Part shown: piece by piece, positions 1 to 33,851 of the stretch
Layout: each line of letters starts with the position of its first letter
Numbering within the stretch: position 1 is the first letter of the stretch
Assembly: GCF_001968985.1 (NCBI RefSeq)
Contig: NZ_MOEN01000016.1
Location: 1-33,851 of the forward strand
DNA from: Desulfurobacterium indicum
Lineage (GTDB): Bacteria; Aquificota; Aquificia; Desulfurobacteriales; Desulfurobacteriaceae
Length of the DNA stretch: 33,851 nt
Direction of reading: 5' to 3'
Notes under the pieces: model-generated
What the model was told of the DNA's origin: nothing
The model's database searches: none
What the model saw: only the letters and a program-made list of their open reading frames with translations
Made by a program: the position numbers and the translations under genes

Positions 1-48
1 GAGGCTAAGGAAGAACTTCAGGATATGTTCTCCAGGAGGTACTCCTAA
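1..48 (+). CDS. Transposase C-terminus (partial, runs off the left edge)
   Basis: An open frame from base 1 to the TAA at 46-48 encodes EAKEELQDMFSRRYS. The identical 15-residue end is encoded on the minus strand at 33803-33850, inside the second IS copy, which is why I treat it as coding. The stop is followed by 28 bases to the IS edge, a usual distance for a transposase ending next to its terminal repeat. The catalytic part is outside the window, so the family cannot be confirmed from the protein. Confidence 0.6.
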   Translation, partial: EAKEELQDMFSRRYS

Positions 49-76
49 TGGTTTACACAAAATTATTGACACAACC
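1..76 (+). mobile_element. 3' end of an insertion sequence (IS256-like), left copy
   Basis: Bases 1-76 are identical to the reverse complement of 33775-33850. The match ends abruptly after ...GACACAACC at base 76, where the two flanks diverge (CCAAAA here, TCCATC in the other copy), so 76 is the IS boundary. The block holds the last 15 codons of a transposase and a terminal repeat at about 50-76 containing TTTACACAAAATTATTGACA. Ends of this kind are typical of IS256/mutator-family elements; the family call is inference because only the 3' end is visible. The element faces inward and sits directly against a truncated GGDEF gene. Confidence 0.8.
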
Positions 77-186
77 CCAAAATAGATAAGAACAAAAGTT
101 TTGAAGAAAACCTTAAAGTTGTGGATATGGCCATGTATAGAGCAAAGAATAGCGGAAAGAATAAAGTAGAACTGACGATAAATTAA
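77..186 (+). pseudogene. GGDEF-domain protein, 3' remnant cut by the IS
   Basis: The frame that ends at TAA 184-186 encodes a C-terminal tail containing VDMAMYRAKNSGKNKV. This is the typical end of a GGDEF (diguanylate cyclase) domain, where a D-x-A-(L/M)-Y-x-A-K-x-x-G-(K/R)-N signature is usual. The GG(D/E)EF active-site loop would lie upstream and is absent, because the frame runs straight into the IS boundary at 76/77. What remains is about 35 residues with no start codon or ribosome site, so it is a disrupted fragment. It converges on the Crp/Fnr gene, with stops four bases apart. Confidence 0.7.
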
Positions 187-190
187 AATT

Positions 191-805
191 TTAGTATAAA
201 AGTTGCACGATTTTTCCTTCTTTCTTAACTTTTCCCCTCTTTTTAAGCTGCGATATGGCTCTCGAAACTGTTTCGGCTGTAAGTCCAAGTTCCATAGCAA
301 CTATAGTTGTCTTAAACTCCACCTTTCCGTTTTGATCTGCTTTATGAACTATGTAATCATAAACCCTGGATACTGCATCTTTAAGGCTCAAATTTTCAAC
401 AAGACCAACAAGATGGAAAAGTCTCTCGGAAAGAATTCCTATCATCTTCATTGCAATATCGGGATTCTTTCTAATAACTTCAGTAAGTTTCTCTTTCGGA
501 AGGAAAAGCACCTGAACTTTATCAAGAGCAACTGCATTTGCAGGAAAATTACCTCCCTTTAAAGCTCCCGCTTCTCCCATCATAGAAACAGGAGAAAAAA
601 TTCTTATCGTTTGCTCCTTTCCCGCAAAAGATTTGTACAACTTTACCTTTCCCTTCGTAAGTATATATATACCGTTTGCCCCATCATACGAAGAGAATAT
701 TATCTGCCCTTTATCATAAGAGTAAGACATCAAAACATTTTCTATCTCCTTCAACTCACTATCTTCAAGTGTGGAAAAAAGAGGTAAGGACCTTAAGATA
801 TGCAC
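191..805 (-). CDS. Crp/Fnr-family transcriptional regulator, HcpR-like
   Basis: A 204-residue protein with an N-terminal cyclic-nucleotide-binding-type beta roll (about residues 8-120), a dimerisation helix and a C-terminal winged HTH (about 150-200). The recognition helix contains AETVSRAI. Its E-x-x-S-R spacing is the one FNR-type proteins use to read TTGAT/TTGAC half-sites. There is no N-terminal Cys cluster, so it is not an oxygen-sensing Fe-S FNR. The Cys/His haem ligands of CooA are also missing: the matching stretch reads SMMGEAGAL. With a YgbA-like gene and a CODH/Hcp-type protein in the same operon, I infer an HcpR-like nitrosative-stress regulator. The start is GTG at 805 with a GGGGG ribosome site six bases upstream; the gap to ygbA is 18 bases. 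It is last in the operon and a matching box lies upstream of the first gene, so autoregulation is likely. Confidence 0.85.
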   Translation of the reverse strand: MHILRSLPLFSTLEDSELKEIENVLMSYSYDKGQIIFSSYDGANGIYILTKGKVKLYKSFAGKEQTIRIFSPVSMMGEAGALKGGNFPANAVALDKVQVLFLPKEKLTEVIRKNPDIAMKMIGILSERLFHLVGLVENLSLKDAVSRVYDYIVHKADQNGKVEFKTTIVAMELGLTAETVSRAISQLKKRGKVKKEGKIVQLLY

Positions 806-823
806 CTAAATCCCCCTATATTT

Positions 824-1141
824 TCAATCTTCAGTTATTCTATCAAGAATTTCTTCAATTCTGTGCTTAAGCCACTCTACAGGCGCATGGAAAATCATGC
901 GAGGACCGCTGTATTTCATAACCTGCCGTATTTTTTCTTTCATCTCCGGAGTGTAACAATGGATGGGACATTTTCTACAAGATGGTTTATTATCCCCAAA
1001 AGGACAGAGATCAAGTCTTTTAAAAGCATAATGCTTTAAGCGCTGACATTCAGAACACAAGTCATCTTTGGTCCTGTGTTTACCATGACAGTAGATAACA
1101 ATCATCTTTTCTATAACGTGTTTTTCTTTCTCTATACTCAT
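824..1141 (-). CDS. ygbA: YgbA-like nitrosative-stress protein (nitrous oxide-stimulated promoter family)
   Basis: A 105-residue Cys/His-rich protein. It shows the family signatures IYCHGKH, LCSECQRLKHYA, RLDLCPFGDNKPSCRKCPIH (eight-residue core CPFGDNKP) and IRQVMKYSGPRM. The many paired cysteines suggest a metal or Fe-S site. In E. coli the family member YgbA is controlled by the NO-responsive repressor NsrR; its exact chemistry is not something I can derive here. I chose ATG at 1141, because GGAG lies five bases upstream, over the GTG two codons earlier. It sits between the CODH-family gene and the Crp/Fnr gene, all on the minus strand, and is the strongest pointer that the operon handles nitric oxide or hydroxylamine. 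Family assignment is by recognised motif pattern. Confidence 0.85.
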   Translation of the reverse strand: MSIEKEKHVIEKMIVIYCHGKHRTKDDLCSECQRLKHYAFKRLDLCPFGDNKPSCRKCPIHCYTPEMKEKIRQVMKYSGPRMIFHAPVEWLKHRIEEILDRITED

Positions 1142-1160
1142 AACCACTCCTAATTATAGC

Positions 1161-1189
1161 AGAGGGAAGGCTTTAAAAGCCTTCCCTCT
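1161..1189 (-). other. Perfect 13-bp intercistronic hairpin between cooS-like gene and ygbA
   Basis: AGAGGGAAGGCTT (1161-1173), loop TAA, AAGCCTTCCCTCT (1177-1189). The stem is perfect with a three-base loop, and lies between the stop of the CODH-family gene and the start of ygbA. On the transcribed (minus) strand it is followed by GCTATAATTAGG rather than a U-tract. It is therefore not a clean intrinsic terminator. It could be a 3'-end stabiliser or partial terminator setting unequal expression of the operon genes. Confidence 0.7.
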
Positions 1190-1222
1190 AGAGAAAAATA
1201 TGGAAGAGGAGGAGTGGCTGGT

Positions 1223-3139
1223 TTATATACCCAGCGCTTCTCTCTTTTTGAGAATGTGAGCTTCAATACCATCAGCAACCTGAACAGGATCATCACCGAT
1301 AGCTATTTTTCCACCTGTGAGAGATTCAACGTCTTCAAGCAGAAGCTTCACAACCTTATCTGAACCTGTAACGGGAGGAGTTGGTGAAACATGAGTGTAA
1401 AGTCCCATTGCAACGGCAGAGAATCCATCAATAACAGCCTTCTGCTCCATATACTCAGGTGCGGTAACAGCAACGGGAAGGTCAGCAGTATCAACACCAA
1501 GTGCATTTGCTATTGCAACAACTGTCATAACAATTCTTCCTGTATCTGTACAGGTACCAAAAGAGAGAACCGGTGGAATACCAAGAGCCTTACAAACGCC
1601 TTTCAATCTCTCACCTGCATACTTCTCAGCAGCTTCAAGCGTCTCAAGTCCTGCCTGCTGAAGGCCTGCATTACCGCAACCGGCACCTATGACTAAAATG
1701 TCTCTCTTTATAAGTTCTTTGGCAAGATTAACAGTAAGGCTATCTTGCGGTCCATTGGCAAGAGTCGTACAGTTTACAAGAGCAACAACGCCTTTGATAT
1801 CCCCTGACTTGATAACTTCAAGAAGTGGTGTCAGACTTCCACCGAGAGCATTTATAATAGCCTCTGCTGAAAATCCAACAATTGCTTTTTGTCTGTATTG
1901 AGAAAGTTCTTCTCTTTTTACAGAACTTTTTCTCTCTTTAAAGTTCTCTATAGCCATTTCAATTATTTTTCTTGCAATTTCTTTCTCGTTTCCAGGCTTA
2001 TACTCAAGCCTTTCAGCTCCCGGTACACCTATGATGTTTGAAACGGCAACAAGCTTGAACTTATACTTATCGGCATACTCTTTAAGGTTTGCAAGAGAAC
2101 AGTTCATATCCATAGCAAAAACATCAACAGCACCAGAAGAGAGGAAATATTCTATTCCTATCCAGTTTGATGTTAGACCTGCAAATGTTTCTGATATAGG
2201 ATTCCTTGCAAGGAGTTCCTGACCTGTTTCAATTGATCCTACAACTCTTATTCCTTTAGCTCCAGCTTCTTTTGCCATCTGCTGGAATTTTTCATCCTTT
2301 GCAATCTCTATTAAAGCTTGTCCCACAAAAGGCTCATGTCCGTTTGGTAAAATGTTAACATAATCAGGATCAAGAACGCCTAAATCAACCTCACCCTCAT
2401 GAGGTGATGGAGTTCCATAAAGAGCATCCTGCATAAGTTCAAGGGGAACGAGCGAACCAAACACTGAAGCAACACCGTTTCTTAAAGCGGCAAGAGCGAG
2501 AGTTATATAATCTCCATCTATATTTGTCATTCCTCTTGTTACAGAATCAACAAGTTCTTGATAAGGTCCTTTTGGGAATATTCCAAGCTTTTTAAATACA
2601 GCTTTTCGTGATTCAGGAGCCAGTTTTTCTACAAGAGTTGATTCTCTATTTTCTGCAAGAAGTTGAAGATATTTTTCAGCTACTGCTTTTGCTTTTTCAT
2701 TCAGTTCAAGTGATTGGTCAACATTTAAAATGTCAGCTAAAAGATCTATTTTTGTAGGATCTTTTATTTTATAGATAGTTTTTCCTTCAGCGGTTGCTTT
2801 AAGGGTTTCCGCAACTTCTCTTGCGTGGTATGTATAAGCGGCAAGACCCATATTGGTCTTGTGAAGAAGGTTTCTCATAACAATACCGTGAGCATCTATA
2901 CCACAAACGCCCCTCGGTGTTTGAGGAGTAATACGGCATGGACCCATTGAACATAGCTGACATGAAACTCCTTCCTTACAGAACTTACATCTAACCTTCT
3001 CCATAGCTTCAAATCTGTCAGCCACATTCGAAAGCTGAGCTTCTTTAACCCTCTTATACATATAATTGATACTGTTGTGGATACTAATGACACCGTTCCC
3101 ATTGTCTTCCGGCGCACCACCAAAAAGCTTCTTAAACAT
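1223..3139 (-). CDS. CODH-family (CooS-like) hybrid-cluster protein lacking one C-cluster cysteine
   Basis: A 638-residue protein, the normal length for a monofunctional CooS. N-terminal cluster cysteines are C51, C54, C60, C63, C68 and C79. From memory of C. hydrogenoformans CODH-II, the active-site positions align as H268 (H261), C347 (C333), C457 (C446), C488 (C476), C530 (C526) and K567 (K563). The cysteine expected at the CODH-II C295 position is missing. The stretch GSIETGQELL replaces the usual CCTGNE motif and puts E304 there, with E308 nearby. Deviant CODHs lacking this cysteine are known: CooS-V of C. hydrogenoformans carries an Fe-S-oxo hybrid cluster, does not oxidise CO and reacts slowly with hydroxylamine. 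No cooC, cooF or acetyl-CoA synthase gene is in the window, and a YgbA-like gene and a Crp/Fnr regulator follow. I infer a nitrogen-oxide or hydroxylamine reductase or redox-stress enzyme. RBS AGGAGG precedes the ATG. Confidence 0.9.
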   Translation of the reverse strand: MFKKLFGGAPEDNGNGVISIHNSINYMYKRVKEAQLSNVADRFEAMEKVRCKFCKEGVSCQLCSMGPCRITPQTPRGVCGIDAHGIVMRNLLHKTNMGLAAYTYHAREVAETLKATAEGKTIYKIKDPTKIDLLADILNVDQSLELNEKAKAVAEKYLQLLAENRESTLVEKLAPESRKAVFKKLGIFPKGPYQELVDSVTRGMTNIDGDYITLALAALRNGVASVFGSLVPLELMQDALYGTPSPHEGEVDLGVLDPDYVNILPNGHEPFVGQALIEIAKDEKFQQMAKEAGAKGIRVVGSIETGQELLARNPISETFAGLTSNWIGIEYFLSSGAVDVFAMDMNCSLANLKEYADKYKFKLVAVSNIIGVPGAERLEYKPGNEKEIARKIIEMAIENFKERKSSVKREELSQYRQKAIVGFSAEAIINALGGSLTPLLEVIKSGDIKGVVALVNCTTLANGPQDSLTVNLAKELIKRDILVIGAGCGNAGLQQAGLETLEAAEKYAGERLKGVCKALGIPPVLSFGTCTDTGRIVMTVVAIANALGVDTADLPVAVTAPEYMEQKAVIDGFSAVAMGLYTHVSPTPPVTGSDKVVKLLLEDVESLTGGKIAIGDDPVQVADGIEAHILKKREALGI

Positions 3140-3199
3140 CTTCTCCTCCTGAAATTTTGGTTTTAAAGGATAAAAGCATTTTTAATATTCCCTTCTAAA

Positions 3200-3216
3200 T
3201 CTGCTAAAATAGCAGA
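3200..3216. promoter_or_regulatory. Perfect 7-bp dyad in the divergent promoter region
   Basis: TCTGCTA AAA TAGCAGA is a perfect inverted repeat. It lies about 60 bases upstream of the CODH-family start, between that start and the Fnr-type box. Read on the minus strand it contains TATTTT, a possible -10 element, so a factor binding here could block the promoter. It resembles no operator I recognise. A short attenuator-like stem is the alternative. Confidence 0.4.
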
Positions 3217-3225
3217 AGAATGTCC

Positions 3226-3239
3226 TTGATTTATGTCAA
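3226..3239 (-). promoter_or_regulatory. Fnr/HcpR-type operator box
   Basis: TTGAT-TTAT-GTCAA on the plus strand (TTGAC-ATAA-ATCAA on the minus), extended to C...G on the flanks. It matches the 5-4-5 architecture of Fnr/HcpR sites. It is centred about 94 bases upstream of the CODH-family ATG. The minus-strand half also forms a perfect TTGACA -35-like hexamer. The operon's own regulator has the E-x-x-S-R recognition helix expected to read such half-sites. The box also lies about 60 bases before the divergent glycosylase gene, so it could serve both directions. Confidence 0.65.
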
Positions 3240-3267
3240 GATTTTATTTATTTTAATCATGCTTAAC

Positions 3268-3286
3268 AAGAATGATTGTTATTCTT
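3268..3286 (+). promoter_or_regulatory. Weak Fur-like inverted repeat before the glycosylase gene
   Basis: AAGAAT-GATTGTT-ATTCTT is a 19-base element with six-base inverted arms. By eye it shares 12 of 19 positions with the classical Fur-box consensus. It ends 14 bases before the TTG start of the DNA glycosylase, over the region where transcription should begin. In an AT-rich intergenic stretch this level of match can arise by chance. Confidence 0.25.
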
Positions 3287-3300
3287 AAAAGAGGAATCCA

Positions 3301-3960
3301 TTGAATGACAAAGTCTATTCTAAAATAAAGAAAAGTTTATCTTCCTTAACCATCAAAGATATTATTCATATTGAGGAGAATGACCCTCAATTTAAGGCTC
3401 TAAAAAGAATGTACTCTCATTACGGAACAAACAAAGTGCTATTTATAAAACTTGTTGTTATAAATGCTCTTTTGTCGTATCAACTTCCCATGAAAGGAGA
3501 AAAATACTGGGAATCTTTTGCCAACTACTTTTCCCACAATAAAAACATTAACTCCTTTCCAGAATTTTTAAAGAAAAATAACTACCGTTTATTTAACGCA
3601 AAACTTAAAAGGTTTAAAAAAGCCAGAGAAGCAGTAAACGAAATTTTTAAAACAGAGAAAGATCTGAAAAACGCAATAAATAATATAGGTGAATTTTTGA
3701 ACAGATTATCCTATCTACTCAATCAGAAAAAAGACGCAAAAACTGTCGTCTTTGCAATAAAAATGTTTATTTATGCCTGCCGTATAATGTATAACAAAAA
3801 TATAATTGCCCCTAAAGGAATATTTATTCCCATGGACAGCAGAATCAAATCAATATCAGACGATAAAAACTTCTGGAAAAAACTTGAGAAAGAAACGAAA
3901 ATACCTTTGATACATATAGATGCCATTCTGTGGCTCTCTCATGAAAAGTGGAGAAAATAG
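3301..3960 (+). CDS. AGOG-type 8-oxoguanine DNA glycosylase/lyase
   Basis: A 219-residue helical protein matching the archaeal AGOG family (HhH-GPD superfamily), which removes 8-oxoguanine and cuts the strand by beta-elimination. Visible signatures are the MKGEKYWESFANYF block (about residues 64-77), KTVVFAIKM with the putative catalytic Lys147, PMDSR with the putative catalytic Asp179, and the C-terminal PLIHIDAILWL. The Lys-Asp spacing of 32 equals that of K140/D172 in Pyrobaculum AGOG. The start is TTG, with AGAGGA eight bases upstream. It is divergent from the nitrosative-stress operon and shares its control region, so a link to oxidative or nitrosative DNA damage is plausible. AGOG is mainly archaeal, so lateral transfer is likely. 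A low-GC, Lys-rich coding style does not set it apart from its neighbours. Confidence 0.85.
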   Translation: MNDKVYSKIKKSLSSLTIKDIIHIEENDPQFKALKRMYSHYGTNKVLFIKLVVINALLSYQLPMKGEKYWESFANYFSHNKNINSFPEFLKKNNYRLFNAKLKRFKKAREAVNEIFKTEKDLKNAINNIGEFLNRLSYLLNQKKDAKTVVFAIKMFIYACRIMYNKNIIAPKGIFIPMDSRIKSISDDKNFWKKLEKETKIPLIHIDAILWLSHEKWRK

Positions 3961-4020
3961 GTGGAAAAACTCCTCCTGAAATCATATTATTAGTACAACC
4001 TAACTCAAGGAGGTAAAAAA

Positions 4021-4392
4021 ATGATTATTGCAGTTCCAGCCATAGAAACAGAAATAAACGGAAAAAGATTAATAAGTCCCCATTTTGGCAAAGCGCCTGC
4101 ATTTGTTATCTATAACGGAATAACAGAAGATTCTATGCTCGTGGAAAATCCCAAAAACAGAGCAGGCTACGGTGGAGGTAGACTCATAGCAGATCTTTTC
4201 ATGAGAAACGGCGTTGATGTCGTCCTTGTAAAAGAAATGGGTGAAGGAGCGTTCTTCAACCTTCAAAGTGCAGGAGTAAAAGTCTTTCTAATACCTGAAA
4301 ATGTTAAGTTCGTAGAAGATGCCATTAAATTCTATATTGAGGGGAAACTTCAACTTCTTACAGAACCTTCTGAAAGCGGACATCACCATTAA
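4021..4392 (+). CDS. NifX/NifB-like dinitrogenase iron-molybdenum cofactor family protein
   Basis: A 123-residue single-domain protein with the compact RNase H-like fold of the NifB C-terminal/NifX family. It opens with MIIAVPAIE, has the SPHFGKAPAFVIY motif near residues 23-35 and the GYGGGRLIADLFMRNGVDVV segment in its middle, and ends in HHH. Family members bind Fe-S or FeMo-cofactor precursors; standalone forms in non-diazotrophs are thought to store or carry Fe-S clusters. No nif gene is in the window, so a nitrogenase role is not implied. A strong AAGGAGG site precedes the ATG. The next gene begins 11 bases downstream, so the two are probably cotranscribed with the cytochrome-biogenesis pair. 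Confidence 0.8.
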   Translation: MIIAVPAIETEINGKRLISPHFGKAPAFVIYNGITEDSMLVENPKNRAGYGGGRLIADLFMRNGVDVVLVKEMGEGAFFNLQSAGVKVFLIPENVKFVEDAIKFYIEGKLQLLTEPSESGHHH

Positions 4393-4403
4393 CGGAGAAA
4401 AAG

Positions 4404-4973
4404 ATGAAGTGTCACCTGTGTAACGATAAAGGATGTTATCGAGAAGGAAAGGTGTGTCAGAAATCTCCACAACTTGATAACCTGCCGGAAGAAGAACTGA
4501 AAATGCTAAAAACGGCTTCAGAAATAGAGAAAGAGTTTTACTGTCAAATGACACGGTTAGAGGAAATCGTAGAATTTGCAAAGAGAATGAATTACAAAAG
4601 AATAGGCATTGCTTTCTGCATAGGCCTGTTTAACGAAGCGAAAATCGTTGCTGACATATTCACAGAGAAAGGGTTTGAAGTCTTTTCCGCAATATGCAAG
4701 ATCGGTAGCGTTGACAAGGAAACGCTAGATCTTCCAAAGTTAAAAAAAGGAAAAGAAGCCGTCTGCAATCCGATAGGACAGGCAGAAGCTTTAAACAGAA
4801 AGAAAACAGACCTTAACATTGTAATAGGTCTTTGCGTAGGACACGATATACTGTTTCAGAAACACTCCGATGCTCCCTCAACGGTACTCATAGTCAAGGA
4901 CCGTGTTCTTGCCCATAACCCTGCAGGAGCAATCTATACACCTTACCATCTCCGCAGAATTACAGGAGAGTAA
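4404..4973 (+). CDS. DUF1847-like cysteine-rich putative metal-binding protein
   Basis: A 189-residue protein opening MKCHLCNDKGCYREGKVC. It has further cysteines in FYCQMTRLEE, GIAFCIGL, FSAICKIG, EAVCNPIGQAEALN and VIGLCVGHDILFQKHS. The spread of Cys/His motifs across a soluble alpha/beta domain indicates metal or Fe-S binding. The pattern is that of the DUF1847 family, whose function is unknown to me. There is no signal peptide or membrane segment. It is flanked by a NifX-like protein 11 bases upstream and a CcsA-like protein one base downstream, which suggests a redox or metal-handling operon. The family name is a recognition call, while the Cys content is seen directly. Confidence 0.7.
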   Translation: MKCHLCNDKGCYREGKVCQKSPQLDNLPEEELKMLKTASEIEKEFYCQMTRLEEIVEFAKRMNYKRIGIAFCIGLFNEAKIVADIFTEKGFEVFSAICKIGSVDKETLDLPKLKKGKEAVCNPIGQAEALNRKKTDLNIVIGLCVGHDILFQKHSDAPSTVLIVKDRVLAHNPAGAIYTPYHLRRITGE

Positions 4974-4974
4974 A

Positions 4975-5616
4975 ATGGATTTTAAAGATATCCGGAAGCT
5001 TGTCCACATTCTGGTATTTACCATCTTAACAGGTATTGAAGTTTACAGAACATTTAAAACAGGATATCCACCTCTATTCTCTCCGTTTGATTCCGTTCTG
5101 CTCCTTGCCTCAGTCTTCACACTTATATCGGGACTGATGGAAACAGGAATCGGAGGAAGTATACTTTCTGTCATACTTATTCTCCCCCTGTTCTTCCTTC
5201 ATCAGGGTATAGAGGAAATACCACCAATTGTAAGAACACCACTTTTCATCATCCACGTTACCTCTGCGATGATATCTTACGCAATAATTCTCTCCCTATC
5301 GGTAGTAGCTCTGTTTGACATAAAGAAAAAATCGCTATCCTATAAAAAACCCCTCATGTTGGGATTTTTGCTCTTCTCAATCTCCATGGTTGCAGGAGGT
5401 ATATGGGCATACCTTGCCTGGGCAGACCTGTTCCCGTTCGAACCTAAATCCCTCTTTTCACTTTTTCTTTGGCTTTACACCGCCTTTCTGCTCCATGTTG
5501 AAACAGACCAAAAACTTAAAAATCTTAAACATGTTTTGATTGCAGCGGCAGGTGGATTTGTTTTATTTTCTTTCTTCGGCATAAATTTCCTCTTTGGAGG
5601 AACTCATGGTTTTTAA
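4975..5616 (+). CDS. Small CcsA/ResC-like cytochrome c biogenesis membrane protein
   Basis: From ATG 4975 (GGAGAG four bases upstream, one base after the preceding stop) this is a 213-residue protein with about seven membrane segments. The IIHVTSAMISY segment (His and the following helix) and GGIWAYLAWADLFPFEPKSL match the conserved core of CcsA, where a tryptophan-rich WWD loop presents haem. Here that loop keeps only the W of WAYLAW and has Phe and Pro where tryptophans are usual. Later histidines in LLHVET and GGTHGF fit the conserved haem-ligand positions. CcsA with ResB/Ccs1 forms the System II haem lyase that attaches haem to cytochromes c outside the membrane. The gene overlaps the ResB-like gene. 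It is shorter than typical CcsA (about 300 residues or more), so a divergent or reduced System II is inferred. Confidence 0.7.
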   Translation: MDFKDIRKLVHILVFTILTGIEVYRTFKTGYPPLFSPFDSVLLLASVFTLISGLMETGIGGSILSVILILPLFFLHQGIEEIPPIVRTPLFIIHVTSAMISYAIILSLSVVALFDIKKKSLSYKKPLMLGFLLFSISMVAGGIWAYLAWADLFPFEPKSLFSLFLWLYTAFLLHVETDQKLKNLKHVLIAAAGGFVLFSFFGINFLFGGTHGF

Positions 5617-6244
5617 GTTAATAAAATCAATTAGAGTTTTCCTATTTTTACTTCTCTGCTTCTTTGTCTCTTCTTTTGTCATTATATTCACTTCAAAAGG
5701 AACAATAAATGAAATGGGACTCTATCGACTTATACCTCTTATGCCCTTATATCTGAAAATACCAATAATAATAACTTCCCTCCTCCTATTACTGACAGGC
5801 ATTCAAACACTGCTCTGTTCTATAAGTTCATTTAAACCGGTATCTCTTAAAAATCTGCTACACATTACCGGTGGAGCAACAATAGTACTCATTGTTTTAT
5901 TTCTCTTTATTCCTGTGTATCAATTCAGAGGCTTTCCGGGTAGAACGGTAAAGGGAAAAAACATAAGTATAAAGATAGAGAAGGTAAATATCAATCCTCA
6001 AACGATGTCTGCTTCCGCAAAAGTATCAATAGAAAAAAACGAACAGGTAGATTCAGGGTCAACAGCATTTAATAGTCCGTTAATAACAAAAAACGGTGTG
6101 GTATGGATATCTGGAATGGATTCAAACGGTATGATATTCAAATACCAGCCTTTTTCTCTTATCCCGTTTGTCACACTTCTCTCCGCTGTGAGCTTCATTA
6201 TCCTTCTATCAATTGAAACTGTCAAAACATTTATTAAAAAATAA
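5606..6244 (+). CDS. Short ResB/Ccs1-like cytochrome c biogenesis protein
   Basis: From ATG 5606 (GGAGG at 5596-5600) this is a 212-residue protein. An upstream in-frame ATG at 5594 lacks such a site. Membrane segments lie near residues 9-29, 49-69, 80-100 and 183-205, with a roughly 75-residue extracytoplasmic domain between the last two. The opening LIKSIRVFLFLLLC and the second helix ending LLLLTGIQTLLCSI are typical of ResB, the partner of CcsA. Full-length ResB is usually more than 400 residues, so the soluble domain is strongly reduced. It overlaps the CcsA-like gene by 11 bases, which supports joint translation. The function is assigned from these segments and the pairing, and is less sure than the family resemblance of its neighbour. 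Confidence 0.65.
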   Translation: MVFKLIKSIRVFLFLLLCFFVSSFVIIFTSKGTINEMGLYRLIPLMPLYLKIPIIITSLLLLLTGIQTLLCSISSFKPVSLKNLLHITGGATIVLIVLFLFIPVYQFRGFPGRTVKGKNISIKIEKVNINPQTMSASAKVSIEKNEQVDSGSTAFNSPLITKNGVVWISGMDSNGMIFKYQPFSLIPFVTLLSAVSFIILLSIETVKTFIKK

Positions 6245-6246
6245 AA

Positions 6247-6268
6247 GGGGCGGCACAAAGGCCGCCCC
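6247..6268 (-). terminator. Intrinsic terminator after glnA
   Basis: GGGGCGGC (6247-6254), six-base loop, GCCGCCCC (6261-6268). On the minus strand the stem is followed by TTTTATT, so it works best as the terminator of the glnB-glnA transcript. It lies between the converging ends of the ResB-like gene and glnA, and may also stop plus-strand reading, though no U-tract follows there. Confidence 0.85.
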
Positions 6269-6288
6269 CGGGTGTTCTTAAAAATATC

Positions 6289-7707
6289 TTAAACATCATA
6301 GTAGAGGAGATATTCCATAGGTGTTGGTCTGAGTCTGATAGGATCAATCTCTTCTTTTCTCTTATATTCAATGTAATCTTCAAGGAACTTCTCTGTCATT
6401 ACGCCGCCCTTTGTGAGGAACTCATAATCCTTCTCAAGAGCATCAATTGCTTCGGCAAGAGAACCAGGAACTGTTGGAATATCTTTAAGTTCCTCTGGTG
6501 GAAGATCGTAAAGGTTTTTATCAACAGGTTCACCAGGATGAATCTTATTCTCGATTCCGTCAAGACCTGCCATGAGAAGTGCCGTAAATGCAAGGTAAGG
6601 AGCACCTGAGTTGTCAGGGAATCTAACTTCTATTCTCTTAGCCTTAGGATTTGTTACAACAGGAACCCTTATTGAAGCAGATCTATTCCTTGCTGAGTAG
6701 CAGAGGTTAACAGGAGCTTCAAATCCAGGAACAAGTCTTTTGTAAGAGTTCACCGTTGGGTTTGTAAACGCACAAACTGCCTTGGCGTGCTTGATGATAC
6801 CACCTATGAAGTAGAGAGCAGTTTCAGAAAGTCCAGCGTAGCTGTCACCGTCAAATAGGTTCTCACCGTCTTTCCAGATAGACATGTGTGTGTGCATACC
6901 TGTTCCGTTATCACCAAAGAGTGGTTTAGGCATAAATGTTGCAGTTTTTCCAAACATCTTAGCAACATTCTTAACGATATACTTAGCCCACATGATGTTA
7001 TCAGCAGCTGTTATAAGGTCACCAAATCTAAAGTCAATCTCACACTGACCACCTGTAGCAACTTCATGGTGTAAACACTCAACAACAAGTCCAACTTCTT
7101 CCATCTTAAGTGCCATCATCTTTCTTATATGATCAAGTGCATCTACAGGAGGAACAGGGAAATAACCGCCCTTAGGCTTAACTTTATGTCCGAGGTTGGG
7201 ACCCTCCTCTTCTCCTGTTCTCCACCATCCTTCTTCAGAATCAACGAAAGCAAAGCTGTAGTTCGTTCCTGCATCAAACCTTACATCATCAAATATGAAA
7301 AATTCAGGTTCCGGACCACAGTAAACGGTATCACCGATACCTGTAGACTTAAGATATTCAACGGCTTTCTTTGCTATATTCCTTGGATCCTTTTCGTAAG
7401 GCTCTTTTGTAACCGGATCAACGATGTCAGCGATAACTACAAGCGTTGGAACTTCTGAAAGAGGATCAACTACCGCTGAAGTTGGATCAAGTTTAAACAT
7501 CATGTCACTTGCATTGATTGGCTGCCATTGTCTAATAGAAGAACCATCAAAGAAAAGGCCCTGCTCGAAAGATTCTTCTGAAATTTCATGAGCCGGGAAT
7601 GTAACATGGTGCCATGTTCCGAACATGTCAGAGAATCTGAGGTCAACAAACTTAACCCCTTCCCTCTGAATAAGTTCCACAACTTCCTTAGCGTTACTTG
7701 GCTTCAT
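6289..7707 (-). CDS. glnA: Glutamine synthetase, type I
   Basis: A 472-residue GSI that condenses glutamate and ammonia using ATP. The N-terminal beta-grasp includes FFDGSSIRQW. The catalytic domain shows GPEPEFFIFD, NGTGMHTHMS, PTVNSYKRLVPGFEAP and RIEVRFPDNSGAPYLAF. Tyr400 in KNLYDLPPEE is at the adenylylation site, so this is the GSI-beta type that could be controlled by GlnE, which is not in the window. Its ATG is preceded by a GCAGGAGGTAG ribosome site. It follows glnB by 33 bases in the same direction, and the pair is read from a sigma54-like promoter upstream of glnB. This is standard nitrogen-limitation wiring. Confidence 0.97.
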   Translation of the reverse strand: MKPSNAKEVVELIQREGVKFVDLRFSDMFGTWHHVTFPAHEISEESFEQGLFFDGSSIRQWQPINASDMMFKLDPTSAVVDPLSEVPTLVVIADIVDPVTKEPYEKDPRNIAKKAVEYLKSTGIGDTVYCGPEPEFFIFDDVRFDAGTNYSFAFVDSEEGWWRTGEEEGPNLGHKVKPKGGYFPVPPVDALDHIRKMMALKMEEVGLVVECLHHEVATGGQCEIDFRFGDLITAADNIMWAKYIVKNVAKMFGKTATFMPKPLFGDNGTGMHTHMSIWKDGENLFDGDSYAGLSETALYFIGGIIKHAKAVCAFTNPTVNSYKRLVPGFEAPVNLCYSARNRSASIRVPVVTNPKAKRIEVRFPDNSGAPYLAFTALLMAGLDGIENKIHPGEPVDKNLYDLPPEELKDIPTVPGSLAEAIDALEKDYEFLTKGGVMTEKFLEDYIEYKRKEEIDPIRLRPTPMEYLLYYDV

Positions 7708-7740
7708 ATCTACCTCCTGCAGGATATTTCTATTTTTAAA

Positions 7741-8097
<357 letters not shown>

Positions 8098-8122
8098 TTA
8101 GAATTCACTTCGAATATTATTT

Positions 8123-8140
8123 AAACAAATTTCTTGCCAA
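8123..8140 (-). promoter_or_regulatory. Sigma54-like -24/-12 promoter of glnB-glnA
   Basis: The minus strand reads TTGGCAAGAAATTTGTTT. GG and GT are separated by ten bases, close to the TGGCAC-N5-TTGC consensus; GT replaces the usual GC at -12. The predicted start is about 30-35 bases before the glnB ATG. A sigma54 promoter on glnB-glnA matches the usual ammonium-limitation control. Confidence 0.6.
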
Positions 8141-8262
8141 ATTGGAAGGAACAAAAAAGATATTTTAAAAGTTTGAAATAAAAGAGGCTAAGAAGATTTT
8201 TTATTTGAAGGATGCACTTTTTTTGTGCAACGAGATTTTCTTATGACTAAATCGAGTGCAAT

Positions 8263-8357
8263 TGGCGGAGGCAGATAGGAATCGAACCTACCGTCCCGCT
8301 CTACGCGAGACCACCGGATTTGAAGTCCGGGGGAGACACCAGCCTCCATCTGCCTCC
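8263..8357 (-). tRNA. selC: tRNA-Sec (anticodon UCA), selenocysteine
   Basis: The 95-base minus-strand RNA has an eight-base acceptor stem GGAGGCAG/CTGCCTCC. Its six-base D stem GGAGGC/GTCTCC is closed by a four-base TGGT loop. The anticodon stem CCGGA/TCCGG has loop CTTCAAA, giving anticodon TCA. A long variable arm pairs GTCTCGC with GCGGGAC, and the T loop is TTCGATT. The encoded 3' end is GCCA. The long acceptor stem, six-base D stem and UCA anticodon are diagnostic of bacterial tRNA-Sec, so UGA is read as selenocysteine somewhere in this genome. No selA, selB, selD or obvious selenoprotein is in the window. Confidence 0.95.
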
Positions 8358-8455
8358 AAAAACGTTAAAAATAAATATAGCAACAAGCTTAAAAGTGTCC
8401 ACTTGAAGGAAGGTTTAAGCTATAATTAAAGAAGTCTCACAGGGGAGAGGAATCT

Positions 8456-9601
8456 TTGAAAAAGATAGAAAAAAGAATACCTTCTGAGTTTGGACAAGAT
8501 AGAATTCTCGAAATATTAATGAAGTTCAGGCCACCTCTCATTATTGCATTGATAACAATAATGATTTCAACCATTGGCTATATGTTCATATCCCATGTAA
8601 AACTTTTAAAAGCCTTTTATATGACAATTTTAACCGTCACGACCATAGGTTACGGTGAAATGTGGAATATGACAGCAAAGGGTAGATTATTTAACATACT
8701 TGTGATGACCTTCGGCGTCGGCAGTGTAATGGGCTATTCCATAGCTGTCCTGATAAATATTGTCACATCGGGAGAAGTAAAAAAATTAGTGAGGTTTAGA
8801 AAAATGGTGTCAGACATAAATAATCTTAAAAACCACTACCTGATATTCGGCTTAAATGACTATATCATTCACCTAACCAGAGAATTTAACAGAAAAAAAA
8901 TTCCATACGTCGTGATAAGTAATTCTGAAAAGATGGATGAATTTGCCAAAAAGAACAATATTAAATTCTATCTCAATCTTGACCCATCAAATGAAAATAG
9001 TATTTTACTTGCTAACATTGAAAAAGCGGTCGGAGCTATAATTGCAGAAACGGAAGATTACAAAAATTTGGCAATAACACTTACTGTAAAAAATGTAACC
9101 CAAAAGCTGAAGATAGAAAACTTTTTTATCTTCTCCATTATCAACAACGAACATTTCAAGGAAAAACTAAAGCTGGTCGGAGCCAATTACGTAGAAACAA
9201 TACCTGAAATAACATCAAGACGTATAGCTTCTCTGGCAGAAAAACCACCCATATTCGGTGAAAAATCATTTCTTGAAGAACTGCTGTTTGGAGAAGAAAC
9301 TTTCATAGATATTGAAGAACTACTCATCACTCCAGAATCACCAGTATGCGGAAAGACACTAAAAGAGTTAAACATTAAAAAGCAGTTCGGAGTAACGGTA
9401 ATAGCCATAAAAAAGGAGAACGGAAAAGTAATATACCTACCCGATGAAACAATAGTCTTAGAACCAAAAGATATATTAGCCGTAGTAGCCCCGAAAAAGA
9501 ACCTTAAAAAAGCGGTAAAGATATTTGTTAAAAGCGGTGTCTTTTCAAGGGGAATTTTATTAAAGAAAAAATTAAAGGAGAGAGAAAATGGATTGGAGTA
9601 A
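8456..9601 (+). CDS. MthK-like potassium channel with RCK (TrkA-N/TrkA-C) domains
   Basis: A 381-residue protein. Two membrane helices (about residues 28-48 and 78-102) flank a pore loop with the selectivity filter TVTTIGYGE. They are followed by a RCK/TrkA-N domain (about 120-250) and a TrkA-C domain (about 285-365, containing PVCGKTLKEL). This is the layout of ligand-gated K+ channels such as MthK. The Rossmann-like start reads YLIFGLNDYIIHLT, where the glycine motif of NAD-binding TrkA proteins is reduced, so gating by a dinucleotide is doubtful. The start is TTG at 8456 with GGGGAGAGG upstream, and a TATAAT at 8421-8426 is a likely -10. The last 14 bases overlap the next small membrane-protein gene, suggesting coupled translation. 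Confidence 0.9.
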   Translation: MKKIEKRIPSEFGQDRILEILMKFRPPLIIALITIMISTIGYMFISHVKLLKAFYMTILTVTTIGYGEMWNMTAKGRLFNILVMTFGVGSVMGYSIAVLINIVTSGEVKKLVRFRKMVSDINNLKNHYLIFGLNDYIIHLTREFNRKKIPYVVISNSEKMDEFAKKNNIKFYLNLDPSNENSILLANIEKAVGAIIAETEDYKNLAITLTVKNVTQKLKIENFFIFSIINNEHFKEKLKLVGANYVETIPEITSRRIASLAEKPPIFGEKSFLEELLFGEETFIDIEELLITPESPVCGKTLKELNIKKQFGVTVIAIKKENGKVIYLPDETIVLEPKDILAVVAPKKNLKKAVKIFVKSGVFSRGILLKKKLKERENGLE

Positions 9602-9935
9602 AGTGTGGACCTCTTTCTTTGTAATGATGTCACTTACAACAACGGTAGGCTTCATATACGATGGAGATCCCTATGCATTGATAGCATCGGTAACATTTAA
9701 CCTCATAGCCACCTTACTCAAACTTGGCAGTAAAAAAACTCTAAGTGCCGAACTTTTAGCAACCAGCTTAGCAGCCGATCTTCACCTAATACCTGCACTT
9801 ATATTCTATGAAATGGGAGCAAGAACAAGCCTTGTAGAAGCTATGGCATGGGGAGGATTGGTAGCTAACATATTTTCCGTGATACTGATAATAGTAGAAA
9901 CGGTTCTTGAAGCAAAAGATGAAACATGGATTTAA
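9588..9935 (+). CDS. Small conserved-looking membrane protein of unknown function
   Basis: A 115-residue protein with three to four hydrophobic segments (about 8-22, 28-45, 57-73 and 84-105). It has a short acidic tail ending KDETWI. It starts inside the end of the K+ channel gene (14-base overlap), with GGAGAG upstream of the ATG. That overlap makes a functional link, for example a channel accessory subunit, a reasonable inference. I recognise no catalytic motif. A hairpin follows at 9945-9963, so the channel and this protein probably form their own transcript. Confidence 0.75.
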   Translation: MDWSKVWTSFFVMMSLTTTVGFIYDGDPYALIASVTFNLIATLLKLGSKKTLSAELLATSLAADLHLIPALIFYEMGARTSLVEAMAWGGLVANIFSVILIIVETVLEAKDETWI

Positions 9936-9944
9936 ATGCTATTA

Positions 9945-9963
9945 AGCTAAATCAAATTTAGCT
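9945..9963. other. AT-rich hairpin after the K+ channel operon
   Basis: AGCTAAAT, loop CAA, ATTTAGCT: a perfect eight-base stem directly after the stop of the small membrane protein. It has no U-tract on the plus strand. It could be a weak terminator or an operator for the next gene, whose likely -10 TATAAT lies at 9982-9987. Confidence 0.4.
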
Positions 9964-10028
9964 CTACGAAGAAAAATAGAATATAATTAAAGCAAATAAG
10001 AGAGATATTTTCGTCTCGAGGGAACTAA

Positions 10029-11330
10029 ATGAGAACTGCTACCCAAACAGGATTTAACAAGAAACTCATTGGTATAATTGCTGTTATGATAGCTATATTT
10101 CCTATAGCAGCAACAGGAGCAACAAATAGTTCTAATGTTCCAATAGATGTATACCTGCAGAGAGTAGAAAAAGACATTTCAAAAGGTGTAAGTGGAACCA
10201 AACTACATTCAGAAATCAAATCTCTATTAAAAATAAAACAGAACTCTTCAGTTTTTTTTATACCAGAAATTAATTACATAACAGGCAGAAAGATCGAAAA
10301 CGTGCCGCCATCAGCAGTGCAAAAGATCAGGCAGAAAATTATAAACACCGACATTTTTATAAGTGCATCGACTGTAATCATCGTTATGCTTGGTGTGTTT
10401 ACTTTAATATACACCTCTGACAGATACTTCTCCTCTGAAACCAAAAGAAACCTATCCATATTAACAGGAATAATTCTAATAATATCAGCCTTAATCTTGC
10501 AGGGGCCACTGTTCTATTTGGTATTTGGTATTATGGCAGGATTGGGATTTAAATTTAAGGAAAAGATTCCCTTTGCTATTATAATGACCCTTTTTTTAAT
10601 AGCACACCTGACAGGTGTAATAGCAGAAAGAGGATATTTTCACTATATCAGCAACCAGAAAAATCTCTTATACACAAAACTTGAAAGAGACAATTACGCT
10701 CCGCCATTCTTAATAAAAGAAGAAAAAGGAGCCTATTTAAAGGTTGCCTCTTTAGCAAACAATCAGACCCTGCTTCATCCTGTTAAAGAATCTGAGTTAA
10801 CCAATCTTATAAAAACAATAAACAACAATAAACTTAAAGCTGTGTTATACAATAATCTTGGTTGCATAGCCTTCAACAAAGGAAAATTAAAGGAAGCAGC
10901 TACTCTTTTTGAAAAAGCTGAAAATCTCTATCCGATGATAAAAACATATTACAATCTTTTTATCACTTATTCTTCCCTGTTAGAGCCTCAAAAAGCAGAA
11001 GTTTACTCTAAAAAATTGGAAAAAACAAATTTCTCTTTCGACAGAACAGTACCAATCGTTGCAAATATAAACGATATAAAAATACCCAAACCAACTTTTA
11101 AAATTCCTGTGTATGAAACTTTAGGTCTCATCATCGGAATAGGCATCGCTATTATAATCACCAGAATCCAGAAACCTTCTTCTTTGATAAGTATTAACCC
11201 GTTCTTCAGTTATCTACCCGGATACAGACTCTACTACTCTAACAGATACAGCGCACTTCTTCTTTTTATCGGTACCTTAATACTTATAGAAATCTTTATA
11301 GGGAGCATGCTATGCTCAATGAACCTGTAA
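10029..11330 (+). CDS. Multi-pass membrane protein with a TPR-like segment, function unknown
   Basis: A 433-residue protein. The first 32 residues look like a signal peptide or anchor (Lys-rich start, hydrophobic core, A-T-G-A). About 75 exported residues follow, then three or four membrane helices (about 108-205). A soluble region with helix-turn-helix repeats resembling TPR (about 270-330, including AVLYNNLGCIAFNKGKLKEA) comes next, and the protein ends with two more membrane helices (about 360-380 and 405-425). The ATG has GAGGGA upstream. A likely -10 TATAAT lies at 9982-9987. It overlaps the next gene by 19 bases, so the two proteins probably act together at the membrane. I do not recognise the family. 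A role in assembling or tethering an envelope complex would fit TPR plus membrane helices, but that is inference. Confidence 0.7.
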   Translation: MRTATQTGFNKKLIGIIAVMIAIFPIAATGATNSSNVPIDVYLQRVEKDISKGVSGTKLHSEIKSLLKIKQNSSVFFIPEINYITGRKIENVPPSAVQKIRQKIINTDIFISASTVIIVMLGVFTLIYTSDRYFSSETKRNLSILTGIILIISALILQGPLFYLVFGIMAGLGFKFKEKIPFAIIMTLFLIAHLTGVIAERGYFHYISNQKNLLYTKLERDNYAPPFLIKEEKGAYLKVASLANNQTLLHPVKESELTNLIKTINNNKLKAVLYNNLGCIAFNKGKLKEAATLFEKAENLYPMIKTYYNLFITYSSLLEPQKAEVYSKKLEKTNFSFDRTVPIVANINDIKIPKPTFKIPVYETLGLIIGIGIAIIITRIQKPSSLISINPFFSYLPGYRLYYSNRYSALLLFIGTLILIEIFIGSMLCSMNL

Positions 11331-12139
11331 AAGGTAAAATTAATGACTTTGAACAGTTCCTAAAGCTACTTGAATTCTTAGGAGATGACGTTCTTTTCAA
11401 ATTAAAATGTGGTAATGATCACATTTTATTCTGCTCAGAACACGGAGAGTTCACAACTATCTCAAACGGCGCTCCAATTACAGCTCAAGATTTGAAAAAA
11501 AAATTATCAAAATGGGTAATTATGGAAAAGAAAGAGATAACTTTTACCATAATACCTGCCATTGATAAATGTCCTGACGGAGAAAAGATAAGCAAAAACG
11601 ATCTAATTAACATAATAGAATCCATAAAATATATCCGACAAATACCTGCCAGATTTAAAATAAAAATATTGAATGATGAAAAAGTACCCAGCATTTTAAA
11701 GAGATTTTCAAGACACCCTGTAGAAAGGGAGCTTATTTTAAACAGTTCCTCTTTTTCCCTTCTTGACCTATGTAAATGGGAAAAAGAAGGTGCCATAAAA
11801 TTAGAAAAAATCAATCTTATGGATCGTATTGCTCCATTATTCGCTGGAATAGCTTTTGTTTTTATAGCAGCAACCGCTGTTATATCATTTTTCCCATTTG
11901 GAAGAACAATAGTAACCTATGTAAAATTGCAGGAATTGGAAAATGAAATAAACTGTAAGAGGATTCTAAATTACAGAATCCCGGAAATTTTACCGGTCAA
12001 AGATGCCTTTTTAAACAGAATATATTATAAAAACGGAAAGTTGATAAGTCCTGGGCCCGATAGAAGAATAGGAACGAAAGACGATATCGTTCTAAAACTT
12101 CCCGATTTAAAAGGCAGTTCTCTCTTTGTTATACCATGA
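11312..12139 (+). CDS. Single-pass membrane protein with pseudopilin-like C-terminal motif, function unknown
   Basis: A 275-residue protein. The N-terminal 165 residues are soluble and mixed alpha/beta. One membrane helix (about 172-195) follows, then a short exported domain. The exported tail has YYKNGKLISPGPDRRIGTKD followed by D-I. The S-x-G-P-D-x-x-x-G-T-x-D-D pattern resembles the calcium-binding end of type II secretion major pseudopilins (GspG), although the rest is not pilin-like: there is no prepilin cleavage site. The start ATG at 11312 has GGGAG six bases before it and lies within the end of the preceding gene. aroK starts seven bases after its stop. The function is unknown. Confidence 0.7.
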   Translation: MLNEPVKGKINDFEQFLKLLEFLGDDVLFKLKCGNDHILFCSEHGEFTTISNGAPITAQDLKKKLSKWVIMEKKEITFTIIPAIDKCPDGEKISKNDLINIIESIKYIRQIPARFKIKILNDEKVPSILKRFSRHPVERELILNSSSFSLLDLCKWEKEGAIKLEKINLMDRIAPLFAGIAFVFIAATAVISFFPFGRTIVTYVKLQELENEINCKRILNYRIPEILPVKDAFLNRIYYKNGKLISPGPDRRIGTKDDIVLKLPDLKGSSLFVIP

Positions 12140-12146
12140 GGAAAGC

Positions 12147-12656
12147 ATGAAAATAACGCTTATCGGCTTTATGGGTTCGGGAAAAACAACAACCGGAAAA
12201 AAACTGGCAGAAAAGTTAAATGTACCCTTTGTTGATATAGATAAGGAGATCGAAAAAAACTTATCCCTTTCAATTCCGGAAATTTTTCAGAAATTCGGGG
12301 AAACTTTTTTCAGAAAAAAAGAGATAGAAACCTTTAAAACCATAACAACCCGCTTTAACGGTGTAATCATATCAAGCGGTGGAGGAATGCCTGCTTTTGG
12401 TAATAACATGGAAATTTTGAAAGAAAATTCTATAACTATCTATCTCAAGGCAGATTTTGAAACACTATGGAACAGAATAAAAAATGATCCGAACAGACCA
12501 CTCGTAAAACTGGGCAGGAATAACGTTAAAAAACTTTTTGAAAAACGAAAGCCCTTTTACGAAATGGCAGACATAATAATTGACACAACAGGCAAAACAC
12601 CGGCAGAAATTACTGAAGCCATTGAAAAAAAGCTAAAAAAGATTTACAAAAAGTAA
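12147..12656 (+). CDS. aroK: Shikimate kinase
   Basis: A 169-residue enzyme, the standard length, that phosphorylates shikimate in chorismate synthesis. The P-loop is GFMGSGKTTTGK. FVDIDKEIE carries the shikimate/Mg-binding Asp, FRKKE the substrate Arg, SSGGGMP the glycine loop and NRPLV the lid Arg. I start at ATG 12147 with GAGG upstream. The track-length extension to 12126 adds a tail (LYHEES) not expected for the family and overlaps the previous gene. Its last 24 bases overlap bioD on the other strand. Confidence 0.94.
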   Translation: MKITLIGFMGSGKTTTGKKLAEKLNVPFVDIDKEIEKNLSLSIPEIFQKFGETFFRKKEIETFKTITTRFNGVIISSGGGMPAFGNNMEILKENSITIYLKADFETLWNRIKNDPNRPLVKLGRNNVKKLFEKRKPFYEMADIIIDTTGKTPAEITEAIEKKLKKIYKK

Positions 12657-13250
12657 AAAGTCTGATGAAAATGAAAACTCATAAACAGGCACATCAAGCA
12701 GATACGAAAGTGTTTCAAAATTTGTTTCTGAACTTTTATCCTGTGCTTCATAGTTATTAAGAAAAACACCTCTAATAGGTATATTGTTATACTTGCATAC
12801 CTCTACAGTTAAAAGCGTATGATTTATAACTCCAAGTTTATTCAAAGCTACAATCAAAACTTCATCGGCAACTTCTCTGGCCAAATCAAGAAATGTATAA
12901 CTTCCTGAAATAGGAACCATTATACCACCAGCACCTTCTGCCACTAAAATTTCACAATTCTTAGAAATGCTTAAAATCTTTGATTTAAGATAGTCTATAT
13001 CTATCTCTTTTCTCTCCAGTCGCTCTGCAACTGAAGGAGCAACAGGAGTTCTGAAAGAGTAAATCGGCGGAATCTCCTCCCCGCATACTTCAGAAATTCT
13101 TTTAGCATCTTCACACAAAGGATCACATCCGGTTTCAACTATTTTCAATCCGGAAACTTCCCTGCCTGCATCTAAAAGAACCTTGAGAAGATTAACAGTA
13201 AAAAAAGTCTTACCAACTCCAGTATCTGTTCCAGTAACAAGAACTATCAT
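12633..13250 (-). CDS. bioD: ATP-dependent dethiobiotin synthetase
   Basis: A 205-residue enzyme that closes the ureido ring of dethiobiotin from DAPA, CO2 and ATP. The P-loop is VTGTDTGVGKTFF. The substrate lysine segment is GLKIVETGCDP, and VAEGAGGIMVPI and LNKLGVINHTLL are the later conserved blocks. The C-terminal tail FSFSSDFLLFVNLF is read through the end of aroK on the opposite strand (24-base overlap), so its last residues are constrained by both genes. The ATG overlaps the stop of the preceding small gene (ATGA), which ties bioD to the end of the flagellar operon. No other bio gene is in the window. Confidence 0.92.
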   Translation of the reverse strand: MIVLVTGTDTGVGKTFFTVNLLKVLLDAGREVSGLKIVETGCDPLCEDAKRISEVCGEEIPPIYSFRTPVAPSVAERLERKEIDIDYLKSKILSISKNCEILVAEGAGGIMVPISGSYTFLDLAREVADEVLIVALNKLGVINHTLLTVEVCKYNNIPIRGVFLNNYEAQDKSSETNFETLSYLLDVPVYEFSFSSDFLLFVNLF

Positions 13251-13501
13251 TGAAAGAACTTCCTTGCTTTTACTTTTTTTGAAATAGTCTCTGCGATTTT
13301 AATCTCTTTGTCTTTAGCTCTTTTAATAAGATCAGAAACAGCATCTAACAGTTTTTTCTTTTCATCTTCAGATAATGATAAAAAGTCGCACTCAACAAGC
13401 TCCTTCGCGAGTTCCGCTGCCCGCTTAAAATCATCATTTTCAACAGCCAATGCTATCTCAGATATTATCCTCTTTATAGTCTTGATTCTAACTCCTCCCA
13501 T
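13247..13501 (-). CDS. Small helical protein in the flagellar operon, unknown (possible chaperone)
   Basis: An 84-residue, Lys/Glu-rich protein predicted to be almost entirely helical, with segments such as DDFKRAAELAKELVE and LLDAVSDLIKRAKDKE. It begins inside the end of fliS (28-base overlap) and ends overlapping the bioD start by four bases. The place right after fliD-fliS is where FliT-type export chaperones are often found, and size and helicity would fit. However, no diagnostic motif is visible, so the function is open. Confidence 0.7.
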   Translation of the reverse strand: MGGVRIKTIKRIISEIALAVENDDFKRAAELAKELVECDFLSLSEDEKKKLLDAVSDLIKRAKDKEIKIAETISKKVKARKFFQ

Positions 13502-13833
13502 GCACTTTTTAAGTCGGACATTATTTCTATTAATCTCTTAAGTAGCTCTACATCATCAGTGGCATTCACTTTCAAAAGAGCTTCCTCTATAAAATCATAA
13601 AGAGAGCGTAAATTCTTTGCTATTTCCCCACCTTTTTCCATATCAAGAGAAGCATTCAAAACCCTCACTATATCATGCGCTCTCAATATATTATTTATTT
13701 TAGTTTTAACATCATTTTCCTGTACTGCTTTAGCAGCAATCTCCATACATAGTATAGCCTTTTCGTAAAGCATAACCAACTGCCTTATGGGAGAAGCCGT
13801 TTCTACATCCATCTTCAAATACGGATTAACCAT
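13474..13833 (-). CDS. fliS: Flagellin export chaperone FliS
   Basis: A 119-residue four-helix protein that holds newly made flagellin unfolded for export. The N-terminal YLKMDVETASPIRQLVMLYE, with its V-E-T-A-S-P-x-x-L-V-x-M-L-Y core, is diagnostic. The length is typical. It follows fliD by 11 bases. Its C-terminal end is shared with the next small gene in another frame. The neighbours flagellin, flaG and fliD support the call. Confidence 0.95.
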   Translation of the reverse strand: MVNPYLKMDVETASPIRQLVMLYEKAILCMEIAAKAVQENDVKTKINNILRAHDIVRVLNASLDMEKGGEIAKNLRSLYDFIEEALLKVNATDDVELLKRLIEIMSDLKSAWEELESRL

Positions 13834-13844
13834 TCACCACCTCT

Positions 13845-15221
13845 TTATGTTCCTGTAGTTGTACTGATAGAAGTTCCCGGAATAATAGAAGGTGTCCCGA
13901 AAGTTTGCGTTATTTTTGCCTGAACTTCTTGCATCTGAGCCATATAAAGTTGAAGTTGAACAAGCTGCTTTTTCATACTTTCTATCTCTTCAGAAATGCG
14001 TTTATTGGTAAGATCTATCTGATCCTCTATGTAATTTATCTGGTTATCATAGCTCTTCTCCTCTGTCTGAATAGGACCATCAACACCAGTGACATAGATA
14101 AGATAATCGTATAAATTATTTTTCAAATCATCCGTCAAAGCATCCTCAAGACTTTTTGGATCCGTAGAAAGCACCTCGTCAAGCTTTGAACTGTTTATTG
14201 AAAGATGTCCCGTATCTTTGTCAACATCAAAAAGGCCGAGCTGGAAAAGCGGATCAAGCTTATCAAACAGTGTTGAACGGATATCTTGAAGTGTAAAATC
14301 ACCTGACAGAGCACCGTCCTTACCAGTATACTGCTTTACAAAATCAACTATAGAGTTATAAGCTTCAACAAGCTTTTGAAGATTATCTTTCATTTTGCTG
14401 TAATCATTATCAATGGTAATGGAAACAGGAGAAGTTGTAGGAGCTTCTGCCGTAATAGTCATACCAGGAATAACATCAGTAAAATCATTAGTAGAACTGA
14501 AAACCTGCGTTCCATAAATCTCTATGACAGCATCCTGGGCAGTTTGAACGTGACTTGCAGTGTAATTATCACCTAACTGCAGTACATCAAGAAGGTCTCC
14601 ACCACCTGTTTCTGTCACGGAAATTGTGTTGTCAGCTCCTGTATCTTCACCTGAAAGCAACAATCTGTAGTTTGTCCCATCGAAAAATACAGTCGCTTTT
14701 ACCTTGTCCTGAGCAGCATTTATAGCATTGGCAATCTCCTGAATAGTTGATGGAGTATCTGTTGAGGTATCAGTATCATAATCTATAGTTGCAACAACAT
14801 CTCCCCCGTAAGATATCTGCAGAGTTCCTGCTGTTGTTGCCACAGGAGCAGTCTCATCGGAAACACCTGCCTGAGAAAGCCAAACATCCTTTTTGGCAGT
14901 TTGTACAACTGATACATCAAACGAAGAAGCATCAACAGCAGTAGGATCTGTAATCGTAACCTTCACGGCAGACTCGTTTGAAACTGAAACAGCCTTTTGC
15001 TGAAATATGGAATCGTCGAAAAGATCATTGGCTATATCCTGAAACTTTTCAAGAAGAGAATCAAAACTAGAAAGTGCAGACTTTTTATTCTGAAGTTCGG
15101 ATTCTCTCTGTTGATAATACTGAATCTGGACACTTTTAAGAGAGTACATCTGATCAAGAATTTGCTGATAATCAAATCCACCCACAAGGTTACTTATAGA
15201 TAATTCTCCTGCCATAGCCAT
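13845..15221 (-). CDS. fliD: Flagellar filament cap protein FliD
   Basis: A 458-residue protein typical of FliD (hook-associated protein 2), which caps the filament and inserts flagellin subunits. The N-terminal block SISNLVGGFDYQQILDQMYS and a following coiled coil (about residues 25-65) match the FliD N domain. The middle, rich in Asp/Thr, is the variable D2/D3 region. The C-terminal domain has LVEAYNSIVDFVKQYTGKDG and DIRSTLFDKL, followed by a second coiled coil (about 385-435). The tail ends in a Thr/Ser run, ISTTTGT. It follows flaG by five bases. Confidence 0.95.
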   Translation of the reverse strand: MAMAGELSISNLVGGFDYQQILDQMYSLKSVQIQYYQQRESELQNKKSALSSFDSLLEKFQDIANDLFDDSIFQQKAVSVSNESAVKVTITDPTAVDASSFDVSVVQTAKKDVWLSQAGVSDETAPVATTAGTLQISYGGDVVATIDYDTDTSTDTPSTIQEIANAINAAQDKVKATVFFDGTNYRLLLSGEDTGADNTISVTETGGGDLLDVLQLGDNYTASHVQTAQDAVIEIYGTQVFSSTNDFTDVIPGMTITAEAPTTSPVSITIDNDYSKMKDNLQKLVEAYNSIVDFVKQYTGKDGALSGDFTLQDIRSTLFDKLDPLFQLGLFDVDKDTGHLSINSSKLDEVLSTDPKSLEDALTDDLKNNLYDYLIYVTGVDGPIQTEEKSYDNQINYIEDQIDLTNKRISEEIESMKKQLVQLQLYMAQMQEVQAKITQTFGTPSIIPGTSISTTTGT

Positions 15222-15226
15222 CTCCT

Positions 15227-15598
15227 TCAGGCTTTTTCACGAAGCAAAAGACCTGTTATTTCATCTATATATTTTGCTATTTTTAACATATATTCCGGAG
15301 GAATTTGCCTTATCACTTCATCGGTTTTTGTATTTATTACCTTTATTACTGGTATCTCTTCACCGTCTCCAATCTTCTCTATCTCTATCTTTAACTGAGT
15401 ATTGAGCATTGAAAGTTTATCTTTCAAATCATTTACCAATTTCTCCATCTCTTTCGGCGAAAGCCTTTTCTTCTCTTCAGTCCTAATCCCTCCGTCTTGA
15501 CTTTGATTTTGCACTTCGGCACGAACATTCCTAGTTACATTCTGGGGATTATTCATCTGAAGAGCCGTCTGGACATTAAGAACATTTTTTACATCCAT
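15227..15598 (-). CDS. flaG: FlaG-family flagellar protein
   Basis: A 123-residue protein. Its N-terminal half is disordered, Asn/Gln-rich and variable. The conserved C-terminal half contains LKIEIEKIGDGEEIPVIKVI and TDEVIRQIPPEYMLKIAKYI, including the I-R-Q-I-P-P-E motif of FlaG. FlaG proteins affect filament length. It sits between flagellin and fliD, its normal place. I see no clear promoter in the 60 bases upstream. The flagellin terminator at 15678-15704 separates it from flagellin, so flaG-fliD-fliS either has an unrecognised promoter or relies on read-through. Confidence 0.92.
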   Translation of the reverse strand: MDVKNVLNVQTALQMNNPQNVTRNVRAEVQNQSQDGGIRTEEKKRLSPKEMEKLVNDLKDKLSMLNTQLKIEIEKIGDGEEIPVIKVINTKTDEVIRQIPPEYMLKIAKYIDEITGLLLREKA

Positions 15599-15677
15599 TT
15601 TAAACCCCGAATTACGTTTACACAGTTTATTAATTTATCACTTTCCTGCCCTTTCCTCAACAGCCTACAGACTGCTG

Positions 15678-15704
15678 AAAAAAGGGCGGGAACCACACCC
15701 GCCC
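15678..15704 (-). terminator. Intrinsic terminator after flagellin
   Basis: GGGCGGG (15684-15690), seven-base loop, CCCGCCC (15698-15704). On the minus strand the stem is followed by six T residues (A6 at 15678-15683). It lies seven bases after the flagellin stop. This is a classical terminator for the highly expressed flagellin mRNA. Confidence 0.92.
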
Positions 15705-15710
15705 GAATAG

Positions 15711-16565
15711 TTATCTGAGAAGCTGAAGAACAAGCTGAGGAAGCTGATTTGCCTGAGCAAGCATAGCAGTACCAGACTGCATAAGGATTTGATTCTTGGT
15801 GAAGTTTGCCATCTCTGCAGCAAAATCAACGTTTCTGATACGGGATTCTGCTTCAGAAGTGTTAACCCTTGTTGTCTGGTTGTTGCTGATAATTTTTTCA
15901 AGTTCAATCTGATAAGAACCAAGTTTTGCAGCAAGGTCATCAACAGCTTTAATAAGATTATCAACCGTCTGCACAGCTGCGTTAGCTTTAGTTTGTGAAG
16001 TTACATCAATAGCGTAGCTTGTTCCTCCTATTGTAACTGTAGAAGGTGCTGTGCTGTTGGCACCTGCAGTTGCTTGCGCGGTAGAAATAACGATTGCAAG
16101 TTCCTGGTTCGTTCTACCACCATAGTGAATTGTAAACGTTGTTGCAGAAGTACCAAAGAGATTCATGCCGTTAAACTCTGTATCACTGAAGATTTTTGAT
16201 ACAGAATCAATAAGATGGTTGATGTCCTGCTGAATCTCCTGTCTTGCTTGTGTGTCAAGAGTGTTTGATGCCTGGATAACTTTTGACTTAACATCATTGA
16301 GAATGTTGTAAACTTCGCTTAAAGCACCCTGACCAATTTGAGCAATACTTACACCGTCCTGAGCGTTTCTGATACCTTGATCAAGTGATACAGCATAAGT
16401 TTTAAGCTGGTCAGCGATGTAAAGACCTGCAGCGTCATCTGCCGCGCTGTTAATCCTGTAACCTGTTGCCAATCTTTCAAGGGACTTATTCATGTTTTGT
16501 TCTGTTTTTAAAAGGTTAGCATGGGTAAAGTCCGCTTGAAAGTTGTAGTTAATGCGCAGTGCCAT
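15711..16565 (-). CDS. fliC: Flagellin
   Basis: A 284-residue flagellin, short because the variable D2/D3 region is small. The N-terminal D0/D1 block includes LERLATGYRINSAADDAAGL and IRNAQDGVSIAQIGQGAL. The C-terminal block has SRIRNVDFAAEMANFTKNQI and ends LPQLVLQLLR. These assemble the filament core. The central region (about 150-215) is rich in Thr, Ser and Ala and is the likely surface-exposed, modifiable part. It has its own sigma28-type promoter, an AGGAGG ribosome site and a strong terminator. Five genes for glycosyl/sulfo/methyl transfer lie directly upstream on the same strand, which suggests the filament is modified. Confidence 0.97.
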   Translation of the reverse strand: MALRINYNFQADFTHANLLKTEQNMNKSLERLATGYRINSAADDAAGLYIADQLKTYAVSLDQGIRNAQDGVSIAQIGQGALSEVYNILNDVKSKVIQASNTLDTQARQEIQQDINHLIDSVSKIFSDTEFNGMNLFGTSATTFTIHYGGRTNQELAIVISTAQATAGANSTAPSTVTIGGTSYAIDVTSQTKANAAVQTVDNLIKAVDDLAAKLGSYQIELEKIISNNQTTRVNTSEAESRIRNVDFAAEMANFTKNQILMQSGTAMLAQANQLPQLVLQLLR

Positions 16566-16606
16566 GACTCTTACCTCCTATAAGGTTTTAACTTTTCTAT
16601 TTCCTA

Positions 16607-16633
16607 TTATCGGAAGGTAGAATCCTTTTTTTA
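16607..16633 (-). promoter_or_regulatory. Sigma28 (FliA) promoter of flagellin
   Basis: Read on the minus strand: TAAA, a 15-base spacer, TCCGATAA. The sigma28 consensus is TAAA-N15-GCCGATAA, so one base differs. It begins three bases past the stop of the upstream glycosyltransferase gene and lies 42-68 bases before the flagellin ATG. The match in sequence and spacing is strong. Confidence 0.85.
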
Positions 16634-16635
16634 TA

Positions 16636-18120
16636 TCATTTATCAGTTTTTAGACGTTCCAGAAGAAAGAGACATCTCTTAAGTGCAGGTAGAACAGAGA
16701 GATTACCGGTTTTCTCAAAATACTCTTTCATAGAGAGAACTGCATCTATCAATGTTTTTTCATCTGAAATACCCAAATTCATTCTGGCATAAGCCAAAAA
16801 TGCCTTTGCCGCGATAAAGTTTGGATTCAATTCTACCGATCTTTCAAGATACTTAACGGCTCTATCAAATTCCCCTTTTGTTAAAAAATAATTCCCCATT
16901 TCAAAATAAGCCAGATAATGATTGCTGTAGAGCTTGTATAGCTTCCTCAAAATCGACCCTTCATCTTCTTTCAAGAATTTTAAAATTCTTGAAAGAGCAA
17001 TGCCCGTATAAAGTCCCCTCCCTTTTTTCCAGAGCTTTTCAAGATAATCTCTTTTTGTTTTATCTTTTTTCAACTTCTCAAACAAGAGAAGAAGTTTATC
17101 GGAAGCGATATGATAAGCATGAACAGCTTTATCAGATAGGAAAGTCAATCCTCCAAGTCTGCCAAACGGATTGGTTTTCATAAACCCATCAATTTCTGCC
17201 AAAAACTCACAGTAACTATCAAAAGCTATGAAATAATTTTCTGTAACTTCTTCTAATAAAGCTTTCAGGTAGAAATAATCCGCATAATACGGCTTTAACT
17301 TAAAGGCTTCTTCCAAATATTTTCTCGCGTCCTCATACCTTTCAAGTTTTATCAAAGCCTCCACTATGTAGGTATACACATGCACATCAAAGATATTATT
17401 TTCATCAAGATTCCCTCGAAGCGAAAAATACTTCTCAGCCATCTCAACCACTTTTTCAAAATAAGAACTATCCGAAAAACCAAGAACAGTGTAAGACTGA
17501 ATCAGGTAAAAATGCTTATAAGCATACTCAGGCAGGACATCAAGATTTTTCTTCTCCATCTCTTCAATTTCGGATTTTAAAAGTTCTATATTTCTCAGGG
17601 CTTTTTGTCTTAGAACTTCATCATCTTCATATCCAAAATGCTTAACCTTAACATCAAGACCAAATGTCAATTCAGCATTCTCAAGGTACTCATGAACTTT
17701 ACCTTTCCATTTTATCTCCGGTTTATTTCTGTGAATAAAACAGTGAGAAGAATAAGACCTGATAGTTCCATCAATGTTGTAATTTTCAATGATCACATCT
17801 GCTGAATTATACCGCTCATCAAGCAACAAAAGCTGTCTTTTAGCTTTCAGAAACTCTTCATCATCTATCTCAAAATCGGCATCAAAGTGCCATACCCAAT
17901 CACCGGTAGCTTTCGAAACTGCATAATTTCTTGCATCTGCAAAACCTGACCACTTTATCCCATAAATCTTACAACCAAAGTTTTTAGCTATTTCCACCGT
18001 CTTATCAGTTGAACCAGTATCAACAACTATTATCTCTTTAAACTTATCTCTCAAGCTATTCAAAAGTCTGGGCAAATTTTTTTCTTCGTTTTTAACAATC
18101 ACACAAGCCGATATCATCAA
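16636..18120 (-). CDS. Family 2 glycosyltransferase with TPR C-terminus
   Basis: A 494-residue protein. The N-terminal GT-A domain (about residues 1-220) opens ISACVIVKNEEKNLPRLLNS and has VVDTGSTDKTVEIA and the DxD-type metal site in WHFDADFEIDD. The C-terminal part (about 240-480) is made of helical TPR-like repeats, such as FDRAVKYLERSVELNPNFIA. GT2-TPR fusions of this type often glycosylate peptides or proteins. The stop lies three bases from the flagellin promoter and the start is two bases from the previous gene, so it is the last gene of a glycosylation transcript. Flagellin is the obvious candidate substrate. Confidence 0.88.
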   Translation of the reverse strand: MMISACVIVKNEEKNLPRLLNSLRDKFKEIIVVDTGSTDKTVEIAKNFGCKIYGIKWSGFADARNYAVSKATGDWVWHFDADFEIDDEEFLKAKRQLLLLDERYNSADVIIENYNIDGTIRSYSSHCFIHRNKPEIKWKGKVHEYLENAELTFGLDVKVKHFGYEDDEVLRQKALRNIELLKSEIEEMEKKNLDVLPEYAYKHFYLIQSYTVLGFSDSSYFEKVVEMAEKYFSLRGNLDENNIFDVHVYTYIVEALIKLERYEDARKYLEEAFKLKPYYADYFYLKALLEEVTENYFIAFDSYCEFLAEIDGFMKTNPFGRLGGLTFLSDKAVHAYHIASDKLLLLFEKLKKDKTKRDYLEKLWKKGRGLYTGIALSRILKFLKEDEGSILRKLYKLYSNHYLAYFEMGNYFLTKGEFDRAVKYLERSVELNPNFIAAKAFLAYARMNLGISDEKTLIDAVLSMKEYFEKTGNLSVLPALKRCLFLLERLKTDK

Positions 18121-18122
18121 TA

Positions 18123-19349
18123 CTACCCCTGTTTAACAAGTCTGTCGATAAGACCCACTACTTCATCTTCTTTACCTAACTTTTTTGCCATATCGGTAAG
18201 ATTCATTAGGAAATCTTTTTCAAGAGGATTCATCGTGACAGCCTTGTAAAAGAACCTATAAGCTCCTTCATAATCTCCTGTAAGGTAAGCAATAACTCCC
18301 ATTATGTTATGGATCGGAGCCCCTTTATAATAATCAGCAACATCGTTCATAGCGGCAATTACTTCTTCAAGCTTCCCATCCTGAACAGCCTTTTCAAGTT
18401 CTGAAACAATCTTTTTAACATTGGAAAGTCTCTCTTTTCCATCATTTACCTCTTCAGGAGAAAAACCTTCTCCTAAAAGTGCAAAGGCATCATCAAATCT
18501 CCCCATCAAAAGATATGTATCAAAAAGCTTTCCCAGAGATACAGTATTGTGAAAACAAAAAAGAGAACGACGGTAAAATTCAGAAGCGTTCAAAAAATCA
18601 ACATAAAATGACAACCTGTCTCCTATTATGGTATTAGCTGTTGAAAGAGCAACATTTTCATCATCCCACCTAAGGAGTGGGAATATATCTTCCTTCCAAT
18701 CATAAATATTTATAACTTCTCTAACAGATAAACTTCTGTAAGAGGTATCTATGAAAGTTTCAGTGAGTTCGTAATTGACAAATGCAAATTCAGACCATTT
18801 AAGCCTTAAATCCTTTATATTTTTATAAATAAAATCATAAAACTCATACTCAGCAAACCGCTCGTCAAAACCTCCTTTCTCCTTAATGAAGTCTGTCCTG
18901 ATGAGACTACCGTATTCCGGAAGTAAATTTTCTATGGCAAGGGATTGAAGCAATTCAACTTCTCTACCGGCATACTCATCAAAATTCCTGACCGTCTCTT
19001 CATCACTCCATAAAATCACCTCATTGGGATAAACAATATCGGCATCCGGTCTATCTTCAAGGGAAGAGAAAAGCTCTTCAAAAGTATCATCATCAAGAGA
19101 AGAGTTTTCCGACAGATAAAGAACATAAGGCGAAGTTGCAATCTCAATAAGGCGATTCCTCAAAAAAGCTTTATTAACAGAAGAGAAATTAAGAAACTCA
19201 ACCTTTCCATCATAGTCTGAATAAATTTCTTTTTCTTTTCCAGAAACATAAACGCTGGAAATGAAATCGCGATTTTCATTTAAAGAATCAACAAGTTCTT
19301 CATTGACTTTGTCAGATGAAATAATTAAAACATCAACCTGTCTGTCCAT
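18123..19349 (-). CDS. Divergent GT2-like protein with TPR C-terminus
   Basis: A 408-residue protein with a GT-A-like N-terminal half, although the usual opening motif is altered: VDVLIISSDKVNEELVDSL. A LYLSENSSLDDDTFEEL segment takes the place of the DxD loop, and GGFDERFAEYEFYDF matches the acceptor-side motif of GT2 enzymes with a weakened E-D pair. The C-terminal 150 residues hold TPR-like helices (GVIAYLTGDYEGAYRFFYKA). The metal-binding pattern is not clean, so activity is uncertain; it could be a partner of the neighbouring transferase. Its ATG region overlaps the end of the sulfotransferase-like gene by 17 bases. Confidence 0.75.
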   Translation of the reverse strand: MDRQVDVLIISSDKVNEELVDSLNENRDFISSVYVSGKEKEIYSDYDGKVEFLNFSSVNKAFLRNRLIEIATSPYVLYLSENSSLDDDTFEELFSSLEDRPDADIVYPNEVILWSDEETVRNFDEYAGREVELLQSLAIENLLPEYGSLIRTDFIKEKGGFDERFAEYEFYDFIYKNIKDLRLKWSEFAFVNYELTETFIDTSYRSLSVREVINIYDWKEDIFPLLRWDDENVALSTANTIIGDRLSFYVDFLNASEFYRRSLFCFHNTVSLGKLFDTYLLMGRFDDAFALLGEGFSPEEVNDGKERLSNVKKIVSELEKAVQDGKLEEVIAAMNDVADYYKGAPIHNIMGVIAYLTGDYEGAYRFFYKAVTMNPLEKDFLMNLTDMAKKLGKEDEVVGLIDRLVKQG

Positions 19350-20193
19350 CGTATCCTCCTATTTCTACCATTTCCTCTACCTCTTTTTCCATTTCTCGAA
19401 CAGTCTCTTCCGAAAGTTCCCGTGCAAGTTCTCTAACCTTATAACTCCTTTTAGTATTAACAGGCACACCGAACCTATTTTTTAAAATTGCCAGCGTTGT
19501 TTCGTTTACAGACAGCCCCATATCTCCAAAAATACGAATCACGGAATCAAAATCCAGCAAATCTTCAAATTTTATAGTGTAAATTTTTCCTTTTCGGAAC
19601 AAAACTTCTTTAGAATAGATTGCCATTCTTTTCTCAATTTCAAGACAATACCAGTAACACAGCTGATAATCATGAAGCCTATGCCAGTTAGATATAGGGA
19701 GATAAACTCTATCATTGGGTTTTAGGTAGTACATCAATCCAAGCTTTGTCCTTCCAGGAATAGTGTTAAGTTCAAATAAACTTTTAGCAACCAATCTTTT
19801 ATCCCGTTTTAAAATAATAAGTTCAGGTAAAACGCCCAACTCCAATAACGGATAAAAAAAACCTTTGCAAAAAAGATGACTTGTTTCACAATATATAGGT
19901 TTATCAATCGATGCAATAAATGGAAGCTTTTTAGAAAACAAAAAACGAACGGCTTCTTCCGGAAATTCTTGAACTTTCCTCATAACATTAACAAAATCAG
20001 GTTCTGGTTCATGAAAAGAAGCCACTATGTTAAAGGAACTTAGAAGATTTGTAAAATAAGCTGTTCCGCTTCTACCAGTTGTAACTGTGAAAATCAGTCT
20101 CTTTTCCCCGAGCCGTTTCAAAAGCCTTTTAAAGAATCTCTTACCCTTTATTTTTTCGATAAGAACTTCCGCTTTACTGTCAAGCTCTATCAT
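19333..20193 (-). CDS. Sulfotransferase-like protein
   Basis: A 286-residue protein with a PAPS-dependent sulfotransferase-like P-loop, FTVTTGRSGTAYFTNLL (5'-phosphosulfate-binding type). A later LIILKRDKRLVAKSLFELN block matches the 3'-phosphate-binding Arg/Ser motif, with R137-type Arg and Ser spacing seen by eye. FHEPEPDF and KFEDLLDFDSV also fit the family. I start at ATG 20193, because AGAGG lies seven bases upstream; the upstream TTG at 20214 has no such site. It overlaps genes on both sides (14 and 17 bases), so it is translated as part of the glycosylation operon. The inferred role is sulfating a flagellar glycan, but an activity on another sugar or lipid cannot be excluded. Confidence 0.75.
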   Translation of the reverse strand: MIELDSKAEVLIEKIKGKRFFKRLLKRLGEKRLIFTVTTGRSGTAYFTNLLSSFNIVASFHEPEPDFVNVMRKVQEFPEEAVRFLFSKKLPFIASIDKPIYCETSHLFCKGFFYPLLELGVLPELIILKRDKRLVAKSLFELNTIPGRTKLGLMYYLKPNDRVYLPISNWHRLHDYQLCYWYCLEIEKRMAIYSKEVLFRKGKIYTIKFEDLLDFDSVIRIFGDMGLSVNETTLAILKNRFGVPVNTKRSYKVRELARELSEETVREMEKEVEEMVEIGGYDGQTG

Positions 20194-23104
20194 AGGCAGA
20201 CCTCTTAATTTCAACTAAACGCAAAAGTTCCAGGAATTTATCTTTTTTCCTGGGCTTATTCAACAAAAATCTTCTTAACTCCTCTATCTGAAAATCCAGA
20301 GATAGAGAAGCAAGCGCCTCAATATCAACATCATCCTTTTCGAAAGAAACCGAAAATGGAAATTCCTTTTTACCAGTTATTCCTAAACCGTAATCCCTGA
20401 CAGCTTCAATAATGGACCTAAGCATATCTTTACTGTAAGAAAATCTTCTATAAAATTCAAAAAGCTGATGGAACAAGGTATTAAAGGGCAATCCCTCAAC
20501 CTGCTTCCCATAATAAAGGAAATTTCGGATAAAATAATACATTGAAGAAGGAGCCTTTAAAAACCCTCCCGTAGTTGAACCACCTTTGTGTAGAATGAAA
20601 GTATAAGGTGTATAAACCGGCCGTATTCCATGAGCTTTCAATCTGTTCAGGAATTCATCATCTTCAAAATATAGGAAATAATCTTCCCTCATAAAACCTA
20701 CTTTTTCAAAAACATCAGTTCTACAAAAAATGTTGGAACCGCTTAAATGCGAAACTTCTTTAACATAAAAGGCTCTATCCATCAAACCGTTAAGATCAAC
20801 TCTGTACCCATTATATTGTACTTTTGCAGGGTCTGCCATACTTCTTATCTCACAGGTAACTACAGGAACACCTGTATAAACAGAAGTCTTTAAAAGTTCA
20901 AAAGCAGTATCTCGGACAACGGCAGTATCAGGATTTAAAATCCATACATAAGGAATACCTAAACGAACGGCGGCTCTGACACCTGTATTCACACCGCCGG
21001 CAAAACCTGTATTTTTGTTCCTTATCAATACTACTGTTCCGTTTTCTTCCTCTCCCGGGCGACACCGTTTAACATTCTCAACACCGAAAATTTCAACTGC
21101 AACGTTAAAAAGCTTTTCGAACTCTTCATCGCTATCAGAATTATCTACAATAAAAACTTTCAACGAGTAAGAGGAGTTTTTCAAAGAAACTAAAAGGTGT
21201 GATATATCTTCGGAGGAAAAATAAGAAACCACAACTACAGCAATCTCGGGTCTTTCCTTCAAAAGCTTTGCTCCATTTAAATACCACTCTCGACTTTTCT
21301 TAATACCAGAAAACCTGAACATAAAGTTATACTTTTTCTGCGGAAAATTAACAGGAAAACGTTTCCTATCAAGCCCCCAGAGAGTATCTATCGTAGGAAC
21401 ATTTCCAAATCCATAGTAATCTATTAACTTTTCCCACAGCTGTTTTACAGCCTGAACTTGATAACTTTTTCCCTCCTTTTCCGGAAGGGTTTTAAAAGAC
21501 AAATGCCCGAAATGGTAAACAAACACCGATGGCACAATTTTCAGCTTATATCCACTTTCCCTCAAACGCCAAGAAAACTCAAAATCGTCCATTCCAAGAA
21601 ACAGATTTTCATCAAGTCCTCCAACCATTTTAAAAACATCTCTATTAACTGCAATACACATCCCTATCAAAAGCTTGGTATCAAAAGTCTTATTCCGGAA
21701 AAGAAGACCAAGAAAACGGGAAATAGTTTCTCTACAATCGAGAAAATCTTTTCCTGAAAAAAAATACTCAAAAATAGGAGCAAACATAGAGATATGCTGC
21801 GTATAACTTACGTTAACACTTAAAGGACCTACCGCTCCGATTCCATCTTCTTCATATAGAGCGGAAACCAAACGATCAACCATTCCGCTGGTTACAAGCG
21901 TATCTGGATTCAAGAAAATTAAAACATCACCTTTAGATACCTCAGCTCCCCTATTAATAGCCCTTGAATATCCCTCATTCTCATTCATCTTTAAAACTTT
22001 TATAGAAACAGGAGAATTTGAAGCAAACTTCTTAACTACTTCAACTGTCTTATCTTCGGAATTATTATCAACAATAATAATTTCATCTTCCTTCCTCAAC
22101 TCAGAAACGAGAGAGGAAAGGCACCCTGCTATAATATTTTCTGAATTGAAGGTAACAATTATCACAGAAACAGAGGGGTGGTAGTTAAAATCCGTTAATT
22201 CAGGAAGTTTATCTAGCCATGAAAAAAAAGAATGTTTGAGGTTTTGGCAACTCTCTTTAAGCTCACTAAAAGAAGGGAAAGATTCTATATCCTTTCTCAG
22301 TTTTTCGATCTCTGGCAACAGTCTGCCGACAGCCTTAACCTGTAGCTGTTCAGGAAATTCTACGCCAAGATGCTTGTGAAAATCTCTATCGGTAATGAAA
22401 AAAAACTTCTCCTGAATGCCGGCAAGAAATACTTTTAAATCGGCTTGGTCGTTAAACTCCGTATACCTAAATAGAACCAAGGGTTTATCATAATAAAAAA
22501 CTTTACCTCTGGAAGCAAGCCACATCCATAGATACCAATCGGCATTAGCTCTTATGTTAAATCCATTAAATTCAAAACAATCTATGTCTGCTTCATCTTT
22601 TCTAAAAACGATAGAAGAAAACTCACCTAAAAGATTTCCTGCCCTCTCAAGAGATTCTCTTATAAGCATTTTCCCTTCCAGTTTTCCGAAAGTCCGAAAT
22701 GAAAGCAATTTCAAAAATCGGAGTCTACCATCAATCATAATTCTTGGAGAACCTACAACGGTGCAATCGGGATTTTCATCAAGAATCTTCTCGGCCACTG
22801 AAAGAGCATCAGGATGGAGAATGTCATCATCAGAAAGAATCTTTAGATACTCAGCAGACGAAACCTTAAAAGCTTTTCTGTAATTATCAACAACCCCAAG
22901 TCTAACTTCATTTTTTATGTATCTCACGAAAGGAAACTCTTGAGAGTATTTACAAACAATTTTCTCATTTTCAACCGACTCAGTATTATCGTCAAGAATA
23001 ATAAGCTCATCCGGTAATCTGCTCTGAGCAAAGACACTCTTAATCGCCTGTTCAAGAAATTCCGGTCTGTTATAAGTGGGAATAACTACACCTACTCTTG
23101 CCAC
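20180..23104 (-). CDS. Three-domain family 2 glycosyltransferase
   Basis: A 974-residue protein with three GT2 domains in tandem. Domain 1 (about 1-260) opens VGVVIPTYNRPEFLEQAIKS and has LSDDDILHPD. Domain 2 (about 305-560) opens VSVIIVTFNSENIIAGCLSS and has LIFLNPDTLV and GLDENLFLGMDDFEFSWRLR. Domain 3 (about 635-900) opens IAVVVVSYFSSEDISHLL and has VWILNPDTAVV and FLYFEDDEFLNRLK. Each keeps a D-type metal motif, so three consecutive sugar transfers from one polypeptide are plausible. The start is GTG at 23104 with TTGGGGGAA upstream. It lies 12 bases after the methyltransferase and overlaps the sulfotransferase-like gene. This is likely the main builder of the flagellin glycan. Confidence 0.9.
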   Translation of the reverse strand: MARVGVVIPTYNRPEFLEQAIKSVFAQSRLPDELIILDDNTESVENEKIVCKYSQEFPFVRYIKNEVRLGVVDNYRKAFKVSSAEYLKILSDDDILHPDALSVAEKILDENPDCTVVGSPRIMIDGRLRFLKLLSFRTFGKLEGKMLIRESLERAGNLLGEFSSIVFRKDEADIDCFEFNGFNIRANADWYLWMWLASRGKVFYYDKPLVLFRYTEFNDQADLKVFLAGIQEKFFFITDRDFHKHLGVEFPEQLQVKAVGRLLPEIEKLRKDIESFPSFSELKESCQNLKHSFFSWLDKLPELTDFNYHPSVSVIIVTFNSENIIAGCLSSLVSELRKEDEIIIVDNNSEDKTVEVVKKFASNSPVSIKVLKMNENEGYSRAINRGAEVSKGDVLIFLNPDTLVTSGMVDRLVSALYEEDGIGAVGPLSVNVSYTQHISMFAPIFEYFFSGKDFLDCRETISRFLGLLFRNKTFDTKLLIGMCIAVNRDVFKMVGGLDENLFLGMDDFEFSWRLRESGYKLKIVPSVFVYHFGHLSFKTLPEKEGKSYQVQAVKQLWEKLIDYYGFGNVPTIDTLWGLDRKRFPVNFPQKKYNFMFRFSGIKKSREWYLNGAKLLKERPEIAVVVVSYFSSEDISHLLVSLKNSSYSLKVFIVDNSDSDEEFEKLFNVAVEIFGVENVKRCRPGEEENGTVVLIRNKNTGFAGGVNTGVRAAVRLGIPYVWILNPDTAVVRDTAFELLKTSVYTGVPVVTCEIRSMADPAKVQYNGYRVDLNGLMDRAFYVKEVSHLSGSNIFCRTDVFEKVGFMREDYFLYFEDDEFLNRLKAHGIRPVYTPYTFILHKGGSTTGGFLKAPSSMYYFIRNFLYYGKQVEGLPFNTLFHQLFEFYRRFSYSKDMLRSIIEAVRDYGLGITGKKEFPFSVSFEKDDVDIEALASLSLDFQIEELRRFLLNKPRKKDKFLELLRLVEIKRSAYDRA

Positions 23105-23116
23105 TATTCCCCCAAT

Positions 23117-23905
23117 TCACCTGATGCACTTTATAGAGAACACAAACTGAACGGTAAAAATATCTTCATTTCCAAATTTCTTAGCAATGTGCTGTAATCT
23201 TAAAGTATCCTTTTTGAAATTTTTATCATTTTCACCCAAACAAAACTGAGCTTCGGTTTTTCCTATAAGTTCTATCTGAAGATTTAAATTTTCATCTTCG
23301 GATATAAACTTCACCCATTCTTCAAAAGAGCTTTTTGTAAAAAACCTGAGATGTGTATTATCAAGAATTCCCAGAAAAGAGTAATTAAACTTCCCTCTCA
23401 AAAGATTATAAACAATATCTATATGGCCTATATTAGGAATACTAAGAACCAGCTCAGCACCTGACTTTTTAAGAAAACGAAAAACCGTTTTCATGAAGGA
23501 ATTAACATTTTTTAAATGCTCAACTACATCAAGACATAAAATATATTGAGGAGAAAGCTCATTCAAAACAGAAGCAAACAATTCCGTTTCCATATCCAAG
23601 TCCAACTTATAAACTTCTGAATAACCCACCTCCTTTGCCGAAGCCAAACCTTCCTCATCAATATCGATACCGTACACCCTGGCATTCAAATTTTCTATAA
23701 GAAACTTCCCGAAGTAACCGGAAGAACATCCTACATCAAGAACAACTGAGCTATTTTTAAGATAATTTGAAACAATATAGAATGTTGAATTAGGCAAAAC
23801 CTGAAAACTATCTTTTTGATGATACTTTCTTTTCTCTATCTCCCGTAAACGTTCAGGAATATAAAGATAGTTAACAGGCGAATTTCCAATAACTGTATAA
23901 TCCAC
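23117..23905 (-). CDS. Class I SAM-dependent methyltransferase
   Basis: A 262-residue protein with a class I methyltransferase fold. Motif I is VVLDVGCSSGYFGKFL, the acidic strand-2 motif is RVYGIDIDEE, and ILCLDVVEHLKN and LVLSIPNIGHIDIVYNLLRG are the later conserved segments. Such proteins in glycan loci usually O-methylate a sugar or an acceptor. It begins 11 bases after hisG and ends 12 bases before the three-domain glycosyltransferase, all on the minus strand. Methylation of the flagellar glycan is inferred from position, not proved. Confidence 0.85.
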   Translation of the reverse strand: MDYTVIGNSPVNYLYIPERLREIEKRKYHQKDSFQVLPNSTFYIVSNYLKNSSVVLDVGCSSGYFGKFLIENLNARVYGIDIDEEGLASAKEVGYSEVYKLDLDMETELFASVLNELSPQYILCLDVVEHLKNVNSFMKTVFRFLKKSGAELVLSIPNIGHIDIVYNLLRGKFNYSFLGILDNTHLRFFTKSSFEEWVKFISEDENLNLQIELIGKTEAQFCLGENDKNFKKDTLRLQHIAKKFGNEDIFTVQFVFSIKCIR

Positions 23906-23916
23906 TGTTCCCCCGT

Positions 23917-24552
23917 TCAGATATGTCTTTTAATGGCATCTATAATCGGCTTAACCCTCTCATATTTTGTTTTTAAACTTGCTCTGTTAACAATAAGCCT
24001 AGCCGTAGAAACCAGTATAGTATCAACTTCTCTAAGTCCATTAGCCTTCAAAGTTGTTCCCGTCTGAACAAGATCAACTATACGCTCACTCAAACCAAGA
24101 AGTGGTGCTATTTCAACGGAACCGTAAAGCTCAATAATTTCCGGATGAACACCTCTACTTCTAAAATATTTATCGGTTATTCTCGGAAATTTTGTAGCTA
24201 CTTTTATGAAAGAAAGCTTTTCTATATCGTAGGGTTCTGAAATATTCACTGGTTCTGCAACACACAATCGACAAAAACCAAATTTCAAATCAAGAGGCTC
24301 ATAAACTTCCAATCCTTTCTCGTCTATTACATCTTTCCCGGCTATTCCAAAATCTGCCGCTCCATAATAGACGTAGGTTGGCACATCCATAGGCTTAACC
24401 AGAATAAACTTGAATCCGTCATTTTCAAAAATCAGTTTACGAGTTTCCTCCAATGTCAAAGAAGCATCAATATCCACCTCTGCAAGTAACTTAACAGCAC
24501 CCTTTAAAAGCCTCCCTTTAGGAAGAGCAAAAGTCAACTTTCCTTTTTCCAT
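23917..24552 (-). CDS. hisG: ATP phosphoribosyltransferase, short form (HisG-S)
   Basis: A 211-residue enzyme catalysing the first step of histidine synthesis, ATP plus PRPP to PR-ATP. LTFALPKGRLLKGAVKLL, YGAADFGIAGKDVI and the PRPP-binding DLVQTGTTLKANGL are diagnostic. It lacks the C-terminal regulatory domain, so it is the short form that works with HisZ, which is not in the window. I start at ATG 24552, where GAGG lies five bases upstream, rather than the longer frame beginning at 24585. It leads the minus-strand transcript into the flagellin-modification genes; this looks like an accident of operon packing. Confidence 0.93.
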   Translation of the reverse strand: MEKGKLTFALPKGRLLKGAVKLLAEVDIDASLTLEETRKLIFENDGFKFILVKPMDVPTYVYYGAADFGIAGKDVIDEKGLEVYEPLDLKFGFCRLCVAEPVNISEPYDIEKLSFIKVATKFPRITDKYFRSRGVHPEIIELYGSVEIAPLLGLSERIVDLVQTGTTLKANGLREVDTILVSTARLIVNRASLKTKYERVKPIIDAIKRHI

Positions 24553-24655
24553 CAATACCTCGTGACAATGAATTATTATTGGCATTCATTTTAACACAAC
24601 AAGCCCTTCTAAAACCTGATATAATTTGCCCAAACTAGAATTTTAAGGAGAGACA

Positions 24656-25930
24656 ATGAAGGTTCTTGTAATCGGTTCCGGTGGAAGGGAACATGCACTT
24701 ACATGGAAAATCTCCAAAAGCAAATATGTTAAAGAGATATTTGCAATTCCAGGAAATCCGGGAATCGCTCAATTAGCAACATGTATAACAATAGACCCCA
24801 CGAACATAAAAGCCATTGCCGACTTTGCAGAGAGAGAAAAAATAAACCTAACCGTTGTAGGACCCGAGGCCCCTCTCGTTGCGGGTATTGTTGATGAATT
24901 TGAATCAAGAGGACTGAAAATTTTCGGTCCCTCAAAAGAAGCAGCAAGATTAGAGGGAAGCAAGGCATTCTCGAAAGAAATGATGAAAGCTTTCGGCGTT
25001 CCAACAGCCGAATTTCAAATCTTTGATAACCCCGAAGATGCAAAAGCATACATAAAAGAAAAGGGTGCACCAATAGTCGTAAAAGCTGACGGACTTGCTG
25101 CAGGTAAAGGTGTGGTTGTAGCCCAAACCGTCGAAGAAGCACTTGAGGCAATAGACAAGATAATGGTGGACAGAGTTTTCGGAGATGCCGGAAACAGAGT
25201 TGTCGTTGAAGAATGCCTTAAAGGTGAAGAAGCTTCATATCTTGTAATAAGTGACGGGGAGCGTTACATACCTCTTGCACCTGCACAGGATCACAAGGCA
25301 GTCTTTGACGGAGATAGAGGACCAAATACAGGAGGTATGGGAGCATACTCCCCGGCACCGGTATTATCCCCGGAACTTGAAGAAGAAGTCAAAAAAAGAG
25401 TTATAGAACCGATGCTGAAAGGAATGGCAGAAAGGGGCACACCATTTAAGGGCATCCTTTACGCAGGCATAATGGTGACAGAAAATAAAGGCATTCAAGT
25501 CCTTGAATTTAATGTTCGTTTCGGAGACCCTGAAGCACAGGTAATTTTGAGAAGAATGAAGACAGATCTTGTTGAACTTTGCAAAAAGACAATTGAAGGA
25601 AACCTTCCAGAAAAAATTGACTGGGACGAAAGAACTGCAATATGTGTTGTTCTTGCCTCAAAAGGCTACCCCGGTAAATATGAAAAAGGAAAAGTAATAA
25701 CAGGAATAGAAGAAGCTGAAAAGATTGATGACGTTGTCGTTTTCCACGCTGGAACAGCCACAAAAAACGGGAAACTGGTAACAAACGGTGGAAGGGTTCT
25801 AAACGTTACTGCCATGGGTAAAGACATCCATGAAGCTATAGACAACGTTTACAGAGCAGTGGACAAAATACACTTTGATGGAATGCATTATAGAAAAGAC
25901 ATAGGGGCAAAAGCCTTAAAAGAGAGGTAG
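24656..25930 (+). CDS. purD: Phosphoribosylamine-glycine ligase
   Basis: A 424-residue GARS enzyme of purine synthesis, joining glycine to phosphoribosylamine with ATP. It opens VLVIGSGGREHALTWKI. The ATP-grasp domain shows PIVVKADGLAAGKGVVVA, QDHKAVFDGDRGPNTGGMGA and VLEFNVRFGDPEAQV. The length is typical. The ATG has AAGGAGAG upstream and a TATAAT at 24620-24625 is a possible -10. It stands alone on the plus strand. Its stop codon lies inside the shared terminator hairpin with the mqnE gene. Confidence 0.97.
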   Translation: MKVLVIGSGGREHALTWKISKSKYVKEIFAIPGNPGIAQLATCITIDPTNIKAIADFAEREKINLTVVGPEAPLVAGIVDEFESRGLKIFGPSKEAARLEGSKAFSKEMMKAFGVPTAEFQIFDNPEDAKAYIKEKGAPIVVKADGLAAGKGVVVAQTVEEALEAIDKIMVDRVFGDAGNRVVVEECLKGEEASYLVISDGERYIPLAPAQDHKAVFDGDRGPNTGGMGAYSPAPVLSPELEEEVKKRVIEPMLKGMAERGTPFKGILYAGIMVTENKGIQVLEFNVRFGDPEAQVILRRMKTDLVELCKKTIEGNLPEKIDWDERTAICVVLASKGYPGKYEKGKVITGIEEAEKIDDVVVFHAGTATKNGKLVTNGGRVLNVTAMGKDIHEAIDNVYRAVDKIHFDGMHYRKDIGAKALKER

Positions 25931-25946
25931 GTTTAACCTGCCTCTC
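25922..25946 (-). terminator. Bidirectional terminator shared by purD and mqnE
   Basis: GAGAGGTAGG (25922-25931), loop TTTAA, CCTGCCTCTC (25937-25946): a ten-base stem with one T-G wobble. It contains the purD stop (25928-25930) and overlaps the mqnE stop (25945-25947). On the minus strand it is followed by TTTTAAGG, so termination is favoured for the mqnE transcript. Confidence 0.75.
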
Positions 25947-27045
25947 AATATATCCTTACAATATTATACAGAGAATCTCTCTCTACTGGTGTTTTTCCAG
26001 CCTCTTTTATCAATCTTATCAGTCTTGATTTAGGCATATACTCTCCTGCCCTTGCACCGGCAGCCTGTGTTATCTCCTCTTCTACAACTGTCCCGTCAAG
26101 GTCATCAACACCATAAAATAGAGACATCTGAGATATTTTTTCTCCTAACATTATCCAGTAAGCCTTTATGTGATAAAAGTTATCAAGCATAAGCCTTGAT
26201 ACTGCCAGCGTTTTTATTTCATCAACGCCGGTAGTGTAATCAGCTCCCCCTATTTCAGTATTAACAGGATGAAAAGCCAGAGGAATAAACGCCTGAAACC
26301 CACCAGTCTCATCCTGAGCTTCTCTCAATCTGATCAAATGATTAACCCTGTGAGCAAAAGTCTCAACATGACCAAACAGCATTGTTGCATTTGTTTTTAT
26401 ACCAAGTCTGTGTGCAGTTTTGTGAATTTCCAGATACTCTTTTCCGGAAATCTTGTCAGGACACAACTTCTTTCTTATATCTTTATCAAATATCTCACCG
26501 CCCCCGCCGGGCATCGAAGTAAGACCTGCTTCCTTCAATGCTATTAAAGTATCTTTAATACTCTTACCACCCCTATTTGCTATATATTTTATCTCTTCTG
26601 CAGTGAAAGCCTTTATCTGAACATCGGGGAATTCCTCTTTTATCCTCTTTACCATTTCTAAGTAATAATCAAAACCCCACTCAGGATGAAGCCCACCCAC
26701 AATGTGAACCTCAGTAACACCAGACAGATTCATGTTTCTCATTTTATCAAGAATTCTATCTATCGAAAGCTCGTAAGCTCCCTCATCTCCTTTGTTCTTC
26801 CTGAAGGCACAAAATTTACACGTCCCCACACAAATGTTTGTCGGTGTTATGTGAACGTTAACGTTGAAATAGACCTTATCTCCGTTCTTCTTCTCATTCA
26901 CATAAGATGCCAGAATACCTATTGCTGTTAAATCATTGCTTTCAAATAATTTCAATCCGTCTTCAAAAGAGAGCCTCTCTCCGGAAAATACCCTCTCCGC
27001 AATCGAATAGAGATTTTTGTCTTTTATGAAAGAAAACATATCCAT
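25945..27045 (-). CDS. mqnE: Aminofutalosine synthase (MqnE), radical SAM
   Basis: A 366-residue radical SAM enzyme of the futalosine menaquinone route, which joins the MqnA product to SAM to give aminofutalosine. The 4Fe-4S motif C-x3-C-x2-C is in CVGTCKFCAF. It also has TEVHIVGGLHPEW, PGGGGEIFDKDI, ATMLFGHVET, RLREAQDETGGFQAFIPLAF and DDLDGTVVEEEI, which match canonical MqnE and not MqnC. I prefer ATG 27045 (GAGGT five bases upstream) to the GTG at 27057 that overlaps the previous stop. It follows a second MqnE-like gene of nearly equal length. Confidence 0.9.
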   Translation of the reverse strand: MDMFSFIKDKNLYSIAERVFSGERLSFEDGLKLFESNDLTAIGILASYVNEKKNGDKVYFNVNVHITPTNICVGTCKFCAFRKNKGDEGAYELSIDRILDKMRNMNLSGVTEVHIVGGLHPEWGFDYYLEMVKRIKEEFPDVQIKAFTAEEIKYIANRGGKSIKDTLIALKEAGLTSMPGGGGEIFDKDIRKKLCPDKISGKEYLEIHKTAHRLGIKTNATMLFGHVETFAHRVNHLIRLREAQDETGGFQAFIPLAFHPVNTEIGGADYTTGVDEIKTLAVSRLMLDNFYHIKAYWIMLGEKISQMSLFYGVDDLDGTVVEEEITQAAGARAGEYMPKSRLIRLIKEAGKTPVERDSLYNIVRIY

Positions 27046-27053
27046 TTCAGACC

Positions 27054-28166
27054 TCACAGATAAACATTGACGACATTATAAACGGTATCCCTTTCAACCG
27101 GCACCTTGCCAGCTTCCTTTATAAGCTTTATAAGTTTGCTTTTAGGCATGTAACTTCCGGTATTCGCACCCGCTGAATGGGTTATCTCTTCTTCTATGAC
27201 CGTTCCGTCAAGATCATCAACACCAAAGAAAAGAGATGTTTGAGCCAGTTTTTCACCTAACATTATCCAAAAAGCCCTGATATGAGGAAAGTTATCAAGC
27301 ATAAGTCTTGCAACAGCAAGCATCTTTAAATCATCAAAACCTGTCGTTGGCTTTCCTCCCAGCTGTGTGTTATCTGGATGATAGGCAAAAGAGAGAAATG
27401 CCTGAAATCCACCAGTCTCATCCTGAGCTTCCCTCAACCTGATAAGGTGATCGACCCTATCTTCAATAGACTCAACGTGGCCGTAAAGTATGGAAGCATT
27501 ACTCTTTAAACCAAATCTATGAGCAATTTTATGAATTTCTATATACCGGGAAGAAGAAAGTTTTTCAGGACAGAGCTTTCTTCTTAAAGTTTCTCTGAAA
27601 ACTTCAGCTCCACCTGCAGGTAGAGAACCAAGACCTGCCTTAACAAGATCAGAAAGAACCTCTTCAACGGTTTTGTTTCCTATTCTTGCAAGATGATCTA
27701 TCTCTTCTGCCGTAAACGCCTGAATATGAAGAGAGGGGAAAGCTTCATGAACCGCTGTTATCATAGCTAAATAGTAGTTATAATCCCAATCAGGATGTAA
27801 TCCACCTACTATATGAATTTCAGTTATACCCTTATCTACATGCTCTTTTACTTTTCCAACAACCTCATCTATTGAAAGCTCGTAAGCCCCCTCATCTCCT
27901 TTATTCTTCCTGAAAGCGCAAAACTTACAAATTCCGATACATATATTTGTAGGATTGACATGCCTGTTAACAACAAAATAAACCAGATTGCCGTTCTTCC
28001 TTTCATTTACAATAGAAGCGAGCTTGCCGATGGTGAGAATATCGTTACTTTTAAATAGCCTAACACCGTCCTCAAAAGAAAGCCTTTCACCGGACATCAC
28101 TTTTTCATATATGGGAAGAAGCTCTTTGTCTTCTATAAAAGGCTCAATACTCCTTTCCAATTTCAT
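27054..28166 (-). CDS. MqnE-like radical SAM paralogue
   Basis: A 370-residue protein closely similar to the next gene along its whole length (clear majority identity by eye). The radical SAM motif is CIGICKFCAF. It differs at positions conserved in MqnE: LPAGGAEVFRETL replaces PGGGGEIFDKDI, SILYGHVES replaces TMLFGHVET, and FLSFAYHPDNTQLGG replaces the FIPLAFHP block. It is therefore either a diverged MqnE or an enzyme for a related futalosine-type substrate. It overlaps the start of the canonical copy and the end of the DtxR-type regulator gene (23 bases), so all three are cotranscribed and translationally linked. Confidence 0.8.
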   Translation of the reverse strand: MKLERSIEPFIEDKELLPIYEKVMSGERLSFEDGVRLFKSNDILTIGKLASIVNERKNGNLVYFVVNRHVNPTNICIGICKFCAFRKNKGDEGAYELSIDEVVGKVKEHVDKGITEIHIVGGLHPDWDYNYYLAMITAVHEAFPSLHIQAFTAEEIDHLARIGNKTVEEVLSDLVKAGLGSLPAGGAEVFRETLRRKLCPEKLSSSRYIEIHKIAHRFGLKSNASILYGHVESIEDRVDHLIRLREAQDETGGFQAFLSFAYHPDNTQLGGKPTTGFDDLKMLAVARLMLDNFPHIRAFWIMLGEKLAQTSLFFGVDDLDGTVIEEEITHSAGANTGSYMPKSKLIKLIKEAGKVPVERDTVYNVVNVYL

Positions 28167-28563
28167 TTATTAACCCTTTTTTTTCAAGAAATCTGGTAAG
28201 TTTTCCTATCCTATCTATCGTTGTAGAACTTAAATGATGCTCAAGAAGGCAACCTTCCTCTTCAGCCACATCGTCGGGAAGATGCAAAACCACCCTCATA
28301 AACTCTTCAAGAATTTTATGTTTTTCCAAAAGCTCCTCAGCATATTCTTTCCCTTTATCGGTAGTTCTTACAAGCCCGTAAGGCTCATAGTTTACGTAAC
28401 CTCTTTCCGAAAGCCTCTTTAAAACCTCTGTAACCGTCGGCATCTTTACATTTCTCTTTTTAGCTATCTCTTTAACCCTTGCTACACCGTTCTCCTTTTC
28501 AAGAAGATAGATTGTCTCAAGATAATCTTCCAATCTTGGTGCTAACTTATTTCTCTCTTTCAT
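28144..28563 (-). CDS. DtxR/MntR-family metal-dependent repressor
   Basis: A 139-residue protein. The N-terminal winged HTH (about 8-70) includes LEDYLETIYLLEKENG and MPTVTEVLKRLSERGYV. The dimerisation/metal domain follows, with LEKHKILEEFM and EEEGCLLEHHLS. The candidate metal ligands are D13/E16 at the N-terminus, H81, and the C-x-x-E-H of GCLLEH. That Cys is more like DtxR/IdeR (iron) than MntR, while the short two-domain form without SH3 is MntR-like. It is the first gene of the transcript that carries the two MqnE-like genes, which hints at metal-responsive control of Fe-S-dependent menaquinone synthesis. The ATG has AGAGG upstream. Confidence 0.85.
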   Translation of the reverse strand: MKERNKLAPRLEDYLETIYLLEKENGVARVKEIAKKRNVKMPTVTEVLKRLSERGYVNYEPYGLVRTTDKGKEYAEELLEKHKILEEFMRVVLHLPDDVAEEEGCLLEHHLSSTTIDRIGKLTRFLEKKGLINEIGKEY

Positions 28564-28671
28564 ATAACCTCTTCTGTTCTAAAAGGTTTATTAATTTTAC
28601 CACAGGTTAAGGAAACCAAGGCGTCAAACATCCCAGAATATTCTTGAATAGTAAAAATCCATTTAATAAGA

Positions 28672-28699
28672 TTGCACACTTTCCCGTTTAGCATATAAT
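28672..28699 (+). promoter_or_regulatory. Sigma70-type promoter of speD
   Basis: TTGCAC (28672-28677), 16-base spacer, TATAAT (28694-28699). The -10 is perfect and the spacing is near optimal. It predicts a leader of about 70 bases before speD, which contains a possible short ORF and two GCAAACC direct repeats. Confidence 0.7.
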
Positions 28700-28739
28700 A
28701 GTAAGGTTGCAAACCTAATCTTTAGGAGGCAAACCAGCC

Positions 28740-28805
28740 TTGATTGCGAAAATCGTATTAAAGGAGGAGTGGAAATGGCCAAGACTCTCGGCGTCCACAT
28801 TGTAG
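28740..28805 (+). CDS. Possible 21-codon leader ORF overlapping the speD start
   Basis: TTG 28740 to TAG 28803-28805 encodes a peptide beginning MIAKIVLKEEWKW. AGGAGG lies about ten bases upstream of the TTG. It covers the speD ribosome site and start in another frame, so translation of it would compete with or couple to speD. Its only support is the ribosome-site match and position. It may be spurious. Confidence 0.25.
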   Translation: MIAKIVLKEEWKWPRLSASTL

Positions 28806-29173
28806 CTGACCTTTACGGTTGCGACCCGGAAATCCTCAAATCTGCCGACAGAATGGCTGAGATTTTCGAGGGTGCTGTCAGAGAAGCAAAACTCAACAAA
28901 CTGTCTTCTCACTTTCATCAGTTTTACCCCTACGGTGCAACAGGGGTAATAGTTATTTCTGAGTCACACCTTTCATTTCACACGTGGCCCGAACACGGAT
29001 ATGTGGCAATCGACGTTTACACCTGTGGTGCACATGAACTTGCATTCAAAGCTTTCGATTACATCGTGGATAAGTTAAATCCCTCAAGAGTGGAAAAGGA
29101 TGTTCACTTTAGAGGGGTGATTGATGAAAGTGAGGAGGTGGAATTCGCATCCGCCTACTCGGTAGAGGCATAA
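28775..29173 (+). CDS. speD: S-adenosylmethionine decarboxylase proenzyme, prokaryotic type
   Basis: A 132-residue proenzyme that self-cleaves before Ser64 in ISESHLSFHTWPE to make the pyruvoyl cofactor. The other catalytic residues are visible as His69 and Cys84 (VYTCGAH). It supplies decarboxylated SAM for spermidine and longer polyamines, which are important in thermophiles. I choose ATG 28775, seven bases after GGAGG. The GTG at 28769 is too close to the ribosome site. A strong promoter is at 28672-28699 and a hairpin terminator follows. The length matches the Thermotoga-type single-chain form. Confidence 0.96.
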   Translation: MAKTLGVHIVADLYGCDPEILKSADRMAEIFEGAVREAKLNKLSSHFHQFYPYGATGVIVISESHLSFHTWPEHGYVAIDVYTCGAHELAFKAFDYIVDKLNPSRVEKDVHFRGVIDESEEVEFASAYSVEA

Positions 29174-29175
29174 TC

Positions 29176-29193
29176 AGGGGGTGTAAGCCCCCT
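29176..29193. terminator. Bidirectional terminator between speD and dksA-like gene
   Basis: AGGGGG, loop TGTAAG, CCCCCT: a six-base stem three bases after the speD stop. The plus strand continues ATATTAAATTATT, moderately T-rich. The minus strand continues GATTATGCC. It lies between converging genes, so it probably ends speD and possibly the dksA-like transcript. Confidence 0.65.
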
Positions 29194-29201
29194 ATATTAA
29201 A

Positions 29202-29585
29202 TTATTCTTCGCCAAATTTTCTTTCAAGTTTCTCCTGTTTTAACTTACAATTAATACAGAGCTCTGCAACAGGTCTTAACTTTAAACGTTCATAAGAAAT
29301 ACATTTACCGCACTCTTCACATATACCATAAGTGCCTTCTTCTATTTTTTGCAAAGCCTTCTCTATCTTTTTGAGATACTTGGCCTCTCTGTCTCTTATT
29401 CTCATTTCAAAGGTTCTTAGGATCTCCTCCGTTGACATGTCAACAAGATCACCAACTTCCCTCTCCGCATTTGCCTCTTCAAGGATACCCCTCTTGATAT
29501 CCTCAATTAATTCCCTTTTCTTCTGCTCAAGTATCTCTCTAAACTCTTCAAGCTGCTTCTTCGTGAGACATTGATTTCCCTTCAT
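29202..29585 (-). CDS. DksA/TraR-family zinc-finger regulator
   Basis: A 127-residue protein. It has a long N-terminal coiled coil (about residues 6-75) with an acidic tip in VGDLVDMSTEE. The C-terminal finger reads GICEECGKCISYERLKLRP then CINCK, giving C-x2-C...C-x2-C. DksA proteins enter the secondary channel of RNA polymerase and work with ppGpp. The tip keeps two acidic residues but not the D-x-x-D-x-A form exactly. I start at ATG 29585 with GGAGGG upstream, since the longer frame adds 14 residues without a ribosome site. It converges on speD. Confidence 0.88.
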   Translation of the reverse strand: MKGNQCLTKKQLEEFREILEQKKRELIEDIKRGILEEANAEREVGDLVDMSTEEILRTFEMRIRDREAKYLKKIEKALQKIEEGTYGICEECGKCISYERLKLRPVAELCINCKLKQEKLERKFGEE

Positions 29586-29647
29586 AACTGACCCTCCGGC
29601 CGATTTGATGATGTAATGTAAAAACAATCCATTAACTTGTCAATCTG

Positions 29648-30724
29648 CTACCGTATCTTTAAAAAGCTAAGAGATAGCAGGGCAAGAAGTATTGAAATTA
29701 TCCAGAAACGAACAGTAATCTTCGGTTCTTCCCACCCTTTTTTCTCAAAATGGTGATGCAAAGGTGCCATAAGAAAAACACGCTTTCCTTGACCGAATTT
29801 TCTACGAGTATATTTGAAGTAATAACGCTGAATAATAACAGACAGCGTTTCAAGAACGAATATACCACCTGCAATGGCAAGAATAAACTCCTGTTTAATG
29901 ATAACAGCTACTGTTCCTAAAAGAGCTCCCAGAGCAAGAGACCCTACATCACCCATAAAAACTTCCGCAGGATAAGCGTTAAACCATAAAAAAACAAGGG
30001 AAGCACCGATGACAGCTCCACAAACAATAGAGAGCTCTCCAGCACCTGCAACATAAGGAAGGTGAAGGTAGGTAGAAAACTTCACGTTGCCGGCAACATA
30101 AGCATACACAAGAAGAACTAGAGATGTTGTAATCACAGGACCTATTGCCAGACCATCAAGACCATCTGTAAGATTAACCGCATTGGAAGAACCGACAATA
30201 ACAATAACAGACCACAATACAAACAACATCCCAAGATCCAAATGTAAATTCTTAAATACTGGAAAATAGAGCACCGTTGAAAATCCAGACGCATAAAGAA
30301 TTACTGATATTGCAAAAGCAACTATAATTTGCGACAAAAATTTTCTTTTTTCAGACAACCCTTCAGGATTTTTCAGCTTTGCCTTTATATAATCATCGAC
30401 AAAACCTATCAAACCGAAGCCGCATATCGCCATAATGGCAAGCCATATAAACAGATTATTCCACTTATTCCACAAAAGAACAGATATGAGAAACGCAGAA
30501 ATAATAAGAACACCACCCATAGTTGGAACATGTTTTTTCTTGTGATTTTCAGGCATATACTCTTTTATTGTCTGTTCAAACTGAAGATGATTTAAAAACT
30601 TTTTCAATTTTGGATATATGAAAAATCCAGAAAGAATGGCAGTAATGGTAGCATACACCAATCTAAAGGTTATATACTTAAAAATATTAATGCCAAGCAG
30701 TTTATAAAAGAAACCGTAAAACAT
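29648..30724 (-). CDS. mraY: Phospho-N-acetylmuramoyl-pentapeptide transferase
   Basis: A 358-residue polytopic membrane enzyme making lipid I in peptidoglycan synthesis. Diagnostic blocks are KKHVPTMGGVLI, GLIGFVDDYIKAKLKNPEGL (Asp pair), NAVNLTDGLDGLAIGP, FMGDVGSLALGA and APLHHHFEKKGW. About ten membrane helices are present. It stands alone rather than in a dcw cell-wall cluster, as the flanking genes on both sides are unrelated. The ATG has GGAGAG close upstream. The 150 bases between it and the divergent CBS gene hold no further gene that I can support. Confidence 0.97.
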   Translation of the reverse strand: MFYGFFYKLLGINIFKYITFRLVYATITAILSGFFIYPKLKKFLNHLQFEQTIKEYMPENHKKKHVPTMGGVLIISAFLISVLLWNKWNNLFIWLAIMAICGFGLIGFVDDYIKAKLKNPEGLSEKRKFLSQIIVAFAISVILYASGFSTVLYFPVFKNLHLDLGMLFVLWSVIVIVGSSNAVNLTDGLDGLAIGPVITTSLVLLVYAYVAGNVKFSTYLHLPYVAGAGELSIVCGAVIGASLVFLWFNAYPAEVFMGDVGSLALGALLGTVAVIIKQEFILAIAGGIFVLETLSVIIQRYYFKYTRRKFGQGKRVFLMAPLHHHFEKKGWEEPKITVRFWIISILLALLSLSFLKIR

Positions 30725-30874
30725 ACACTCTCCGAGGAAAATTTGTTAAAAGCTATTTTATACTCAAAACAGAAATGATAAAAGGATTATAGAAAAATTT
30801 AAGCCTGCAAGTGACAAAGGAAAGGCGATTACTTAATTTAAAAGAAAGTAACCTTCTTTAAGCGGAGGAAAAAA

Positions 30875-31273
30875 ATGCCGATAAGAGACATAATGATAAG
30901 AAAAGTAATAACCGTTGACATAGAAGACTCTATCGAATATGCCGTCAAAAAATTGGAAGAGAAAAACGTGGGAAGCCTTGTGGTTATGGACGGCGATAAA
31001 CCGGTAGGCATTGTAACGGATAGAGATATAGCAATACGAGGGCTCGGTAAATCACCAGACACTCCTATAAAATCGATTATGACTCCGGAATTGATAACCG
31101 TAACTTCTGACAGTGATTTCTTCAAACTAACAAAAAAGTTCAGAGACTTCGGCGTGAGAAGGATAGTTATCGTTGACAAAAAGGGCCGATTAGAAGGTAT
31201 AATTTCCATTGATGATGTTCTTGAAGTCCTGGTAACGGAATTTGCCAACCTTATTGGAGCCATAAGGAGCTAA
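30875..31273 (+). CDS. Two-CBS-domain protein
   Basis: A 132-residue protein made of two CBS repeats. Each has an IRDIMIRKVITVDIEDS-type opening (first about residues 3-58; second about 66-125 with PIKSIMTPELITVTSDSDFF). VGIVTDRDIAIRGLG and GIISIDDVLEVL are the typical end segments. CBS pairs bind adenine nucleotides or SAM and usually regulate a partner. The standalone form gives no direct target. It ends four bases before scpA, so cotranscription is likely. GCGGAGG precedes the ATG. Confidence 0.9.
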   Translation: MPIRDIMIRKVITVDIEDSIEYAVKKLEEKNVGSLVVMDGDKPVGIVTDRDIAIRGLGKSPDTPIKSIMTPELITVTSDSDFFKLTKKFRDFGVRRIVIVDKKGRLEGIISIDDVLEVLVTEFANLIGAIRS

Positions 31274-31277
31274 CTGA

Positions 31278-32033
31278 ATGTATCGCGTGGATCTAGAACT
31301 TTTTGAAGGACCTCTCGACCTTTTAATTTACCTGATAAGAAAAAAAGAGGTTAGTATTTACGACATTCCCATATCTGAAATAACCAAAGAATTCCTTCAC
31401 TACATAGAAACGATGAAAGAACTGAACATTCCACTGGCTTCTGAATTCATAGTAATGGCTGCAACTCTTGCAAAGATAAAATCGGAAATGCTAATTCCTC
31501 GAGACGACGATTACGACCCCAGAAAGGCAATCGTTCAGGCAATAGAAGAATATCTAAAGATAAAAAAAGGAGTCAAAAAGTTAGAAGAACTTGAAAACCT
31601 ACAGGCAGAGATGTTCTCTAATAACACCGCCGACATTGTTTTTCAATTCCAGGACAAAATAAAGATAGCAAACACACCGGAAGACCTTAAAGAAACACTT
31701 ATGAATCTTCTTGAAAGGAAAGAGCCGGACACAGGAGCAAAGCTATCCCTTAACAGTGAAAGGTTTAAAGTATCCGTAAAGATAGAGAAAATCAGAAGAC
31801 TCCTTAAAAAGCATGAAGTAATAAAGTTTTCAAAACTAATGGAAGAATCCATTTGTAAGCTGGAAGTTATCGTCTATTTCTTAGCAATACTTGAACTGTG
31901 CAAAATAGGCGAAGCCGCCGTAAGTAAGGAAGACGATGACATAATAATATCAAAGGTCTGCAAGCTTTTCACTGATAATGTCCTGTTTACTCTTGAGCGT
32001 GAAAAAGCGATAGAGGTAGGAAACCCTATCTAA
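31278..32033 (+). CDS. scpA: Segregation and condensation protein A
   Basis: A 251-residue kleisin that bridges SMC heads in bacterial condensin. The N-terminal block LELFEGPLDLLIYLIRKKEV and YDIPISEITKEFLHYI is diagnostic. ASEFIVMAATLAKIKSEMLI follows, and the C-terminal winged helix includes VIVYFLAILELCKIG and a DDDIIIS end. About 25 further residues (VCKLFTDNVLFTLEREKAI...) follow the usual end, and this tail lies over the antisense Xer-like gene for 84 bases. scpB is not in the window. Confidence 0.94.
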   Translation: MYRVDLELFEGPLDLLIYLIRKKEVSIYDIPISEITKEFLHYIETMKELNIPLASEFIVMAATLAKIKSEMLIPRDDDYDPRKAIVQAIEEYLKIKKGVKKLEELENLQAEMFSNNTADIVFQFQDKIKIANTPEDLKETLMNLLERKEPDTGAKLSLNSERFKVSVKIEKIRRLLKKHEVIKFSKLMEESICKLEVIVYFLAILELCKIGEAAVSKEDDDIIISKVCKLFTDNVLFTLEREKAIEVGNPI

Positions 32034-32735
32034 AGAAAGCCCGGAAAACTCAACAACAATATCAACCGGAAGCCCTTTTCTAATCAATCTGTAAGCATAA
32101 TTCTCTCTAAAATCATTGAGGGAAAAAGTCTTTCCCGTTATCTTAAAGAAAGTAACCTTTAAGCTGTTAGGATTTACAGAAAGTGTAACGACGCCGCTAT
32201 TTTCAGCCTCTTCCAAAATTTTAACAACTTCTTTATCTACCAATAGTCTCTTTATCTTACCTTCATCAATAGCAGGAACTTTATCAATATATTTAACAGT
32301 GAATTTTTTCAATTTAGCTATTTCGGAAGGTTTTAACCCCAGATAAAACATCATCACAAGAGCAACTTTAGTATCCTTTTTTCTACTTCCAACCGCTTTT
32401 TTATAAAATTCCTTCAATTTATTATCATCTATTAGAACAAAATTCTTAAAATCGTCTTCCATATCAACGGAAACGGAAAGCTTTATCCCAAAAGTAAGTG
32501 AAAGATATTTCCTTATTCCGGAAAGTGCGGTTTTCAAACTTCCCGAGGTCTTATAAGTCGAAGACAAAAAAGAAATTAATTTATATTCATCAAACTTCTT
32601 TTCCTTAAAGCCGTAAAATCTCAAAAAAAGATAAAACTTCTCCACTGCTCGCAGATAAGTAGCTATTGAATTTTGAGAGTAACCTTGTTTTTCCAGATAC
32701 CGCTTAAAATCTTCAACCCTTTTATTGACAACCAC
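31950..32735 (-). CDS. Xer/phage-integrase-like protein with degenerate catalytic residues
   Basis: A 261-residue protein from GTG 32735 (AAGGAG eight bases upstream; a TTG at 32753 lacks a site). The N-terminal SAM-like core-binding domain is clear: VEDFKRYLEKQGYSQNSIAT and TALSGIRKYLSLTFG. In the catalytic half the Arg I motif reads YLGLKPSEIAKLK (Lys for Arg). The H-x-x-R-H box reads LNDFRENYA (Asn and Glu for the two His, Arg kept). The G-H segment reads SGLSLDRVSYLYR (no His, a Tyr remains). Most of the R-K-H-R-H/W-Y set is therefore altered, so strand cleavage is doubtful. It runs against scpA with an 84-base antisense overlap. Confidence 0.75.
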   Translation of the reverse strand: MVVNKRVEDFKRYLEKQGYSQNSIATYLRAVEKFYLFLRFYGFKEKKFDEYKLISFLSSTYKTSGSLKTALSGIRKYLSLTFGIKLSVSVDMEDDFKNFVLIDDNKLKEFYKKAVGSRKKDTKVALVMMFYLGLKPSEIAKLKKFTVKYIDKVPAIDEGKIKRLLVDKEVVKILEEAENSGVVTLSVNPNSLKVTFFKITGKTFSLNDFRENYAYRLIRKGLPVDIVVEFSGLSLDRVSYLYRFFTLKSKQDIISEKLADL

Positions 32736-32826
32736 AACAAATACTCCTTCCAAACGTTAAGAAATTCCCAATTGAACCTTAAGAATTTTACCAATACCAT
32801 TAAACAAAAAGTAGTCGGGAAAGATT

Positions 32827-33532
32827 ATGGAGCATTTTAATATTTCGATACACGACATCACAAAGAGCACCTTGAAAAACGTAAAAAAGCTTAAAGAAAT
32901 CCTTAAGGAAGAAGGAATGGAAAAAATCTCTTACCTTCTAATCCCTTACTACCACGAAAAAGAGTGTTTGACAGAAATAGCAGATGAAATTAAAAGCCTT
33001 GTGAGAAACGGAGAACCCATCCTCCACGGATATACACACAAAGGAAAAAAACTCAAAAAACTATCACCTACAAAATTACTCACTGACAACGAAGGAGAAT
33101 TTATCTCCCACAATAACATAGAAGAACGGCTGATAAAGGGAAAAGAAATCCTCAAAAAGATCAACATAGAACCAGAAGGCTTCATAGCACCCGCATGGTT
33201 AATGAAAAAACGACTTTAAATACCTAAAAAAACTTAATTTCAAATTCACAACTTCAAGATTTTTCATATATAACCTCAAAAACAAAGAAAAAATTTTCTC
33301 TCCAGTAATAACATTCAGTTCAAGAGAACCTATCCAGTGGATTTCAATGGAAACGTTTTTGCCACAAATAGATCTTTACGCACGGTTCCTCAAAGTTGTC
33401 AGGGTAGCACTTCACCCTTCCGATGCAGAAAATGAAGAAAAAATCAGATACATCCGGAAAGGAATAAGAGACTTAAAACGACTTGGAAAGGAATCTTTTA
33501 TAAACGAAATCTTAAACGGGGAAAAATCATGA
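32827..33532 (+). pseudogene. DUF2334 polysaccharide-deacetylase-like gene with a one-base frameshift
   Basis: Frame 1 runs from ATG 32827 and stops at 33219 just after FIAPAWLMKK. Another frame takes over at once with NDFKYLKKLNFKFTTS and continues to TGA 33530-33532, with VRVALHPSD near its end. Removing one A from the A6 run at 33205-33210 joins them as WLM-K-NDFK, giving a 234-residue product of normal form. The total length of 706 bases is one more than a multiple of three. The joined protein has the SIHDIT start, the ILHGYTHKG metal-site motif and the LHPSD end of the deacetylase-like DUF2334 family. The ATGA overlap with the next gene shows the second frame was the true end. It may be a real mutation, a phase-variable or slippage site, or a sequencing error. 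Confidence 0.8.
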
Positions 33533-33774
33533 TAAAGGTAGATTTACATCTCCACTCCAGAGCATCAAACAGACCTGCCGGCTTTCTTTCAAAAAAACTC
33601 AATATATGTGAAAGCTATTCAGAACCTCTAAAACTATACGAAAAGCTAAAAAGCCGCGGAATGACTCTTTTTACACTTACCGACCACGATTCAATAGCGG
33701 GATGTCTCGAAATTGCTCATCTGCCAAACACATTCATAAGCGAAGAAATAACAACTCAATTCCCTGAAGATGGA
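33529..33774 (+). pseudogene. PHP-domain phosphoesterase, 5' part interrupted by the IS
   Basis: ATG 33529 overlaps the preceding stop (ATGA). The 82 residues before the IS include VDLHLHSRAS (first PHP metal motif), YEKLKSRGMTLFTLTDHDS (second motif, T-D-H-D) and NTFISEEITTQFPEDG. The start resembles PHP proteins that sit next to glycosyltransferases. The IS begins at 33775 directly after the PEDG-coding sequence and replaces the expected continuation with five unrelated residues and a stop. The rest of the metal site and any later domain are missing from the window, so this copy is inactivated unless the remainder restarts elsewhere. Confidence 0.85.
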
Positions 33775-33851
33775 GGTTGTGTCAATAATTTTGTGTAAAC
33801 CATTAGGAGTACCTCCTGGAGAACATATCCTGAAGTTCTTCCTTAGCCTCA
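33775..33851 (-). mobile_element. 3' end of the same insertion sequence, right copy
   Basis: It begins GGTTGTGTCAATAATTTTGT at 33775 and matches the reverse complement of bases 1-76 without a mismatch. It carries the minus-strand transposase end and interrupts the PHP-domain gene. Its orientation is opposite to the left copy, so both transposases read inward. Target duplications cannot be checked because the outer ends lie beyond the window. Confidence 0.8.
33803..33851 (-). CDS. Transposase C-terminus (partial, runs off the right edge)
   Basis: The minus-strand frame ends with a TAA at 33805-33803 and encodes the same last 15 residues (EAKEELQDMFSRRYS) as the left copy. Only the extreme C-terminus is in the window. 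The recurrence of the identical coding end in two insertion sites supports a multicopy, recently active element. Confidence 0.6.
   Translation of the reverse strand, partial: EAKEELQDMFSRRYS

Follow-up and report, generated by a model that had tools for sequence, protein, structure and literature searches.

What a protein labelled "carbon monoxide dehydrogenase" (CODH) does beside a YgbA protein and a Crp/Fnr regulator is the question raised by this locus of Desulfurobacterium indicum. The window, that is the whole stretch of 33,851 nt of DNA that was analyzed, belongs to a 1.6-Mb genome in 61 contigs (99.98% complete) of the family Desulfurobacteriaceae, phylum Aquificota, which are bacteria of hot vents, and its nearest named neighbor in the CooS tree was a Desulfurobacterium MAG from the same genus group. 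The initial annotation had described three minus-strand genes, which were cooS-like, ygbA-like and of the Crp/Fnr family, and an ORF check of the window found all three in place, with matching Pfam domains (Table 1). The gap between crp and ygbA is 18 bp, and that between ygbA and cooS 75 bp. The AGOG-type glycosylase gene is probably not part of the module.

Table 1. Positions of the cooS module and neighboring features in the window
Feature	Position	Strand	Basis or distribution
cooS-V, CODH-scaffold hybrid-cluster protein, structural group D-1, 638 aa	1223..3139	-	Pfam Prismane 4.7e-151, ligand alignment
ygbA, PF11756 NO-stimulated family, Cys/His-rich, 107 aa	824..1147	-	Pfam YgbA_NO 8.5e-39
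crp, Crp/Fnr-family regulator, 204 aa	191..805	-	Pfam cNMP_binding + HTH_Crp_2
Predicted FNR-type operator TTGACATAAATCAA, upstream of cooS	3226..3239	-	Kept in family
Extended operator form TTGACATAAATCAAGG	3224-3239	-	
GC-rich hairpin between cooS and ygbA, terminator/attenuator-like	1161..1189	Not assigned	
NifX/Nitro_FeMo-Co-family small protein, divergent from cooS, conserved fourth partner	4021..4392	+	
DUF1847 protein gene, 3′ of nifX	4404..4973	+	About half of family loci, less constant partner
AGOG-type DNA glycosylase gene between cooS and nifX	3301..3960	+	Window's genus only

The best solved relative of the window CooS was 7b7q (701 bits, with the runner-up at 422), which is CooS-V of Carboxydothermus hydrogenoformans (CooS-V_Ch; PMC9311411). 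The two proteins share 55% identity, and their hybrid-, B- and D-cluster ligands are identical. All residues of the hybrid cluster are kept in the window protein (H268, E304, N346, C347, C457, C488, C530 and E565), the B-cluster is formed by C60/C63/C68/C79, and the bridging D-cluster by C51/C54, of which C54 corresponds to Cys41 of CooS-V_Ch. The initial annotation had noticed that one C-cluster cysteine was missing, and the alignment placed this change at position 304, equivalent to 295 of CooS-V_Ch and of CODH-II_Ch, which is Glu, with the other ligands all kept. Hence, the set of five cysteines and one histidine that surrounds cluster C in catalytic Ni,Fe-CODHs is incomplete in the window CooS. 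The signature E295/C41/E556 was found in 103 of the 103 CooS-V-type sequences in a 108-sequence alignment, and the five comparison CODHs, one of which is the second CODH of D. thermolithotrophum, all had C295/G41 with N or T at 556. In a tree with few comparison sequences and long branches, the 103 E295 sequences grouped together, apart from the comparison CODHs, with a support of 92. Because the hybrid-cluster residues are all kept, including Glu in place of Cys295, the window protein is almost certainly a member of the CooS-V type, or group D-1, and not a Ni-CODH.

CooS-V_Ch contains an Fe/S/O hybrid cluster, and its CO oxidation and CO2 reduction were undetectable. It reduced NH2OH slowly, with a kcat of 0.13/s, and its NO reduction was not above background; its cluster potentials were about 300 mV below those of Hcp, and it has a redox-gated channel (PMC9311411). 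The group was named D-1 by Inoue et al., who speculated about an Hcp-like role (PMC6344411). The window CooS scored 56.5 bits against the Hcp equivalog TIGR01703, the cut-off of which is 360.8, so that it may work like Hcp, yet is not an Hcp. In a whole-genome PF03063 search only cooS was matched, with no Hcp and no second CODH, and Hcp was also not found in the 22 Desulfurobacteriaceae genomes, which were part of a survey of 136 Aquificota genomes. ACS (PF03598) was missing from the genome itself and from all 22 genomes of the family, in agreement with the initial annotation, which had seen no ACS partner. An ordinary CODH serving as a Wood-Ljungdahl partner is ruled out by Glu295 together with the absence of ACS.

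The linkage of cooS to its neighbors is conserved across the family. In 22 of 22 Desulfurobacteriaceae genomes ygbA is found on the 3′ side of cooS, in the same orientation, and this clustering is not due to chance. Among the 136 Aquificota genomes, ygbA occurs in only two clades, both of which have CooS-V; in the one outside the family (f5) cooS-V and ygbA are both present, but apart. No ygbA was found in the remaining Aquificota genomes searched, including those with Cys295 CODHs. When neighbors were compared in nine loci from seven genera of Desulfurobacteriaceae, the only families common to all nine were cooS, ygbA, crp and the NifX-like gene (the last once with a split annotation), and the flanking genes, for example glnA, topA or groEL, differed among genera. 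In the other genera nifX is directly divergent from cooS at a distance of about 130-150 bp. In the window's genus crp points the same way as cooS and ygbA, and in the six others it is convergent, so that the operon of three genes is a trait of the genus and the linkage one of the whole family. The fact that the four core genes are kept despite the inversion of crp and the changed flanks shows that the linkage has been maintained through rearrangement. The explanation that the operon is merely old synteny was ruled out, because the flanks vary by genus and nothing but the four core genes is constant. The cooS operon of two species begins with a cupin gene. In the gap between cooS and ygbA a hairpin was present in all 20 family loci that were folded, with a sequence that differs between loci; it could be a stabilizer of cooS mRNA or a leaky terminator, and thus "operon" need not mean equal expression.

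The YgbA protein matched YgbA_NO (PF11756) with 132.7 bits, compared with a curated cut-off of 25, and has the conserved C/H motif. Its annotated start is GTG, with an ATG at 1141 as a possible alternative. The predicted model (pLDDT 88) has four helices with the invariant Cys/His residues, and a fold search with it gave no PDB match. In Salmonella and E. coli, NsrR controls ygbA and hcp together. In a wider scan of 84,980 species the best 80 CooS-V-type loci were kept, a set biased toward sequences near the query. The initial annotation had suggested looking for ygbA next to cooS-like genes lacking C295; this arrangement held throughout the Desulfurobacteriaceae (22/22), but was seen at none of the other E295 loci among the best 80. 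In seven other CooS-V genomes that have ygbA, it adjoins neither cooS nor hcp. The initial annotation had also known of no described system with this exact trio. The module was not found in the open-access literature searched, and the assembly is in this sense new, though the kind of enzyme is already known, as CooS-V has been described earlier (PMC9311411, PMC6344411).

The regulator of the window is the only PF00027 protein encoded in its genome. Its recognition helix, LGLTAETVSR, is FNR-like (family form LGLT[A/V/K]ETVSR), with Glu181 kept and Arg180 missing, a combination that goes with TTGA-type half sites (Rodionov et al., PMC1274295). The N-terminal cysteines of the FNR-type [4Fe-4S] cluster are missing, as the window Crp contains no Cys at all, and none of its His residues is conserved among the orthologues; the initial annotation was therefore right that ligands for an FNR-type cluster are lacking. 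In a profile search the best named full-length structure was DNR (125 bits), followed by CooA (98), CRP (94) and FNR (90), and HcpR was not among the 60 matches listed. The sequence TTGAYnnnnRTCAA was found at all 20 loci; in 18 of them it precedes cooS by 57-86 bp, and in the remaining two it stands ahead of the cupin gene; the chance expectation by mononucleotide shuffling was about 0.0018 per locus, for loci that are non-independent because the species are related. The sequence around this operator has diverged between the family loci. The extended form TTGAYNTANRTCAAGG had 18 matches when the 22 genomes were searched in full, and the reversed control pattern had one. Of the 18, all but one are at cooS; the exception, a second operator in the D. 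thermolithotrophum genome, lies inside an ORF and was taken as chance. In the genome of the window TTGAYnnnnRTCAA had 8 matches compared with 5 for the control, several of them in coding DNA, and we make no claim of a regulon wider than cooS.

A TA...TT hexamer, which is weak in the window itself, is present in the family consensus, and its distance from the operator is what activation from -41.5 would require. The operator resembles that of HcpR1 of the delta-proteobacteria, TTGAC-N4-GTCAA (PMC1274295). The pairing of a TTGAY-N4-RTCAA operator with a matching helix is as expected for a regulator of the HcpR/DNR type, but it is common to other FNR-type regulators and hence not sufficient for this assignment. 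As no other PF00027 protein is encoded in the genome, the window Crp would be the obvious reader of the predicted cooS operator. The idea of the initial annotation that a CODH scaffold fills the niche of Hcp gains support from the dedicated FNR-type operator, the intact hybrid-cluster ligands and the status of CooS as sole prismane protein.

Outside the family, the neighborhoods of CooS-V among the best 80 loci included Rrf2-family regulators (eight loci), and a Fer4 protein of about 270 aa (about 20 loci, two of which also have a Crp/Fnr regulator). In five loci of Methanoperedens/ANME relatives, genes of octahaem PF13447 HAO-family cytochromes lie about 20-110 bp downstream of CooS-V on the same strand. 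The possibility that the Fer4 neighbor is FrdX, the partner of Hcp, was also considered, and of 30 homologous loci just 1 adjoined a true hcp. These neighborhoods are what a nitrogen-oxide or redox-stress enzyme would lead one to expect. They show more pattern than was given for clade D in a 2026 eLife survey, which described this clade as mostly solitary, with no clear gene context and with experimental proof of a stress role missing (PMC13056359). The same survey suggested redox sensing for clade D, and the window CooS could accordingly be seen as a general redox-stress enzyme or a redox sensor, responding to O2, peroxide or sulfur species and not specific for nitrogen oxides. This would suit the very negative potentials and redox-gated channel of CooS-V_Ch (PMC9311411), hosts that are strict anaerobes, and a genus in which nitrate respiration is lacking. 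However, YgbA is known from the NO/NsrR regulon, and CooS-V loci elsewhere pair with the HAO-family cytochromes, and we consider a general redox role unlikely.

The potential sources of a nitrogen-oxide substrate differ among the genera. Full-length NapA-like proteins are encoded in most of the other Desulfurobacteriaceae genera, while NapA was not found in any of the four genomes of the window's genus. HAO-family octahaem cytochromes are encoded in 21 of the 22 family genomes; the genome of the window has two octahaem proteins, one of them very close to Ignicoccus 4qo5 (421 bits), which reduces nitrite and hydroxylamine. NIR_SIR was not found in any of the 22. In the two Nap-positive genomes examined, one octahaem HAO-family gene adjoins tetrahaem cytochrome and napA genes. 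The Nap, octahaem HAO-family and tetrahaem cytochromes of these sister genera resemble the reverse-HURM nitrate ammonification of Nautilia, although, in contrast to Nautilia, the Desulfurobacteriaceae have no Hcp and keep the module even in genomes that lack Nap. The reverse-HURM set of Nap, octahaem HAO-family protein and prismane-type hydroxylamine reductase is incomplete in the genome of the window, where NapA is missing; most of the other genera of the family have its parts. It was conceivable that CooS-V is a respiratory or assimilatory hydroxylamine reductase, supplying the missing Har step of such a pathway, in which Nap and then an octahaem HAO-family nitrite reductase would precede the reduction of NH2OH to ammonium. 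The gene arrangement in the Nap-positive genomes, the absence of Hcp and NIR_SIR from the family, the use of Hcp/Har for this step by Nautilia and the nitrite step left open in Thermovibrio ammonificans (PMC5441870) are all in line with this role. It is nonetheless quite improbable, given that the module is equally conserved in the window's genus without NapA, that it occurs in D. thermolithotrophum, which was reported to use neither nitrate nor nitrite as electron acceptor, and that CooS-V_Ch works too slowly to serve respiration. Because of these two distributions, CooS-V is best seen as protection and not as a respiratory enzyme, with a Har-like role possible in the Nap-positive genera. A role tied to nitrate respiration is unsupported, as the window's genus has no NapA, and for the same reason it is not obvious how NO or NH2OH would arise inside its cells.

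A genuine Ni,Fe-CODH that provides the CO for a reductive acetyl-CoA pathway was proposed for T. ammonificans, where the orthologue Theam_1337 was annotated as a type V CodH, found in the proteome and said to have conserved NiFeS ligands (eLife 2017; PMC5441870). Such a function of CooS is extremely improbable, because Cys295 is Glu in every family member (the motif in T. ammonificans is GSIETGQE), CooS-V_Ch has no CO activity, and ACS is missing from 22/22 genomes.

The module is probably a unit of defence against reactive nitrogen, in which a CODH scaffold of the CooS-V type with an Fe/S/O hybrid cluster takes the role of Hcp, and this nitrosative-stress explanation is the best supported of those considered, short of proof. 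The lone Crp/Fnr protein would respond to NO or a related oxidant as a sign of stress and would switch on cooS by way of a single FNR-type operator at about -41. With electrons from a low-potential donor, for example ferredoxin, CooS-V would then reduce NO and/or NH2OH in the cytoplasm, with YgbA, which is NO-induced in enterobacteria, presumably acting alongside it. A more speculative role for the divergent NifX-like protein would be that of a carrier or repair factor for the Fe-S clusters of CooS-V. In this scheme we infer the signal, the substrate and the direction of regulation. The interpretation in the initial annotation is in this way partly supported, and strengthened in its core of Hcp niche, CODH scaffold and dedicated Crp/Fnr regulator.

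In weighing a defence role, the ligand match to CooS-V_Ch, the sole prismane protein, ygbA in 22/22 genomes, the core of four genes kept through rearrangement, the operator in 20/20 loci, the sole Crp/Fnr protein, the lack of ACS, the NsrR link, the regulators and HAO cytochromes beside other CooS-V genes and the HAO-family cytochromes of 21/22 family genomes were counted in its favor. Counted against it were the very slow NH2OH turnover, undetected NO reduction and low potentials (~300 mV below Hcp) of CooS-V_Ch, the genus without NapA, the module in D. thermolithotrophum without nitrate or nitrite respiration, the restriction of the ygbA link to the Desulfurobacteriaceae, and the hairpin, which may uncouple cooS from ygbA. 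The NifX-like fourth partner, the operator, the genus without nitrate reductase and the prior description of CooS-V are points beyond the initial annotation.

The proposed defence unit resembles Hcp/Har under HcpR or NsrR in its hybrid cluster chemistry, and ygbA belongs to the same stress network in enterobacteria. It differs from it in that the window CooS is of another protein lineage, the CODH scaffold, and in that hcr is lacking; the window Crp is at most a candidate HcpR. In contrast to CooS-V_Ch, the window CooS is the only prismane protein of its genome and is linked to ygbA, a dedicated Crp/Fnr gene and a NifX-like gene. The further proposal that the Desulfurobacteriaceae replaced Hcp entirely by an independently evolved CODH-scaffold hybrid-cluster enzyme, as the one-target regulon of their only Crp/Fnr protein and together with YgbA and a NifX-like factor, could equally well hold or fail.

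If true, it would provide the first physiological context for CooS-V. The "CODHs" of CooS-V or clade D are widespread and are annotated as CODHs, and this locus supplies a constant context in which their role is directly testable. The reconstruction of T. ammonificans with CooS as a CO-producing CODH is contradicted, and with it, insofar as it rests on CooS, the argument that the ancestral Aquificota had an acetyl-CoA pathway. If the replacement of Hcp is true, the dual carbon fixation proposed for Thermovibrio and for the Aquificota ancestor would lose its CODH basis.

The whole D. indicum genome (G000) encodes a single PF00027 (Crp/Fnr-family) protein. In two species of the family (loci L053 and L054) a small cupin gene is the first gene of the cooS operon, and the FNR-type operator lies in front of this gene, upstream of cooS. 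The gap between cooS and ygbA contains a GC-rich hairpin, which recurs in the equivalent gap in L052-L070 (with the window, 20 of 20 family loci); its sequence differs from genus to genus, a T-rich stretch often comes after it, and it is attenuator- or terminator-like.

Features located in the window or among the compared loci
Feature	Window position	Loci
cooS-ygbA hairpin	1161-1189	
~270-aa Fer4 protein near CooS-V		L120-L128, L133, L136, L138, L139, L143, L146, L148, L163, L166, L172, L178

Outside the family, the gene for a PF13447 octahaem cytochrome (hydroxylamine-oxidoreductase, HAO, family) lies immediately 3′ of that for CooS-V in five loci of Methanoperedens/ANME-2 relatives (L156, L163, L166, L172, and L178). 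Across several phyla, a ~270-aa protein with an N-terminal Fer4 domain is encoded close to CooS-V, and a homologue adjoins a true hcp in L228; the Fer4 protein could serve as an electron donor.

The CODH-like proteins of other Aquificota (L028-L031) keep Cys295 and have Asn/Asp (YYNND) at the place where CooS-V has Glu/Lys (YMEQK). This combination is an unusual active-site variant, absent from the list of structural groups consulted in PMC6344411. The single draft genome G112, from another Aquificota clade (f5), contains ygbA and an Hcp-class protein and gave no CooS-V match, while its relatives carry CooS-V, which could reflect a swap between the two proteins.

In the NapA-containing Desulfurobacteriaceae loci L203 and L204, tetrahaem cytochrome and napA genes adjoin an octahaem HAO-family gene, whose product is a candidate nitrite reductase for the ammonification step.
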